From contig CAJVPP010000079.1 of the NCBI GenBank assembly GCA_910592005.1, positions 1 to 51,347 on the forward strand: a DNA stretch of 51,347 nt. Reading direction: 5' to 3'. Each line of letters begins with the position of its first letter. Positions within the stretch are counted from its first letter, which is position 1. This stretch comes from Funneliformis mosseae (taxonomy: Eukaryota; Glomeromycota; Glomeromycetes; Glomerales; Glomeraceae). The notes below the pieces were generated by a model that saw only the letters and a list, made by a program, of their open reading frames with translations, was not told where the DNA came from and did no database searches. Below are positions 1 to 51,347 of the stretch, in pieces. Both the position numbers and the translations under genes were made by a program.

Positions 1-43
1 TAAAATTTAATATTTAATAAATTTAATAAATAAAATATACCAA

Positions 44-358
44 TTATTGATGCTGAATTGCTTGTCTGATTGGAGTCGATTGGCATCGATCGATGTCTAA
101 ATTGTTGCCAAATTGATTCTGAATTGAGACTAATTTTGGCTGATTTATGGTTGAATTGCTTATCCGATTAGAGTCTATCAGCGTCTGAATTGTTGCTGAA
201 TTGAGGCCAATTTTAGACTGATTTATGGTTGAATTTAAGTTCTGAATGGCCATGTCTGATTGGGGTTGATCAGTTTCTATCGGCGTCTGAATTGTGTCAA
301 TCGGAAAATATGGCAAATCGGATGTAAATAGTATCAAAATTGGCCTAAAATCAGCCAT
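44..358. repeat. Imperfect tandem repeat, unit about 100 bp
   Basis: Phrases such as TGATTTATGGTTGAATT, GAGTCTATC and GTCTGAATTGTTGC recur with a spacing of about 100 bases, giving roughly two and a half diverged units. The open frame across it on the reverse strand has a protein that is itself repetitive, without a recognisable domain, so I treat it as a by-product of the repeat and not as a gene. Confidence 0.6.
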
Positions 359-811
359 CTGATTTTTAGCCGATTTGGATTATTTCGACTAGTGATACAA
401 CTGCTAGACTATTATGATATTTTGTTATATATTTTTATATTATACTATACTATTATTTACATTAACATGAGTGCTACGTTATGTTAGCCATATGTCTACT
501 ACTTTTTATAATATATGTAGTGGTTACATGGCTACTACCTAGCTCAGATTTCATGTGTTTCAGTAAAGTAGCAGCTAGAGTATTTTAAATTTTATAAAAA
601 TCAGTTTTGCCATAAACTTTATATTATAAAATAAATTCAAAAGTCTTGAATTAAACTCAAATTTAATATTACGCCAGATTTATTTAGAGTAAATAAATTT
701 TTGCACTAGAAAATGATGACTTAATCAATGAATTAATTCCTCTTTACTTTTTAATTCTAACATCATTACAATGTGTACATGAGGCTATGTTTACGTTATT
801 ACGTTAGATTT
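359..811. other. AT-rich sequence without a gene; contains one arm of a long-range inverted repeat
   Basis: No coding region is visible. Positions about 480-575 resemble, in inverted orientation, positions about 18470-18555 (shared words ACTTTTTATAATATATG, GCTACCTAGCTC and AGTAAAGTA). The remainder is AT-rich filler next to the LTR. Confidence 0.4.
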
Positions 812-1520
812 TGTAACTTCAAATAAAATCTCAAAAGGAGTAAATAAAACTAAGACAATTACTCAAGGAATCACGAGTGAGGATTCACAATAACTTCAAA
901 GAATTATTCTCAATAATAATCACGTGAGATAAACACAAGATAAACACAAAGATAACTCAAAGATATTTCAGAGATTACGCTTCAGAGACTCTAAGTTAAT
1001 ACAGCGAATCAATACAATATCATATAATAAGTTCTTTAATGAAAGGAATTGCACGAATGTAAAAAGTCACAGATAATTTATAACAGTTTCAATGGGTTTG
1101 TGAAGAATTAGATTTATACTTAGTTAATTATACTCCTTTATTAATATACTGTAATATATAAGTTCAATACCTAAAAGATTGATATCTCGTCAATGCTGAG
1201 ACTCAAAGAAAATACAGAGATATTTATACATGTTGAATAAATAATAAAACAAACTAACTAAATATATCAAAGAAAATAAAGTTGCCATTTTGCTAGGTAA
1301 TAAAGTTGCTATGTCAATAAAATTGCCAGATCTTCAGGCAACTAAATGGATATCTATGATCTACATGATTATCAAAGGCAATAAAATTAATATTTAAGAA
1401 TTTACATAATTGATTGATGGTAATAAAATGAACAAAATGATCTTTATAGAAGATCTACATGGCAATAAAATTGACTTTCTATTTTACTAATTAAATCTAT
1501 CTAAAATTTTACCTGTCACA
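812..1520 (-). repeat. Probable 3' LTR of the reverse-strand Gypsy element
   Basis: Read on the reverse strand, the segment opens TGTGACAGG directly after a polypurine tract (AAGAAGAGGAAAA, about 1521-1533) and a fitting end is GAAGTTACA near 812, so the ends form the short inverted pair TGTRAC/GTTACA. A TATA-like TATAAATATC lies inside near 1228. The start is well supported by the polypurine tract and by the overlap with the stop codon of the preceding ORF. The far end is a guess, because no second LTR copy is present to compare with. Confidence 0.55.
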
Positions 1521-1605
1521 TTTTCCTCTTCTTAGATTTGAGCTCCATTGAAGAATTTTTCTTTCTTCTTTTAATTCTCTTAGACAAGGCCATAAAGATA
1601 ATTCC

Positions 1606-2555
1606 TAAAGCTTTGAATGATTCGGATTAATCTGAAAATTTTTAGTTCAGTTCAGATTTTTTTTGGATTATAAATCTAATCTGAACCGAAAAAAATCTGA
1701 ACTGAACCGAAAATTTTGGATTTATCTAAAATTTCAGATTGTTTAAAACAATTAAATTTATTGTTCTAAACGAACGATAAAAAAATCATTCGATTAGAAT
1801 GATGAAATTATCATTCAAAACGAACGATAAGAAAATCATTTGATTGGAATGATGAAATTATCATTCCAAACGAACGATAAGAAAATTGTTCGATTGAAAT
1901 AATAAAATTATTATTCTAAATAAATGATAATAGAATCATTCAATTGAAATGATCAAATTATCGTTCCAAACGAACGATAAGAAAATTATTCGATTAGAAC
2001 GATCAAATTATTATTCTAAATGAATGATAAGAAAATCATTCGATTGGAACGATAAAATTATCATTCCAAACAAACAATAAAGAATCATTTGATTAGAACG
2101 ATTAAAATATCATTCTAAATGAATAATAATAGAATCGTTCAATTGAAATGATAAAATTATCATTCCAATCGAACGATAAGAAAATCATTCAATTAGAACG
2201 ATCAAAATATCGTTTAAAATGAATGATAATAGAATCGTTTGATTGGAACGATCAAAATATTACTCTTTTGGAATGATTAAATTATCGTTCTTTTGGAATG
2301 ATTAAATTATTGTTCTTTTGAAATGATTAAATTATCGTTCATTTGGAACGATTGAAGTTATCATTTTAAATGATCCAAAATTTCAGATTAATTTGAAATT
2401 TTCAGTTCAGTTCATATTTTTACAAGTTTACAGTTCAGTTCAGTTTCGGATTGGCATTTTTAAGATTTTTAATCTAAACTGAACTGAACCAAAATTTTCA
2501 GTTCAGTTTCGAATTGGCCTATAATCTGGACTGAACCAAACTGTTCAGAGTATTA
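1606..2555. mobile_element. MITE, hAT-like, with 8-bp target duplication
   Basis: The element is bounded by diverged terminal inverted repeats (left TAAAGCTTTGAATGATT, right inverted TAATACTCTGAACAGT) and by an 8-bp near-perfect duplication, ATAATTCC at 1598-1605 and GTAATTCC at 2556-2563. Each end carries GTTCAGTTCAG-type repeats that can pair with one another. The interior (about 1740-2380) is a tandem array whose units contain AACGAACGATAA and ATTATCATTC. It has no coding capacity. Eight-base duplications are typical of hAT elements; the family assignment is inference. A related copy lies at 14849-15595. Confidence 0.75.
1745..2370. repeat. Minisatellite array inside the MITE
   Basis: About ten diverged units of roughly 60 bp are present. 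Each unit alternates an ATCGTTCNNNTCGAACGAT-like palindrome with AT-rich spacers (AAAATCATTCGATTGGAACGAT). The units are themselves partly palindromic, so the array could fold into serial hairpins. It ends where the GTTCAGTTCAG subterminal repeats begin. Confidence 0.7.
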
Positions 2556-2929
2556 GTAATTCCTAATTCTTGAGCATATTCCTTTTGAGTTGTTCTTTTT
2601 TGCAGAAGTTTTTCAGGAATTTCATTTTTCACGGATTCTTCTTCCTGGTAGATTTTGTCCATTAAGTCTATTAATTTATCTGAATTAGTCTTTTCCCAGA
2701 GGTTGATAATTATCAAAAGTAACTTGATATCATTTTCTTTTAGCATATTATTAGCTTTTTCAACGTTTTCAATATCTTGTCGATATTTTCTTACGAAATG
2801 ACTCATTTGTTGGAAATTTTCAAACATTTTCAGGAAAATTGAGATTCATAGTCTAATCAGCATCCTTTTATATTTTGTTTATTTATTCAAACATAGATCA
2901 TAGGATTCCAATTTTGCCGATCGTAATAG

Positions 2930-3960
2930 ATTTTTAGTAAACTTGCATTGATTGGTATCCTAAGAATTTGTCCTTCGGTAGATCTTAATTTGTACGCTCC
3001 ATTGAGTAGTATGAAATGGATATAGAATGGTTCTTTTCATTTTTCATTCAATTTTCCAGTCCAAGTTTTCTCTTTGGCAACATCATATAAAAGAACTTTA
3101 TCTCCAATTTTAAATTCAATTGGTCACTTGATTTTTGAGTCATATCGCTTCTTTTGTTATTCTTGTGCCTTTGTCACATTTTCTATTGCTTGTTGCCTAT
3201 TTTTTTCTAAGTTTTCCAAATTTATTTTCAAAGTTTCATTTTCAAGAGTGATAATTGGTAATCTTGCTTCTCTTCTATAGGTCAAATAAAATGGTATAAA
3301 TTTCATAGTAGAATTTTTTACAGTTCGATATGCAAATAAAACAGAATTTATAACACTATTCCATTCTTATAAATTCTTTGTTACTTTCATTATAGATTCA
3401 CACAAGTTCTTATTGAATCGCTCAACTAATCCATTAGTTTGAGGATAGTACAGTATTGATAATAGATGTTTAATTTTAAACTTATTCATTAAACCTTTTA
3501 CTACTTGATTTCTAAAATGTGTTCCTCAGTCAGAAAGAATATAATTTGGACATCCATATCAGCAAATTATATTTTCATAGATAAATTCTACAACTGTTTT
3601 TGCATTATTTGCTAGGGTTGCACTTGCTTCAGGTTATTTAGTTAAATAATCAGTAGCTATGATTATATAATGATTTCCTTTATTGGTCAATGGTAATAGT
3701 TTTACAAAATCTATTCCTATTTTCTCAAAGGGCTTTCCTACTGGTATTAGGTATAAGAGAATACTGTTTTTCATAGGCTTTCCTTTTTTTGGCAAGAGTT
3801 ACAGGCTTTAATATAATTTCTAATGTTTTCAAACATTTGCGACCAGTAATAGTTTTCTCTAATCTTTTTAAAGACCTTTTCTGTTCCTAAATATCTACCG
3901 GTAGGATGATTGTGTGTTGCAAAGAGTATCGTTTCTATTTTATTTGTTTTCAATACTTTA
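2930..3960 (-). pseudogene. Gypsy integrase (HHCC zinc domain, DDE core, GPY/F-like tail)
   Basis: The N-terminal HHCC domain is open at 3771-3953, with HNHPTGRYLG, ENYYWSQMF and the CNSC pair. The core follows in broken frames: GIDFVKLLPL holds the first acidic residue, SD-stop-GTHFRNQ the second, and NGLVERFNKN the Glu. A tail near 2930-3080 has GDKVLLYD and a spaced WTGKL motif like the GPY/F module. One stop falls at LTK-stop-PEA, where Trp is usual. All three catalytic acids are still legible, but the enzyme is dead because of nonsense codons. Confidence 0.8.
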
Positions 3961-4256
3961 AGATAGCTTCCAGGATTTCTCTTATTTATTTTATAAAGTT
4001 GATTTTCTAAGATAATAAAATGTTTTGATTATCTGATAATTTGTTTGGCTAATTTCTTATCATTTGGTAAATTTGATGTAATTAAATAATGTTTAAGTTA
4101 ATTATATCGATTTTTTTCCATTTTTAAACTTGAACTATCAATCATAATGTTGATACTTTCTCTTTTACTCTATTATTTGTTAATAAGATAAAATTATTGG
4201 AGCATAGCGAACAATTGTGCATAAGCATTTTCTTATTAAACAAGTAAAGATTCAGT

Positions 4257-4688
4257 CTACCATAAATCATTAGTTAAATAGTTAGGATTCATATCAGGAT
4301 GAATTTTGCCACATTCGAATCTAATAATATAATCATTAAAAATGATTCTATAAGGTAAATTATGTTTGCATGTCTTGCAATACGTGTAAATGTGATGGTT
4401 TTCAATATCACAAAAGTTAGTATATTTAAAGCTTTCTTTGGTAATTGGTTGATTTGCAATTACTTGTTTAACTTTAATATTTTCTTTATAAATTTCGATC
4501 ATTTCATCATTTAGGTATTGGTATTCAATGGTAATCAATGAGTGATTTTCAAATTGATTCATTAATTCTTGCTCAAAATAAACTTCAGTATCATTTTCTT
4601 CTATGCTATTTTCTGATGAAGAGATATGCCATTGGATTTCCTTTTCTTCTGATTCATCAAGATTTTCATCAGTTTGTACAGAAATCAT
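4257..4688 (-). pseudogene. Cys/His-rich domain between RNase H and integrase
   Basis: The open segment encodes an acidic first half followed by a compact module with CDIENHHIYTYCKTCKHNLP and a later Cys in RFECGKIHP. The arrangement Cys, His-His, Cys-x2-Cys, Cys could bind zinc. The same module, including CDIENHH and the following NLPY, appears at the same relative position in the second Gypsy element near 49440-49676, so it is a conserved part of the polyprotein of this lineage. I do not recognise a named family. Confidence 0.6.
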
Positions 4689-4689
4689 G

Positions 4690-6180
4690 TAAGTTTTTAT
4701 AATTTTATCAGAATCTTTATTATTATTAGGATTAATTCTGGATAAGGCGTCAGAATTTGCATTATTTTTTCCTAAATGGTATTGAACTTGAAATGTATAT
4801 TGCTGAAGATTTAATAACCATCTAGCTCTTTTAGTTCAATTTTTCATAGTTGAAATTTGTAATCATTTCAATGCTACATTATCAATTACTAAGATAAAGG
4901 ATTTTAAGGAAGTATAGTGATGAAAGTATTAAACTGCCTAGTTGATTGCTAGACATTCTAATTCTTGAGTACTATAGTTTTGTTCATGTAACTTTCTCTT
5001 TTTCTTGATCGTTCTTTTGTGCAAGTATAGCTCCTAGTTCAATTCCTGAGACGTCAGTGAAAAGATAAAACATTTTATCAAAATCTGGATATTCTAATAT
5101 TAGAGCTTAAGTCAGTTTTCCTTTCAAGGTTTCAAATGCATTTTGACATTCATTTGTCCAGTCATATTCAATTTCTTTCTTCATTAAGTTATTCAGAGGT
5201 TTAGCAATTTTTGAGAAATCCTTGATAAATTTTCTGTAATATGATGCCAATCCAAGAAATCCTTTAATTTGTCTCACATTCTTTGGTACAGAGAATTCTT
5301 GAACTTTCTCTATTTTTTGAGGGTTTGGTAGGATTCCATATTCATTAATTTTATGTCCTAAGAATCGTAATTCTCTTTTGAACATTTCACATTTTTCTTT
5401 GTTTAATATAAGGTTTGCTTTCCTCAGCTTGTGAAAGAGCATTTGAAGATGTTCACAATGTTCTTCAAAACTATTTGAATAAACGATAATATCCATTAAT
5501 AAAGACTGCTACAAATCGGTCAATGTATTCTTCTAGTACTTTATTCATTGTTTTCTGAAAGGTTGCTGGGGTGTTGCATAAACCAAAAGGTATAACATTA
5601 AATTCATAATGTCCACTTTAATTACAAATGCAGTTTTTCTCTATCCTTAGGATTCATTTTAATTTGCCAGAATCCACTAGCTAGGTCGAATGTTGAGAAC
5701 CATTTTGCTCCATTTAAGTTTTCTAAAATTTTATCAATTCTAGGCAAAGGATAAGCATCTTTTCTTGTAAGTTATTAAGTCTTCTATAATCAATGCATAG
5801 TCTTTTCTTTCTATTTGCTTTCTTCACAAGAATTGCAGGTAATGCCTATGGACTGTCAGATACTTGAATAATTCTTTCACATAGCATCTTCTTAATTTCT
5901 CCATCGATAAATTCTTGTTCTTCTTTTATCGTTCGATAGTAATATCTCCTAATTGGATCAGCATTTCTTATATCGATTTTATATCGAGCTACATTGATTC
6001 TTCTAACTCTAGTTAATTATCTAGTTTCAGAGATGTTAGTAACAAATCTATCTTTATTTTCTTCCATTAAAACATCAATTTCTCTTTGTTGCTTTGGAGT
6101 TACAATTTCTTCTTTCACAGTTTTCGCTTGTATAGTTTTTGCAAGACTATTAGGCAAGTTATTCCATACAATTCAATCTA
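4690..6180 (-). pseudogene. Gypsy reverse transcriptase and RNase H
   Basis: The fingers region is visible near 5800-6000 (ERIIQVSDSP, KKRLCIDYRRLNN). FDLASGFWQIKMNP follows near 5650-5700, and the thumb is open at 5107-5496 (FLGHKINEYGILP, FLGLASYYRKFIKDFS). The catalytic YxDD segment near 5496-5515 is damaged: it reads FIN, then a one-base insertion, then DIIVYSNS. RNase H ends near 4760 with a DALSRI motif. Several further stops occur. It is a clear Gypsy RT but inactive. Confidence 0.85.
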
Positions 6181-6204
6181 ATATTTTGTTAATAAATGTC
6201 ATAT

Positions 6205-6605
6205 GATTTGGGGTAGTTTTCCTTGTTTGGCTATTTCTTTATATTTCAGAAAACTGAGACGAATCTAAGGTTCATTTTTATCTTCTTTAGTTTGTTTCAA
6301 TCTAGTTCCTTTAGGAAACTTTGTAGTATAAATATTGCAATTAAATTCTGAGTCATTAAATAGATATTCTAAGTCTTTTTCCTTGACTTTTACTCCAGTT
6401 TCTTCTTCAGTTTCTTGTATTGCTGCTTTCATTGGATATTTATTCCCTTCTACTTTTCCTCCAAAAGATTGTCATATTCCATACATAACTTCTCCTTTTC
6501 TGATTGAGAGAAATATACTATCTTTATCGTACAAGATGTTAAGTACATATCTGAGATGGTTAACTTCTTTTTCATATGCTTCTACTTCATCAGCCCAAGA
6601 TTGAG
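6205..6605 (-). pseudogene. Nudix-hydrolase-like domain inside Gypsy pol
   Basis: In the same reading frame as the end of the protease, and after an acidic linker, the sequence reads about 130 residues ending near LPQI. The core, FGGKVEGNKYPMKAAIQETE followed by EETGV (6388-6466), matches the Nudix box GX5EX7REUXEEXGU. The terminal Glu residues are kept. The Arg is Gln and the first Glu is Lys, both explicable by G-to-A change. It is preceded by GI-stop-QSFGGK, where Trp-Gln is usual for Nudix proteins. Nudix enzymes hydrolyse nucleoside diphosphates linked to another moiety, including oxidised dNTPs. Its place between protease and RT parallels dUTPase in some retroviruses. It has two internal stops. 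The role in the element is inference. Confidence 0.7.
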
Positions 6606-6619
6606 TTGAGTTTTTCTCC

Positions 6620-7140
6620 CAGGTTTGATTCTAAAGGTCAGTATCTTCTTCTTGTTCTTCAATCTCAATGACATAGCTATCTGTTTCTTCTTCGTCATCA
6701 TATTCAAATCCTTGCTCAATCATTTTATCAAATTTGTCTTCAATGGTTATGACTCGAATTCTTTTTCTAATGACACATTGTACTGGAACTATAGCTTTAT
6801 CCAATCCAGAGGTAAGGATTATTTCATTATTCTCAAAGTCAACATTAACTTTATTTTTCTTGCATTAATCAATTCCTAATAATAAGGTTTGATCAGTTGA
6901 ATCAATAACTTGAAATGTTGTTTTGATGAGAATTTCTTGAATAAATAATGGCACATTTTTAATAGTTTCTAGTGCTCTTTCTCTCTGTCTATTTGCAGTT
7001 ACAATAATTATTTATAAAGATTCATCAATATCTAGTTTAAGTTTCTTCATTAACTTGTGCGTCATGATGCTTACTGCAGCTCCTGTATCAATAATAGCAG
7101 TTATAGGATTTTTCTTAATTTTAACATGACATCTCAGTAT
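6620..7140 (-). pseudogene. Gypsy retropepsin and acidic linker
   Basis: The active-site segment reads ITAIIDTGAAVSIMTH (about 7063-7112), with the DTGA motif intact. The C-terminal part has LLLGID-stop-CKKNKV, where Trp is normal after the Asp. An acidic stretch (EYDDEEETD, EIEEQEEDTD) follows and leads in the same frame into the Nudix-like domain. The single-chain protease would dimerise to process the polyprotein. The stop codons make it inactive. Confidence 0.75.
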
Positions 7141-7599
7141 TATAGTTCACTCTTCTTCGTCTGAAGTACTAGTAAATGCTGCATTTTCTTCTAATTTAGG
7201 TCTTCTCATTCCTTGAAGAAGTTTTTGTTGCACTCTGAATTACATCATTTGTCTCATATTAATATTAGCTTTAATGTTTACAAGGTCATCCCAAGTGATA
7301 TAAGGTTTGATATTATCCAAAAGTAATGGTCCTCTAGATATTCTCTTCCTAGGCTTAGTAGTATTGTCTACTACTGTTTGGAGTATTTGTTCAATTATTT
7401 CCATTGGTTCATTAATTGTTTGAGATTGAGTTCGTCTATATTAGTTTCTCTTTATGATTCAGATCTTTTTCTCTTAATCGCTGGAAAGACTTTTTGTTTA
7501 AGCATGTTTACTTCCTTTCTGTTTTGGTCACCATTTCTGGTTCTTCAGTTATCTTATGGTAAAACCTTTTTTGAGAGACATCATCTGACTATATGACCT

Positions 7600-8397
7600 T
7601 TTACTCTACATCTGAAATAGATTAACTCTTTCATTAGTTTGTCTTCAGGATTGTAACTCTTTCTTTTAGTTGGATTAGTGGTTAATGCAGCCATAATGTT
7701 TACTTTATTTAAAGCTATTTGCTCAAATTGTTTAGACAATTTTTCAATATCATCTTTAACTTTTGGCTTGCTAAAATCGTGTTCTGTTGCATAATATCTT
7801 CCAGCTTCAACAGTTTTAGCTTAAGTAATAGCGGTATTTAAGTCAGCTGGATTTTGAATTATGACTAATGTTGCTAGTTTCTTATTTAATCTACTTAAGA
7901 ACATTTGTACTTTAAAAGGCATTTGGAATTCCTCCTGCATCTACTCTATTTGCTAACTTCTTAAATCTAGATACATAGGCTTCAACCTTTTCATTTTCTT
8001 GTTTCAGATTCATTAGTTCATATTGCCATTTATGTAATTTTTCTTGCAATGAGAAGCGTGCTAAGAAATTTTTCCTGAATCCTGTGTTTATATCTCCATC
8101 TCATCTGTTAATTGTAGTGCTTACTAGATTATACCAGTCAGTTGCTTCTTCCCTTAACATTCCTGCTGCAATTGCTAATCTTCTATTGTTTGGCCATCCA
8201 TTAGCTTCTTTTGCTCTTAAAAACATTTCAATCCATTCTTGAGCATCTTCGCTATCTTTTTTATAAAAAGGGTTGACTTTTACAATAGAACTTCTTGCCG
8301 CAGGTGGTGTCAGGATATTAATACTATTAAATTCATTAGTCATACTGGTTGTAATTTGCGTTATCAATGCATTGAGTTGGTCTACTGTTATAGCCAT
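7600..8397 (-). pseudogene. Gypsy gag with decayed zinc knuckle
   Basis: The frame opens MAITVDQLNALI at 8397. It contains the gag helical region with AQEWIEMFLRAKEANGW and EEATDWYNLV before a stop at 8101. Further downstream a CCHC knuckle is still recognisable near 7570-7615 as YFRCRVKGHIVR-stop-CL. There the first Cys has become Tyr and a stop has replaced the residue before the last Cys. Gag would form the virus-like particle and bind RNA. Confidence 0.75.
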
Positions 8398-8419
8398 GTT
8401 TGTAAGGTTTGGTGGAGGG

Positions 8420-8820
8420 ATTTCTCCATAAGTGAAGTGGTTAGTGTTATGTGAGGTAATAAGTATATGTTGATATATTACTTCTGGTTCAAAGTAATAC
8501 GTAAATCCAAGGCTGAATACTAAAGATATTATTGCTTTTGCTGCTTATTCAATGTTAAGACTATGAGAATTATTAACGTTAAATACTGTCCTATTTCTTC
8601 AAAGTATTGTTCACTTAGAGATAAATATGTATATGCACGATATTGTTGGTAAATCCACTGATAGAATCTTTGAAATTGAATACTTGGGTTTCCAGATGGT
8701 CAATGATAAATTCTACAGACTTATCAAAGGATTTTATGAGGTGTGTTTATCCTAAATATTTGAAATAGTCGTCTGAGTGTTGTTTTCTTATTTTACTATA
8801 TAGGTCAGAATTCATGTACT
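8420..8820 (-). pseudogene. Conserved region upstream of gag
   Basis: In two frames the reverse strand encodes KSVEFIIDHLETQVFNF and then, after a shift, FQRFYQWIYQQYRAYTYLSL. The second Gypsy element encodes related words in the same position (NIVEYIVKHYLNS, and out of frame FQNFWNWFYYEYCAKTY, about 45140-45320). Conservation in both elements suggests a real N-terminal coding region ahead of gag. Its function is unknown. Confidence 0.4.
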
Positions 8821-8989
8821 AGTATGATGCGAATGGTCTAAAGCTACCACTTTTTTATTTTATGGCCAAATTCTTTGGCCGATAATACAGTCACGTGAAA
8901 TGAATTTTATTAGACAATAATCACATAATTTATATTATTTATCATTACCAACTAATATTATTTTATTCTTAATTTTTGTTTAAAATAAT

Positions 8990-11030
8990 TATACATTAAT
9001 TACATTATTAGGAATTCTTTGATATGATTTATATTTTTTTACAGTATATAATGCTTCTATGCCTGTTATTCCTTTTCTATATGCATTCATGAATCTTCAA
9101 GATCTGCGTGCGTAACCTCTAATTGTTTTTAAAGAAATTGAATTCAATGCTTCAGGAACTATTTTTTCTAATCCCTTAAAAGAATAATCACAATTATTAA
9201 GAGTATATCATTTAGTAGCACCCCAAAACATCTCAATAAAATTGAGCTCACAATGAAATTTTTGGATAAAAGATAACTTTATATCCACAATCTTCAATTA
9301 TTTTCCTAATTAATAGTCTTTGAGCTAAAAAATCTGGTTGAAGTAAAAGTATTCGAATTGCATAGCAATTATTTGCAATTGGTGAATGTTTTTTGCAATT
9401 AGAACAAATACGATTTACACCTCTTTCTGGCCATAATCCACATTCCTTCAAAACTAAATAAATTCCTTTAGGTCTTACATTTAAAAAATGCATTGATTGT
9501 ATTGATCCATCAGGCATTATCCCATTTTTAAATTTTCCTTTACCACCTGAATTAAGATTCATTTTTGATGCAATCAAAGCATCCTTTGTATATGCAGCAT
9601 GAGGTGTTACATTATCGAATGCAAATATACCAATATTATCAGGATGCAGTTTTTTAAAAATTGGAATTGCTTTTTCAGTAATCTAATTATAAGGTAATTT
9701 AAATTTAAATTATTATTATTTTTAAAATAATAAATAAAAAAAATATTTACCTGTTTAACTAAATCTTCAGTTTTTCACCATCCATCACGATTAACACCTA
9801 GTTTCATCATAACACATGCTTCATTTTGTTCAAATTTTAATTGACCATCAATTTCTGTTAAAAAATCACTAACATGTAAGCTTAAACCTGCACCTTTTTT
9901 ATGAAGAGGCTAATGTCCAACAGGTCCCCAAAATGTTTTTTTACCATCATTAGCATAAAATATTGATTTATCATAAGTTATTAAAATATGTTTTTTATCA
10001 CCTTCATTTAAAATAGGCTCTACTAATATCATAATATCATCATTTGATAGTTTTAGCATCCATTGTTCCAATTGTGCCATCTCAGCTAAAAATTCTTGTC
10101 GATATTTAAGCACATCAGATCGCTCATGACCATCATAATAAATATCTTTATTTACTATATGAAATGTCCATCCAAAATATTTTAACCATACTCGTGCAGT
10201 AGTATTTGAAATTGATTTTTTATTTTTAATTCCAACACTTGGAAAAACTTCTTGCTTAATATATGCTTTAAATTTATCTACAGTTACATCACAACCAACA
10301 CTCCAAAGATATTCAGTAATCATTTGATAAATATCTTCATCACCTAATAAACTTTTAATTTTTTGATGTTTACCATGCATTAATGTTGAAATTGAACGAT
10401 ACATAATAAAATTTTGTGCCCATGCTCTAATTAAATACGCTTGATATTCTCCTTTTCCAATACTAGTTGCAATAGTTTTACTTGCTTCCATACACTTATA
10501 ACTGGCTAACCTTAAGTTAATATATTGAAAAATATGCTGTAATCGATTCTTAACTTAAAAAATCAACAATTTGTCCTTAATTAATATATTTAATTCATCA
10601 AATGCTAAATTAAACTCTTCTCTTTCTATTACTTCTTCAAGATTGATTAAATCATCAACTATAGTATTAATTTGATCATTTGATGAATTATTAAAGTATT
10701 TGGTAATACTAGAGGAACCTTTACTTGTTAATTTTAAAGCTGCTTTTTTCGCCTTTGAGTTTTACCAGAGTTTTCATGATAAGTTAATGAGCGTGCACTA
10801 TTAAAAACAGCAGAATCTTTTGCATTTTGACATATAATATCAAATGCAGATAAAGTAATCTTATCTACAGTTTCTTCCAAATTATCATCATTCCAAATAC
10901 TATCTTTTTCCAAACTATCAGATAATTCATCATCTGATAATAATCTATCATTTTTAGCAGCCTGTAGTTTTAATCTTTTACTTTCTCATGCAGCTACTAG
11001 TTGCTTATTACAAGACTTAAGAGGAGGCAT
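8990..11030 (-). pseudogene. DDE transposase with one intron and a few lesions
   Basis: The frame starts near 11030 (MPPLKSCNKQLVAA, then a TGA where Trp fits) and passes through a one-base shift near 10758. A segment with GSSSITKYFN continues to a stop near 10556 and then into the long frame 9910-10491. That frame has WSVGCDVTV, TARVWLKYFGW and the first acidic residue in ITYDKSIFYANDGKKTFWGP. An intron (9683-9750, GTAAAT...TTAG) follows EDLVKQ. The next exon has IFAFDNVTPHAA (second Asp). An extra A in a run near 9255 shifts the frame just before CELNFIEMFWG, which holds the catalytic Glu. The family is common in Rhizophagus and basidiomycetes. The lesions make it inactive. Confidence 0.75.
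9683..9750 (-). other. Spliceosomal intron of the DDE transposase
   Basis: On the reverse strand the intron begins GTAAATATTT and ends CCTTATAATTAG. Removing these 68 bases joins GWWKTEDLVKQ to ITEKAIPIFKKLHPDN in one frame, as expected for this family. Confidence 0.75.
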
Positions 11031-11094
11031 CTTGCATAATTTTTTTTAACTAATGCTTTAGAAAAAATTCTTTTCTAAAAAAAAAATTTAAATT

Positions 11095-11310
11095 TTAAAT
11101 TTAAGAGGGGTTTTTTTTTTTTAAAAAAAAGAAAGATTCAGGTTTTTTTAAAAAAAAAGAAAGATTCGGGTTTTTTTAAAAAAAAAGAAAAATTCGGGAT
11201 TTATTTTTTTAAAATTTGGAAGTTTTTTAAAACTCATGAATTTTTATTATAAAAAAAAAAGTCAAAAAAAAAAGATTCGGGTCTTCATTTTTTTTAAAAA
11301 GAAAAAAAGA
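11095..11310. repeat. Short tandem repeats near the transposon end
   Basis: Several units of about 28-31 bp (AAAAAGAAAGATTCGGGTTTTTTT and variants) are repeated four to five times between the transposase start and the right terminal repeat. Each unit is nearly self-complementary at its poly-A and poly-T arms. Confidence 0.6.
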
Positions 11311-11767
11311 AAAATTTGAAGGCTTTTAAGTCGGTATAATACTTTTCTTCATTGCTGGTTCTTAAAAAAATTGAAAGAAAAAAAAAGACATTTAGGTACC
11401 GCTTATCTAACATAACAATTGTTCTATTTTAAGTCTTTATATCGATTGTTCCATTATATAATTGTTTCATTTTAAGACCATTCCCAATTTTGACAGATTT
11501 TTTTGATCCAAATTAGGTAATTTCAGTAATTCCGGCCAACTTTATAATGGCTAAATTCGTATCATTTTTAATAAAATATCCCGATTTTAATTTTATACAT
11601 CTAATGTTACAATTTATTTAACAAGAAAAGGGCTCTGTTATGTGAAAAGCAATGATCTAATCTATCATTTAACAGAGAGTTTATTTAAAATGGTCTATTA
11701 ATTGGTCACTACTATTTTTTTGAAGATATGTAACCAAAAGTGATGGCTTTAGACCATTCACACCATA

Positions 11768-13118
11768 TTAATTATATCATTTTTTTTAATTGTGATATCT
11801 ATTTTTAATAATATAAGTATTAGTTATATAATCTATAATATAAAAAATCTATATCAATTAATAACATTTAGATTACTTGTATAAAAAGTTTTAAATTGTA
11901 TAATCTTATGAGTTTGTCATTTTAGATTGATAACGAATTATTTAATTAATATTTTATTTTGTGTTATATTAGATATTTCTCTTCATAATAAGATCATGAA
12001 TGAAGATTTCTTGATAACAAATAATTCTTTTTCACATTAACTAAAAAATGGTAAATTTATATTTATTCTTAAAATTAAAATAATTAAGTTAATTTATTAT
12101 AGATAACTAAAATTAGTTAGTGCAAATAATACTTTAATTAATAACAAGTTATATATCTATTATTATATTTAAAATACAATTAAAATTTATTTTAATATTA
12201 TATAGATCATCTCATTTTTTAACAATATAATTGAATTTCTTTGATTTTTATAATTATTGAAAAATTTTCAATTATTTACTTAATTTTCCAATTTTTAGTT
12301 TTTTTTAATTTTTTTTAATATCAAAAAAATATAAAAAAAATGCAGGTTAAATAGAAATTTATTAATAATTCAGTAAGTTATAAGATTTTGTAAAGATGTC
12401 AATAAATTTTTACTATTAATTCTATAAAAAATAAATCTCTTTAGTTTGTATGATTTATAAATTAATAATTATATATTAATAGGTAAAAAATGTATTTTTA
12501 AAAAGAAAATATGTATATAATTATAAATTAATTAGTTTATTATATATAATTATACATTTTATCTTTTACCTATTAAATAAATATTTTTAAATTAATAAAA
12601 AAAAAATTTTAAATACTTTATTACATAATTTAATTACTAATGATTTATTTTTATAACTTAATACAATATAATAAATATTAACTAATTATTATATAAAGAT
12701 ATAAATTAGAAAGTATTTTAAATTTATTAAGAAGTTTTTAAAATAATTTAATATTAAAATTAAATTTTAATAATTTTTAAATTTTCTTAAAATTTATATA
12801 CTATATATATAAACTAATAAATTATTTTAATATTAAAAATTGTAAAAATTAAAATAATTATTATAATAAATTTTATAATATTATATTATAATTAAGGTAA
12901 ATTTTAATAATATTAATCAAAGATTATAATAAAATTATTCAATATAAAAATTTTAGCTATAAATAACTTTAGATTTTTATTAAATAATTAAAAAATAAAA
13001 ATTAATATAATATCATATTTATTTATAAAATAAATTAAAAAGTTTTTAAAAAAATATTAATTTATTATATAAGTAAATTAAAAGTGAATTTATAATAAAT
13101 AATAAACAAATTTACTTA
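11768..13118. other. Extremely AT-rich stretch without a gene
   Basis: The sequence is almost entirely A and T, with no open frame of note and no conserved words I can recognise. It resembles deeply decayed repeat DNA. The 5' LTR expected for the left Gypsy element was looked for here and not seen. Confidence 0.5.
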
Positions 13119-13120
13119 TA

Positions 13121-13292
13121 CAGTCAACTCTTATTATAACGAACTCTATATACTAGACCTTAATTTCGCTATAAGGCTATAGTAAAGATTTTAAGAGATT
13201 TGATTGGCTAATTCACTATAACAAGAGTATTTTTATTATATTTGTTCAAAAAATTCATTATATTAAGAGTTCTCTATATTAAGAGTTGACTG
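13121..13292. mobile_element. Pogo/Tigger-type MITE, 172 bp
   Basis: Inverted ends CAGTCAACTCTTATTATAACG (left) and CAGTCAACTCTTAATATAGAG (right, inverted) are flanked by TA at 13119-13120 and 13293-13294. The CAGT start and the internal ATAACGAACTC motif are characteristic of pogo/Tigger-derived MITEs. It has no coding capacity. Confidence 0.8.
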
Positions 13293-14848
13293 TATATAAA
13301 TATATCAAATCTGATATCTATAATTTACAAGTCAATTCAGATCTAACTAAATGTTATATACTTATTCTTTACAAATTTACTATCCTTAAAATTTAACATT
13401 ATCTATCTAAAAACAAGTAGCATTATAAAAATTAATTTTTTTAAAAATGATTAAAATCACCTATTTATACTAATTATTCAAGAAATAGTATCCTATTTTT
13501 ATAAATTAACCTTCAAACTATTAGTAAATATAAAGAAATATATTATCAAAGGACAAATAGACTCAGAAATAGTATATTTTTTGCTTAAATATGATTATTC
13601 AGATCATCCTATCCACAAATCAGATTTGTATAATGCAGTATACTTATTTTATCAAAAAAATAACCTAGAAGATACTGATGCATCTAAAATAATTTAATAA
13701 CTATTAGAGTAGAAAGATTTTGATTCACTTTAAGTAGTAAAGCTTCAATTGGATTCTGTTTTAAGAAAATTAGTATTTCTATTGTAAATGTTTTTTATGC
13801 AAAAGAGATCTGTATACTAAGTATAATGATATTATGATTTTTAACATAATATATAATACTAATTATTTTTAGATAATACTTTATATTATAATTGTAATAG
13901 ATAATAATTTTAAAATAAGAATTATTGTATGCACAGTTATTGAGAATAAAATTCTCAATATGTATCTGTAGATTCTTAATAATATTCTTTACTGAAAAAG
14001 GTATTTTACCTAAAGTTATCTATACTGATTCTGATTTACAATGATTAGATTAATTAATAATATCTTTTCTAATACCTATTATTTATTATAAATATTCTAT
14101 ATTGATCTAAATATCAGAAAAGAGTTGAAGGGAAATTAGGTAACCAGTTCAAAAAATTTTGTCATAAGTTTTATGTCTGTTAAAATTCACTTTACGAAAA
14201 GTTATTTGAATGCTGATAGAGTCAGCTAATAGAATAATATCTAGCTGTGAAAAAATATTTGTTAGAGACTCTTTATTCTAATATAGAAGCATAATTTAAG
14301 CTATAAATATATAAACAATTTATCGCTAAAGTTTAAAGTATACAGAGAATAGAATCGATCAATAAGTATATTTATTATAAAGTTAATTAAGTTACTTCAC
14401 TATACAATTTATTATTTAGTATTAACGATCATGTCAAGAATAAAAAACATCTTGAAAAATTTGAAATTAAATGAAATGCCTTAACTACAATTAATATGTT
14501 AATATTGAATACAAGATTTTATGGTAAATTTAATACCATTATTAAGAACTTTTAACACTTATAATTCTTAAAAAGCAATGATCACAAATGAATCAGTCAG
14601 TATATTATAATATCTATTAGATTATGAATGGTAACAGTTAAGAGGTAAGTAAATTAATGTTAGGCTAAAGTTGATTAATTATTTGCTTAAAATTGATTCA
14701 TTATATAATCTTATATTTAGATAGAAACTGATAATGAAGAAATAAATATTAAAATTAAGGAATAGAAATAGAATATGCAGCAGATTCATTTTTATTCATT
14801 AATTAGAATTATACTATTAGAATTAATTATAAAAATGTGAAATGTTAG

Positions 14849-15595
14849 TAAAGCTCTGAATAGTTCAGTTCAGTCTAGATTAGATACTAATTTGTATTTG
14901 AACTGAAAATTTCAGTTCAGTTCAATTTAGATTATTAATCTTAAAAATACCAATCTGAATCTGAACTGAACTGCAGACTAGTAAAAATCTGAACTGAATC
15001 AGAATTTTCAGATTAATTCAAAATTACAGTTTGATTATATAAGAAATCTGCAATTTATATGCAAAACTTTAGGAAAATCACAAAAAATCATGAATTTCTT
15101 TTCGAGATTCACAAAAATTTGTGAAATTTGATAAGTAATCACAAAAATCTATGATTCTCTAAGATTTTTGCATTTTTTTGCAAAATGCAATTTTTTGCGA
15201 CTCTTCAAGAATTTTACGATATATTTTGTGAAATACTAAGAGAAATCACAAAAATTGTGATTCTCCAAAGGTTTTGCAATTTTTTGTAAAATTCAAAAAA
15301 AAATCGCAAAAAATTGTGATTCTTTAAGAGTTTCGCTAAATTTTTGCGATCCTTTTAAAGAATTCACAAATTTTGTGATTCTCCAAGAGTTTCACATATA
15401 ATCAAACTGAACTTTCAGATTAATCTGAAATTATCAGTTCAGTTCAGATTTTTTCAGTTTAGATTAGAATTATAATCTGAAAAAAATCTGAATTGTACTG
15501 AAAATTTTCAGATCAATTTTTATGCAATCTGAAACTGATTTAAACTGAACTGATCTAAAAAATCTTTAGATTAATTCAAACCATTCAGAGCTTTA
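14849..15595. mobile_element. MITE, hAT-like, second copy, inside the MULE relic
   Basis: Terminal inverted repeats TAAAGCTCTGAATAGTT (left) and TAAAGCTCTGAATGGTT (right, inverted) are flanked by a perfect 8-bp duplication AATGTTAG at 14841-14848 and 15596-15603. The subterminal GTTCAGTTCAG and CTGAACTGAACT motifs match the 1606-2555 copy. The interior (about 15060-15400) is a different array built from CACAAAAATTGTGATTCTC-like palindromic units. It has no coding capacity. Confidence 0.85.
15060..15400. repeat. Palindromic minisatellite inside the second MITE
   Basis: Units of roughly 55-60 bp repeat the words CACAAAAATTGTGA, TTCTCCAAGAGTTT and TTTTGCAATTTTTTGCAAAA with substitutions. Each unit contains a near-perfect inverted repeat. 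The sequence is unrelated to the array in the sister MITE although the element ends match. Confidence 0.65.
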
Positions 15596-16667
15596 AATGT
15601 TAGAGCAACTGATACTCAAAAAATAGGTTATTATGTGATTTTATTTGATAAAAAATGTATTTATGTTCTTATCTTCTCTTGATCAATAAAAAATTGATAT
15701 ACTGATACTATTTTTGCATTGATACTTATTCTTAGCATATAAGATTTGTATAAATATAATTCTGAATTAGTGATACCTAGTTACTAATATTTAAACTAGA
15801 AATCTCTTAAAACATTATCCTTTTATCTTAGTATATAGTATAACATAAGCAAATATAGTTTTATAAATAGAATAAGACATCAATTTTCAATATTTTTTCT
15901 CATTTCATGTTAATTTACCTAAATCTCAATCTGCTGCAAAATTAAATAAAACTATATATGTAGAGTTATTTAGATTATCAGTAAAGGACTTAATTGTTTG
16001 CTAAAAGCTGATAAGTAATATGAGTTAATAAAACTATTAAAGATCTTTATTTATAATATGTAAAGTGAAAATATTTAAAAGTATATCATTAATAATCTAG
16101 CTGTAGTAAAGTGTAAAGAATAACCTTTAAAATGACTTAAATTAAATATAAAAACAAGTCAAGAAAAAAGGATGTTAAAAGATAGTATGTGGATTAATAA
16201 AATAGATGATAATATTGCTATAGAAAAAGACAACATGAAGGGTAAAAAATATTTAAAGTGTAAATAGCATAGATATTATATAAAAATATGTTAAAACATT
16301 TAATACTTTATAGTATATATAATATATACTGTATTATATTATATTATATATATGCATTTATATAGTATTACATTTAAATAAAATATACAAAGTGTTCAAA
16401 TTTTATTTATTTAGTTCAATTTTTATCACAGTCATATGATATTATATGACCTGAATTCAGATACCTCATTATAAATAGAAATTAACTATTTATAATATAA
16501 TTTAGATAATGTTAATATTTTAAAATACTTATGTTAAATTATATTATGAATCTTTAATATAAGTAAGTATATTATTAAAATTATAAAAATATTATCAAGT
16601 AATTATGCTAAATACTATACTAAATCAATACATATTAATTTAATATTTTTAGATTATTATAGATATA

Positions 16668-17975
16668 CAGTCCCTGACGAAAAAAATGGTGGTTTAAATA
16701 CCACATCTATTTTAAGCCAAAATGTAATCATGTTTCTGATATGAGCTATTGTTTATATGACCAAATTGGACGCTGAAATCATAATATAAAAGGTAAGTTA
16801 AAAATAATAAGGTTTGTTTTTGTTTTTGTTGTGATTTCTTAACTAAAAAAATGCTAAGCTCTCTTGAAATTCAACGAAACTCCGTTAAGAGACTCTGGGA
16901 CCAAAACGTGCGTAATGCAAAGGAAATTTATGAACAATTGTGTATTCCTTTGCGTATATGTGAATGATATGTCAGTTTACTACGTAAAACTGCCAATATT
17001 ACTATTGGTCATTCTTCTGGCAGCCCAAGAAAATTGTCTGTGAACTAACGCTGCCATATCGGAAAAATTCTAAAACACAACCATTTTACTACTGCAGGTG
17101 AACTTAAGGCCAAAATAAAAGAAAAAGATCCTAAACTTGAGGTTAGCGAACGTATAGTACGTCGTGAACTTAAAAACCTTGGATATGTTTCTGTTATGCC
17201 AAGAAAGTTCCTTTCTTGACTCAGAAAGTGAAGGAATTAGATTGTTCTGATCATATGAATATTATCGTTACAACTGGAAGAAAGTCATTTTTTTTGATGA
17301 AAAAACACTCCAAATGTTTAGAAATACCATTCGTGTATAGTCATATGATGCACAACTAGTTTTTCTTATGGTAAAGTATCTATTCAAGGTTCATGTTTGG
17401 GCAGCGATTAGTGTCAAAGGAAAAGTTAGCATTCATTTGTTTACTGAAAATTTGGATCGTTATTTGTACTGAAACATCCTAGGTGATCATTTGTACAATA
17501 TTGCAATAACATTAATCAATCGTAACTGGGTCTTCTAATAAGACAATGATCCAAAACACGCCTCACGAGATGTTCAGAGTGACTTGAAAAACATCTTTTA
17601 GGAAGAGTTCTTTCTTGGCCTTTGTACAGCCCAGACTTGAATCCTATCGAAAATGTATGGGCTGTATTAAAGGGAAAAATGGAGGAAAGGATTAAGAATA
17701 TGGTAGCAAAAAAAAATTACCTGTGATGTTTTCCTTAATACAATTCGGCAGGAATAGTACGAACTCAATGATGGTGTATTACTTCAGTGCATTAATGGCA
17801 TGCTGAACTGGATTCAAGCATGTATCAATGCAGAAGGAGGGCACACAAAATATTAATTAATTATTAAAAAATGTTCCGTTAGTATTATTCTTTTAAATAA
17901 AAAAAAATTAATATTAAAAAAAAGTTTATAAATACCATCGAAAACTGTCTCCGTCATTCTTTTCGCCTGGGACTG
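16668..17975 (+). mobile_element. Tc1-like transposon with TIRs and TA duplication
   Basis: Ends CAGTCCCTGACGAAAAAAAT (left) and CAGTCCCAGGCGAAAAGAAT (right, inverted) are flanked by TA at 16666-16667 and 17976-17977. The 1308-bp body holds one decayed forward-strand transposase. End sequence, size and TA target are typical of Tc1 elements. Confidence 0.85.
16850..17860 (+). pseudogene. Tc1 transposase relic
   Basis: The relic starts MLSSLEIQRNSVKRLWDQNV at 16850 and continues through a helix-turn-helix region (NHFTTAGELKAKIKEKDPKL). It then shows the first catalytic Asp in KKVIFFDEKTLQMF, the second in DNDPKHASRDVQ, and the Glu in SPDLNPIENVWAVLKGKMEE, as expected of a DD34E Tc1 enzyme of about 340 residues. 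It is broken by several stops and at least three frameshifts, so no long open frame survives. Confidence 0.8.
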
Positions 17976-17977
17976 TA

Positions 17978-18465
17978 GTCAGCTTTCTCTATAATTATAC
18001 ATTTCAAGATTACCTAATATTGTAATTGTATAGAAATATATTTATACAAAAATCAGATTTTATAATTATATAATAAACTACTAATTAGCTTAATATAATT
18101 ATATTAATATTTTTTAGATTCTTTTCAGTTTTAAAAATTAGATGATTATTTTATTTTTTCTTTTATTTTTCTTTTATTCCTTTAAAATTTTTAATTTTCT
18201 AATATCTCTCCTTTTCTTTTAAATATAAGATTAGAATAAGTTAGATTAATTCAAGTAGAATTATTAACATCTTTAGTATTATGTGAAATTTAAAATTTTT
18301 TAATAAAGTTTACTTAAAATAAATAATTTTACATAATTTATTATAATCATTGAATATTATTAACTAATTTGTTACATGATAATATGGTTATAAAAAGAGA
18401 TTACTTATATTAATTAATATATATCAGCTTAATAATTAATTTAAAAGTGATTATAATTAATATAT
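17978..18465. other. AT-rich sequence without a gene
   Basis: No open frame, repeat or element end is evident. It lies between the Tc1 relic and the right arm of the long-range inverted repeat. Confidence 0.4.
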
Positions 18466-18469
18466 AATT

Positions 18470-18555
18470 ACTTTACTAAAACATGTAAAATCAGAGCTAG
18501 GTAGCAGCTATACAGCCACTGCATATATTATAAAAAGTAATAGGTGTATGTTTAC
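18470..18555. repeat. Right arm of an 18-kb-spaced inverted repeat
   Basis: The reverse complement of this segment shares CTACCTAGCTCTGATTT, TAGTAAAGTA and ACTTTTTATAATATATG with positions about 480-575, at roughly 80 percent identity by eye. It marks the transition from very AT-rich repeat DNA to the more balanced sequence to the right. Confidence 0.5.
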
Positions 18556-19493
18556 TTTTTTTCTCCTTTTATTTCTTTTAGTTATTTCTTATTGGGGTTC
18601 CATGAACATTTTTGTTGATTAAATAATTGGCATTAATAAAAATAAAAAAAGAAATAACCGGTCTCTTGTATCATATTTTAATAACAATTTGTAGGCAGAA
18701 GATTTTTAATTTAGAGAATATTGAAGTAATTATGACGCCGAATTGATTTAATAAGCGTAAATTAATCAGTGTTGCCTCACCGTCGGCGCTCTACACTTTC
18801 GCAATTCCAAATTTAATTAAACTCAATAAATGCTAATGAATTAAAACTACTCAAAATATAATCGGAATAAAAATAATAAACAAAATAACGAGATTACGAA
18901 GTTAAACGTTCTAATAGAAAAGTTATGAAGTTAAATAACGAAGACGATTATATCGCAAGAGAAAAGAGAAAGGATATGAAGGAAAGAGAACTGGATTAAT
19001 TATACATGCCACTCACTCTTCTTTTAAGAATCTCAAATCTCAGCATATTTTCCTAACGACATTGTTACCATAACGATATGTTATCCTCACGAACTATTCT
19101 AGCCAGACAGATTAGCGATATAATTTAGGAGCGAAAATCTTGTTTCTTTGATCTCTATCATAATAAAAATATAATTTAATCATTATCCAAATTTTCACCT
19201 CACGTGACTTCGTAAAATTTGTCACTCGAATCACCCTCCACTTTTCATTTTTTACCAAGTATTCTACAATTTTTTTGGTGTGCAAAACCTTACTTGTCAC
19301 ATATTATTTGTCGTATATTTCAAGTCTTTTTTTATTTTTAAATTTTCCTAATTTTTTAAATTTCTTTTTGTAAATAAAATATAAGGTTAGTTAAAAATTT
19401 TTATTGAATTTTTTAAAAATAATGAAAAATAATTTTTAATGACGAAGAGTTAATTTTTATATTTTCAAGATCAAAATAAAAAAAATAATATAT
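18556..19493. other. Intergenic sequence without a supported gene
   Basis: Base composition becomes less extreme here. A reverse-strand frame at 19112-19300 has no recognisable domain and no paired exon, so I do not call it. No element ends are seen. Confidence 0.4.
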
Positions 19494-19502
19494 TTAATAA
19501 TA

Positions 19503-19773
19503 GAAAATTTCTAAGTTTACACGGGGTTTATTGTACCCGTATCATGTGACATATACTTGTCACCGGCGTCAAACCCCTCCGTCTTTAGTTTTTACTATTT
19601 ATTTCAGGAACTTGGAAATTTTTCGGTGAAAAATTCTTATTCATCATACATTAACCGTCACATTGACGTCATGCAGGTAATTTCTTAATTTCTTCATATT
19701 GTTAAAAGTAATGTTAATGCCGGCCATATCACATGACCGTGTACAATACACCCGTATACAAATAGAAATTGCC
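19503..19773. mobile_element. MULE-type MITE, 271 bp, with 9-bp target duplication
   Basis: A perfect 9-bp duplication TTAATAATA flanks the element at 19494-19502 and 19774-19782. Ends GAAAATTTCTAAGTTTACAC and, inverted, GGCAATTTCTATTTGTATAC continue into a shared CGGG, GTATTGTAC and CATGTGA region, giving arms of about 55 bp with interruptions. Nine-base duplications with long terminal repeats are typical of Mutator-like elements. There is no coding capacity. Confidence 0.8.
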
Positions 19774-19782
19774 TTAATAATA

Positions 19783-20825
19783 AATGCAAAGAAAAAAGTT
19801 CATGACTATTTTAAATACTTACACATTTAATTTCGATTTAATGTTTAGCTTGCGAATCCAATCATACATCATTTTAATTATGTTATTTTTATATTCATTG
19901 ATTAAATTTAAACTATGAATAAGGTAAAATAGTTAGGTTAACTTTTTTTGATAACGGCCAATCATTTATCAGATTATTAAATATATAAAATTAAAAATCA
20001 ATTTTCTTTTTTTTATAAATCATTAAAATTTAACCTCTTCACTGAATTGGTATTGTAAATTGACCTATATGATTCTTCCAATCCAAAGAGATTAAAGACG
20101 AACCTATGGTAAGGGAAAAGAAAATAAATGAATAATAAATAGAATTAATTATAAAAATGATCACTAATAACAAAAATGAGAGATCAAAAGAAAAACACCT
20201 TTAAGAATTACCTAATCAATGGGAATAGTCGATTTCTATTAATAAATAAAATTTACTTTAATTACCGGTCTATTACACAAATACAAGGAACGTAAAAGAA
20301 TTATTATCAATTAACGTTTCTTTTTAGATATCCGTTTATTTAATATTCATCAATTTGAAAGATATTCATGATTTTTAAAAGCATTTTGAAAAGAAAGAAC
20401 TTTTTTAAATAATGCTTCAAAGTGATATGTGTATTTGCAGAATTCGCATGCGTTGCCTGGCGAATTATTTAATTGACAAGGTTATTTAATAAAGTTCTAA
20501 AGGATTAATTTAAAAATTTTGAGAACAAAATAAATAATTTGAAAGAATTTAACTTTACAAGATTTGTGGCGTCGAATCATATATTTAGAAGAAACTTCGG
20601 ATGAACGGAACGTTTATATCAAATGTCGTAACACATCAATTATTTAGTTTTTAGTGTACCAATCATCAGGTCCAAAATGGGTGATCAATAAATATTTTTA
20701 TACAACCTTTTATTATCATGGAATTTTTTTCTTAACCATATCATTAGTAACTAGAAATAAAAACTTTTTGTTAAAATATGACAACAAAGTTTGATTTAAC
20801 CGCTTATGTTAATTGTTAAAAAGCA
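19783..20825. other. Intergenic sequence without a supported gene
   Basis: I see no open frame or recognisable domain. The upstream lobe of the kinase relic that begins further right may extend into the end of this stretch but cannot be read. Confidence 0.3.
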
Positions 20826-20829
20826 ATAT

Positions 20830-22440
20830 AGAAGATTAAATCAATATTATCGTTATGATTATGCAAAGTTCAATAATAGGGAAGAAATTAGTAATTGTTC
20901 TTACAGAATGTTGCTCGTGTAACTTGAAGGATTCCGATACCGTTATGGTTCTAAAATATTCATATAACCTAAATGAGGTATTCTATTTACAATACATAAA
21001 CAATTTTTTTTTACTTTATTAATACTTTAAGAAGTTGATTACCATGACAATATTATAAAATTTTAATGGATTATCAAAATTAAAAACGGATCAGTCGACC
21101 AAATAAATAAGTAATGGTGGATCATTACAATCCTATTTAAAAAAAGAAATAATAGAATGGAGCGATAAATGTCGTTTAGCCTTACGATTCGTAAAATCTG
21201 TAGCATGTATTCATGGATGTGTTTGGCATAGTGCCTTATGTTGATCCAAAGTATTTGAATAAAAATCAATATCAGCATATATATTATATCCAAAATCTAA
21301 TGTTTACAGTGTTTGGGTCCTTCTTTGGCAAAATTCAAGTGGGTATAGGCCTTTTTATTCTAAAAATAAGAATATGATGTAATTCAGTTATGAATATTAA
21401 AAAAGGATGAAGAGAAAAAATTGTCAGGAATATTCTTATTTGTATATAGTAATTATATGAACTTATCATTCATTCTTGAAATAATAAAAAAATTCACCCT
21501 TTAATTTTTTTTTAATTTTAATTGGCATGTTGGGAGGATAATTCAAAGAAACGTTTTACTATGCAACAACTTGTTAAAACGCTCAAAGTAATAATTTCTG
21601 GAAAAATAATGATGTAATTCATCCTAATATAACTTGACTTGAAAATTTAAAGTGGAATTATTGCAAAATGATATGACTTCTGGTTCATCATATATGCTTA
21701 GCAATAATTCGGATCTAACTTATACGAGACGAGATTACCTTAGAATTGATAGATAATAACGAATGCGGCTCACATATATTATATCAAGCAGAAAAAACAT
21801 TTGCAGAAATTGTAGATATAAATGTTATTGTAGAAATTCTAATTGATTACTTTTAACTCAAATTCGGATATAATTTCAACGAAACGAAATACTTAAACAA
21901 TTCAAGTCGATCTCCAATTGAGATTTTTGAATGGCTTAATGGATTCAAAATATATTTTCTCTTGGGATTTTTTTATTTTAATAATATCATTTTTGAGGAA
22001 AATGACGATGAATCATTTGAGTTGTTTTAAAAACTTCAAAAATATTTATCACATTGCAAAGTATACCTTTCAATATGTTATAAAGAAAGATTTTAAATTG
22101 AAATAAATAATATTTCAACATTTAATTGGATACAAAAAATAAAAGTATTTGTGGGCAGCTTAACCTTGGTATTTATTATGAAAATGGTATAGGAACTAGA
22201 ACAAGGCAAGGCATTTTATTGGTATCAAGTAGCAGCTAATAATGATATAATTGGGTAGATGTTATGAACTGGGAAAATGAATAAAAAAAATGTGAAAAAC
22301 ATTTGAAATTTATGTAAAATTGTCTGAAAAATAATATATATGGGAAATATATAGACTTGGAATTTGTTATTATTATGGAATTGCTATTAATAAAAGAATG
22401 GCATTTGATATAATGCAAATAGCTAATGAATGCACGCATT
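20830..22440 (+). pseudogene. Protein kinase plus Sel1-repeat pseudogene
   Basis: Forward-strand fragments follow the order of a Glomeromycotina kinase fused to Sel1 repeats. GGSLQSYLKKEIIEWSDKCR and ALRFVKSVACIHG lie near 21115-21215 (kinase C-lobe start) and YVDPKYLNKNQYQ near 21235-21275. CWEDNSKKRFTMQQLVKTLK (21525-21585) matches the end of a kinase domain. Sel1-like words come next: YFNNIIFEENDDESFELF near 21975, GQLNLGIYYENGIGT near 22150-22195, KAFYWYQVAANND near 22210-22245, and RLGICYYYGIAINKRMAFDI near 22355-22410. Stops and frameshifts separate the pieces, and the HRD and DFG-type motifs are not readable. Sel1 repeats mediate protein binding. The gene is no longer functional. Confidence 0.65.
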
Positions 22441-23672
22441 GGTTTTACCTTTAGGCCAATTAATTTTACCTAAAACCTTTATCTTAGGGTTAACTTGTCA
22501 AGCATAACTTTAAACCTCATTTTCTACTATAAAAAATTGTCGCTTTCGACAAATTAACTGGGTTTTGCTAATTTACAACCACGAATGAAATCACCTAAAG
22601 TATATGATATAAATGACAAAATGGTTCCGTTACTCAGTGGCCAATGACTATTAATTATCAATATAATAATCGTAGGTCCAGTGCCGGGTAAAATCAAATT
22701 TACATAATAACGTACATTTTTGACGTTCAAATGATGTGACTATTAAACATTCTGTATTCCATAAGACATTGATCAAAAATTTTATACAAATCACGAAGAA
22801 TATCAGATATAAGAAATTTTTGATTTATGCATGCATGCGTACGCGTACTTTTAGGGAAATTGAAGTAATTGAATTTTTCATCTTAAATCAATTTGTACAA
22901 CCTTTGTATGAGAAAATCGCGAGTACCGAATATATATTAAAAACGATGCCATATAAATTTAGATATAACGATAATTTTTCAAATTTTTTTATATTAATTC
23001 GGACACATCGTTATATTGAGTTTTGACAGTAAAAAGGTTTTTTGAATCATGAAATTTATCGTTATTGCTTTGAATGTCGAATTAGATGCTAATAACGAAT
23101 GTTATTGCACAAAAAAAAAAAAAAAAATCCGACAAGTTTTCAAAGTTCAAACAACCAACATCAAACCTTCATAGTTTCGCAAAACCTGTAGGTTTTCGAC
23201 TAGCAACCTTACTTGAGAGATTTCAGAGTACTTAAATGAAAAGCGGCAAGCCATTTTCGGTAGCTTTTACGGCTTTCGCAGTTTCAGTGGTTGATTATTA
23301 ATTTCGGTCTGAAACCTTAACCTAATACGGCTCTTCAAAGTAGCACAAAGAATATGTAAACGAAAGGTATATGTAAAATAACAAACAGTATAGATTATAA
23401 AAAAAAAATAATGAAAATATAAAATTAAAAAAATCTAATCAAGAGATATTGACAAGACAAATTTTTAGGAAGAAATTTTTTTTTTTGTTACATGAAGATG
23501 TATCGATTTATTATTACCACCAACACTCCAATTGAAATCAATTAAAGCCTTGTGTAACTAAGAGTTTATCGTTAAAGAAAAAAATTGCTGCGCAGAAACT
23601 ACTTTAATTATAAATACTTGTATACAAAAGGAAACAAAAAAAAAAAAATTGATTCACATTAATAATAACTCA
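22441..23672. other. Intergenic region with one unassigned open frame
   Basis: A 96-codon forward frame at 22736-23026 has no domain I recognise and no obvious splice partners, so it is not called. The rest is ordinary AT-rich intergenic DNA, ending in the 3' flank of the P450 gene. Confidence 0.35.
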
Positions 23673-25518
23673 TCATCCTCTATAACGAACTTTAACTAGT
23701 AAAGGATCTTTCATTGGTAATGTTATAGAACGAGCATAATCAGGAGGACATTTTTGTCCCGGTACCATTTCAAATTTAAATTTTCTTAATACAGCCGTCG
23801 CTAACATTATGGCTTCAACTGTGGCAAAATGTTGCCCAAGACTGTCAATATCAACATAAACAAAAAGTTAATTTAATATATTAAAAAAAAAACTTCTGAA
23901 TCGGTTTATTCTACATACCATAATCTTGGACCAGCATTAAAACTAACGAATTTATATTGACTTGGCTTCAATCCATCTTCAGAATTAAAAAATCTTTCGG
24001 GATTAAATTGCTTTGCATCATTTCCCCATATCCTTTCATCTCTTCCCATTGACCAGGATGACCAATTAACCATATCACCAGCATAAATCGGTATGCCATT
24101 GGGAAGAACATCATCTTTAAGACATATCTATAACAAATAAAAAATGCAAAAAATATTAAAATTTTATCCTGCTAAATTAACTTGCATAAATTTTCTCGAT
24201 AATCACCCTAAGAGTTTTCGGTACTATAGGATGTAATCGAAGCGTTTCGTAAAATGCTGCCTGCGTATATTGAAAAAGTTTTATATTTTCATAATTTGAA
24301 ATTGGATTTTCTGGCGTGAGCAAAGAATTAACTTCTTTAACTAATTTTTCTTCAACGGAAGGTTCGGCCATAAGATTATACATCATCCACGAGAGCGTCT
24401 ACCACGACAAAAATTAATTAGAATTATACTTGCAATAAACCAATGAGAAGTATTGAACGCCAAAACATTATTACTTGTGCTGTTGTGTCACGTCCTAAAT
24501 TATGCAAGGTCAAGTTCAGTAACGTAGATAAATAAATATATGTATATTTTTATTATGTAGGACGTACCGGCAATGATAAAATTTATTACAACATCTCTTA
24601 ATTCCTTATCGGACAATTTTTCTCCGTTATCATGTTGAGCGTTCATAAATATATTAAGGATATCCCTAGGGTTTTTTAATGCTTCCGGATTATTCCTATG
24701 GTTCTTAATTATATCATAAGCAAAGGTTGACAAATAATCGCACGATTCACGCATTGTACGACCTTCTTCTGTAAATAATTCCGTAAATTTCCAAAAAGGA
24801 TTTTCGATTCGATTGCTTATTACTCTTTGCGCAAAATCGAATGCTGATGCAAATTTTACCGGTTCTTTTGGATTTTCCAGGCATTTAAGGTCAATACCAA
24901 ATGTAATTCTGTAATTTTAAAATTCATAATTAAACTTGATTTTTTTTTTAAAAAACAAAAAAAACACCACACAAAACTTACTTTACGAAAGAATCCATTG
25001 TAAACCTAAAAAATAAATCTTGTAAATCAAACGTTTCACCAGTCCTTGCTAATTTATCCAAGGTATTTAATACGATTTCGGTATCTTTTTTAAATACGAC
25101 GCAAAATATCTCACGAAAATTTCTGGTGTTGAATAAATGACTCGATAATTTTCTTTGCATTCTCCATGCATTTCTATCGAATAAACCAAATTTAGGACCA
25201 ACAAATGTTTTAAAGAAATTGGGGGCAATAAAAAAAAAGGTCAACTTTACCCATTAGTATTGAAAATTCCATCTCCAAAAACTTTATAAACAATATCATA
25301 AAGGAGTGGTGATTTATGATAGTTCTCGAAATTCGCTGTACATTATTGTATAAAGTAAGTTAATATGATTGATCCAATGTAGCGACAAATAATAAATCCG
25401 CAAACTTACTTTTCAAAACGTGTTCGATGCCTTCGGGATTATTAATTGTGATAACCCTACCCATGCCTGGTAAGGTAAACGTTCTAAGGTTAAAAAAGTT
25501 ATTGATTAATCAATTGTA

Positions 25519-25549
<31 letters not shown>

Positions 25550-25791
25550 CGTGCAAATTATACTTACGCATTTGGACCGTATTTTGCTAAAGTTTCGCAC
25601 ATGAACATCAAGAGACCTTTATTATCTTTATGAATATCTAATAAATTTCCAATGAGTGGATAACCTTTAGGACCATTAAGATCTGTCCTTGGTTTTGTAC
25701 CAATACTTCTATCCGGATATTTTATCAAAAGGTAGATTAAAATTCCCAAGAGGCCTACGAAGACTACTGTTATAATTTCAACAACTTCCAT
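23673..25791 (-). CDS. Cytochrome P450 monooxygenase, nine exons
   Basis: The product is a heme-thiolate monooxygenase, probably ER-anchored. Joining 25791-25568, 25483-25410, 25335-25251, 25173-24982, 24908-24568, 24494-24475, 24398-24207, 24127-23919 and 23841-23673 gives 1506 bases in one frame (501 residues), the normal P450 size. An N-terminal helix (VVEIITVVFVGLLGILIYLL) precedes a basic, proline-containing hinge and GPKGYPLIGN. The I-helix motif AGRDTT is encoded by a 20-base exon. The K-helix has ETLRLHP, the meander has NPERF, and the heme loop reads FNAGPRLCLGQ. The intron in that loop splits the Cys codon. The word GDGIFNTNG before WRMQRK resembles fatty-acid omega-hydroxylases of the CYP52/CYP86/CYP704 type, so a lipid substrate is likely but unproven. 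All introns are GT-AG. Confidence 0.9.
24475..24494 (-). other. 20-nt microexon encoding the P450 oxygen-binding motif
   Basis: The exon GACGTGACACAACAGCACAA is flanked by ATTTAG and GTAATA. With the last base of the previous exon it supplies G-R-D-T-T-A-Q, completing AGRDTT. Both neighbours are in frame only when it is included. Confidence 0.85.
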
Positions 25792-25853
25792 CTTTTATTT
25801 TTATTTATTTTTTTTTTTATGAAAGTATTTACTGAGAGAATTATTCTCGAAAT

Positions 25854-25862
25854 CTTTATATA
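25854..25862 (-). promoter_or_regulatory. TATA box of the P450 gene
   Basis: On the reverse strand TATATAAAG lies about 63 bases upstream of the start codon at 25791, a suitable distance for a core promoter. A CCAAT word (reverse strand) lies further upstream near 25923. Confidence 0.5.
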
Positions 25863-26861
25863 TCTGGGAAATGTGATAAGAATTGTACCAATTAAGGGAT
25901 AATTGGGTTGTGTGATTTATTTAGATTGGGTGTAAAATTACTAAATAGGAATTCCCTTCCCTTGCCAAGCTTTTCTTTGTTTATAAAAAGTGTGATTCAT
26001 GAATAAAAAATTGGTCAAAAGGGTTTTTATTTATAAAATAAAAAAAAATGATGAATTAAGTATTAATTTGCATTCATTGTTATAATAAAGAATGATTTTT
26101 ATTGGTTCGTTACAAACAATCAAAGGGATAATAAAAACACATAAAAGGAAGAAATTATGAAGACGATAAAGAGAAAAATCATCAAATTGATAAAATGAGC
26201 GAGTCTTCAAGCGCGCAACTCAGTTTTAATTTATAAATTAAGATCGTTCATTAACATAACTTTATAGCATTTATAACATAAAAATGTCGGAGAGCGAGAT
26301 TAAGATGGCGCAGTAATTGTTTCGTATGCAATTATTATTAAATTTATATTAAACATGTGAAATGTGGTGAATACTTTTCCCAATTTTACTAACACAACTA
26401 ACACAATCTGCACAGTAATAGTGATTCTGATTAGTGTTGGTAAGCACAGGAAAAAATGACGTAATTACCCGTAGCTGAAAGTGATCCCTCTATCCAAATT
26501 TGACAGTGGTTCTGAGATTCTAGGTTCTCTGATTCTACGGTTGAGAGGTATTCCCTAGGTGGTCAAATATGTTCTAATCGGAACGGTATATGGACCGAGG
26601 ACCGATCCTTTAACCAGGACCGATCCATCCTTAGGTAAAAGTATATCACGTTCGGTTTTGGATTAATTCTCGTAGATTATTAATGTTTAAAAATGTATGA
26701 AATGCAGAATTATTTATATAAAATAAAAAATATTGTGACTAATCATTTTTTAATATTTAGTGAAATAAAATGATTCGGCGTATTTTAATTGATCTGTCAA
26801 TTTAGTCTAAATACTATTTTACGAGTTAAAATAAAATATATTTTCCGAATGGTTTAAAAAA
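25863..26861. other. Intergenic region between divergent P450 gene and P450 pseudogene
   Basis: No gene is visible. Near 26580-26640 the word GGACCGA(T/G) is repeated three times (GACCGAGGACCGATCC and CAGGACCGATCC), perhaps the end of an old element. Nothing else is recognisable. Confidence 0.35.
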
Positions 26862-27900
26862 ATGAATCACAACAATTTTAATTTATCAAAAAACGAATCT
26901 TTGAAAAGCCAGGTCAATCCTCTTGGGCGTTTTCGGGCCTTCTTTTACCTAGTGATAAAATATCCGGATAAAAGTAAAGGTTCAAGCGCAAGATCAGTTC
27001 ATGAACCACCACTCATTGGAAAAATTTCCTTGAAATCAAATCAAAAGGATTTACGAAATTTATATGAGTCACTTTGTAAGTAGAATTCTTTGAAGACTTA
27101 TAATATTCATACTTTTGAAAGAATTTTAGAACGTGCACTTTCCCAGGAATGGGTTAGGGTTGTTTAATTATATTCGCTTCATCCCAAACCAGTAACGATT
27201 CAAAATTACAAAAGATCCCCCAATGGCAGGTGATTGTAATTATTTTCAACTTAAATACTGCGGCTAAGATACTTATTTTATTTTATTTATTATATTTGTA
27301 TTTTACGCATAAAATTTCACGCGAAATTATCTGCTTTATTTGAAGAGGAAAATAGAAAATTATTAAATATTATTGAAACAAAGGCAATTTTTGACTTGCA
27401 TGAATTATTTTCGGGGTGCTTTATAAAGGTTACGTTCGGAAATCCCCAAAGAGCCTGTACGGAAATTTTTTTCAAACCCTTTGCGGGAAATCTTTAGTGA
27501 AAAAGGTCGTAGCTTGTAAATATTTATCGAAATTCGCTCATCAAATAATCGATCCGGAAGCTTTGAAGAATCAAAAGATATTCTCAATATTTTTTATGAA
27601 GAATTAAAAGACATTATATTTAATTTAATTATTGCAGGTACGCTTATCTTTATAAATTTTATTTTAAATTAAAATTTTTTTTTTTTTTTAAAAAATAAAA
27701 AATTTGCTTACATAAAATTTTAGGATGCACAGACCCTCTCGTGAAATGAATCTTGCTGTTAAAGAAAACTTGGTGAATAAAATTAATTCCTAACTCTCGG
27801 AAGAATATCCCATTCAAAAATATGAAGACGTTAAGCTACGTTTTATGAAACTCTATGATTACATCCCGCAGTACCAGCCAACTTTTTAAAAACTTTACAC
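26862..27900 (+). pseudogene. Cytochrome P450 pseudogene (paralog of the 23673-25791 gene)
   Basis: The first exon retains YLVIKYPDKSKGSS and PPLIGK, matching the hinge of the intact P450. Further pieces keep the same order: PGMG near 27147, RKLLNIIETKAIFDLHELF and FIKVTFGNP near 27350-27450, DPEALKNQKIFSIFF near 27550, ENLVNKINSLL near 27765, and FYETL-stop-LHPAVPA near 27840-27880. In the last piece the Arg of the K-helix ExxR has become a stop. The I-helix exon and the heme loop are not found on this strand. Frameshifts and missing exons show it is dead. A hAT-type MITE begins at 27901, directly after the last readable piece. Confidence 0.75.
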
Positions 27901-28648
27901 TAGGGATTGGGATCGATTGAATCGATTTTAGAATCGATTTAATCGCGATTATCGTTTCTCCAAGATTCGGCTCTAAGATTCGATTTTCGATTTCGATTTA
28001 AAATATAATTCAAAAAAAAAAATTAAAAAAACACGCGTTTATAAAATAATTTGTAATATATTTTTTTGATTTTCTGTTAATTTTTATTTTTATTTTTTAA
28101 ATCTGCAAATAATTAATAATTAAATTATAAAATTAAAAAATTTAATTATTTAAAAATGAAAAAAAAATCAATTAATAAATTAAATTTATCATTAAAAATT
28201 GAAATTAAATAATAATATATAATTACATCAATTACGAGTTAATTTTAGAATTGGATTAGGGTTAGAGTTAGAGTCGGATATGTTTTTATAAAACGATGAG
28301 TTAGTGTTAAGATTAGGGATAGTTTAAAGTTAGAGTTGGATTATTTATAAAAAAAAACATCAATAAATTGTATTACTCATACTGTTTTAATATGCTAAAA
28401 CTTTAAAAAATTATTTCACGTCATGTTAGCTAACCCCCCTGGGTATCGCCCGGGTAAAACCAATAGTTTAATGATAATAATGTAACTAAAATCTAATTCA
28501 ACTTCCACTCCATATACAGTAGATAAACACTTTTTAATACGCGATGTGCTGAGTTTTATATATGTATGTCCAAAATAGATTCGATTTTTTATACGATTGT
28601 TGTGATTAAAATCGATTTTCGATTAATTCGATTTTATTAGAATCGCTA
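27901..28648. mobile_element. hAT-type MITE, 748 bp, with 8-bp target duplication
   Basis: A perfect duplication CTTTACAC flanks the element at 27893-27900 and 28649-28656. Ends are TAGGGATTGGGATCGATT (left) and, inverted, TAGCGATTCTAATAAAATCG (right). Both ends carry multiple ATCGATT/AATCGAT words that are self-complementary. The 8-bp duplication and TAGGG start fit the hAT superfamily. There is no coding capacity. The interior includes the compact inverted motif GGGTATCGCCCGGG near 28440. Confidence 0.8.
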
Positions 28649-28659
28649 CTTTACACACA

Positions 28660-28877
28660 TATACAAACGTTGTGTGAAAGGAGCGATTTTTGTCCTGGCT
28701 TTCTTTCAAATTATATTTTCTTAATAATGAAGTTGCCAATGTCATAACTTCAATCGTAGAGAAATTTTGCCCGAGGCTATCAAATACAATATGGTTCCAT
28801 CAATCATTTTTAACAGGTATTTAGGACGATAAACAAATCAATACCATAATCTTGGACCACAGTTAATTTATATTCAT
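28660..28877 (-). pseudogene. P450 heme-loop fragment
   Basis: On the reverse strand NCGPRL is followed by an intron (28843 down to 28777, GTATTG...ATAG) and then LGQNFSTIEVMTLATSLLRK. This equals the last two exons around the heme loop of the intact P450, and the intron splits the Cys codon at the same place (TG|C). Nothing upstream of the loop is present, so this is an isolated fragment. Its strand is opposite to the pseudogene on the other side of the MITE, so the two pieces cannot belong to one collinear gene. Confidence 0.75.
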
Positions 28878-29098
28878 ATTATACAAATCTTGTATGTTTT
28901 TTTGCTATTTTATTCATTATTAATAAAGATTTGATTTGGTAAACATTAAAAATTTTTTGACTTTTTGTTTTTGTATTTATTTATTTATTTATAAAGTTTG
29001 TGAGATGAAAAATTATGAATGATGGTGCATATATAATGATTTTTATGTGAGAATAATTTTCGTAATTAAATAACAAAATATTAATTATATTAATTATA

Positions 29099-30795
29099 TT
29101 AATCTATGACTTTATTTTCATCAAGATCATGAAGATTTCCTTGACTAGTTATAAACTTTCTCATTATATCATTAACTTTATCAGGACATTCTTCATGAAC
29201 AAAATGCTGAGCCTCGGGAAGATGTACAATTTTTAGATTTGATACCAGCTTTTCCAGATTAAGTGTACATAAGTCTTTATTTAGGGCTACATCCTGATCT
29301 CCCTATAAAAATCAAAAAAAAAAAAAAAAAAAAAATTTAAAATTCAATGGAGACTTTTTTAATGACGTTTCTCAGACGTACCCAAATAACCAAAGTAGGG
29401 ATCCCAATGAAACCAGGTTGCTTAATCCCGCGTCTTTTTTGATCTTCGAAAAATCCTCTCGCAGCTTGGCTTCTATAATAATTCAATCCGCCTGTAAGAC
29501 AAGCATTATTATTCGCGCAAAAGGCTGCCTTGTAAATGTTGATTTCCTCCTCAGTAATTGCCTCATTTGGAATAGATTTTAAAATTCTTTCATGCATTTC
29601 AAAATCTTTTAATGAAAACCAGGTCTCCGCTATTGGACTTGGCATCATGAATATAAATACATAAAATGATTTAAGCGCTTGATCAATGCAAGGTTGAAGT
29701 AATTGCCATGAATTGGTAATAGTTGATACAGGATTGTTCATTAAAGATTTTAAATTGCGATATTGAAAGACGTCCGTAAATCGTGAATAAATATTATGGG
29801 CAAATACTCCCGTATGTGGACCATTTAAAATGATGAGTCGGTCGATGTATCCAGAGTGGTCCTGATATTGATCCCATTCCCAACTTTGTGCTGCGGCCTG
29901 CCATGCGATCACAGCACCCCTGTAATAATTATATAGTGATTTGTAAGTTGAGAGAAAAAAAATGTTTATATTTATTTATTTATTTATTTTAGTTACCAGT
30001 CATGACCGACCACGCACTCAGCACGTCCATTTTTGGTTAATTTTTGTATGATTTCACGTATATCGGTCAACAATAAATTCGCGTTATAATCATGAACTTC
30101 ACTCGGTGCAAAACTTCCGCCGGCACCTCTCTAAAAAATGAAAACATAAGTACTCTTATAACATCATCGGGATTGCTTTGATTATAAAATATTTACCATA
30201 TCCAAGGCCACCAAATGATACCCCATATCTCGAAGTGCTCGGAGTTGATATCGCCACGAATACCAAAACTAATTAAATAGAAGGTAAAAATATCGTTAGA
30301 TATTTATAAAATAATTATTTTATTTATTAATTTTTTTTTTTGTGTAAATACCTCGGGGAAACCATGCATAAACAATATTAAAGGTTTCGATACATCTCCA
30401 GCCTCAAAGTAATGAAAGGATTTCCCATCGACCATTAATGTTTTATGTTGTCCAAAATCAGAACATTCCGTGTATAACCTTGATTCATCTAAGAATAAAA
30501 CGATTAAGTGAAATTGATTACATGATTTTTATGATCATAATGAAGAAAAAGAACAAAACTTACAATTACTTCTTTCCTTTATGAAAAAAACTTCTTTACG
30601 TTTAATAAACTTTTCTATTATGATAGGTATACCTACACAGATAATACTCCAGAAAACTCCAAAAGAATAAAAAAGGGTATATCTGGCAAGTTTATCAACT
30701 CTATCTAAAGTCGACATTTTATTCTCTTTATCATAAAATAATAATTTCCACAAAATAAGAGAGACGAAGAAAATAAATATGAAAAACATTATCAT
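29099..30795 (-). CDS. Epoxide-hydrolase-like alpha/beta hydrolase with N-terminal membrane anchor
   Basis: Joining 30795-30564, 30488-30352, 30268-30197, 30130-29997, 29919-29382 and 29302-29099 gives 1317 bases in frame (438 residues). Two hydrophobic segments lie at the N-terminus (MFFIFIFFVSLILWKLLF and a second around residues 40-60). The hydrolase fold then shows HGFPE (oxyanion hole), GHDWGAVIAWQ with the nucleophilic Asp, GDQD (the likely acid), and AQHFVHEE with the catalytic His. This is the set found in membrane-bound epoxide hydrolases of the EPHX4/ABHD type, which add water to epoxides through an ester intermediate. It lies downstream of P450 sequences and may act on epoxidised lipids, which is inference. 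Fluoroacetate-type dehalogenase relatives cannot be excluded. Confidence 0.88.
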
Positions 30796-31991
30796 AAGAA
30801 ATTGTTATAAGATAAAGTTTTTTTGCTGAAAAAAAAAAAAATTTGATACTCATGTTCTCACATGAAGATAATTTAATATTAAAATTTCTATAAATTTCAA
30901 ATTTGGCAAGTTTGTTGTCGATTAAATTATTTTCTCAAACCCACCTGACTAATGTCACTAACCGATTAGATTGATAAGTATGACCTTATATGATACGAGA
31001 ATAACTTTGATGCGCAAAAAGATACATTCAATTATTTATTATTCCTTAATCAAAAAAAATTAATTTACTTAGGAATTTATTAATTCTTTTGAAATCTGTA
31101 AAAAGTAAAGAGGCGGAAAATAAGAAAAAAAAAAAAAATAAACGAGGCTTTTTTTTTTTTTGTATTAGCAAGTATAATCTTGTTATTCCACAAGTGTGAT
31201 ATTCACAAGATATAAAGATAATAGCATGCGCATGTGATTATTATATCACCAAATTGCGTATGACGTCTGCAAACCAAATTGCTTTTCGAACGCTCTAATA
31301 ATCATTGTAATACTCAAATGAATGATCAAGTCCAAACCTTAATATAATGAATTATAATATAATTACAAAAGTAAACCAGGGTATTAAAAAAGCGGTAGAA
31401 ATGGTGAACTTTTTAATAATAAATCGCCAAATGATTATTGAAGAACGTAACGAAGCCAGCCTACGTTCTATATATGTGATGAAGAAAGTCGAGATGGCGT
31501 CTTTTTCTATATTAGCGCTCCCAATTTCTCTTATTTACTGCTTAAATTTTTAGTAAAATCGTTATTGATACACAAAATTAATTAAAAAAATTGTACCTTT
31601 AATAATTAACTCAATCTTTTTTAAGCATGATTTTCATACTCCAGAGGTCTTGATGTCCAACTCATCTAAATCGACCAAAACGCTTTGTAGAATCGTTTAT
31701 TAGTCCGGAGTCTACGTCGATATGTGGTTGGTCCCTTTCGTTACACTTGTGCTCCGGAATTAACAATGGTTTCCGAAACCGTGCCCTAGTATAATAAGAT
31801 TCTATCAAAGATTCGCAAAGTGTATATATGGCACACAACATTTTAAAATAATTTAATGAAAAGAGAATATTTAATTAACGATCTGATTGAATTCTTGCGC
31901 TTTTTATTTTCGAACTCAACAGAGTTGCTTTCTTAACTATTGTCATTCTTAAAGATTAAAGTTTTTCGTCCTTAAATTTCCAAAAAGATAA
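30796..31991. other. Intergenic region between the hydrolase and the membrane-protein gene
   Basis: It contains homopolymer A and T runs near 30825 and 31120-31160. A 68-codon forward frame at 31347-31553 ends in a hydrophobic segment (SILALPISLIYCL) but has no recognisable relatives or splice partners. I leave it uncalled. Confidence 0.35.
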
Positions 31992-33248
31992 ATGGATAAT
32001 TCAGATGCAGGGGTATTATGTATATCACAACCTTCATATGAGAAAGCAATCATTCCTGCAAATCCAAATGTTTTATGTCTGTTGATCCGTGAACTCGTTC
32101 GTTCTTAGGTAAAGATTAGAATAATCAACCCATTTACATTTTTATACCTGAAGCCATATTGAGGCGCAGCACGCAGGCATTTTGGCTTAGGCATGCAAAT
32201 GTCTAAGCCTTCACGTAACAAGAACTATGTTCTATCATCGCGTATCACTTTCTTTAATCGAAAACAACCGAAAACTATAAAGAAATAAAAATCAGATATT
32301 TCGAGAATAAAATATTTCTCATGTTTTTAACAATTTGCAGAATTCTTTTGGGAATATTACTAGGAATTCCATTAATTATTTTACTATTCGTATGTCCTGC
32401 ACTAGGTCGGTCAATCTTTTCTTTTGTTTTTATCCTTTCATGCCATTTCGTAGATTATCGATGTACAGTATATGTTTTCTTAAAATTTTACTAGAGATTA
32501 CCAAGATCATATTCTTTACACAAACTAACGATGAGTTGTCTTTGTACTTTGCTCTCGAGTTTACGTAAGTTCATACAATTTAAATGATTTTCATTATTGA
32601 CGCTCAAAAATTAATTTAAAAGCATTTTGATTATTCAGGTATTTAATTCTGACGTTATTCGGTCCACGTAAGATTGATATTTTAAATAAACCATTGATTT
32701 ATGGGTTTTATTTCTGACTTTGAATTTTTTTTTCAGTCCTATTAATTGGTCTTATCATAGCAAAATGTTGTTCTGATGTTTCGATATCGAGATATGGATT
32801 ACAAAAAATTTTAATGTATTTATCATTGTCATGTTAATAGTTGAAATCAAGTACCTTTATTAATCTCATTTTAAATAATAGGTGGTTAGTTTTACTGTGG
32901 ATAATCATTGCAGGTAAATTATCAATGAAATTTTTTCTCTTTTTTTTTTCTCTTTTTATTTTCTTTTTCTTTTAGAAAAAAAAAGGGGGTTAATCCAAAC
33001 ACGTGTCACACTTTACAGTCTTATACACACATTATACATGGTATGAGATCGGTTATATTCCATTTTATTGTCCGGCAACATACGATTATATGTCTTCTAA
33101 AGTTAGAATAGCTTGTCAGATAAGAATTTCTAATTTAATATCAATGTGGTCCTTTCTTGCTCTATCAATGCTTTGGGTACAACTAATGTATGCTGGTTGG
33201 ATTGACGAAAATTTGGACATTACTTATAAATTAGTAGGCGAACCTTAA
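31992..33248 (+). CDS. Small multi-pass membrane protein, function unknown (5' exons uncertain)
   Basis: The 3' part is well supported. A segment ending at 32564 (LEITKIIFFTQTNDELSLYF) joins 32639-32667, 32737-32815, 32882-32913 and 33019-33248 through GT-AG introns in a single frame, ending LVGEP-stop. The product has about five hydrophobic segments, among them LILTLFGPLLLIGLIIAKCC, LMWLVLLWIIIA and SMWSFLALSMLWVQLM. A likely first exon at 31992 (MDNSDAGVLCISQPSYEK) reaches a stop unless spliced. The middle exon near 32338 reads as a fine transmembrane helix (LLGILLGIPLIILLFVCPA) in one frame, but canonical splicing favours another frame, so the 5' structure is open. No known family is recognised. 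Confidence 0.55.
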
Positions 33249-33422
33249 TAAAAAATATTTCTTACTATATTTGTTAAATGTACGGTCGATCATTACGCAT
33301 ATTTATTTGTATTATTTTGTGCAGATCACGAATTACATATATAAACGTTTTTTTCCACTATCTACAATTTTTTTTTTTTATAAAAAAAAAATAAAAATTA
33401 AAGAACCTTACAATAAAAATAC

Positions 33423-35502
33423 ATGGAGGCAAATTCTGAAAATTCTCAAAGATTGAATGTGATGCACAATACTGCATCAATTCCTCAGGACTATGATCTT
33501 CATTCCATCAAAAGTGACCTTTCTAAAGCTATTAGCTTCAAATCTTCACATTCGAATAATAATTCTTCAAGTGATACCGCACCATTAAGAGTTTTAAAAC
33601 AAATACAAGGAGATGAAGAGTATATGATTGAGTTGGAGTTAAATCAAGGTGGTAACAATATGCGATGTTATACTTACGAGGAAGAAGTTCCGGAATTGCC
33701 GGATGATTTGGTCGTTGGGAATGAAAATAATTCTGGCTCAAAGGAACGTGGCTTGCATAGCAAACAAGCCTCAGAGCAAGTATTGATTTTTAATCCCTTT
33801 TTTTTTTCTTTTTTTGTAAAATATTAATTCTAATTACTTTCCTTTAGAAAACTCGTCGAAGTTGTCAATAACATACTTGCAGAACACCGTAAACATAATC
33901 TGACTTCGACTTGTAAATATTTTTTTTTTTTACAAATAAATCTTTTTATTTATCAAAAAGCGAATGAGTTGCTTTAACTAGATTTATTCGAATTTTAATC
34001 TTAGATATTAAAGAAATCGGTCCCGATTTATTTCTCACGATCTTATCAATGGTCCTTTTGTTTGCCTTTTGCATTTATGGAATGTTAAAAAGCGAAATAT
34101 ATCAAATTCGTTTCACCACAACTTTGATTGAAGCAATTTTGATATTATTGATATGTATATTTAATGTATTTATCTATATTAAGGAGAAACAACTGGGGTT
34201 AAACGAGATTCATGAACGTGCCCAACATATAGTAGATCAACTGAAGCAGAGTGACATGAACACTATGCAGGTACATCACATTCGCATGAATGATTTTATT
34301 GATCTATCGATCTATTGATTCATATTTATATTTATATAGAACATTAAAATTCCATTCGTTCCTTCACTCACGGTAGCAAAAGTCGTCCGTGATGGAGTTG
34401 TTCGTAGTTTCCCTACGACTTTATTAGTAGAAGGTGACGTTGTTGAAATGTTATATGGTGACGTGGCACCATGTAAGATGATGTTAATACAAAAGGGACC
34501 CCCCTCGAATGTGTCGTCTAATAATATCTTGGAAGCTAGTCATGTATTTAAACCGTCATTTTTCAATGATATGACATCAAAAGAAGTATGGGAACAACAT
34601 GTTCAAAATAGGGGAAGATATCAATTTGTTCTCTTGGAAACTCCTTGGGCAAACAGTTTGAAAGCTGCATTGGTTCAAGACAGACCTGCTACAATTATTT
34701 ATAAACAAGCAGATGTTTTACGAAAATTCTTTTATCGAATACTTATCATTGTGCTTGGACTGGCTGTTGGGATCAACCTTTTAAGGTTTATCTTAAAAGA
34801 GGCTATCTCAGAAAATGGACATTTGGATCAAGCTTTTGAACTTTTGGTGGTGTTTCCTATTTATGCTATACTCCCAATAATACCATTGCCTTTTCCTACG
34901 CTTTGGCTGATTGTTCGTAGTTTTGCGAACGCTACGCTGCTTGTATTATTTGAAACTTTACAAATTTCGGATACCGGATATGAAGATGATGATGAAGTGG
35001 ATGAATTTGATGCTGAGGCCCCTCCACCAACAAAAAATGTGCACATTGACAGCGGTATTCATAGCTTTGATCCTTGTACTTTGTCTGATCGCTTGTATAT
35101 TTTTAACTAATTAATCAATTATTAGGTGCGTTATGGAATAAGTTCAGATATTTACTCACGAAATGGGATGGAACGTCACTAACAAGATCAACGAATTTGT
35201 TCGAGTCGCTTGGAAGCACTACAATTATTTGTTCAATTGATCGAGAAGGGACAATTTCATCTGTAAATATTAATTTCGCTTTAAGATAAAAAAGTTTCTC
35301 AAGTTTTGATTTACTCATCACTTAAACATCCGAATTCCATAGCCGTTTGCCTCGGTTGATCAAATATATTTCCCTAAAGCTAATGAAGATCCTACCCTAC
35401 TTGATATCGCTGAAGATCCTAGCACCGAATTTGGTGTTAAATTTGAAGATCAAGATTGGAATCAGCATTTATCGTATATCTTTACTTTGAAAATTTTAAA
35501 AT

Positions 35503-35544
<42 letters not shown>

Positions 35545-38500
35545 TAAAAAAAAACTTTTAAATATAATTTCAGTCGGTTAAAACCTTTGGGACTCAATCT
35601 TCTATTAAACACTAATTGTGGTGTTTTAAGAGGTCGAAAACGCGAACATCAGCATCGTAAATATTCAAGTTTTTGCATTAATGCAAAGACAAAGCCAGCA
35701 CGACAATGTAAGTCGAACTAAGTTTTTTATTGAAGTTCCTGTCATTCATTATTCAGCATCTAAACGTTAAATTTTCATCTTTAGCGTGTTTGTGTCGCCT
35801 AGGTAGAGAAATTGGCTTTACGGATGATGCGCTAAATGCATTTGCAAAGAAAAAAGAGATTTTTACCATTGCCCCATGTCATCCTTCATTACAGGAACGA
35901 ATTAGAAATGACCAGTGGGAAGTGCCCAGTATGGTTTCGTCTATTTATGAAGAAGAAGGACAAAGTATACATTTATTCTTAAATTTTCACGAAATAATTT
36001 TTCATATCTTAACTTTATTTGTTTTTCAGGCGGATATCAATTGCTTTCTGATGGCAACACTGAAATTATACTTGATAACTGTTCTGATTATTGGGATGGT
36101 CAAAGATTACAAGCCATGAGCGAAGAGGTGAAATATAGCACCTTGTAATGAAACTTTATCCTATTAGATATTTTCTTTTGCTAACATAAATTTGATTCGT
36201 ATTTTCTAGATTGAGAATAAGATTTATGATTTTTATGAGAATTCCGTAATAAATGATATGCAATGTATCGCATACGCGTATCGACCTATAAATGTTGAAA
36301 ATCTCAAAAGAATTCCATTTTTGATGGATTCCCCTAATGATTCAATTGGAAGCTACATTGTTTTACCATGCCCTCCTGAAATCGATCAAATAGTTGAGGA
36401 AGAAGAAAATGATGATCGTGACCTTTCTTTATCACAGAAAGTTAGGCTTAAAAGATTGAAGGCCGATCAGTTGGAAGCTAAGCTGCATGATTTTTTGTTT
36501 GATGAGAGTACACTTACGTTACAAGACGAGGAGACATTTTATCATGAAGTTATTCAGGGGCAGATTTTTCTGGCGATGGCCACACTTTGTCACCAGCCTA
36601 AATTGGTATTGTTAAAAAAAAAAAAAAAAATTACGTATTTCGTAAAATTTTAATTATTTTAGTAAAACAACCATTATTAATTATGCATTTGAAAAACTTT
36701 TATTCTTAGGATGTGTGCAATTTTATTGAGGATCTAAATTCTGCTGGCATCCGGTTTGTTTACTTTTCACCAACAGCTGAGAGGGAAAGCAAAGGTTCGA
36801 ACAGGATAATTTTAGATAATTTCTTTTGATCTAGCGCGTTCTTGACTCCCCCCCCCCCCCCTTTTTTAATTTTTTTCCCCTAGCTTATGGTGAACGACTT
36901 GGACTTGAAACGGATTGGAACAGCTGTATACTTTTATCATCGCCAGGTGATGAAAATTCATTCGGTGACGGGTATTTAGAATCTCATGATATTAAAGCAC
37001 GACTTCCTCGTGGAATAGATAACATAAGAGAACATCTCGAAGAGGTGGACGATATTCCATTACACGTGTCGTTATTTGCAGAATGCGCTCCCGAGACGAC
37101 ACGTGAGATGATCAAAATATTTCAAAATTATGGAGAAGTTGTTTGTTGCATTGGAAGTGCATTAAATGCTTCAAATACTCATGCCTTTGCAGTTGTGCGT
37201 GTTTTTCATTTTTCAGAAATATTTCGAAGTTCTGTTCACTAAACGTTCATTCCTAACAAAGTCAAACTTCTTTTTAATAGGCAGACGTGAGTGTCGCTAT
37301 GGAGCCGACTCACACTAGAGCACAAACAAGAAACGGGTTATGTCATTATAATGGAAATATGGATAAAGGACAATCTCCAATGGCCCTTGGCGCTGCCTTT
37401 ACCACTTTACCATGTGGGTTATTCATGCACTATGATACTAGCCTGTATGCATTAACTGACGTTATAAGAGAAGCCAGAAGATTAATCAACTGCCTGAGAA
37501 TGGTATATACGTTTAACAATGTATTTTATAAATTTTACTTGTCAATATTATACTATAAATCATCATCATCATCATCATTAGGGAATCGCATTTATGCTCG
37601 GAACTTATTTATCAATATCCTTGCTCTTGTTATTCTCGTACATTTTATTTCTTCCACCTGCACTTACTGGATATCATATATTATGGATTACTTGGATAAT
37701 TTCTCCTATATTAGCGTTTTCTTTTCTATTTAATCCACATGAAGCGGATACTATGACAACTATGACAGGTTGGTCATTGTAATTGTTCTTTCGTTGTGCG
37801 GACCACTCAATTTCTCAAATTTATTTATTTTTTTTTTTTTAAAGTCAAGAACATAGAACATCTCAAAGATTTGAATAGATTTTTGGTATATTGGTTCTTG
37901 AGGTTCATTTTACCTGTATTAATGTGTGTCACGGTTTTTTCCGGGTATGTACGTTAAATTAATATTTATTTTTTCGTATTTCAACATCTTTATATCACTT
38001 TTAACTATACAAATTCTTTTTTTTTATCAATAATAGATGCTTATACTTTTTAAATCATACGTTACATAATGATCCGGGTGAATCTAAAATATTTGGGTCT
38101 TATGGAAGAGACGGGTGGTTGAGATGGAAAAATGAGCAGCAGTGGGTTGTGTTGTATTCGCAGAACTGCACATTATTCATATTCGTGTGGTATATTAGTA
38201 AGTAATACGTGATATATATGGTTTGTTTATATGAATGACTTTTAATTGTTGAACATTTTCCAGTTATGTTATCATCCACATTTGTTCATCGAACGTTATC
38301 TTTACGACAATTTCCTCCGTTTAAGAATAAAATTTGGATACTTTCTGTGATAATAAGGTAACTCGTAATTTTAAAATTCTTAAGAAAAAAAAAAAAAAAA
38401 GATAAATCTGTAACCTATTTTTATTATTATTAGTTTGATGCTTCAAGCGATTTTCACTACCATATCATTAGCACCAGGACCACTTTCAACGCTTAAAAAT

Positions 38501-38659
38501 ATTCCATATTATGTTTATCTCATCGGATTCTTATCACCTATAGTTTTCATACCAATACAAGAATTGGTGAAAATACATGATAGAAAAGAATACACCAGAT
38601 TTCAAAAGAGATCCAAATTGGAATTTAACACCAAATTGGGCATGCATTCTCCTGTATAG
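33423..38659 (+). CDS. TMEM94-like P-type ATPase relative, 18 exons
   Basis: Eighteen exons (33423-33779, 33848-33912, 34005-34270, 34340-35054, 35126-35262, 35343-35473, 35574-35707, 35785-35964, 36030-36127, 36210-36605, 36710-36794, 36884-37194, 37281-37502, 37579-37768, 37845-37944, 38037-38197, 38264-38357, 38434-38659) encode about 1288 residues. The actuator-like part has LVEGDVVEMLYGDVAPCKM. The phosphorylation-site position reads SIDREGTIS where P-type ATPases have DKTGT. The hinge is VCCIGSALNASNTHAF, followed by ADVSVAME, where ATPases have GDGVNDAPAL. Helix pairs lie near residues 145-190 and 320-380, and about six follow at the C-terminus. Human TMEM94 is reported as an ER Mg2+ transporter, so an endomembrane cation role is inferred. 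With canonical splicing the exon 1/2 junction is one base out of frame. Confidence 0.88.
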
Positions 38660-39289
38660 TATGAAATAAAACCTGATTGTAAAAAAAAAAAAAATATTTA
38701 TTTATTTTGAAAGTTAGGAATTTTGTAATTTAGATGTGTAAAATATCTTGTAATGTAGTTGCAATTTTTTTTTTTTTTTTTTTTTTGATCATTGCAAATG
38801 TAATAAATAAGTAAATAAGCATTTGTAGAATTATGCATTTATTTCAATTTTTAATTAATAGACTACCCAAAATATTTTCAAATCACTGAATTTACAAATA
38901 TGGTCTTGATACATCAGTTCACATTTTCAAGTGGATTTCAGAATTTTTGGACGGAGTGAATATTTTATATTATTAAGAATTCTTTAATACATACCGTAAT
39001 ATGACACTTTATGAAATACAGATTTATTTTCTTTAAAATTATTAGATGAACTTTTTTACCAATTCAAAGCAGCATAATGTTTTTTTTAATTTTTTCCCGT
39101 TAGAATCATAAAACATTTTATATGATTTTATTCACATTTGCTGATAATTGCGAATTACAAACTTTATTTATTTCCACATTTAAAGAGATTGAATTTGTGT
39201 GATAGATAAATTATATTTTCAAGAAATACTTATTGTACAGTAAAATATAATAAAATATATATATTTAATATTTTATCGCGAATCCACAA
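38660..39289. other. Convergent 3' intergenic region
   Basis: This lies between the stop codons of the TMEM94-like gene and the kinase. Poly-A and poly-T runs occur near 38685 and 38768-38786, and AATAAA-like words near 38801 and 39251 could serve as polyadenylation signals. There is no gene. Confidence 0.4.
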
Positions 39290-40654
39290 TCATATTCTTA
39301 GATTATCCAAGGAATCGCTGTATTAAAATGATAGAATAAGAATAAATCAAATTAAATAAATATTACGAAGAAAAGTTAAATATTTACCAAGTCATTATCA
39401 ATCTGCTAGTATATATAGCTTGAGGATGATTCACTTGTTTTTCAGCAGATGATAAAACATCATCATAACCTTTTAATTTGTCTATAATTTCATCCTTCAA
39501 ACTTTCAACAACACCTTTATTGTCTTTCCACCAAGCGGATGATAATTCATATAATTCTTTAGAAGTTTTTCTCTTGGAAGGAATTTGATCCCAACAACTT
39601 TCCATCATCTCAAGATAAAAATTAGGTATTTCTTTGTTAAATTTAGGACGAATACCATTGCATATGTCTATCGTTAAGAGATGATCATGGGCTACACCTT
39701 GAAATGGTTGACAATTAGTAGCAATCAAATACATTGCCATTCCTAAACCATAAATATCGGCAGCTTGTGTGTACGGTTTTTTATTTAATACCTCCGGAGG
39801 TAAGTAAGGCATAACTCCATAAATTTCATTATCTAATCCCTGTTCATTTAACGGACCACTTAATCCCAAATCAGAGATACACGAATGTCTGGAAGAAAAT
39901 TCTCTCATCAAGAGGTTACCAGAATGGAAATCTCGATGAATTAATCCTTTCTCGTGAATGGTATAAAGACCCTTGATTATGTAATGAAGCAGATATAATT
40001 TATCCGCCCATTTATGCTTGTTGTAATTTTCTGTTAACCATTCATGCAGATTTCCTCCGCACATCAATTCGAGAACCATGATATATTCCTTTGTTTGTGG
40101 ATCCTGTGAAATCCCATAACATCTAAGCAATCCCTTGTTATAATCATAAATTGGATAATTTCTAACCTATTAAAATAATATTTAATACGTGTGGTGGTAC
40201 TTTGATAAATTTTCGTTAAATTTACCTCGTTTAAGAATGCTTCGGTCAAATCGTTTGTACCATGCAAACGTTTTAAAGCAACCATGTCTTCATACCGTTC
40301 ACATATACGATAGACTTCATTGTAAACCTTTAAAGAATTTTTCCAAATTGCGGAATAAATTGTGGCGAATCCACCTCTCCCGATTTGCTGTATATCCCTA
40401 AAATTTTCATAAGGTATCCACTCAAAAAATTCATACGGACTTCTCGCCATTTGCTGTTCTTTCTTAATGAAATCATCAATTTCCTTAACCCCACTCCAAG
40501 TACATTCATTTTCTTGTATGTATTTTATTGAGCATTTCTTACACCAACGGATTTTTACGAACTCGCTCTCTTCCGCATGAGAATAAGGATTTTTACAATT
40601 TATACACAGTTCTCCTTTTTCATTTTTTTCATTAAATAAAATTTCAGACTCCAT
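39290..40654 (-). CDS. Protein kinase with N-terminal Cys-pair module, DLG type
   Basis: Exons 40654-40226, 40166-39388 and 39317-39290 give 411 residues. If the last intron is not removed, the frame stops at 39384 instead. The N-terminus holds two Cys pairs (CINCKNP and WCKKC, residues about 17-40) that may bind zinc. The kinase domain has the glycine loop GRGGFATIYSA, the VAIK-equivalent MVALKRL, HRDFHSGNLL as catalytic loop, SDLGLSG where DFG is usual, and PPEVL as the APE equivalent. All residues needed for catalysis appear present. HRDxHSGN and DLG are hallmarks of the large kinase family expanded in Glomeromycotina, often linked to Sel1 repeats; none follow here. The C-terminus (IYTSRLIMT, then DSLDN) matches that family's tail. 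Substrates are unknown. Confidence 0.88.
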
Positions 40655-40691
40655 TTGGCAGATTTATGAAAATTAATGTAACTGGAATCAT

Positions 40692-40701
40692 CTTTATATT
40701 T
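40692..40701 (-). promoter_or_regulatory. TATA-like element of the kinase gene
   Basis: The reverse strand reads AATATAAAGATG about 40 bases upstream of the start at 40654. It is the only TATA-like word at a suitable distance. Support is by position only. Confidence 0.3.
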
Positions 40702-42309
40702 TGGTAAAATGTTGCACAATTTTAAAACTCGTAATACATACCAATCCGCAACAATTATAACGAGATCGATAATAAATCGAAATCAAAAAGTCACTTCCTT
40801 TTATCTTCCTTTAGGACATATATTATCTGAAATCGGCAGCAACGTCGGCATTTGAATTGATCCATTAGTCAATAACTAGAATTAGAACCAGTCATCCAGT
40901 TATTATAGTCAATTTAGCAATTATACTGGTTATGTTTCATCCAAAGTTTTTAAAATAATTCGTAAAATCCTCTGATAATATATATTATATTGTTAATGTT
41001 ATTCATTTTATTTCCTTCGGTAGAATTTTTGTTAATTTATCAAATGATTTATTACAAAACGCTATTTTTGCTTAAATATCGGAATGAATTTATAATTAAT
41101 CTGAAAATTTTCATTCTAAAAAAGTATTGCTCATATTTTCATTAAACTTACATCTACATTCCTAGCAAATCATAAAATAAATTTATTAAAGAATTCTGAT
41201 AATTTAAAATTACTAGAGATTTAAACTCTTAAAATTTTAATTCGTAATTATTTATCAGACTGTTTATATTATTTTGAATTTTTTATTACTTTACTTTTTA
41301 CTTTTTTAAAAAAAAAAAATAACCATCAGTATAAATTTTAGGAGTTCAAATTTCGGTTTGTACTTGGCGCAGCAAATTCGGACATATCAGATACTGATAT
41401 ATTTATGTAATTTTTTAAAAAAAAAAAATAATTTTTTTTTAATCGTAAGTTTTTTTTTATAATTATCTATATTAGATTTAAATCAACAAAATTTTCGTTT
41501 AAAAAAAAATTAATTAATATTGATAAGCAGTTTCGGGGAGATTATTAGTTAAAAAATGTTTTCTGATTCCCTAGCAAATGTTATATTCACATTTACTATA
41601 AATTTAAACTCAAATAAAATTTTAACAATAATTTGTAATTTAATTTCTTCAATGTTTTATTTTCTTTTATAAAGTATCTTTAGACATTAATTTCTTATCT
41701 TTAATTTAAATATTGCATTTATTACAAAATTCATGAAAAAAAAATGCATGAAAAAGAATATTTCTAATTAATTTATTATCAATAGTATATAAACTTATTT
41801 AAGGATTGACTTAGAATAAAAATTATCTTTTATTTTATTTTTTTTTTTATACATTATTATAAAACTTTATATAAAAATTAAATTAATATAAACTTTATTA
41901 TTATATAAAATAATACTCAATTTTAATTTATATATTTAAATGATTAGAATACAAAATAAAATGTTTTGTATAAATCTTTGAACTTTAATAATAAATAAAT
42001 AATAAAATTGTTTGCTTGTTTTATTTTAAAAATAGCTTTTAAATTTTAATAAATTTTTATTTTAATTTTAATTTTTTAAATGATTATTAAAAATTTATCT
42101 TTCAAAATAATAAATCAAAATTGTTTTAAATTAAAAATAAAATAAAATAAAAATTTGTAAAATTAAATTAAAAAAACTAAATATTATAAAATAATTTAAA
42201 TTTCTATAATTATCATTCAAATATAATTATTTTTTTAATATTTATTTCTGAAAAAATAAAATATTAATAAAATAAACTATATAAAAGATATTTGCTATTA
42301 AAATCTAAT
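40702..42309. other. AT-rich intergenic region without a gene
   Basis: A+T content rises steadily towards the right, and the last 700 bases are almost purely A and T. I see no open frame, RNA gene or element end. Confidence 0.45.
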
Positions 42310-42311
42310 TA

Positions 42312-43943
42312 CCGTATCCTTCTGATTTTAAGCACCACTTTTTTGAGAGAAAACTTTTACTAAAGTTTGGGATGGTGCTTAAATTCAGAAGTTTTTTTTA
42401 ATTTTTTTTTTTGTGCTTCGAAAAAATTTTGTACTACATAAATTTATATAAATTCAATTTTACCCCTATTTTACGTACATTTTTTTCATATGCAATACCA
42501 AAAATTCAAAGGTTATCATATTTTGCTAGTGAAAAGCTTGAGATTTTGCAATATACAAAAATTCATGGTCAAAGAACAGCTGCATGTCATTTTTCTATTG
42601 ATCATTCATTGATTTCATATTAGAAAAAATAGGGAGATAAACTCAAGTCAGCAAAAGGAAAAAATCAACGTATTGACACAGGAAGAAAAGCACAATATCC
42701 CAAAGCTGAAACTAGTTTAAAAATATGGCTTATAGAATTTCAAAAAGATGGTATTGCAGTGATTTCTAAAATGGTTAAAATTTATATGAAAGAAATTTTA
42801 ATAAAAGAGTTTACTCATGTTTATCCAAATAGTGAAAATTTTCTTACTTCAGAATGTTAGTTTTATGGTTTTCTTAAAAGGAATGGATTTTTTCTGCAAC
42901 GTAAAACAAAAATTGGCCAAAAACTTCCTGCTTATTTTAATGACAAACTTTTGGAGTTTTAGCAGTTTATTATTAAAAAATAAAAATAATTTGAATATAA
43001 ACTTTGTGAAATTGAAAACATGGATGAAACTCCTGTTTATTTTGATATGGTTAAAAACTTAACTATAGAAAATCATGGTGCTAAAATTGTGCAAATTCGA
43101 ACAACTGGAAATGAAAAAAATCAGTTTACATGTATTCTTACAGTTTTTGCAGATAGTACAAAATTATCACCAATTGTCATTTTTAAAGGTAAGCAAATGT
43201 CAAAGAATTTACCTTCTGGAATTATTGTATTGATGCATCCAAAAGGATTGATGGATGAATCTGGAATAAAAACCTGGTTTGATAAGGTTTGGAAAAAAAG
43301 GTCATGAGGAAATAGAATCAATAAACAAAGATCTTTTCTTGTTATGGATAGTTTTGAAGGTCATAAGACGGATGCTATAAAAAAATTGCATTCGATGAAA
43401 ATACTGATTTGGCAATCATTCCTGGTGGTCTCACTTCTATTATTCAGCCATTTGATGTTCGTTTTAATAAGCCATTTAAAGATAAACTTCATGAAAAGTG
43501 GAAAATTTGGATGAGTTCAGGTCAATTTTCTTATACTAAAGGTGGGAATTTAAGAAAGCCTGAATATAATATTATTTGCAAATAAATACTTGAGTCATAA
43601 GCAGAAATTCTAAAAAAATGATTGTAAAGTTATTTAAAAAATGCGGTATTAGTAACGCAATAGATAGATCAGAAGATGATTTGTTTGGACAAGATGAAAA
43701 AGAAGAGGAAATTGATAAAAATGAAAGAGAAGTTATAGATATAAATAGTGATTCAGCTGATGAATTAAATGAATTAGAAGATGATGATAAATTGTAAAAT
43801 AAAATTTTATTTTGAAATAAAATATGAAATATAATAAAATTTTTTAAAATTTGAGTGGTACTTATTTTTGTTTTTCAAGTTTTTGTGCTGAAATTTGAGG
43901 TGATGCTTAAAATTGGGTGGTGCTTAAAATTGGAAGGATACGG
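42312..43943 (+). mobile_element. Pogo-family transposon with TIRs and TA duplication
   Basis: Ends CCGTATCCTTCTGATTTTAA (left) and CCGTATCCTTCCAATTTTAA (right, inverted), both continuing GCACCAC, are flanked by TA at 42310-42311 and 43944-43945. Extra copies of the GGTGCTTAAAATT word lie just inside each end: inverted at about 42370-42392 on the left and tandem at about 43900-43933 on the right. They look like transposase-binding sites. The 1632-bp body contains a decayed transposase. Confidence 0.85.
42411..43797 (+). pseudogene. Pogo-type transposase relic (CENP-B-like HTH plus DDE_1)
   Basis: The N-terminal HTH is legible as SEKLEILQYTKIHGQRTAAC (42525-42590). The second, CENP-B-like HTH follows after a stop (GRKAQYPKAETSLKIWLIEF, near 42685). 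The catalytic domain begins NMDETPVYFDMVKN at 43020, with IRTTGNEKNQFTCILTVFAD and SPIVIFKGKQ. The second Asp lies in VMDSFEGHKTDA (about 43340-43375). After a frameshift comes IIPGGLTSIIQPFDVRFNKP, and the gene ends in an acidic tail (SDDLFGQDEKEEE-like, DSADELNELEDDD) at 43797. Stops and two or more shifts inactivate it. Confidence 0.8.
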
Positions 43944-43945
43944 TA

Positions 43946-44494
43946 TATATATAACAAATTTTATTATTTTTAAATTTTAATTTTAATAAACTATTTATAT
44001 GACAATTAAATATTAACTTAATTTATAGCCATTTGATTATTAAATATATTGCTAAATATTTCTGAAAATAATATTTTTAAATAATTAATATGATTATTAT
44101 TGATTTATATAATATGTTTTTATAAATAATGTAGCATAATTTTTAATAAAATGAAAAATAATAATTCATAAAAAAACTTATTAAAAAAAGAATAAAGTAT
44201 TTATTATTAATAGCTTATTTAATAATTATTATAAAATTTTAGTAATTAGTATTAATTTAAAAATATTATAATCTACTATAAAAAAATATAAAAATTTTAT
44301 CATTAAAAATTCAATATAATAAAAAGTTAATAAGATGAGTTAGTAAATAATTATAATAACTAAAAAATGGAAATCATTTTAAATTTAAAGCAAATTTTTT
44401 ATTTAAAATCAAAAATATAAATAAATTAATTTTTATTTTTTTTTATTTACTGGATCTTATTGTATATGTTGAAACTGGTAGAAACTGACAGACC
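43946..44494. other. AT-rich sequence without a gene
   Basis: This is low-complexity A/T sequence between the pogo element and the presumed LTR of the next Gypsy element. Nothing recognisable is present. Confidence 0.45.
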
Positions 44495-44900
44495 TGTTGT
44501 ATATGACATATATGCCAAATATGACATATCTGCCAAATAGAACATATTTATAAATTATATCATTTCTATTATTATTATTATTTATTATATCTTTATTATA
44601 TCTATCATTATTATATTATCATTTATATCATATTTAATATAATTAGCATATCTGTTAGCTCTGTTATTATTATCAGTAGTATTATAATTATCATAGATTT
44701 TTTTAATTGTAATTTTCCTATATAAAGGGCATAAAAATACCTTAGAAAAAGGATCAATTCAAACAAGATACGAATATTATATTCAATATACATTTAATAA
44801 TAATAATAAACAACATTAACATTTTGCAAACATAAAACTTATAATTTTATTCTTGTTAACTAAATAAACTCTTTAATAAACAGTGTATCAAGTTGATTAG
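44495..44900 (+). repeat. Possible 5' LTR of the second Gypsy element
   Basis: A TG start, repeated ATGACATAT(A/C)TGCCAAAT words, a TATATAAAG box at 44719-44727 and AATAAA words near 44867 give the usual LTR contents. No second copy is available for comparison and no primer-binding site was recognised, so both limits are approximate. Confidence 0.35.
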
Positions 44901-45121
44901 ATTTAAGTCATAGCTATTATCTCCTTAACTTCAAATTATAGTTAACTTATTCAACAGAAAGAGTAATATTAACAAGTGATAATTCCTGCCATGATACTAT
45001 TGATTTTATATATAATGGATTACTAACAGATTTAGCAAGGCATATAAGAGTTTAAGAAAAGAGAATTAATAAACAGAGATAATTTCATACATAATGAACC
45101 GCTGACTAAATAGAGAAGTGT

Positions 45122-45346
45122 ATGAATTTTGAAATAATCGAGAGAAATATAGTAGAATATATTGTGAAACATTATTTAAATTCCCCTTTAATGAAGACTA
45201 TACTTGCAGTTGATGCTATCTTCCTACTTTATTTAATATACTTTCAAATAATTTTCAAAATTTTTGGAATTGGTTTTATTATGAATATTGCGCTAAAACT
45301 TACACAGGAAGATCAGTTGTTGCTTTTAACCTATTTAAACAATTAA
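45122..45346 (+). pseudogene. Conserved region upstream of gag in the second Gypsy element
   Basis: The open frame starts MNFEIIERNIVEYIVKHYLN. A shifted frame within it encodes FQNFWNWFYYEYCAKTY, the counterpart of FQRFYQWIYQQYRAYTY in the left element. Similarity across two frames implies one frameshift in an ancestral coding region. Function unknown. Confidence 0.4.
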
Positions 45347-45599
45347 GTAATATCTCAATATTAGAATATCGTAATAGCTGATTAACTAAGATTATTACCA
45401 GTTGCTTTCTAGTCTCTGATATAGGACTATACCTTTTTCATCAGACATAATATATTTGTATGTCTAAGGTGTTTCTTTTGAAACAAATTGCTTCCAACAA
45501 TCTGTTGATCAATCTATTTCATTAAAAATATATATAGAAATCCTTGATCAGAATTTAATATAGGTTCAAAAAGACCGATAATTATTTTGACAATTAATT

Positions 45600-46740
45600 G
45601 CCTCTCCAGTACTTTCTGTAACTAGCTTATTAATAACCCCTGTTACTACCTCACTACTAGAAGTAATGACAACAGCAGCTACAGGTAAATAAATAAAACT
45701 AGCTCTCAAAGGAATCTTTGGAATAGATAAAGTTCGATTAAATGCATTAGGATAAACAGAATGAATTACAGTAAAGGTTGATTACTTTTATAATACTGAA
45801 GCTAAAGATCCTGTAGAATAGCTTACTACCTTTAAAAAAGCCACCACTATTAACTGATAGATTAATGCTATAAGAAAGAAAGTCATAGCTGAAGAATACT
45901 TAAAAGGAGCTACCGCTGATTGATTCGAAGAAAATATAGTAACCATAGGGAATAATTGGGTCACAACCTCCAATAGTAAAAATAATTTTGTAGATATGTT
46001 CAACATCAGGTTTATCAACAAAACTCAGAAGAATGAATGGTATTAGGAGTTATCTTCCTTACGATAACATTCAGACAAATCAGTAGATTCTTATGCTAAT
46101 AAGTTCTGAAAATTAGTAAAAAGAGTAGGCTTGACTGATAATGCCCAACAAAAATGAATGTTCCTTATAGGATTTAACCTAGTATATATCCTAATAGTAT
46201 ATGCACAAAACCTGAATGATTTAGCTACTACAGTAAATGCTGCTAGAAACATCGAAATTGATTATAATTTTACCACTGAAAAAACTCTAAGAAATATAAG
46301 AGTAACCCCTTTTACTTCCATTCTTGCTCTACTAAAACCCACTCTAATCGTTAATACTAAAATAGATAAACTTATAAAAAAATTAGAACAACTTACTATA
46401 AATTATGCTAATTTATTCTCTGCAATATTAGCTCAGCCACAGGTCTTGAAAAGAAGAAACAGACCTAATAAGATTACCTACAGGCCTCAGAATATCAGAT
46501 CTAATATGAACACTTATCAATCTCAAAACGTCAGATCTAATGATTTTACCTGCTATAATTACAATACTTCAGAACATATTGTGAAAATTGCATTCAACCG
46601 TGATAATATCATCAAGATAATCATAAAACCCATTTTAGCAAAACTAGAGAAATGTATCTTGCAGACCAATATACTGATGAAGAATACGATAACTACGATT
46701 ATGAAACAGATAAAAATGAGAAGTATGAAGTTTACCTGAA
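45600..46740 (+). pseudogene. Gypsy gag of the second element
   Basis: The capsid region reads NTEAKDPVE-stop-LTTFKKATTIN-stop near 45800, and further on VIAEEYLKGATAD-stop-FEEN. The stops stand where Trp is expected. An open part at 46158-46739 follows (ILIVYAQNLNDLATTVNAAR). The zinc knuckle is reduced to CYNYNTSEHIVKIAF, having lost two of its three cysteines. It is non-functional. Confidence 0.7.
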
Positions 46741-47179
46741 TACCTGATTGAGACTGTATCCTGATAATTTAATGTTCAAAAATTGAAGAATCAAATGCGT
46801 AGAATCTCAAAGAAAAGAAAACCTTAAAAGGTTTTCTAAATTGACCATTATGCTAAATCTTGCAGAATAATTCACGCAAATGAATCTAGCTCTAATGCAA
46901 CTTAAAGTTCTGAATAATCTTAAGAATGTAAAAAGAAGATTAATATCAGCTCTGATTAAACAACTAACAGAGTTCAATGTTGCTACTTATCTTCAGAATT
47001 TTTTATGCATCATATTAGTTGGACAAGCCACTCATTCCATATCAAATTATCATTTCAGTTTGGCTAAGGCTGTAAGGGGATCTAGAAAAAAAGCTTCTAA
47101 AGAATCCAAAGAAGCTAATTTAGCTAAGAGCGATAACAAGCCTACTTTCGCAGCTAAATATACTCTATGAATCAGAAAA

Positions 47180-47667
47180 AAAGCCCAAACTGCTATAATT
47201 AACAGTGGCACAACTACAAGTATTATTACAAAAGCCTTGCTAGATAGTTTAGGATATAAATTGATTGAGACTCAAAAATGATTGTATTTACAGCCAATGG
47301 AGCTAGAACTCGCTCCCTAGAAATTGTAGATGATATCTCAGTAGTAATAAGAAGGATCAAAATTCTAATTTCCTTTCAAGTTTTGGAATCTAAAGATGAA
47401 ATCCTAATTCTAGGTAATGATTGGCTCAAAAATTTAAATGCCAACATAAATTGGAAAAAATCCACTTTAACTATTAGAAAAAGCCAAATTACTATTCAAA
47501 TTCTGATTAACTTCATGAAAACCTTAACAGTAGTAACTCATAATATACCAGAAAAAGTTTTAGAAGAAGAATATAAAGAGAAATCTCTAGAAGAAATACC
47601 AATTTATTTCTCTGATTCCTTTAAAGAAGATTCAGCTGACCAAGCTAAGCTAGAATTTAACTCTTAA
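47180..47667 (+). pseudogene. Retropepsin of the second Gypsy element
   Basis: The active-site loop reads IINSGTTTSIITKALL near 47195, so the catalytic Asp of the usual DSG is Asn (a G-to-A change). After a stop or shift near 47280 the C-terminal part is open and ends its fold with EILILGNDWLKNLNANINWK. An acidic linker follows directly, and no Nudix-like sequence is present before RT. Confidence 0.65.
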
Positions 47668-48049
47668 TAAATTTTTACTCTTCAGAAAGTTTTGAAGCTA
47701 AAACAGATAATGATGATGATGATGACGACTCAATAAATGCCAACAAAAATCTAGCAGTATTTTTAGCTGAAACTGTCTAAGACAAACCTATACCTATAAA
47801 CTAAACCAGACCTCTCAATTATTATCAATAGGGCTTTTTTAATTTCTTTAAATAACCACTCTGATATCTGTACTAAAAGTCAGACTAGAATCAGAAGAAC
47901 AAATTTAATAAAACATTGGATTTTAACTGGTAATGCTACACCTATCACATAAACTCCATATTGAACTAATCTAAAAAATTGAGAATTTTTTAAGAACAAA
48001 ATAGTTAAAATAGAAGAACAAGGAATAGTCTGAAAGTCTTCAAGCCCTT

Positions 48050-49190
48050 AGGCTTTATCTGTAGCAATTGTAGATAAGAAAGGTAGTGACAAAAGAATTT
48101 GCATTAACTATCACAAATTAAATACTATTACCAAAGTTGATGCTTATCCTTTACCTCGTATTAATAACCTATTGGAAAGTTTTGGAATCACTTAATGGTT
48201 TACTATATTGGATCTTGCAAGTAGATACTGTCAAGTAGCTATAGATGAAGCAGATATAGAGAAAACAGCATTTATAATACCTTTTGGGCTATACAAATTT
48301 TTAGTAATACCTTTTGGATTAAGTTACATACTAAAAACTTTTCAAAGACTAATGAATAAAGTCTTACAAGACTTTTTTGGAAATTTCTTTGTTGTATATT
48401 TAGATGATATTATAATCTATTCAAAAGGAAGCTTCAAAATGTATATGGACCATATATGCCAAGTATTCAAAGCTATTCGGAATACAAACTTAAAATTAAA
48501 TTAAAGAAGTGCTATTTTTGCTTACCAAATATTCATTTTCTAGAACATGTAATAGGATGAAATGGAATTCGTCTAGACCTAGAAAAAATAATTAAAGTCA
48601 AGAATTTTTCCAGACTAACGAACCTTACATAGTTCTGCACTGCTCTCAGATTATTTTCATACTATTAGAAGTTTATCAAAGATTTTTTAAGAATTGCTTG
48701 ACCTATGCTAACTTTATTAAAGAAAGATAAACCCTTTCTTTGGGGAAATAAATAACAAATAGCATTCAATAGACTAAAAGAGTTGTTAATCAAAGCTCTG
48801 ATCTTAAATTACCCTGATTTTAATAAACCTTTTATCATCTATATAGACGCATCTGTGATAGGTCTAGGAGTTGTTCTTTCATAAGAATAATCAGATGGAA
48901 AAGAACATATTATTGCCTATACAAGTCAGAGCTTAAATTCAGCTGAAAAGAATTATGCCATAACCGATCAAGAATATTTAGCAGTTATGTAGGATATAAG
49001 ATATTTCCAAAATTATTTAGGCAAGAAACTTTTTACACTTGTAACTTATTATTCAGCTTTGAAATGGTTATAAACTTCTAAATTACCTTAGAGACAAAGA
49101 GTAAGATAGGTAATAGAACTGCAGCAATATGAATTCACTATTAAACATAGACTTAGAAAAGCTAATGCAAATGCTAATGCTCTATTATAA
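48050..49190 (+). pseudogene. Reverse transcriptase and RNase H of the second element
   Basis: RT pieces include CINYHKLNTITKVDAYPLPR and LDLASRYCQVAIDEADIEKT, with an intact catalytic VVYLDDIIIYSKG (about 48390-48432). RNase H pieces are FIIYIDASVIGLGVVLS and HIIAYTSQSLNSAEKNYAIT near 48840-48965, and KHRLRKANANANALL near 49145. Many stops interrupt the reading frame. Confidence 0.8.
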
Positions 49191-49439
49191 ATACCAGAGG
49201 AATCAGAAGTATTTTTCCTAAACTTTGAATTGGATATAGAAACTGGCTATAATTCTTCTATTGAAAATAACTATATTACAGATAATCCATCCCATTCTGA
49301 AAAAAATAATGAATATGAGACTGAATGGTTCATCTCAAACCTCTCATATAGTCAGGATCAAATACTAGAAAATGAACTTTTTAATAATTAGTTTAAGCCA
49401 ATAATTACTACTATAAAATACTAATCTCCACTTGAGAAA

Positions 49440-49676
49440 ATGCAAGATATATATAAAACAAACATAAAAATTAAACAAGTATTAGCAGGATAACCTATAA
49501 ATAATGGAGGATCTAGATGTAATTATTCATGTGATATAGAAAACCATCACTTGCATACATACTATAAAGCTTGTAAAACAAATTTACCTTACAATACTGT
49601 TGAGCACAAGTATATAATCGAATATAAATTAGGTCAAATTCAACTAAACATGGATCTAAGATACTTAGATAATTAA
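49440..49676 (+). pseudogene. Cys/His-rich domain of the second element
   Basis: The segment contains MQDIYKTNIKIKQVL, then CDIENHHLHTYYKACKTNLP and LGQIQLNMDLRYLDN. It aligns with the module at 4257-4688 of the left element across about 80 residues. Two of the presumed metal-binding cysteines are lost here (CKTC reads YKAC, with an earlier Cys as Tyr). Confidence 0.6.
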
Positions 49677-50089
49677 GTATGATAAAATGAGCTGATAGAA
49701 GTTAAAACACAATCATTAGAAATTCAGATGCAAGTATTACATAGAATACTTCAAGGACTTCCCTTTTATTCCACTCCTCTTGAACATATTCAACCTGAGT
49801 TTCCTGAATTAGATTAAGATTTTTTTTTCTTACCATTTTTTTTTATTAATTATCTACATTATTTAAGATGAAAGCAAAAGTATGTGCAGTGTAACATACA
49901 GTCCATCATGAATATTAATCAATATAATCGTATTTATTTTTATATTACACAACAAACTATTTTTACAGAATTAATAACCCTAAAATTATCAAACAATTTA
50001 AAAACTTTTACATACCTTATACAGTCTAAAATAATTATTTATATAGAAATGATATAAGAAACCTTAGAAAGCTATTAAGGATAATTAGA

Positions 50090-51125
50090 ACTCATGAAAT
50101 GGAAGCTATTTTATACATGATGCATAATAATCTAATAGCTGAACATTTTGCTACTAATATTATATTCGACAAAATCAGAAAGTGATATTATAAATGTATG
50201 AAAATATTCGTACATATGTTAAAAGTTATAACAAATGTTAAAGAAGAGAAAAACTAAGCAAACATAAAAATTTACATCCAATGCAATACAAGCACCTTTC
50301 TATCAAATCAGAATTGATTTTATAGGACCTTTACCCTAATAGACAAAGGAAAAAAATATATTATAGTAGCCATTGATTATTTTACTAAGTAGTAGAAGCA
50401 AAGGCTATATCAGAAGCATCTGCTTCTCAAGTAGCCTAATTTGTTTATAAAGAAATTATTTGTAGTTATGGATGTTTAATGAAGATATTAACTGATTGAG
50501 GAATCTACTTTAATAACAAAATGATTAATGAATTAATGAATAAATTTAAAATAAAACACCTTCTATTAACTTTTTATCATTTCCAAACTAATGGTCTAGT
50601 AGAAAGATTTAATAGAACTCTATGTGAGTCCTTAGCTAAAACTGTCTAAGAAATTTCAAATTAGGATTTGCAAATTGCATTCACTTTATTTGCATATTAA
50701 ACTTCTAAGCAATTGATAACTAAGATATCTCCCTTTTATTTAACATATAGAAGAGATGAATGATTACTCCTTGATGAACTAATTGAAGAAAATATGACTC
50801 TAAATCAACATATAGAATCTTTAATAGATGATTTATCGCAAATTAGGAGAAAAGCTAAAAACTATATGGAAAAATCACAAGTAAATCAGAAAGATTGACA
50901 TGATCGTAACCTAAAGAAAATCTTTCATTTTAAAATAGAAGACAAAGTTTTGTATTACTATGTGACAAAAGAAAAGCAATGGTCTAGAAAATTAGAACTA
51001 AAATGAAAGGACCATACTATATTCATTAAATCTTATTGAAGGGATCTTATAAAATAAGAGAAATGAGTGAAAAAGTTTTACAAACACCTGTTAATGAAGA
51101 TCTCTTAAAACAATATCATGACTGA
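50090..51125 (+). pseudogene. Integrase of the second Gypsy element
   Basis: The HHCC domain is partly preserved (HNNLIAEHFATNIIFDKIRK). The core has IIVAIDYFTK with the first acid, LTD-stop-GIYFNNK with the second, and TNGLVERFNRTLCESLAKTV with the Glu. The tail has KIEDKVLYYYVTKEKQWSRK and ends near PVNEDLLKQYHD. Stops are frequent. It is non-functional. Confidence 0.75.
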
Positions 51126-51151
51126 TAAAATTAGAAATCTTAAATAGTTAT

Positions 51152-51347
51152 ATAGGGTGTATTCACAAATTCAATTAGATTGGATTGGATTGGATTTTCT
51201 AATCCATTTAGATTAGATTGGATTTTCATATAATCTAATCCGTATTCACAAATAAATGAATTAGATTATAAATTTTGTATAACATTATAAAAAAAGAGTT
51301 AACGTTATTTAAATTAAATAAAAATTTGAACAATGAATATTCAAAGA
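51152..51347. repeat. Start of a repeat element with TAGGGTGTATTCACAAA end
   Basis: The sequence begins TAGGGTGTATTCACAAATTC and continues with repeated ATTAGATTGGATT words and their complements (TCTAATCCA, ATCTAATCC). GTATTCACAAAT recurs at 51242. The TAGGG start resembles hAT-type MITE ends. The element runs past the end of the window, so it cannot be delimited. Confidence 0.45.

Follow-up and report, generated by a model that had tools for sequence, protein, structure and literature searches.

Does the retrotransposon at this locus carry a Nudix hydrolase domain as a part of its polyprotein, and if so, what would such a domain do there? The window, that is the whole stretch of 51,347 nucleotides that was analysed, is contig C79 of an 82-Mb genome. 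On balance we favour the reading that Ty3/Gypsy subfamilies of arbuscular mycorrhizal-type fungi carry a gag-pol Nudix hydrolase domain which would hydrolyse nucleotides beside the reverse transcriptase (RT). The first part of this reading, the identity of the Nudix domain and its place in the gag-pol frame, is virtually beyond doubt.

The Nudix domain of the window element

A decayed Ty3/Gypsy element lies on the minus strand of the window (Table 1). With profiles seeded from sister copies, its domains follow the order GAG, protease (PR), Nudix, RT, RNase H and integrase; the Ty3/Gypsy order of GAG, PR, RT, RNase H and then integrase is also found in the sister copies. The best matches of GAG, PR, Nudix and RNase H share one frame and RT is split over two other frames. 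In the region of the RT end and RNase H, Pfam RVT_1 matches with 44 bits on 5110-5508. The interval from the PR start to the Nudix end spans 315 codons, among them six stops, and is free of frameshifts. In the comparison with sister copy L049 the 5' LTR and the first 397 body bases had no match in the window, and nothing was matched beyond 8824. L049 itself has paired LTRs of about 718 bases that are 90.4% identical and have TG...CA ends; a purine tract precedes its 3' LTR, and ACAT may be its target repeat. The window copy keeps one LTR. The 25-base repeats inside the stretch that L049 lacks form an array at 1680-2402.

Table 1. Features of the Nudix-bearing Gypsy element in the window
Feature	Position	Strand	Evidence
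3' LTR of the Nudix-bearing Gypsy element	799..1522	-	identity of 88.4% and 88.7% with the LTR pair of sister copy L049
Stretch without counterpart in L049, largely 25-base repeats	~1608..2555		gap between L049 matches 1525-1607 and 2556-8824
Element body by match to L049	2556..8824	-	87.1% identity, 6320 columns
Integrase core, two frames	3508..3866	-	local profile, E 5e-49 and 3e-14
End of RT, with RNase H region	5020..5451	-	local profile, E 3e-52
Reverse transcriptase, split over two frames	5492..5839	-	local profile, E 3e-21 and 1e-19
Nudix domain with stops	6181..6633, core 6181-6552	-	Pfam NUDIX 24.4 bits; local profile, E 3e-44
Nudix box GGKVEGNKYPMKAAIQETEEETGV	6391..6462	-	translation; motif altered at two residues (E to K, R to Q)
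Retroviral-type aspartic protease (AIIDTGAAVSIM)	6970..7125	-	local profile, E 3e-15; translation
GAG	7882..8292	-	local profile, E 3e-47

A sequence-only reading of this locus had proposed a Nudix box in frame after the retropepsin and before RT. The box that it quoted is indeed found in the minus-strand frame 6101-6699, and the domain is where it was placed, although it reaches a little past the proposed limits of 6205-6605 on either side. The same reading named the Nudix profile (PF00293) as a check, and the translated domain (150 residues, with X at the three stops) matches it above the curated cut-off of 21.1 bits (Table 1; E 3.2e-5). When the domain is scanned with Pfam, NUDIX is matched and dUTPase is not. 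Two TGA codons and one TAG break the domain, and its stop-free piece of 68 residues alone scores 21.0 bits, just below the cut-off, as might be expected if a decayed linker resembled a Nudix box by chance. This explanation, to which we give next to no probability, is refuted by the 54 matches at E <= 0.001 that the window domain finds in the same genome, some copies giving two or three.

The Nudix box motif is G-x5-E-x7-R-E-U-x-E-E-x-G-U. The box of the window copy itself is incomplete, with its two changed residues and a stop at 6474 just upstream; at the changed positions E is present in 26 and R in 18 of 30 aligned copies. Elsewhere on the minus strand of the window, two ORFs at 9248-10554, just past the truncated Gypsy end, resemble a DNA transposase by eye (Pfam gave no match on 9910-10551), and there are pieces of a cytochrome P450 gene (24503-24916, Pfam 45.5 bits) and of a protein kinase gene (39387-40166, Pfam 100.3 bits).

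Copies, box conservation and history

When the 55 matches of a second query, protein P0001, are merged with those of the window domain, 51 distinct places result in the genome. Thirty-five element copies were read, and the 16 places that were not fetched may include fragments or host genes; as the copies were picked by the Nudix domain, its presence in all 35 is no frequency. The segment was expected to recur in related elements, and it is found there at the same place. The PR-Nudix-RT arrangement is present in 30 copies (subfamilies A1 and A2), with PR upstream in 28 (C2603 and C1949 reach the contig end first) and RT downstream in 26 (not in C2283, C1572, C1679 or C3240, the last at a contig end). 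A second arrangement, Nudix-PR-RT, which the sequence-only reading had not foreseen, is found in five copies (B1 and B2). In copy L039 a single frame of 628 codons, interrupted by five stops, covers the PR end, Nudix, RT and RNase H. The Pfam NUDIX score reaches 49.7 bits in copy L041 and 50.1 bits in protein P0054. The scan of viral contigs retained at least 80 loci.

Of 20 Pfam NUDIX matches in the genome, 15 lie inside these elements and one (C1824) is outside the examined set. No element domain was found around the other four (C590, C780, C3326 and C1268, the last with 1.2 kb only), so the genome also has Nudix genes outside elements, and one of these or a pseudogene might have been caught by chance in a single copy. 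Such a capture is exceedingly improbable and is refuted by the copy survey, with its 51 places and two recurring positions in the 35 copies read, and by the presence of the same fusion in other fungi.

All eight scored box residues are complete in L010, L039 and L042. In the 30 aligned copies, four of which are frameshifted in or near the box, most departures at box residues can be reached by one or two G-to-A or C-to-T changes of the codon. An ancestral copy with a full box, which the sequence-only reading had suggested, fits these data, copy L010/L041 reading GGKVEENENPIKAVVRETEEETGV. In the LTRs of L049 (1312-2028 and 8810-9525) 64 of 67 mismatches are transitions, an extreme bias for which methylation-driven or RIP-like decay is a possible cause. 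Decay by nearly all transitions fits the broken box of the window, as that reading also guessed. Most change within A1 is decay after insertion.

The box-start glycines are both absent in all three B2 copies, which thus lack a complete box, and pairs with B2 copy L043 agree at five or six of the eight box residues; a B2-like protein, P0020, has the box glycine. The missing glycines, together with a weak selection signal within the family, would suit a Nudix fold that has been kept after loss of the enzyme and that serves the polyprotein as a spacer or a binding module. Within A1 the transition-only ratio is 0.73, with neutral simulations having means of 1.01 and 1.25, and because its column bootstrap (0.54-1.06) extends up to 1.06, recent selection within A1 is weakly supported. 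The Nei-Gojobori ratio (median 0.38, w < 1 in 190 of 190 A1 pairs) was rejected as strong evidence of selection and is misleading, since neutral simulations with milder transition bias give medians of 0.67-0.71. Against a non-enzymatic module, the best A1, A2 and B1 copies have complete boxes, as do 9 of 15 NUDIX-protease proteins. These best copies, 44-49% identical to one another, share all eight box residues, and their agreement at fourfold sites is 5/16, 7/13 and 11/18 against a chance level of 0.39. The sites are few, but the comparison argues for selection over deep branches. We regard the loss of enzymatic function as decidedly unlikely and think that the element Nudix probably has a catalytic role.

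The domain is absent from some close Gypsy relatives, which the sequence-only reading had likewise not foreseen. A relative on C3774 has PR and RT but no Nudix, its RT being 78% identical and within an open frame of 1481 residues. Residues 1-110 and 251-502 of L039 align to C3774, and the intervening 140 residues are represented by 32. Nudix thus forms a discrete module of the PR-RT linker, and elements can dispense with it. Among the 50 best RT matches to L039, no more than 10 are preceded by a Nudix match; contig ends may account for its absence from a few of the remaining 40. Decay looks less advanced in the Nudix-free element (RT at C3774:2667-3050) than in those Nudix-bearing copies that were read. 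The window has a further decayed Gypsy element, on the plus strand at about 46158-51130, with an RVP_2 protease (47269-47664) and RT (48058-48429) and no Nudix match; its RT groups with A2 and C3774.

In an RT tree of 33 rows, two of them Nudix-free, the groups recovered are A1 (100/99), B1 with B2 (98/95) and A2 with the two Nudix-free elements (98/91). In the Nudix trees A1, A2 and B2 each hold together; A1 and A2 as a single Nudix clade are neither supported nor rejected (p-AU 0.08). The deep forks of the Nudix trees are not resolved, and so the trees do not separate one early gain, followed by losses and a move, from several gains.

Proteins in other fungi

A profile of six Nudix domains finds 51 proteins; among its stronger hits, those with a named source come from Rhizophagus and Funneliformis. 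Judged by its nearest relatives, the host of the window would be a Glomeromycotina fungus. A Nudix-PR profile finds 84, with NUDIX and an aspartic protease domain together in 15. The order is Nudix-PR in 14 of these fusions and PR-Nudix in one, P0097. The D-S/T-G motif is found in 10 of the 15, and seven combine it with the full box by pattern, the box being complete by pattern in the nine proteins mentioned above. P0058 and P0061 have a zinc knuckle upstream as well. P0005 can be aligned colinearly to one frame of copy L057, beginning at Nudix and reaching the RT start (80% over 212 residues). P0111, from R. irregularis, has the tail of a Nudix domain fused to PR and RVT_1. A whole Nudix with a whole RT was seen in none of the proteins, and an A2 Nudix search of proteins of 345-1099 aa had no significant match among 240 candidates.

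In 100 proteins (P0001-P0034 and P0052-P0117), many of which are fragments or PR only, the full box is present by pattern in 32 and the stretch N-D-x-x-F/Y-N/D-C-D/N-x-Y in 56. A T-P-T-H signature, at first thought to be diagnostic, was dropped, as only 18 of the 100 have it.

Possible function and known systems

The domain has the Nudix fold. Its best PDB sequence matches are of the MutT type (best E 3.6e-11), and Dcp2 (E ~1e-3) and the mRNA-decapping protein g5R (E ~3e-3) are also matched. Residues 32-128 of L041, most of the domain, match an NCBIfam MutT model. The MutT 8-oxo-dGTP diphosphatase is thus the best-scoring named relative by sequence and shares the fold; it differs in being a separate cellular enzyme, and L041 stays below the equivalog cut-offs, with 40.6 of 148 bits (NF008044) and 35.0 of 97.9 (TIGR00586). 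P0002 has 43.0 of 97.9 bits, and none of eight scanned proteins is above any MutT cut-off. Fold similarity was set aside as a guide to substrate, several enzyme types being tied.

We propose that the Nudix domain, which sits in the PR-RT linker (as in the window's subfamily) or between nucleocapsid and PR (in other subfamilies), may be freed by the element protease or may stay joined to its neighbours inside the particle. There it would hydrolyse damaged or unwanted nucleoside triphosphates next to RT during reverse transcription. The action on (d)NTPs beside RT is suggested by analogy with the dUTPase of fungal and rotifer LTR elements, as described in passages of PMC2864245 and PMC5408684, and the chances that the catalytic role is such cleaning of the nucleotide pool seem to us about even. 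The main rival is RNA-end chemistry, in which the same domain at the same place would act, like Dcp2, on RNA 5' ends of element or host transcripts (decapping or pyrophosphohydrolase activity). Fold searches place Dcp2 chains near the top; in the one that used a two-domain model, the matches listed cover mainly residues 17-158 and barely test the PR half. Dcp2 and g5R are also among the sequence matches. However, the MutT-type entries are far better by sequence, the NCBIfam MutT model spans most of the domain and the type A copies place Nudix beside RT, and we consider action on RNA ends doubtful.

The capture of a nucleotide hydrolase into Gypsy pol at varying places is of a known kind, the hydrolase being dUTPase. 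In the PosPlaTy3 elements of Postia placenta, as excerpted from PMC2864245, pol also has an added nucleotide hydrolase, located differently from family to family (in PosPlaTy3-5 between PR and RT, as in the window's subfamily); these elements differ in having dUTPase instead of Nudix and a basidiomycete host. Independent acquisition of dUTPase from different sources is suggested in the same excerpts. Juno, Vesta and TelKA of bdelloid rotifers are LTR elements whose PR-RT linker likewise contains a nucleotide hydrolase, but again it is a dUTPase, and the host is an animal (passages of PMC5408684). A captured enzyme is also conserved in a Gypsy lineage of orchids, whose elements have an RNA demethylase of the AlkB type; that enzyme is encoded by a separate extra ORF, acts on RNA methyl groups and has activity shown in vitro (excerpts of PMC9289625).

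The sequence-only reading knew of no described Gypsy lineage with a Nudix domain, and this still stands: among the matches listed in the open-licence literature searched, no description of a Nudix domain in an LTR element was found, nor do the portions consulted of PMC3248453, PMC8647823, PMC5576322 and PMC3985635 describe one. As far as searched, the enzyme class and the fungal group are new to elements with captured hydrolases. Fixation of an additional domain in an LTR retrotransposon is considered a rare event in the text available of PMC9289625, and each such domain points to a step of the replication cycle that is important for the element. With dUTPase as the described case of a nucleotide hydrolase, a Nudix hydrolase would be a second and chemically different one.

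The elements may also help to explain a genome-wide pattern. Miyauchi et al. (PMC7550596, in part) name NUDIX as one of the domains whose abundance differs substantially in arbuscular mycorrhizal fungi, and a link is suggested by the large share of the genome's Pfam NUDIX matches that lies inside elements. More tentatively, and as a possibility we hold to be on the unlikely side, the Nudix would be a mobile module, shared by Gypsy elements of arbuscular mycorrhizal fungi, that has moved between two gag-pol places and been repeatedly gained or lost, with a conserved N-D-x-x-F/Y-N-C-D-x-Y stretch of its own beyond the box and perhaps its own substrate, and the reported NUDIX abundance would be mostly retrotransposon pol. 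A separate observation concerns P0009 (275 aa), in which a Nudix of the element family follows an N-terminal part that resembles an F-box by eye; it is perhaps a host protein derived from an element.
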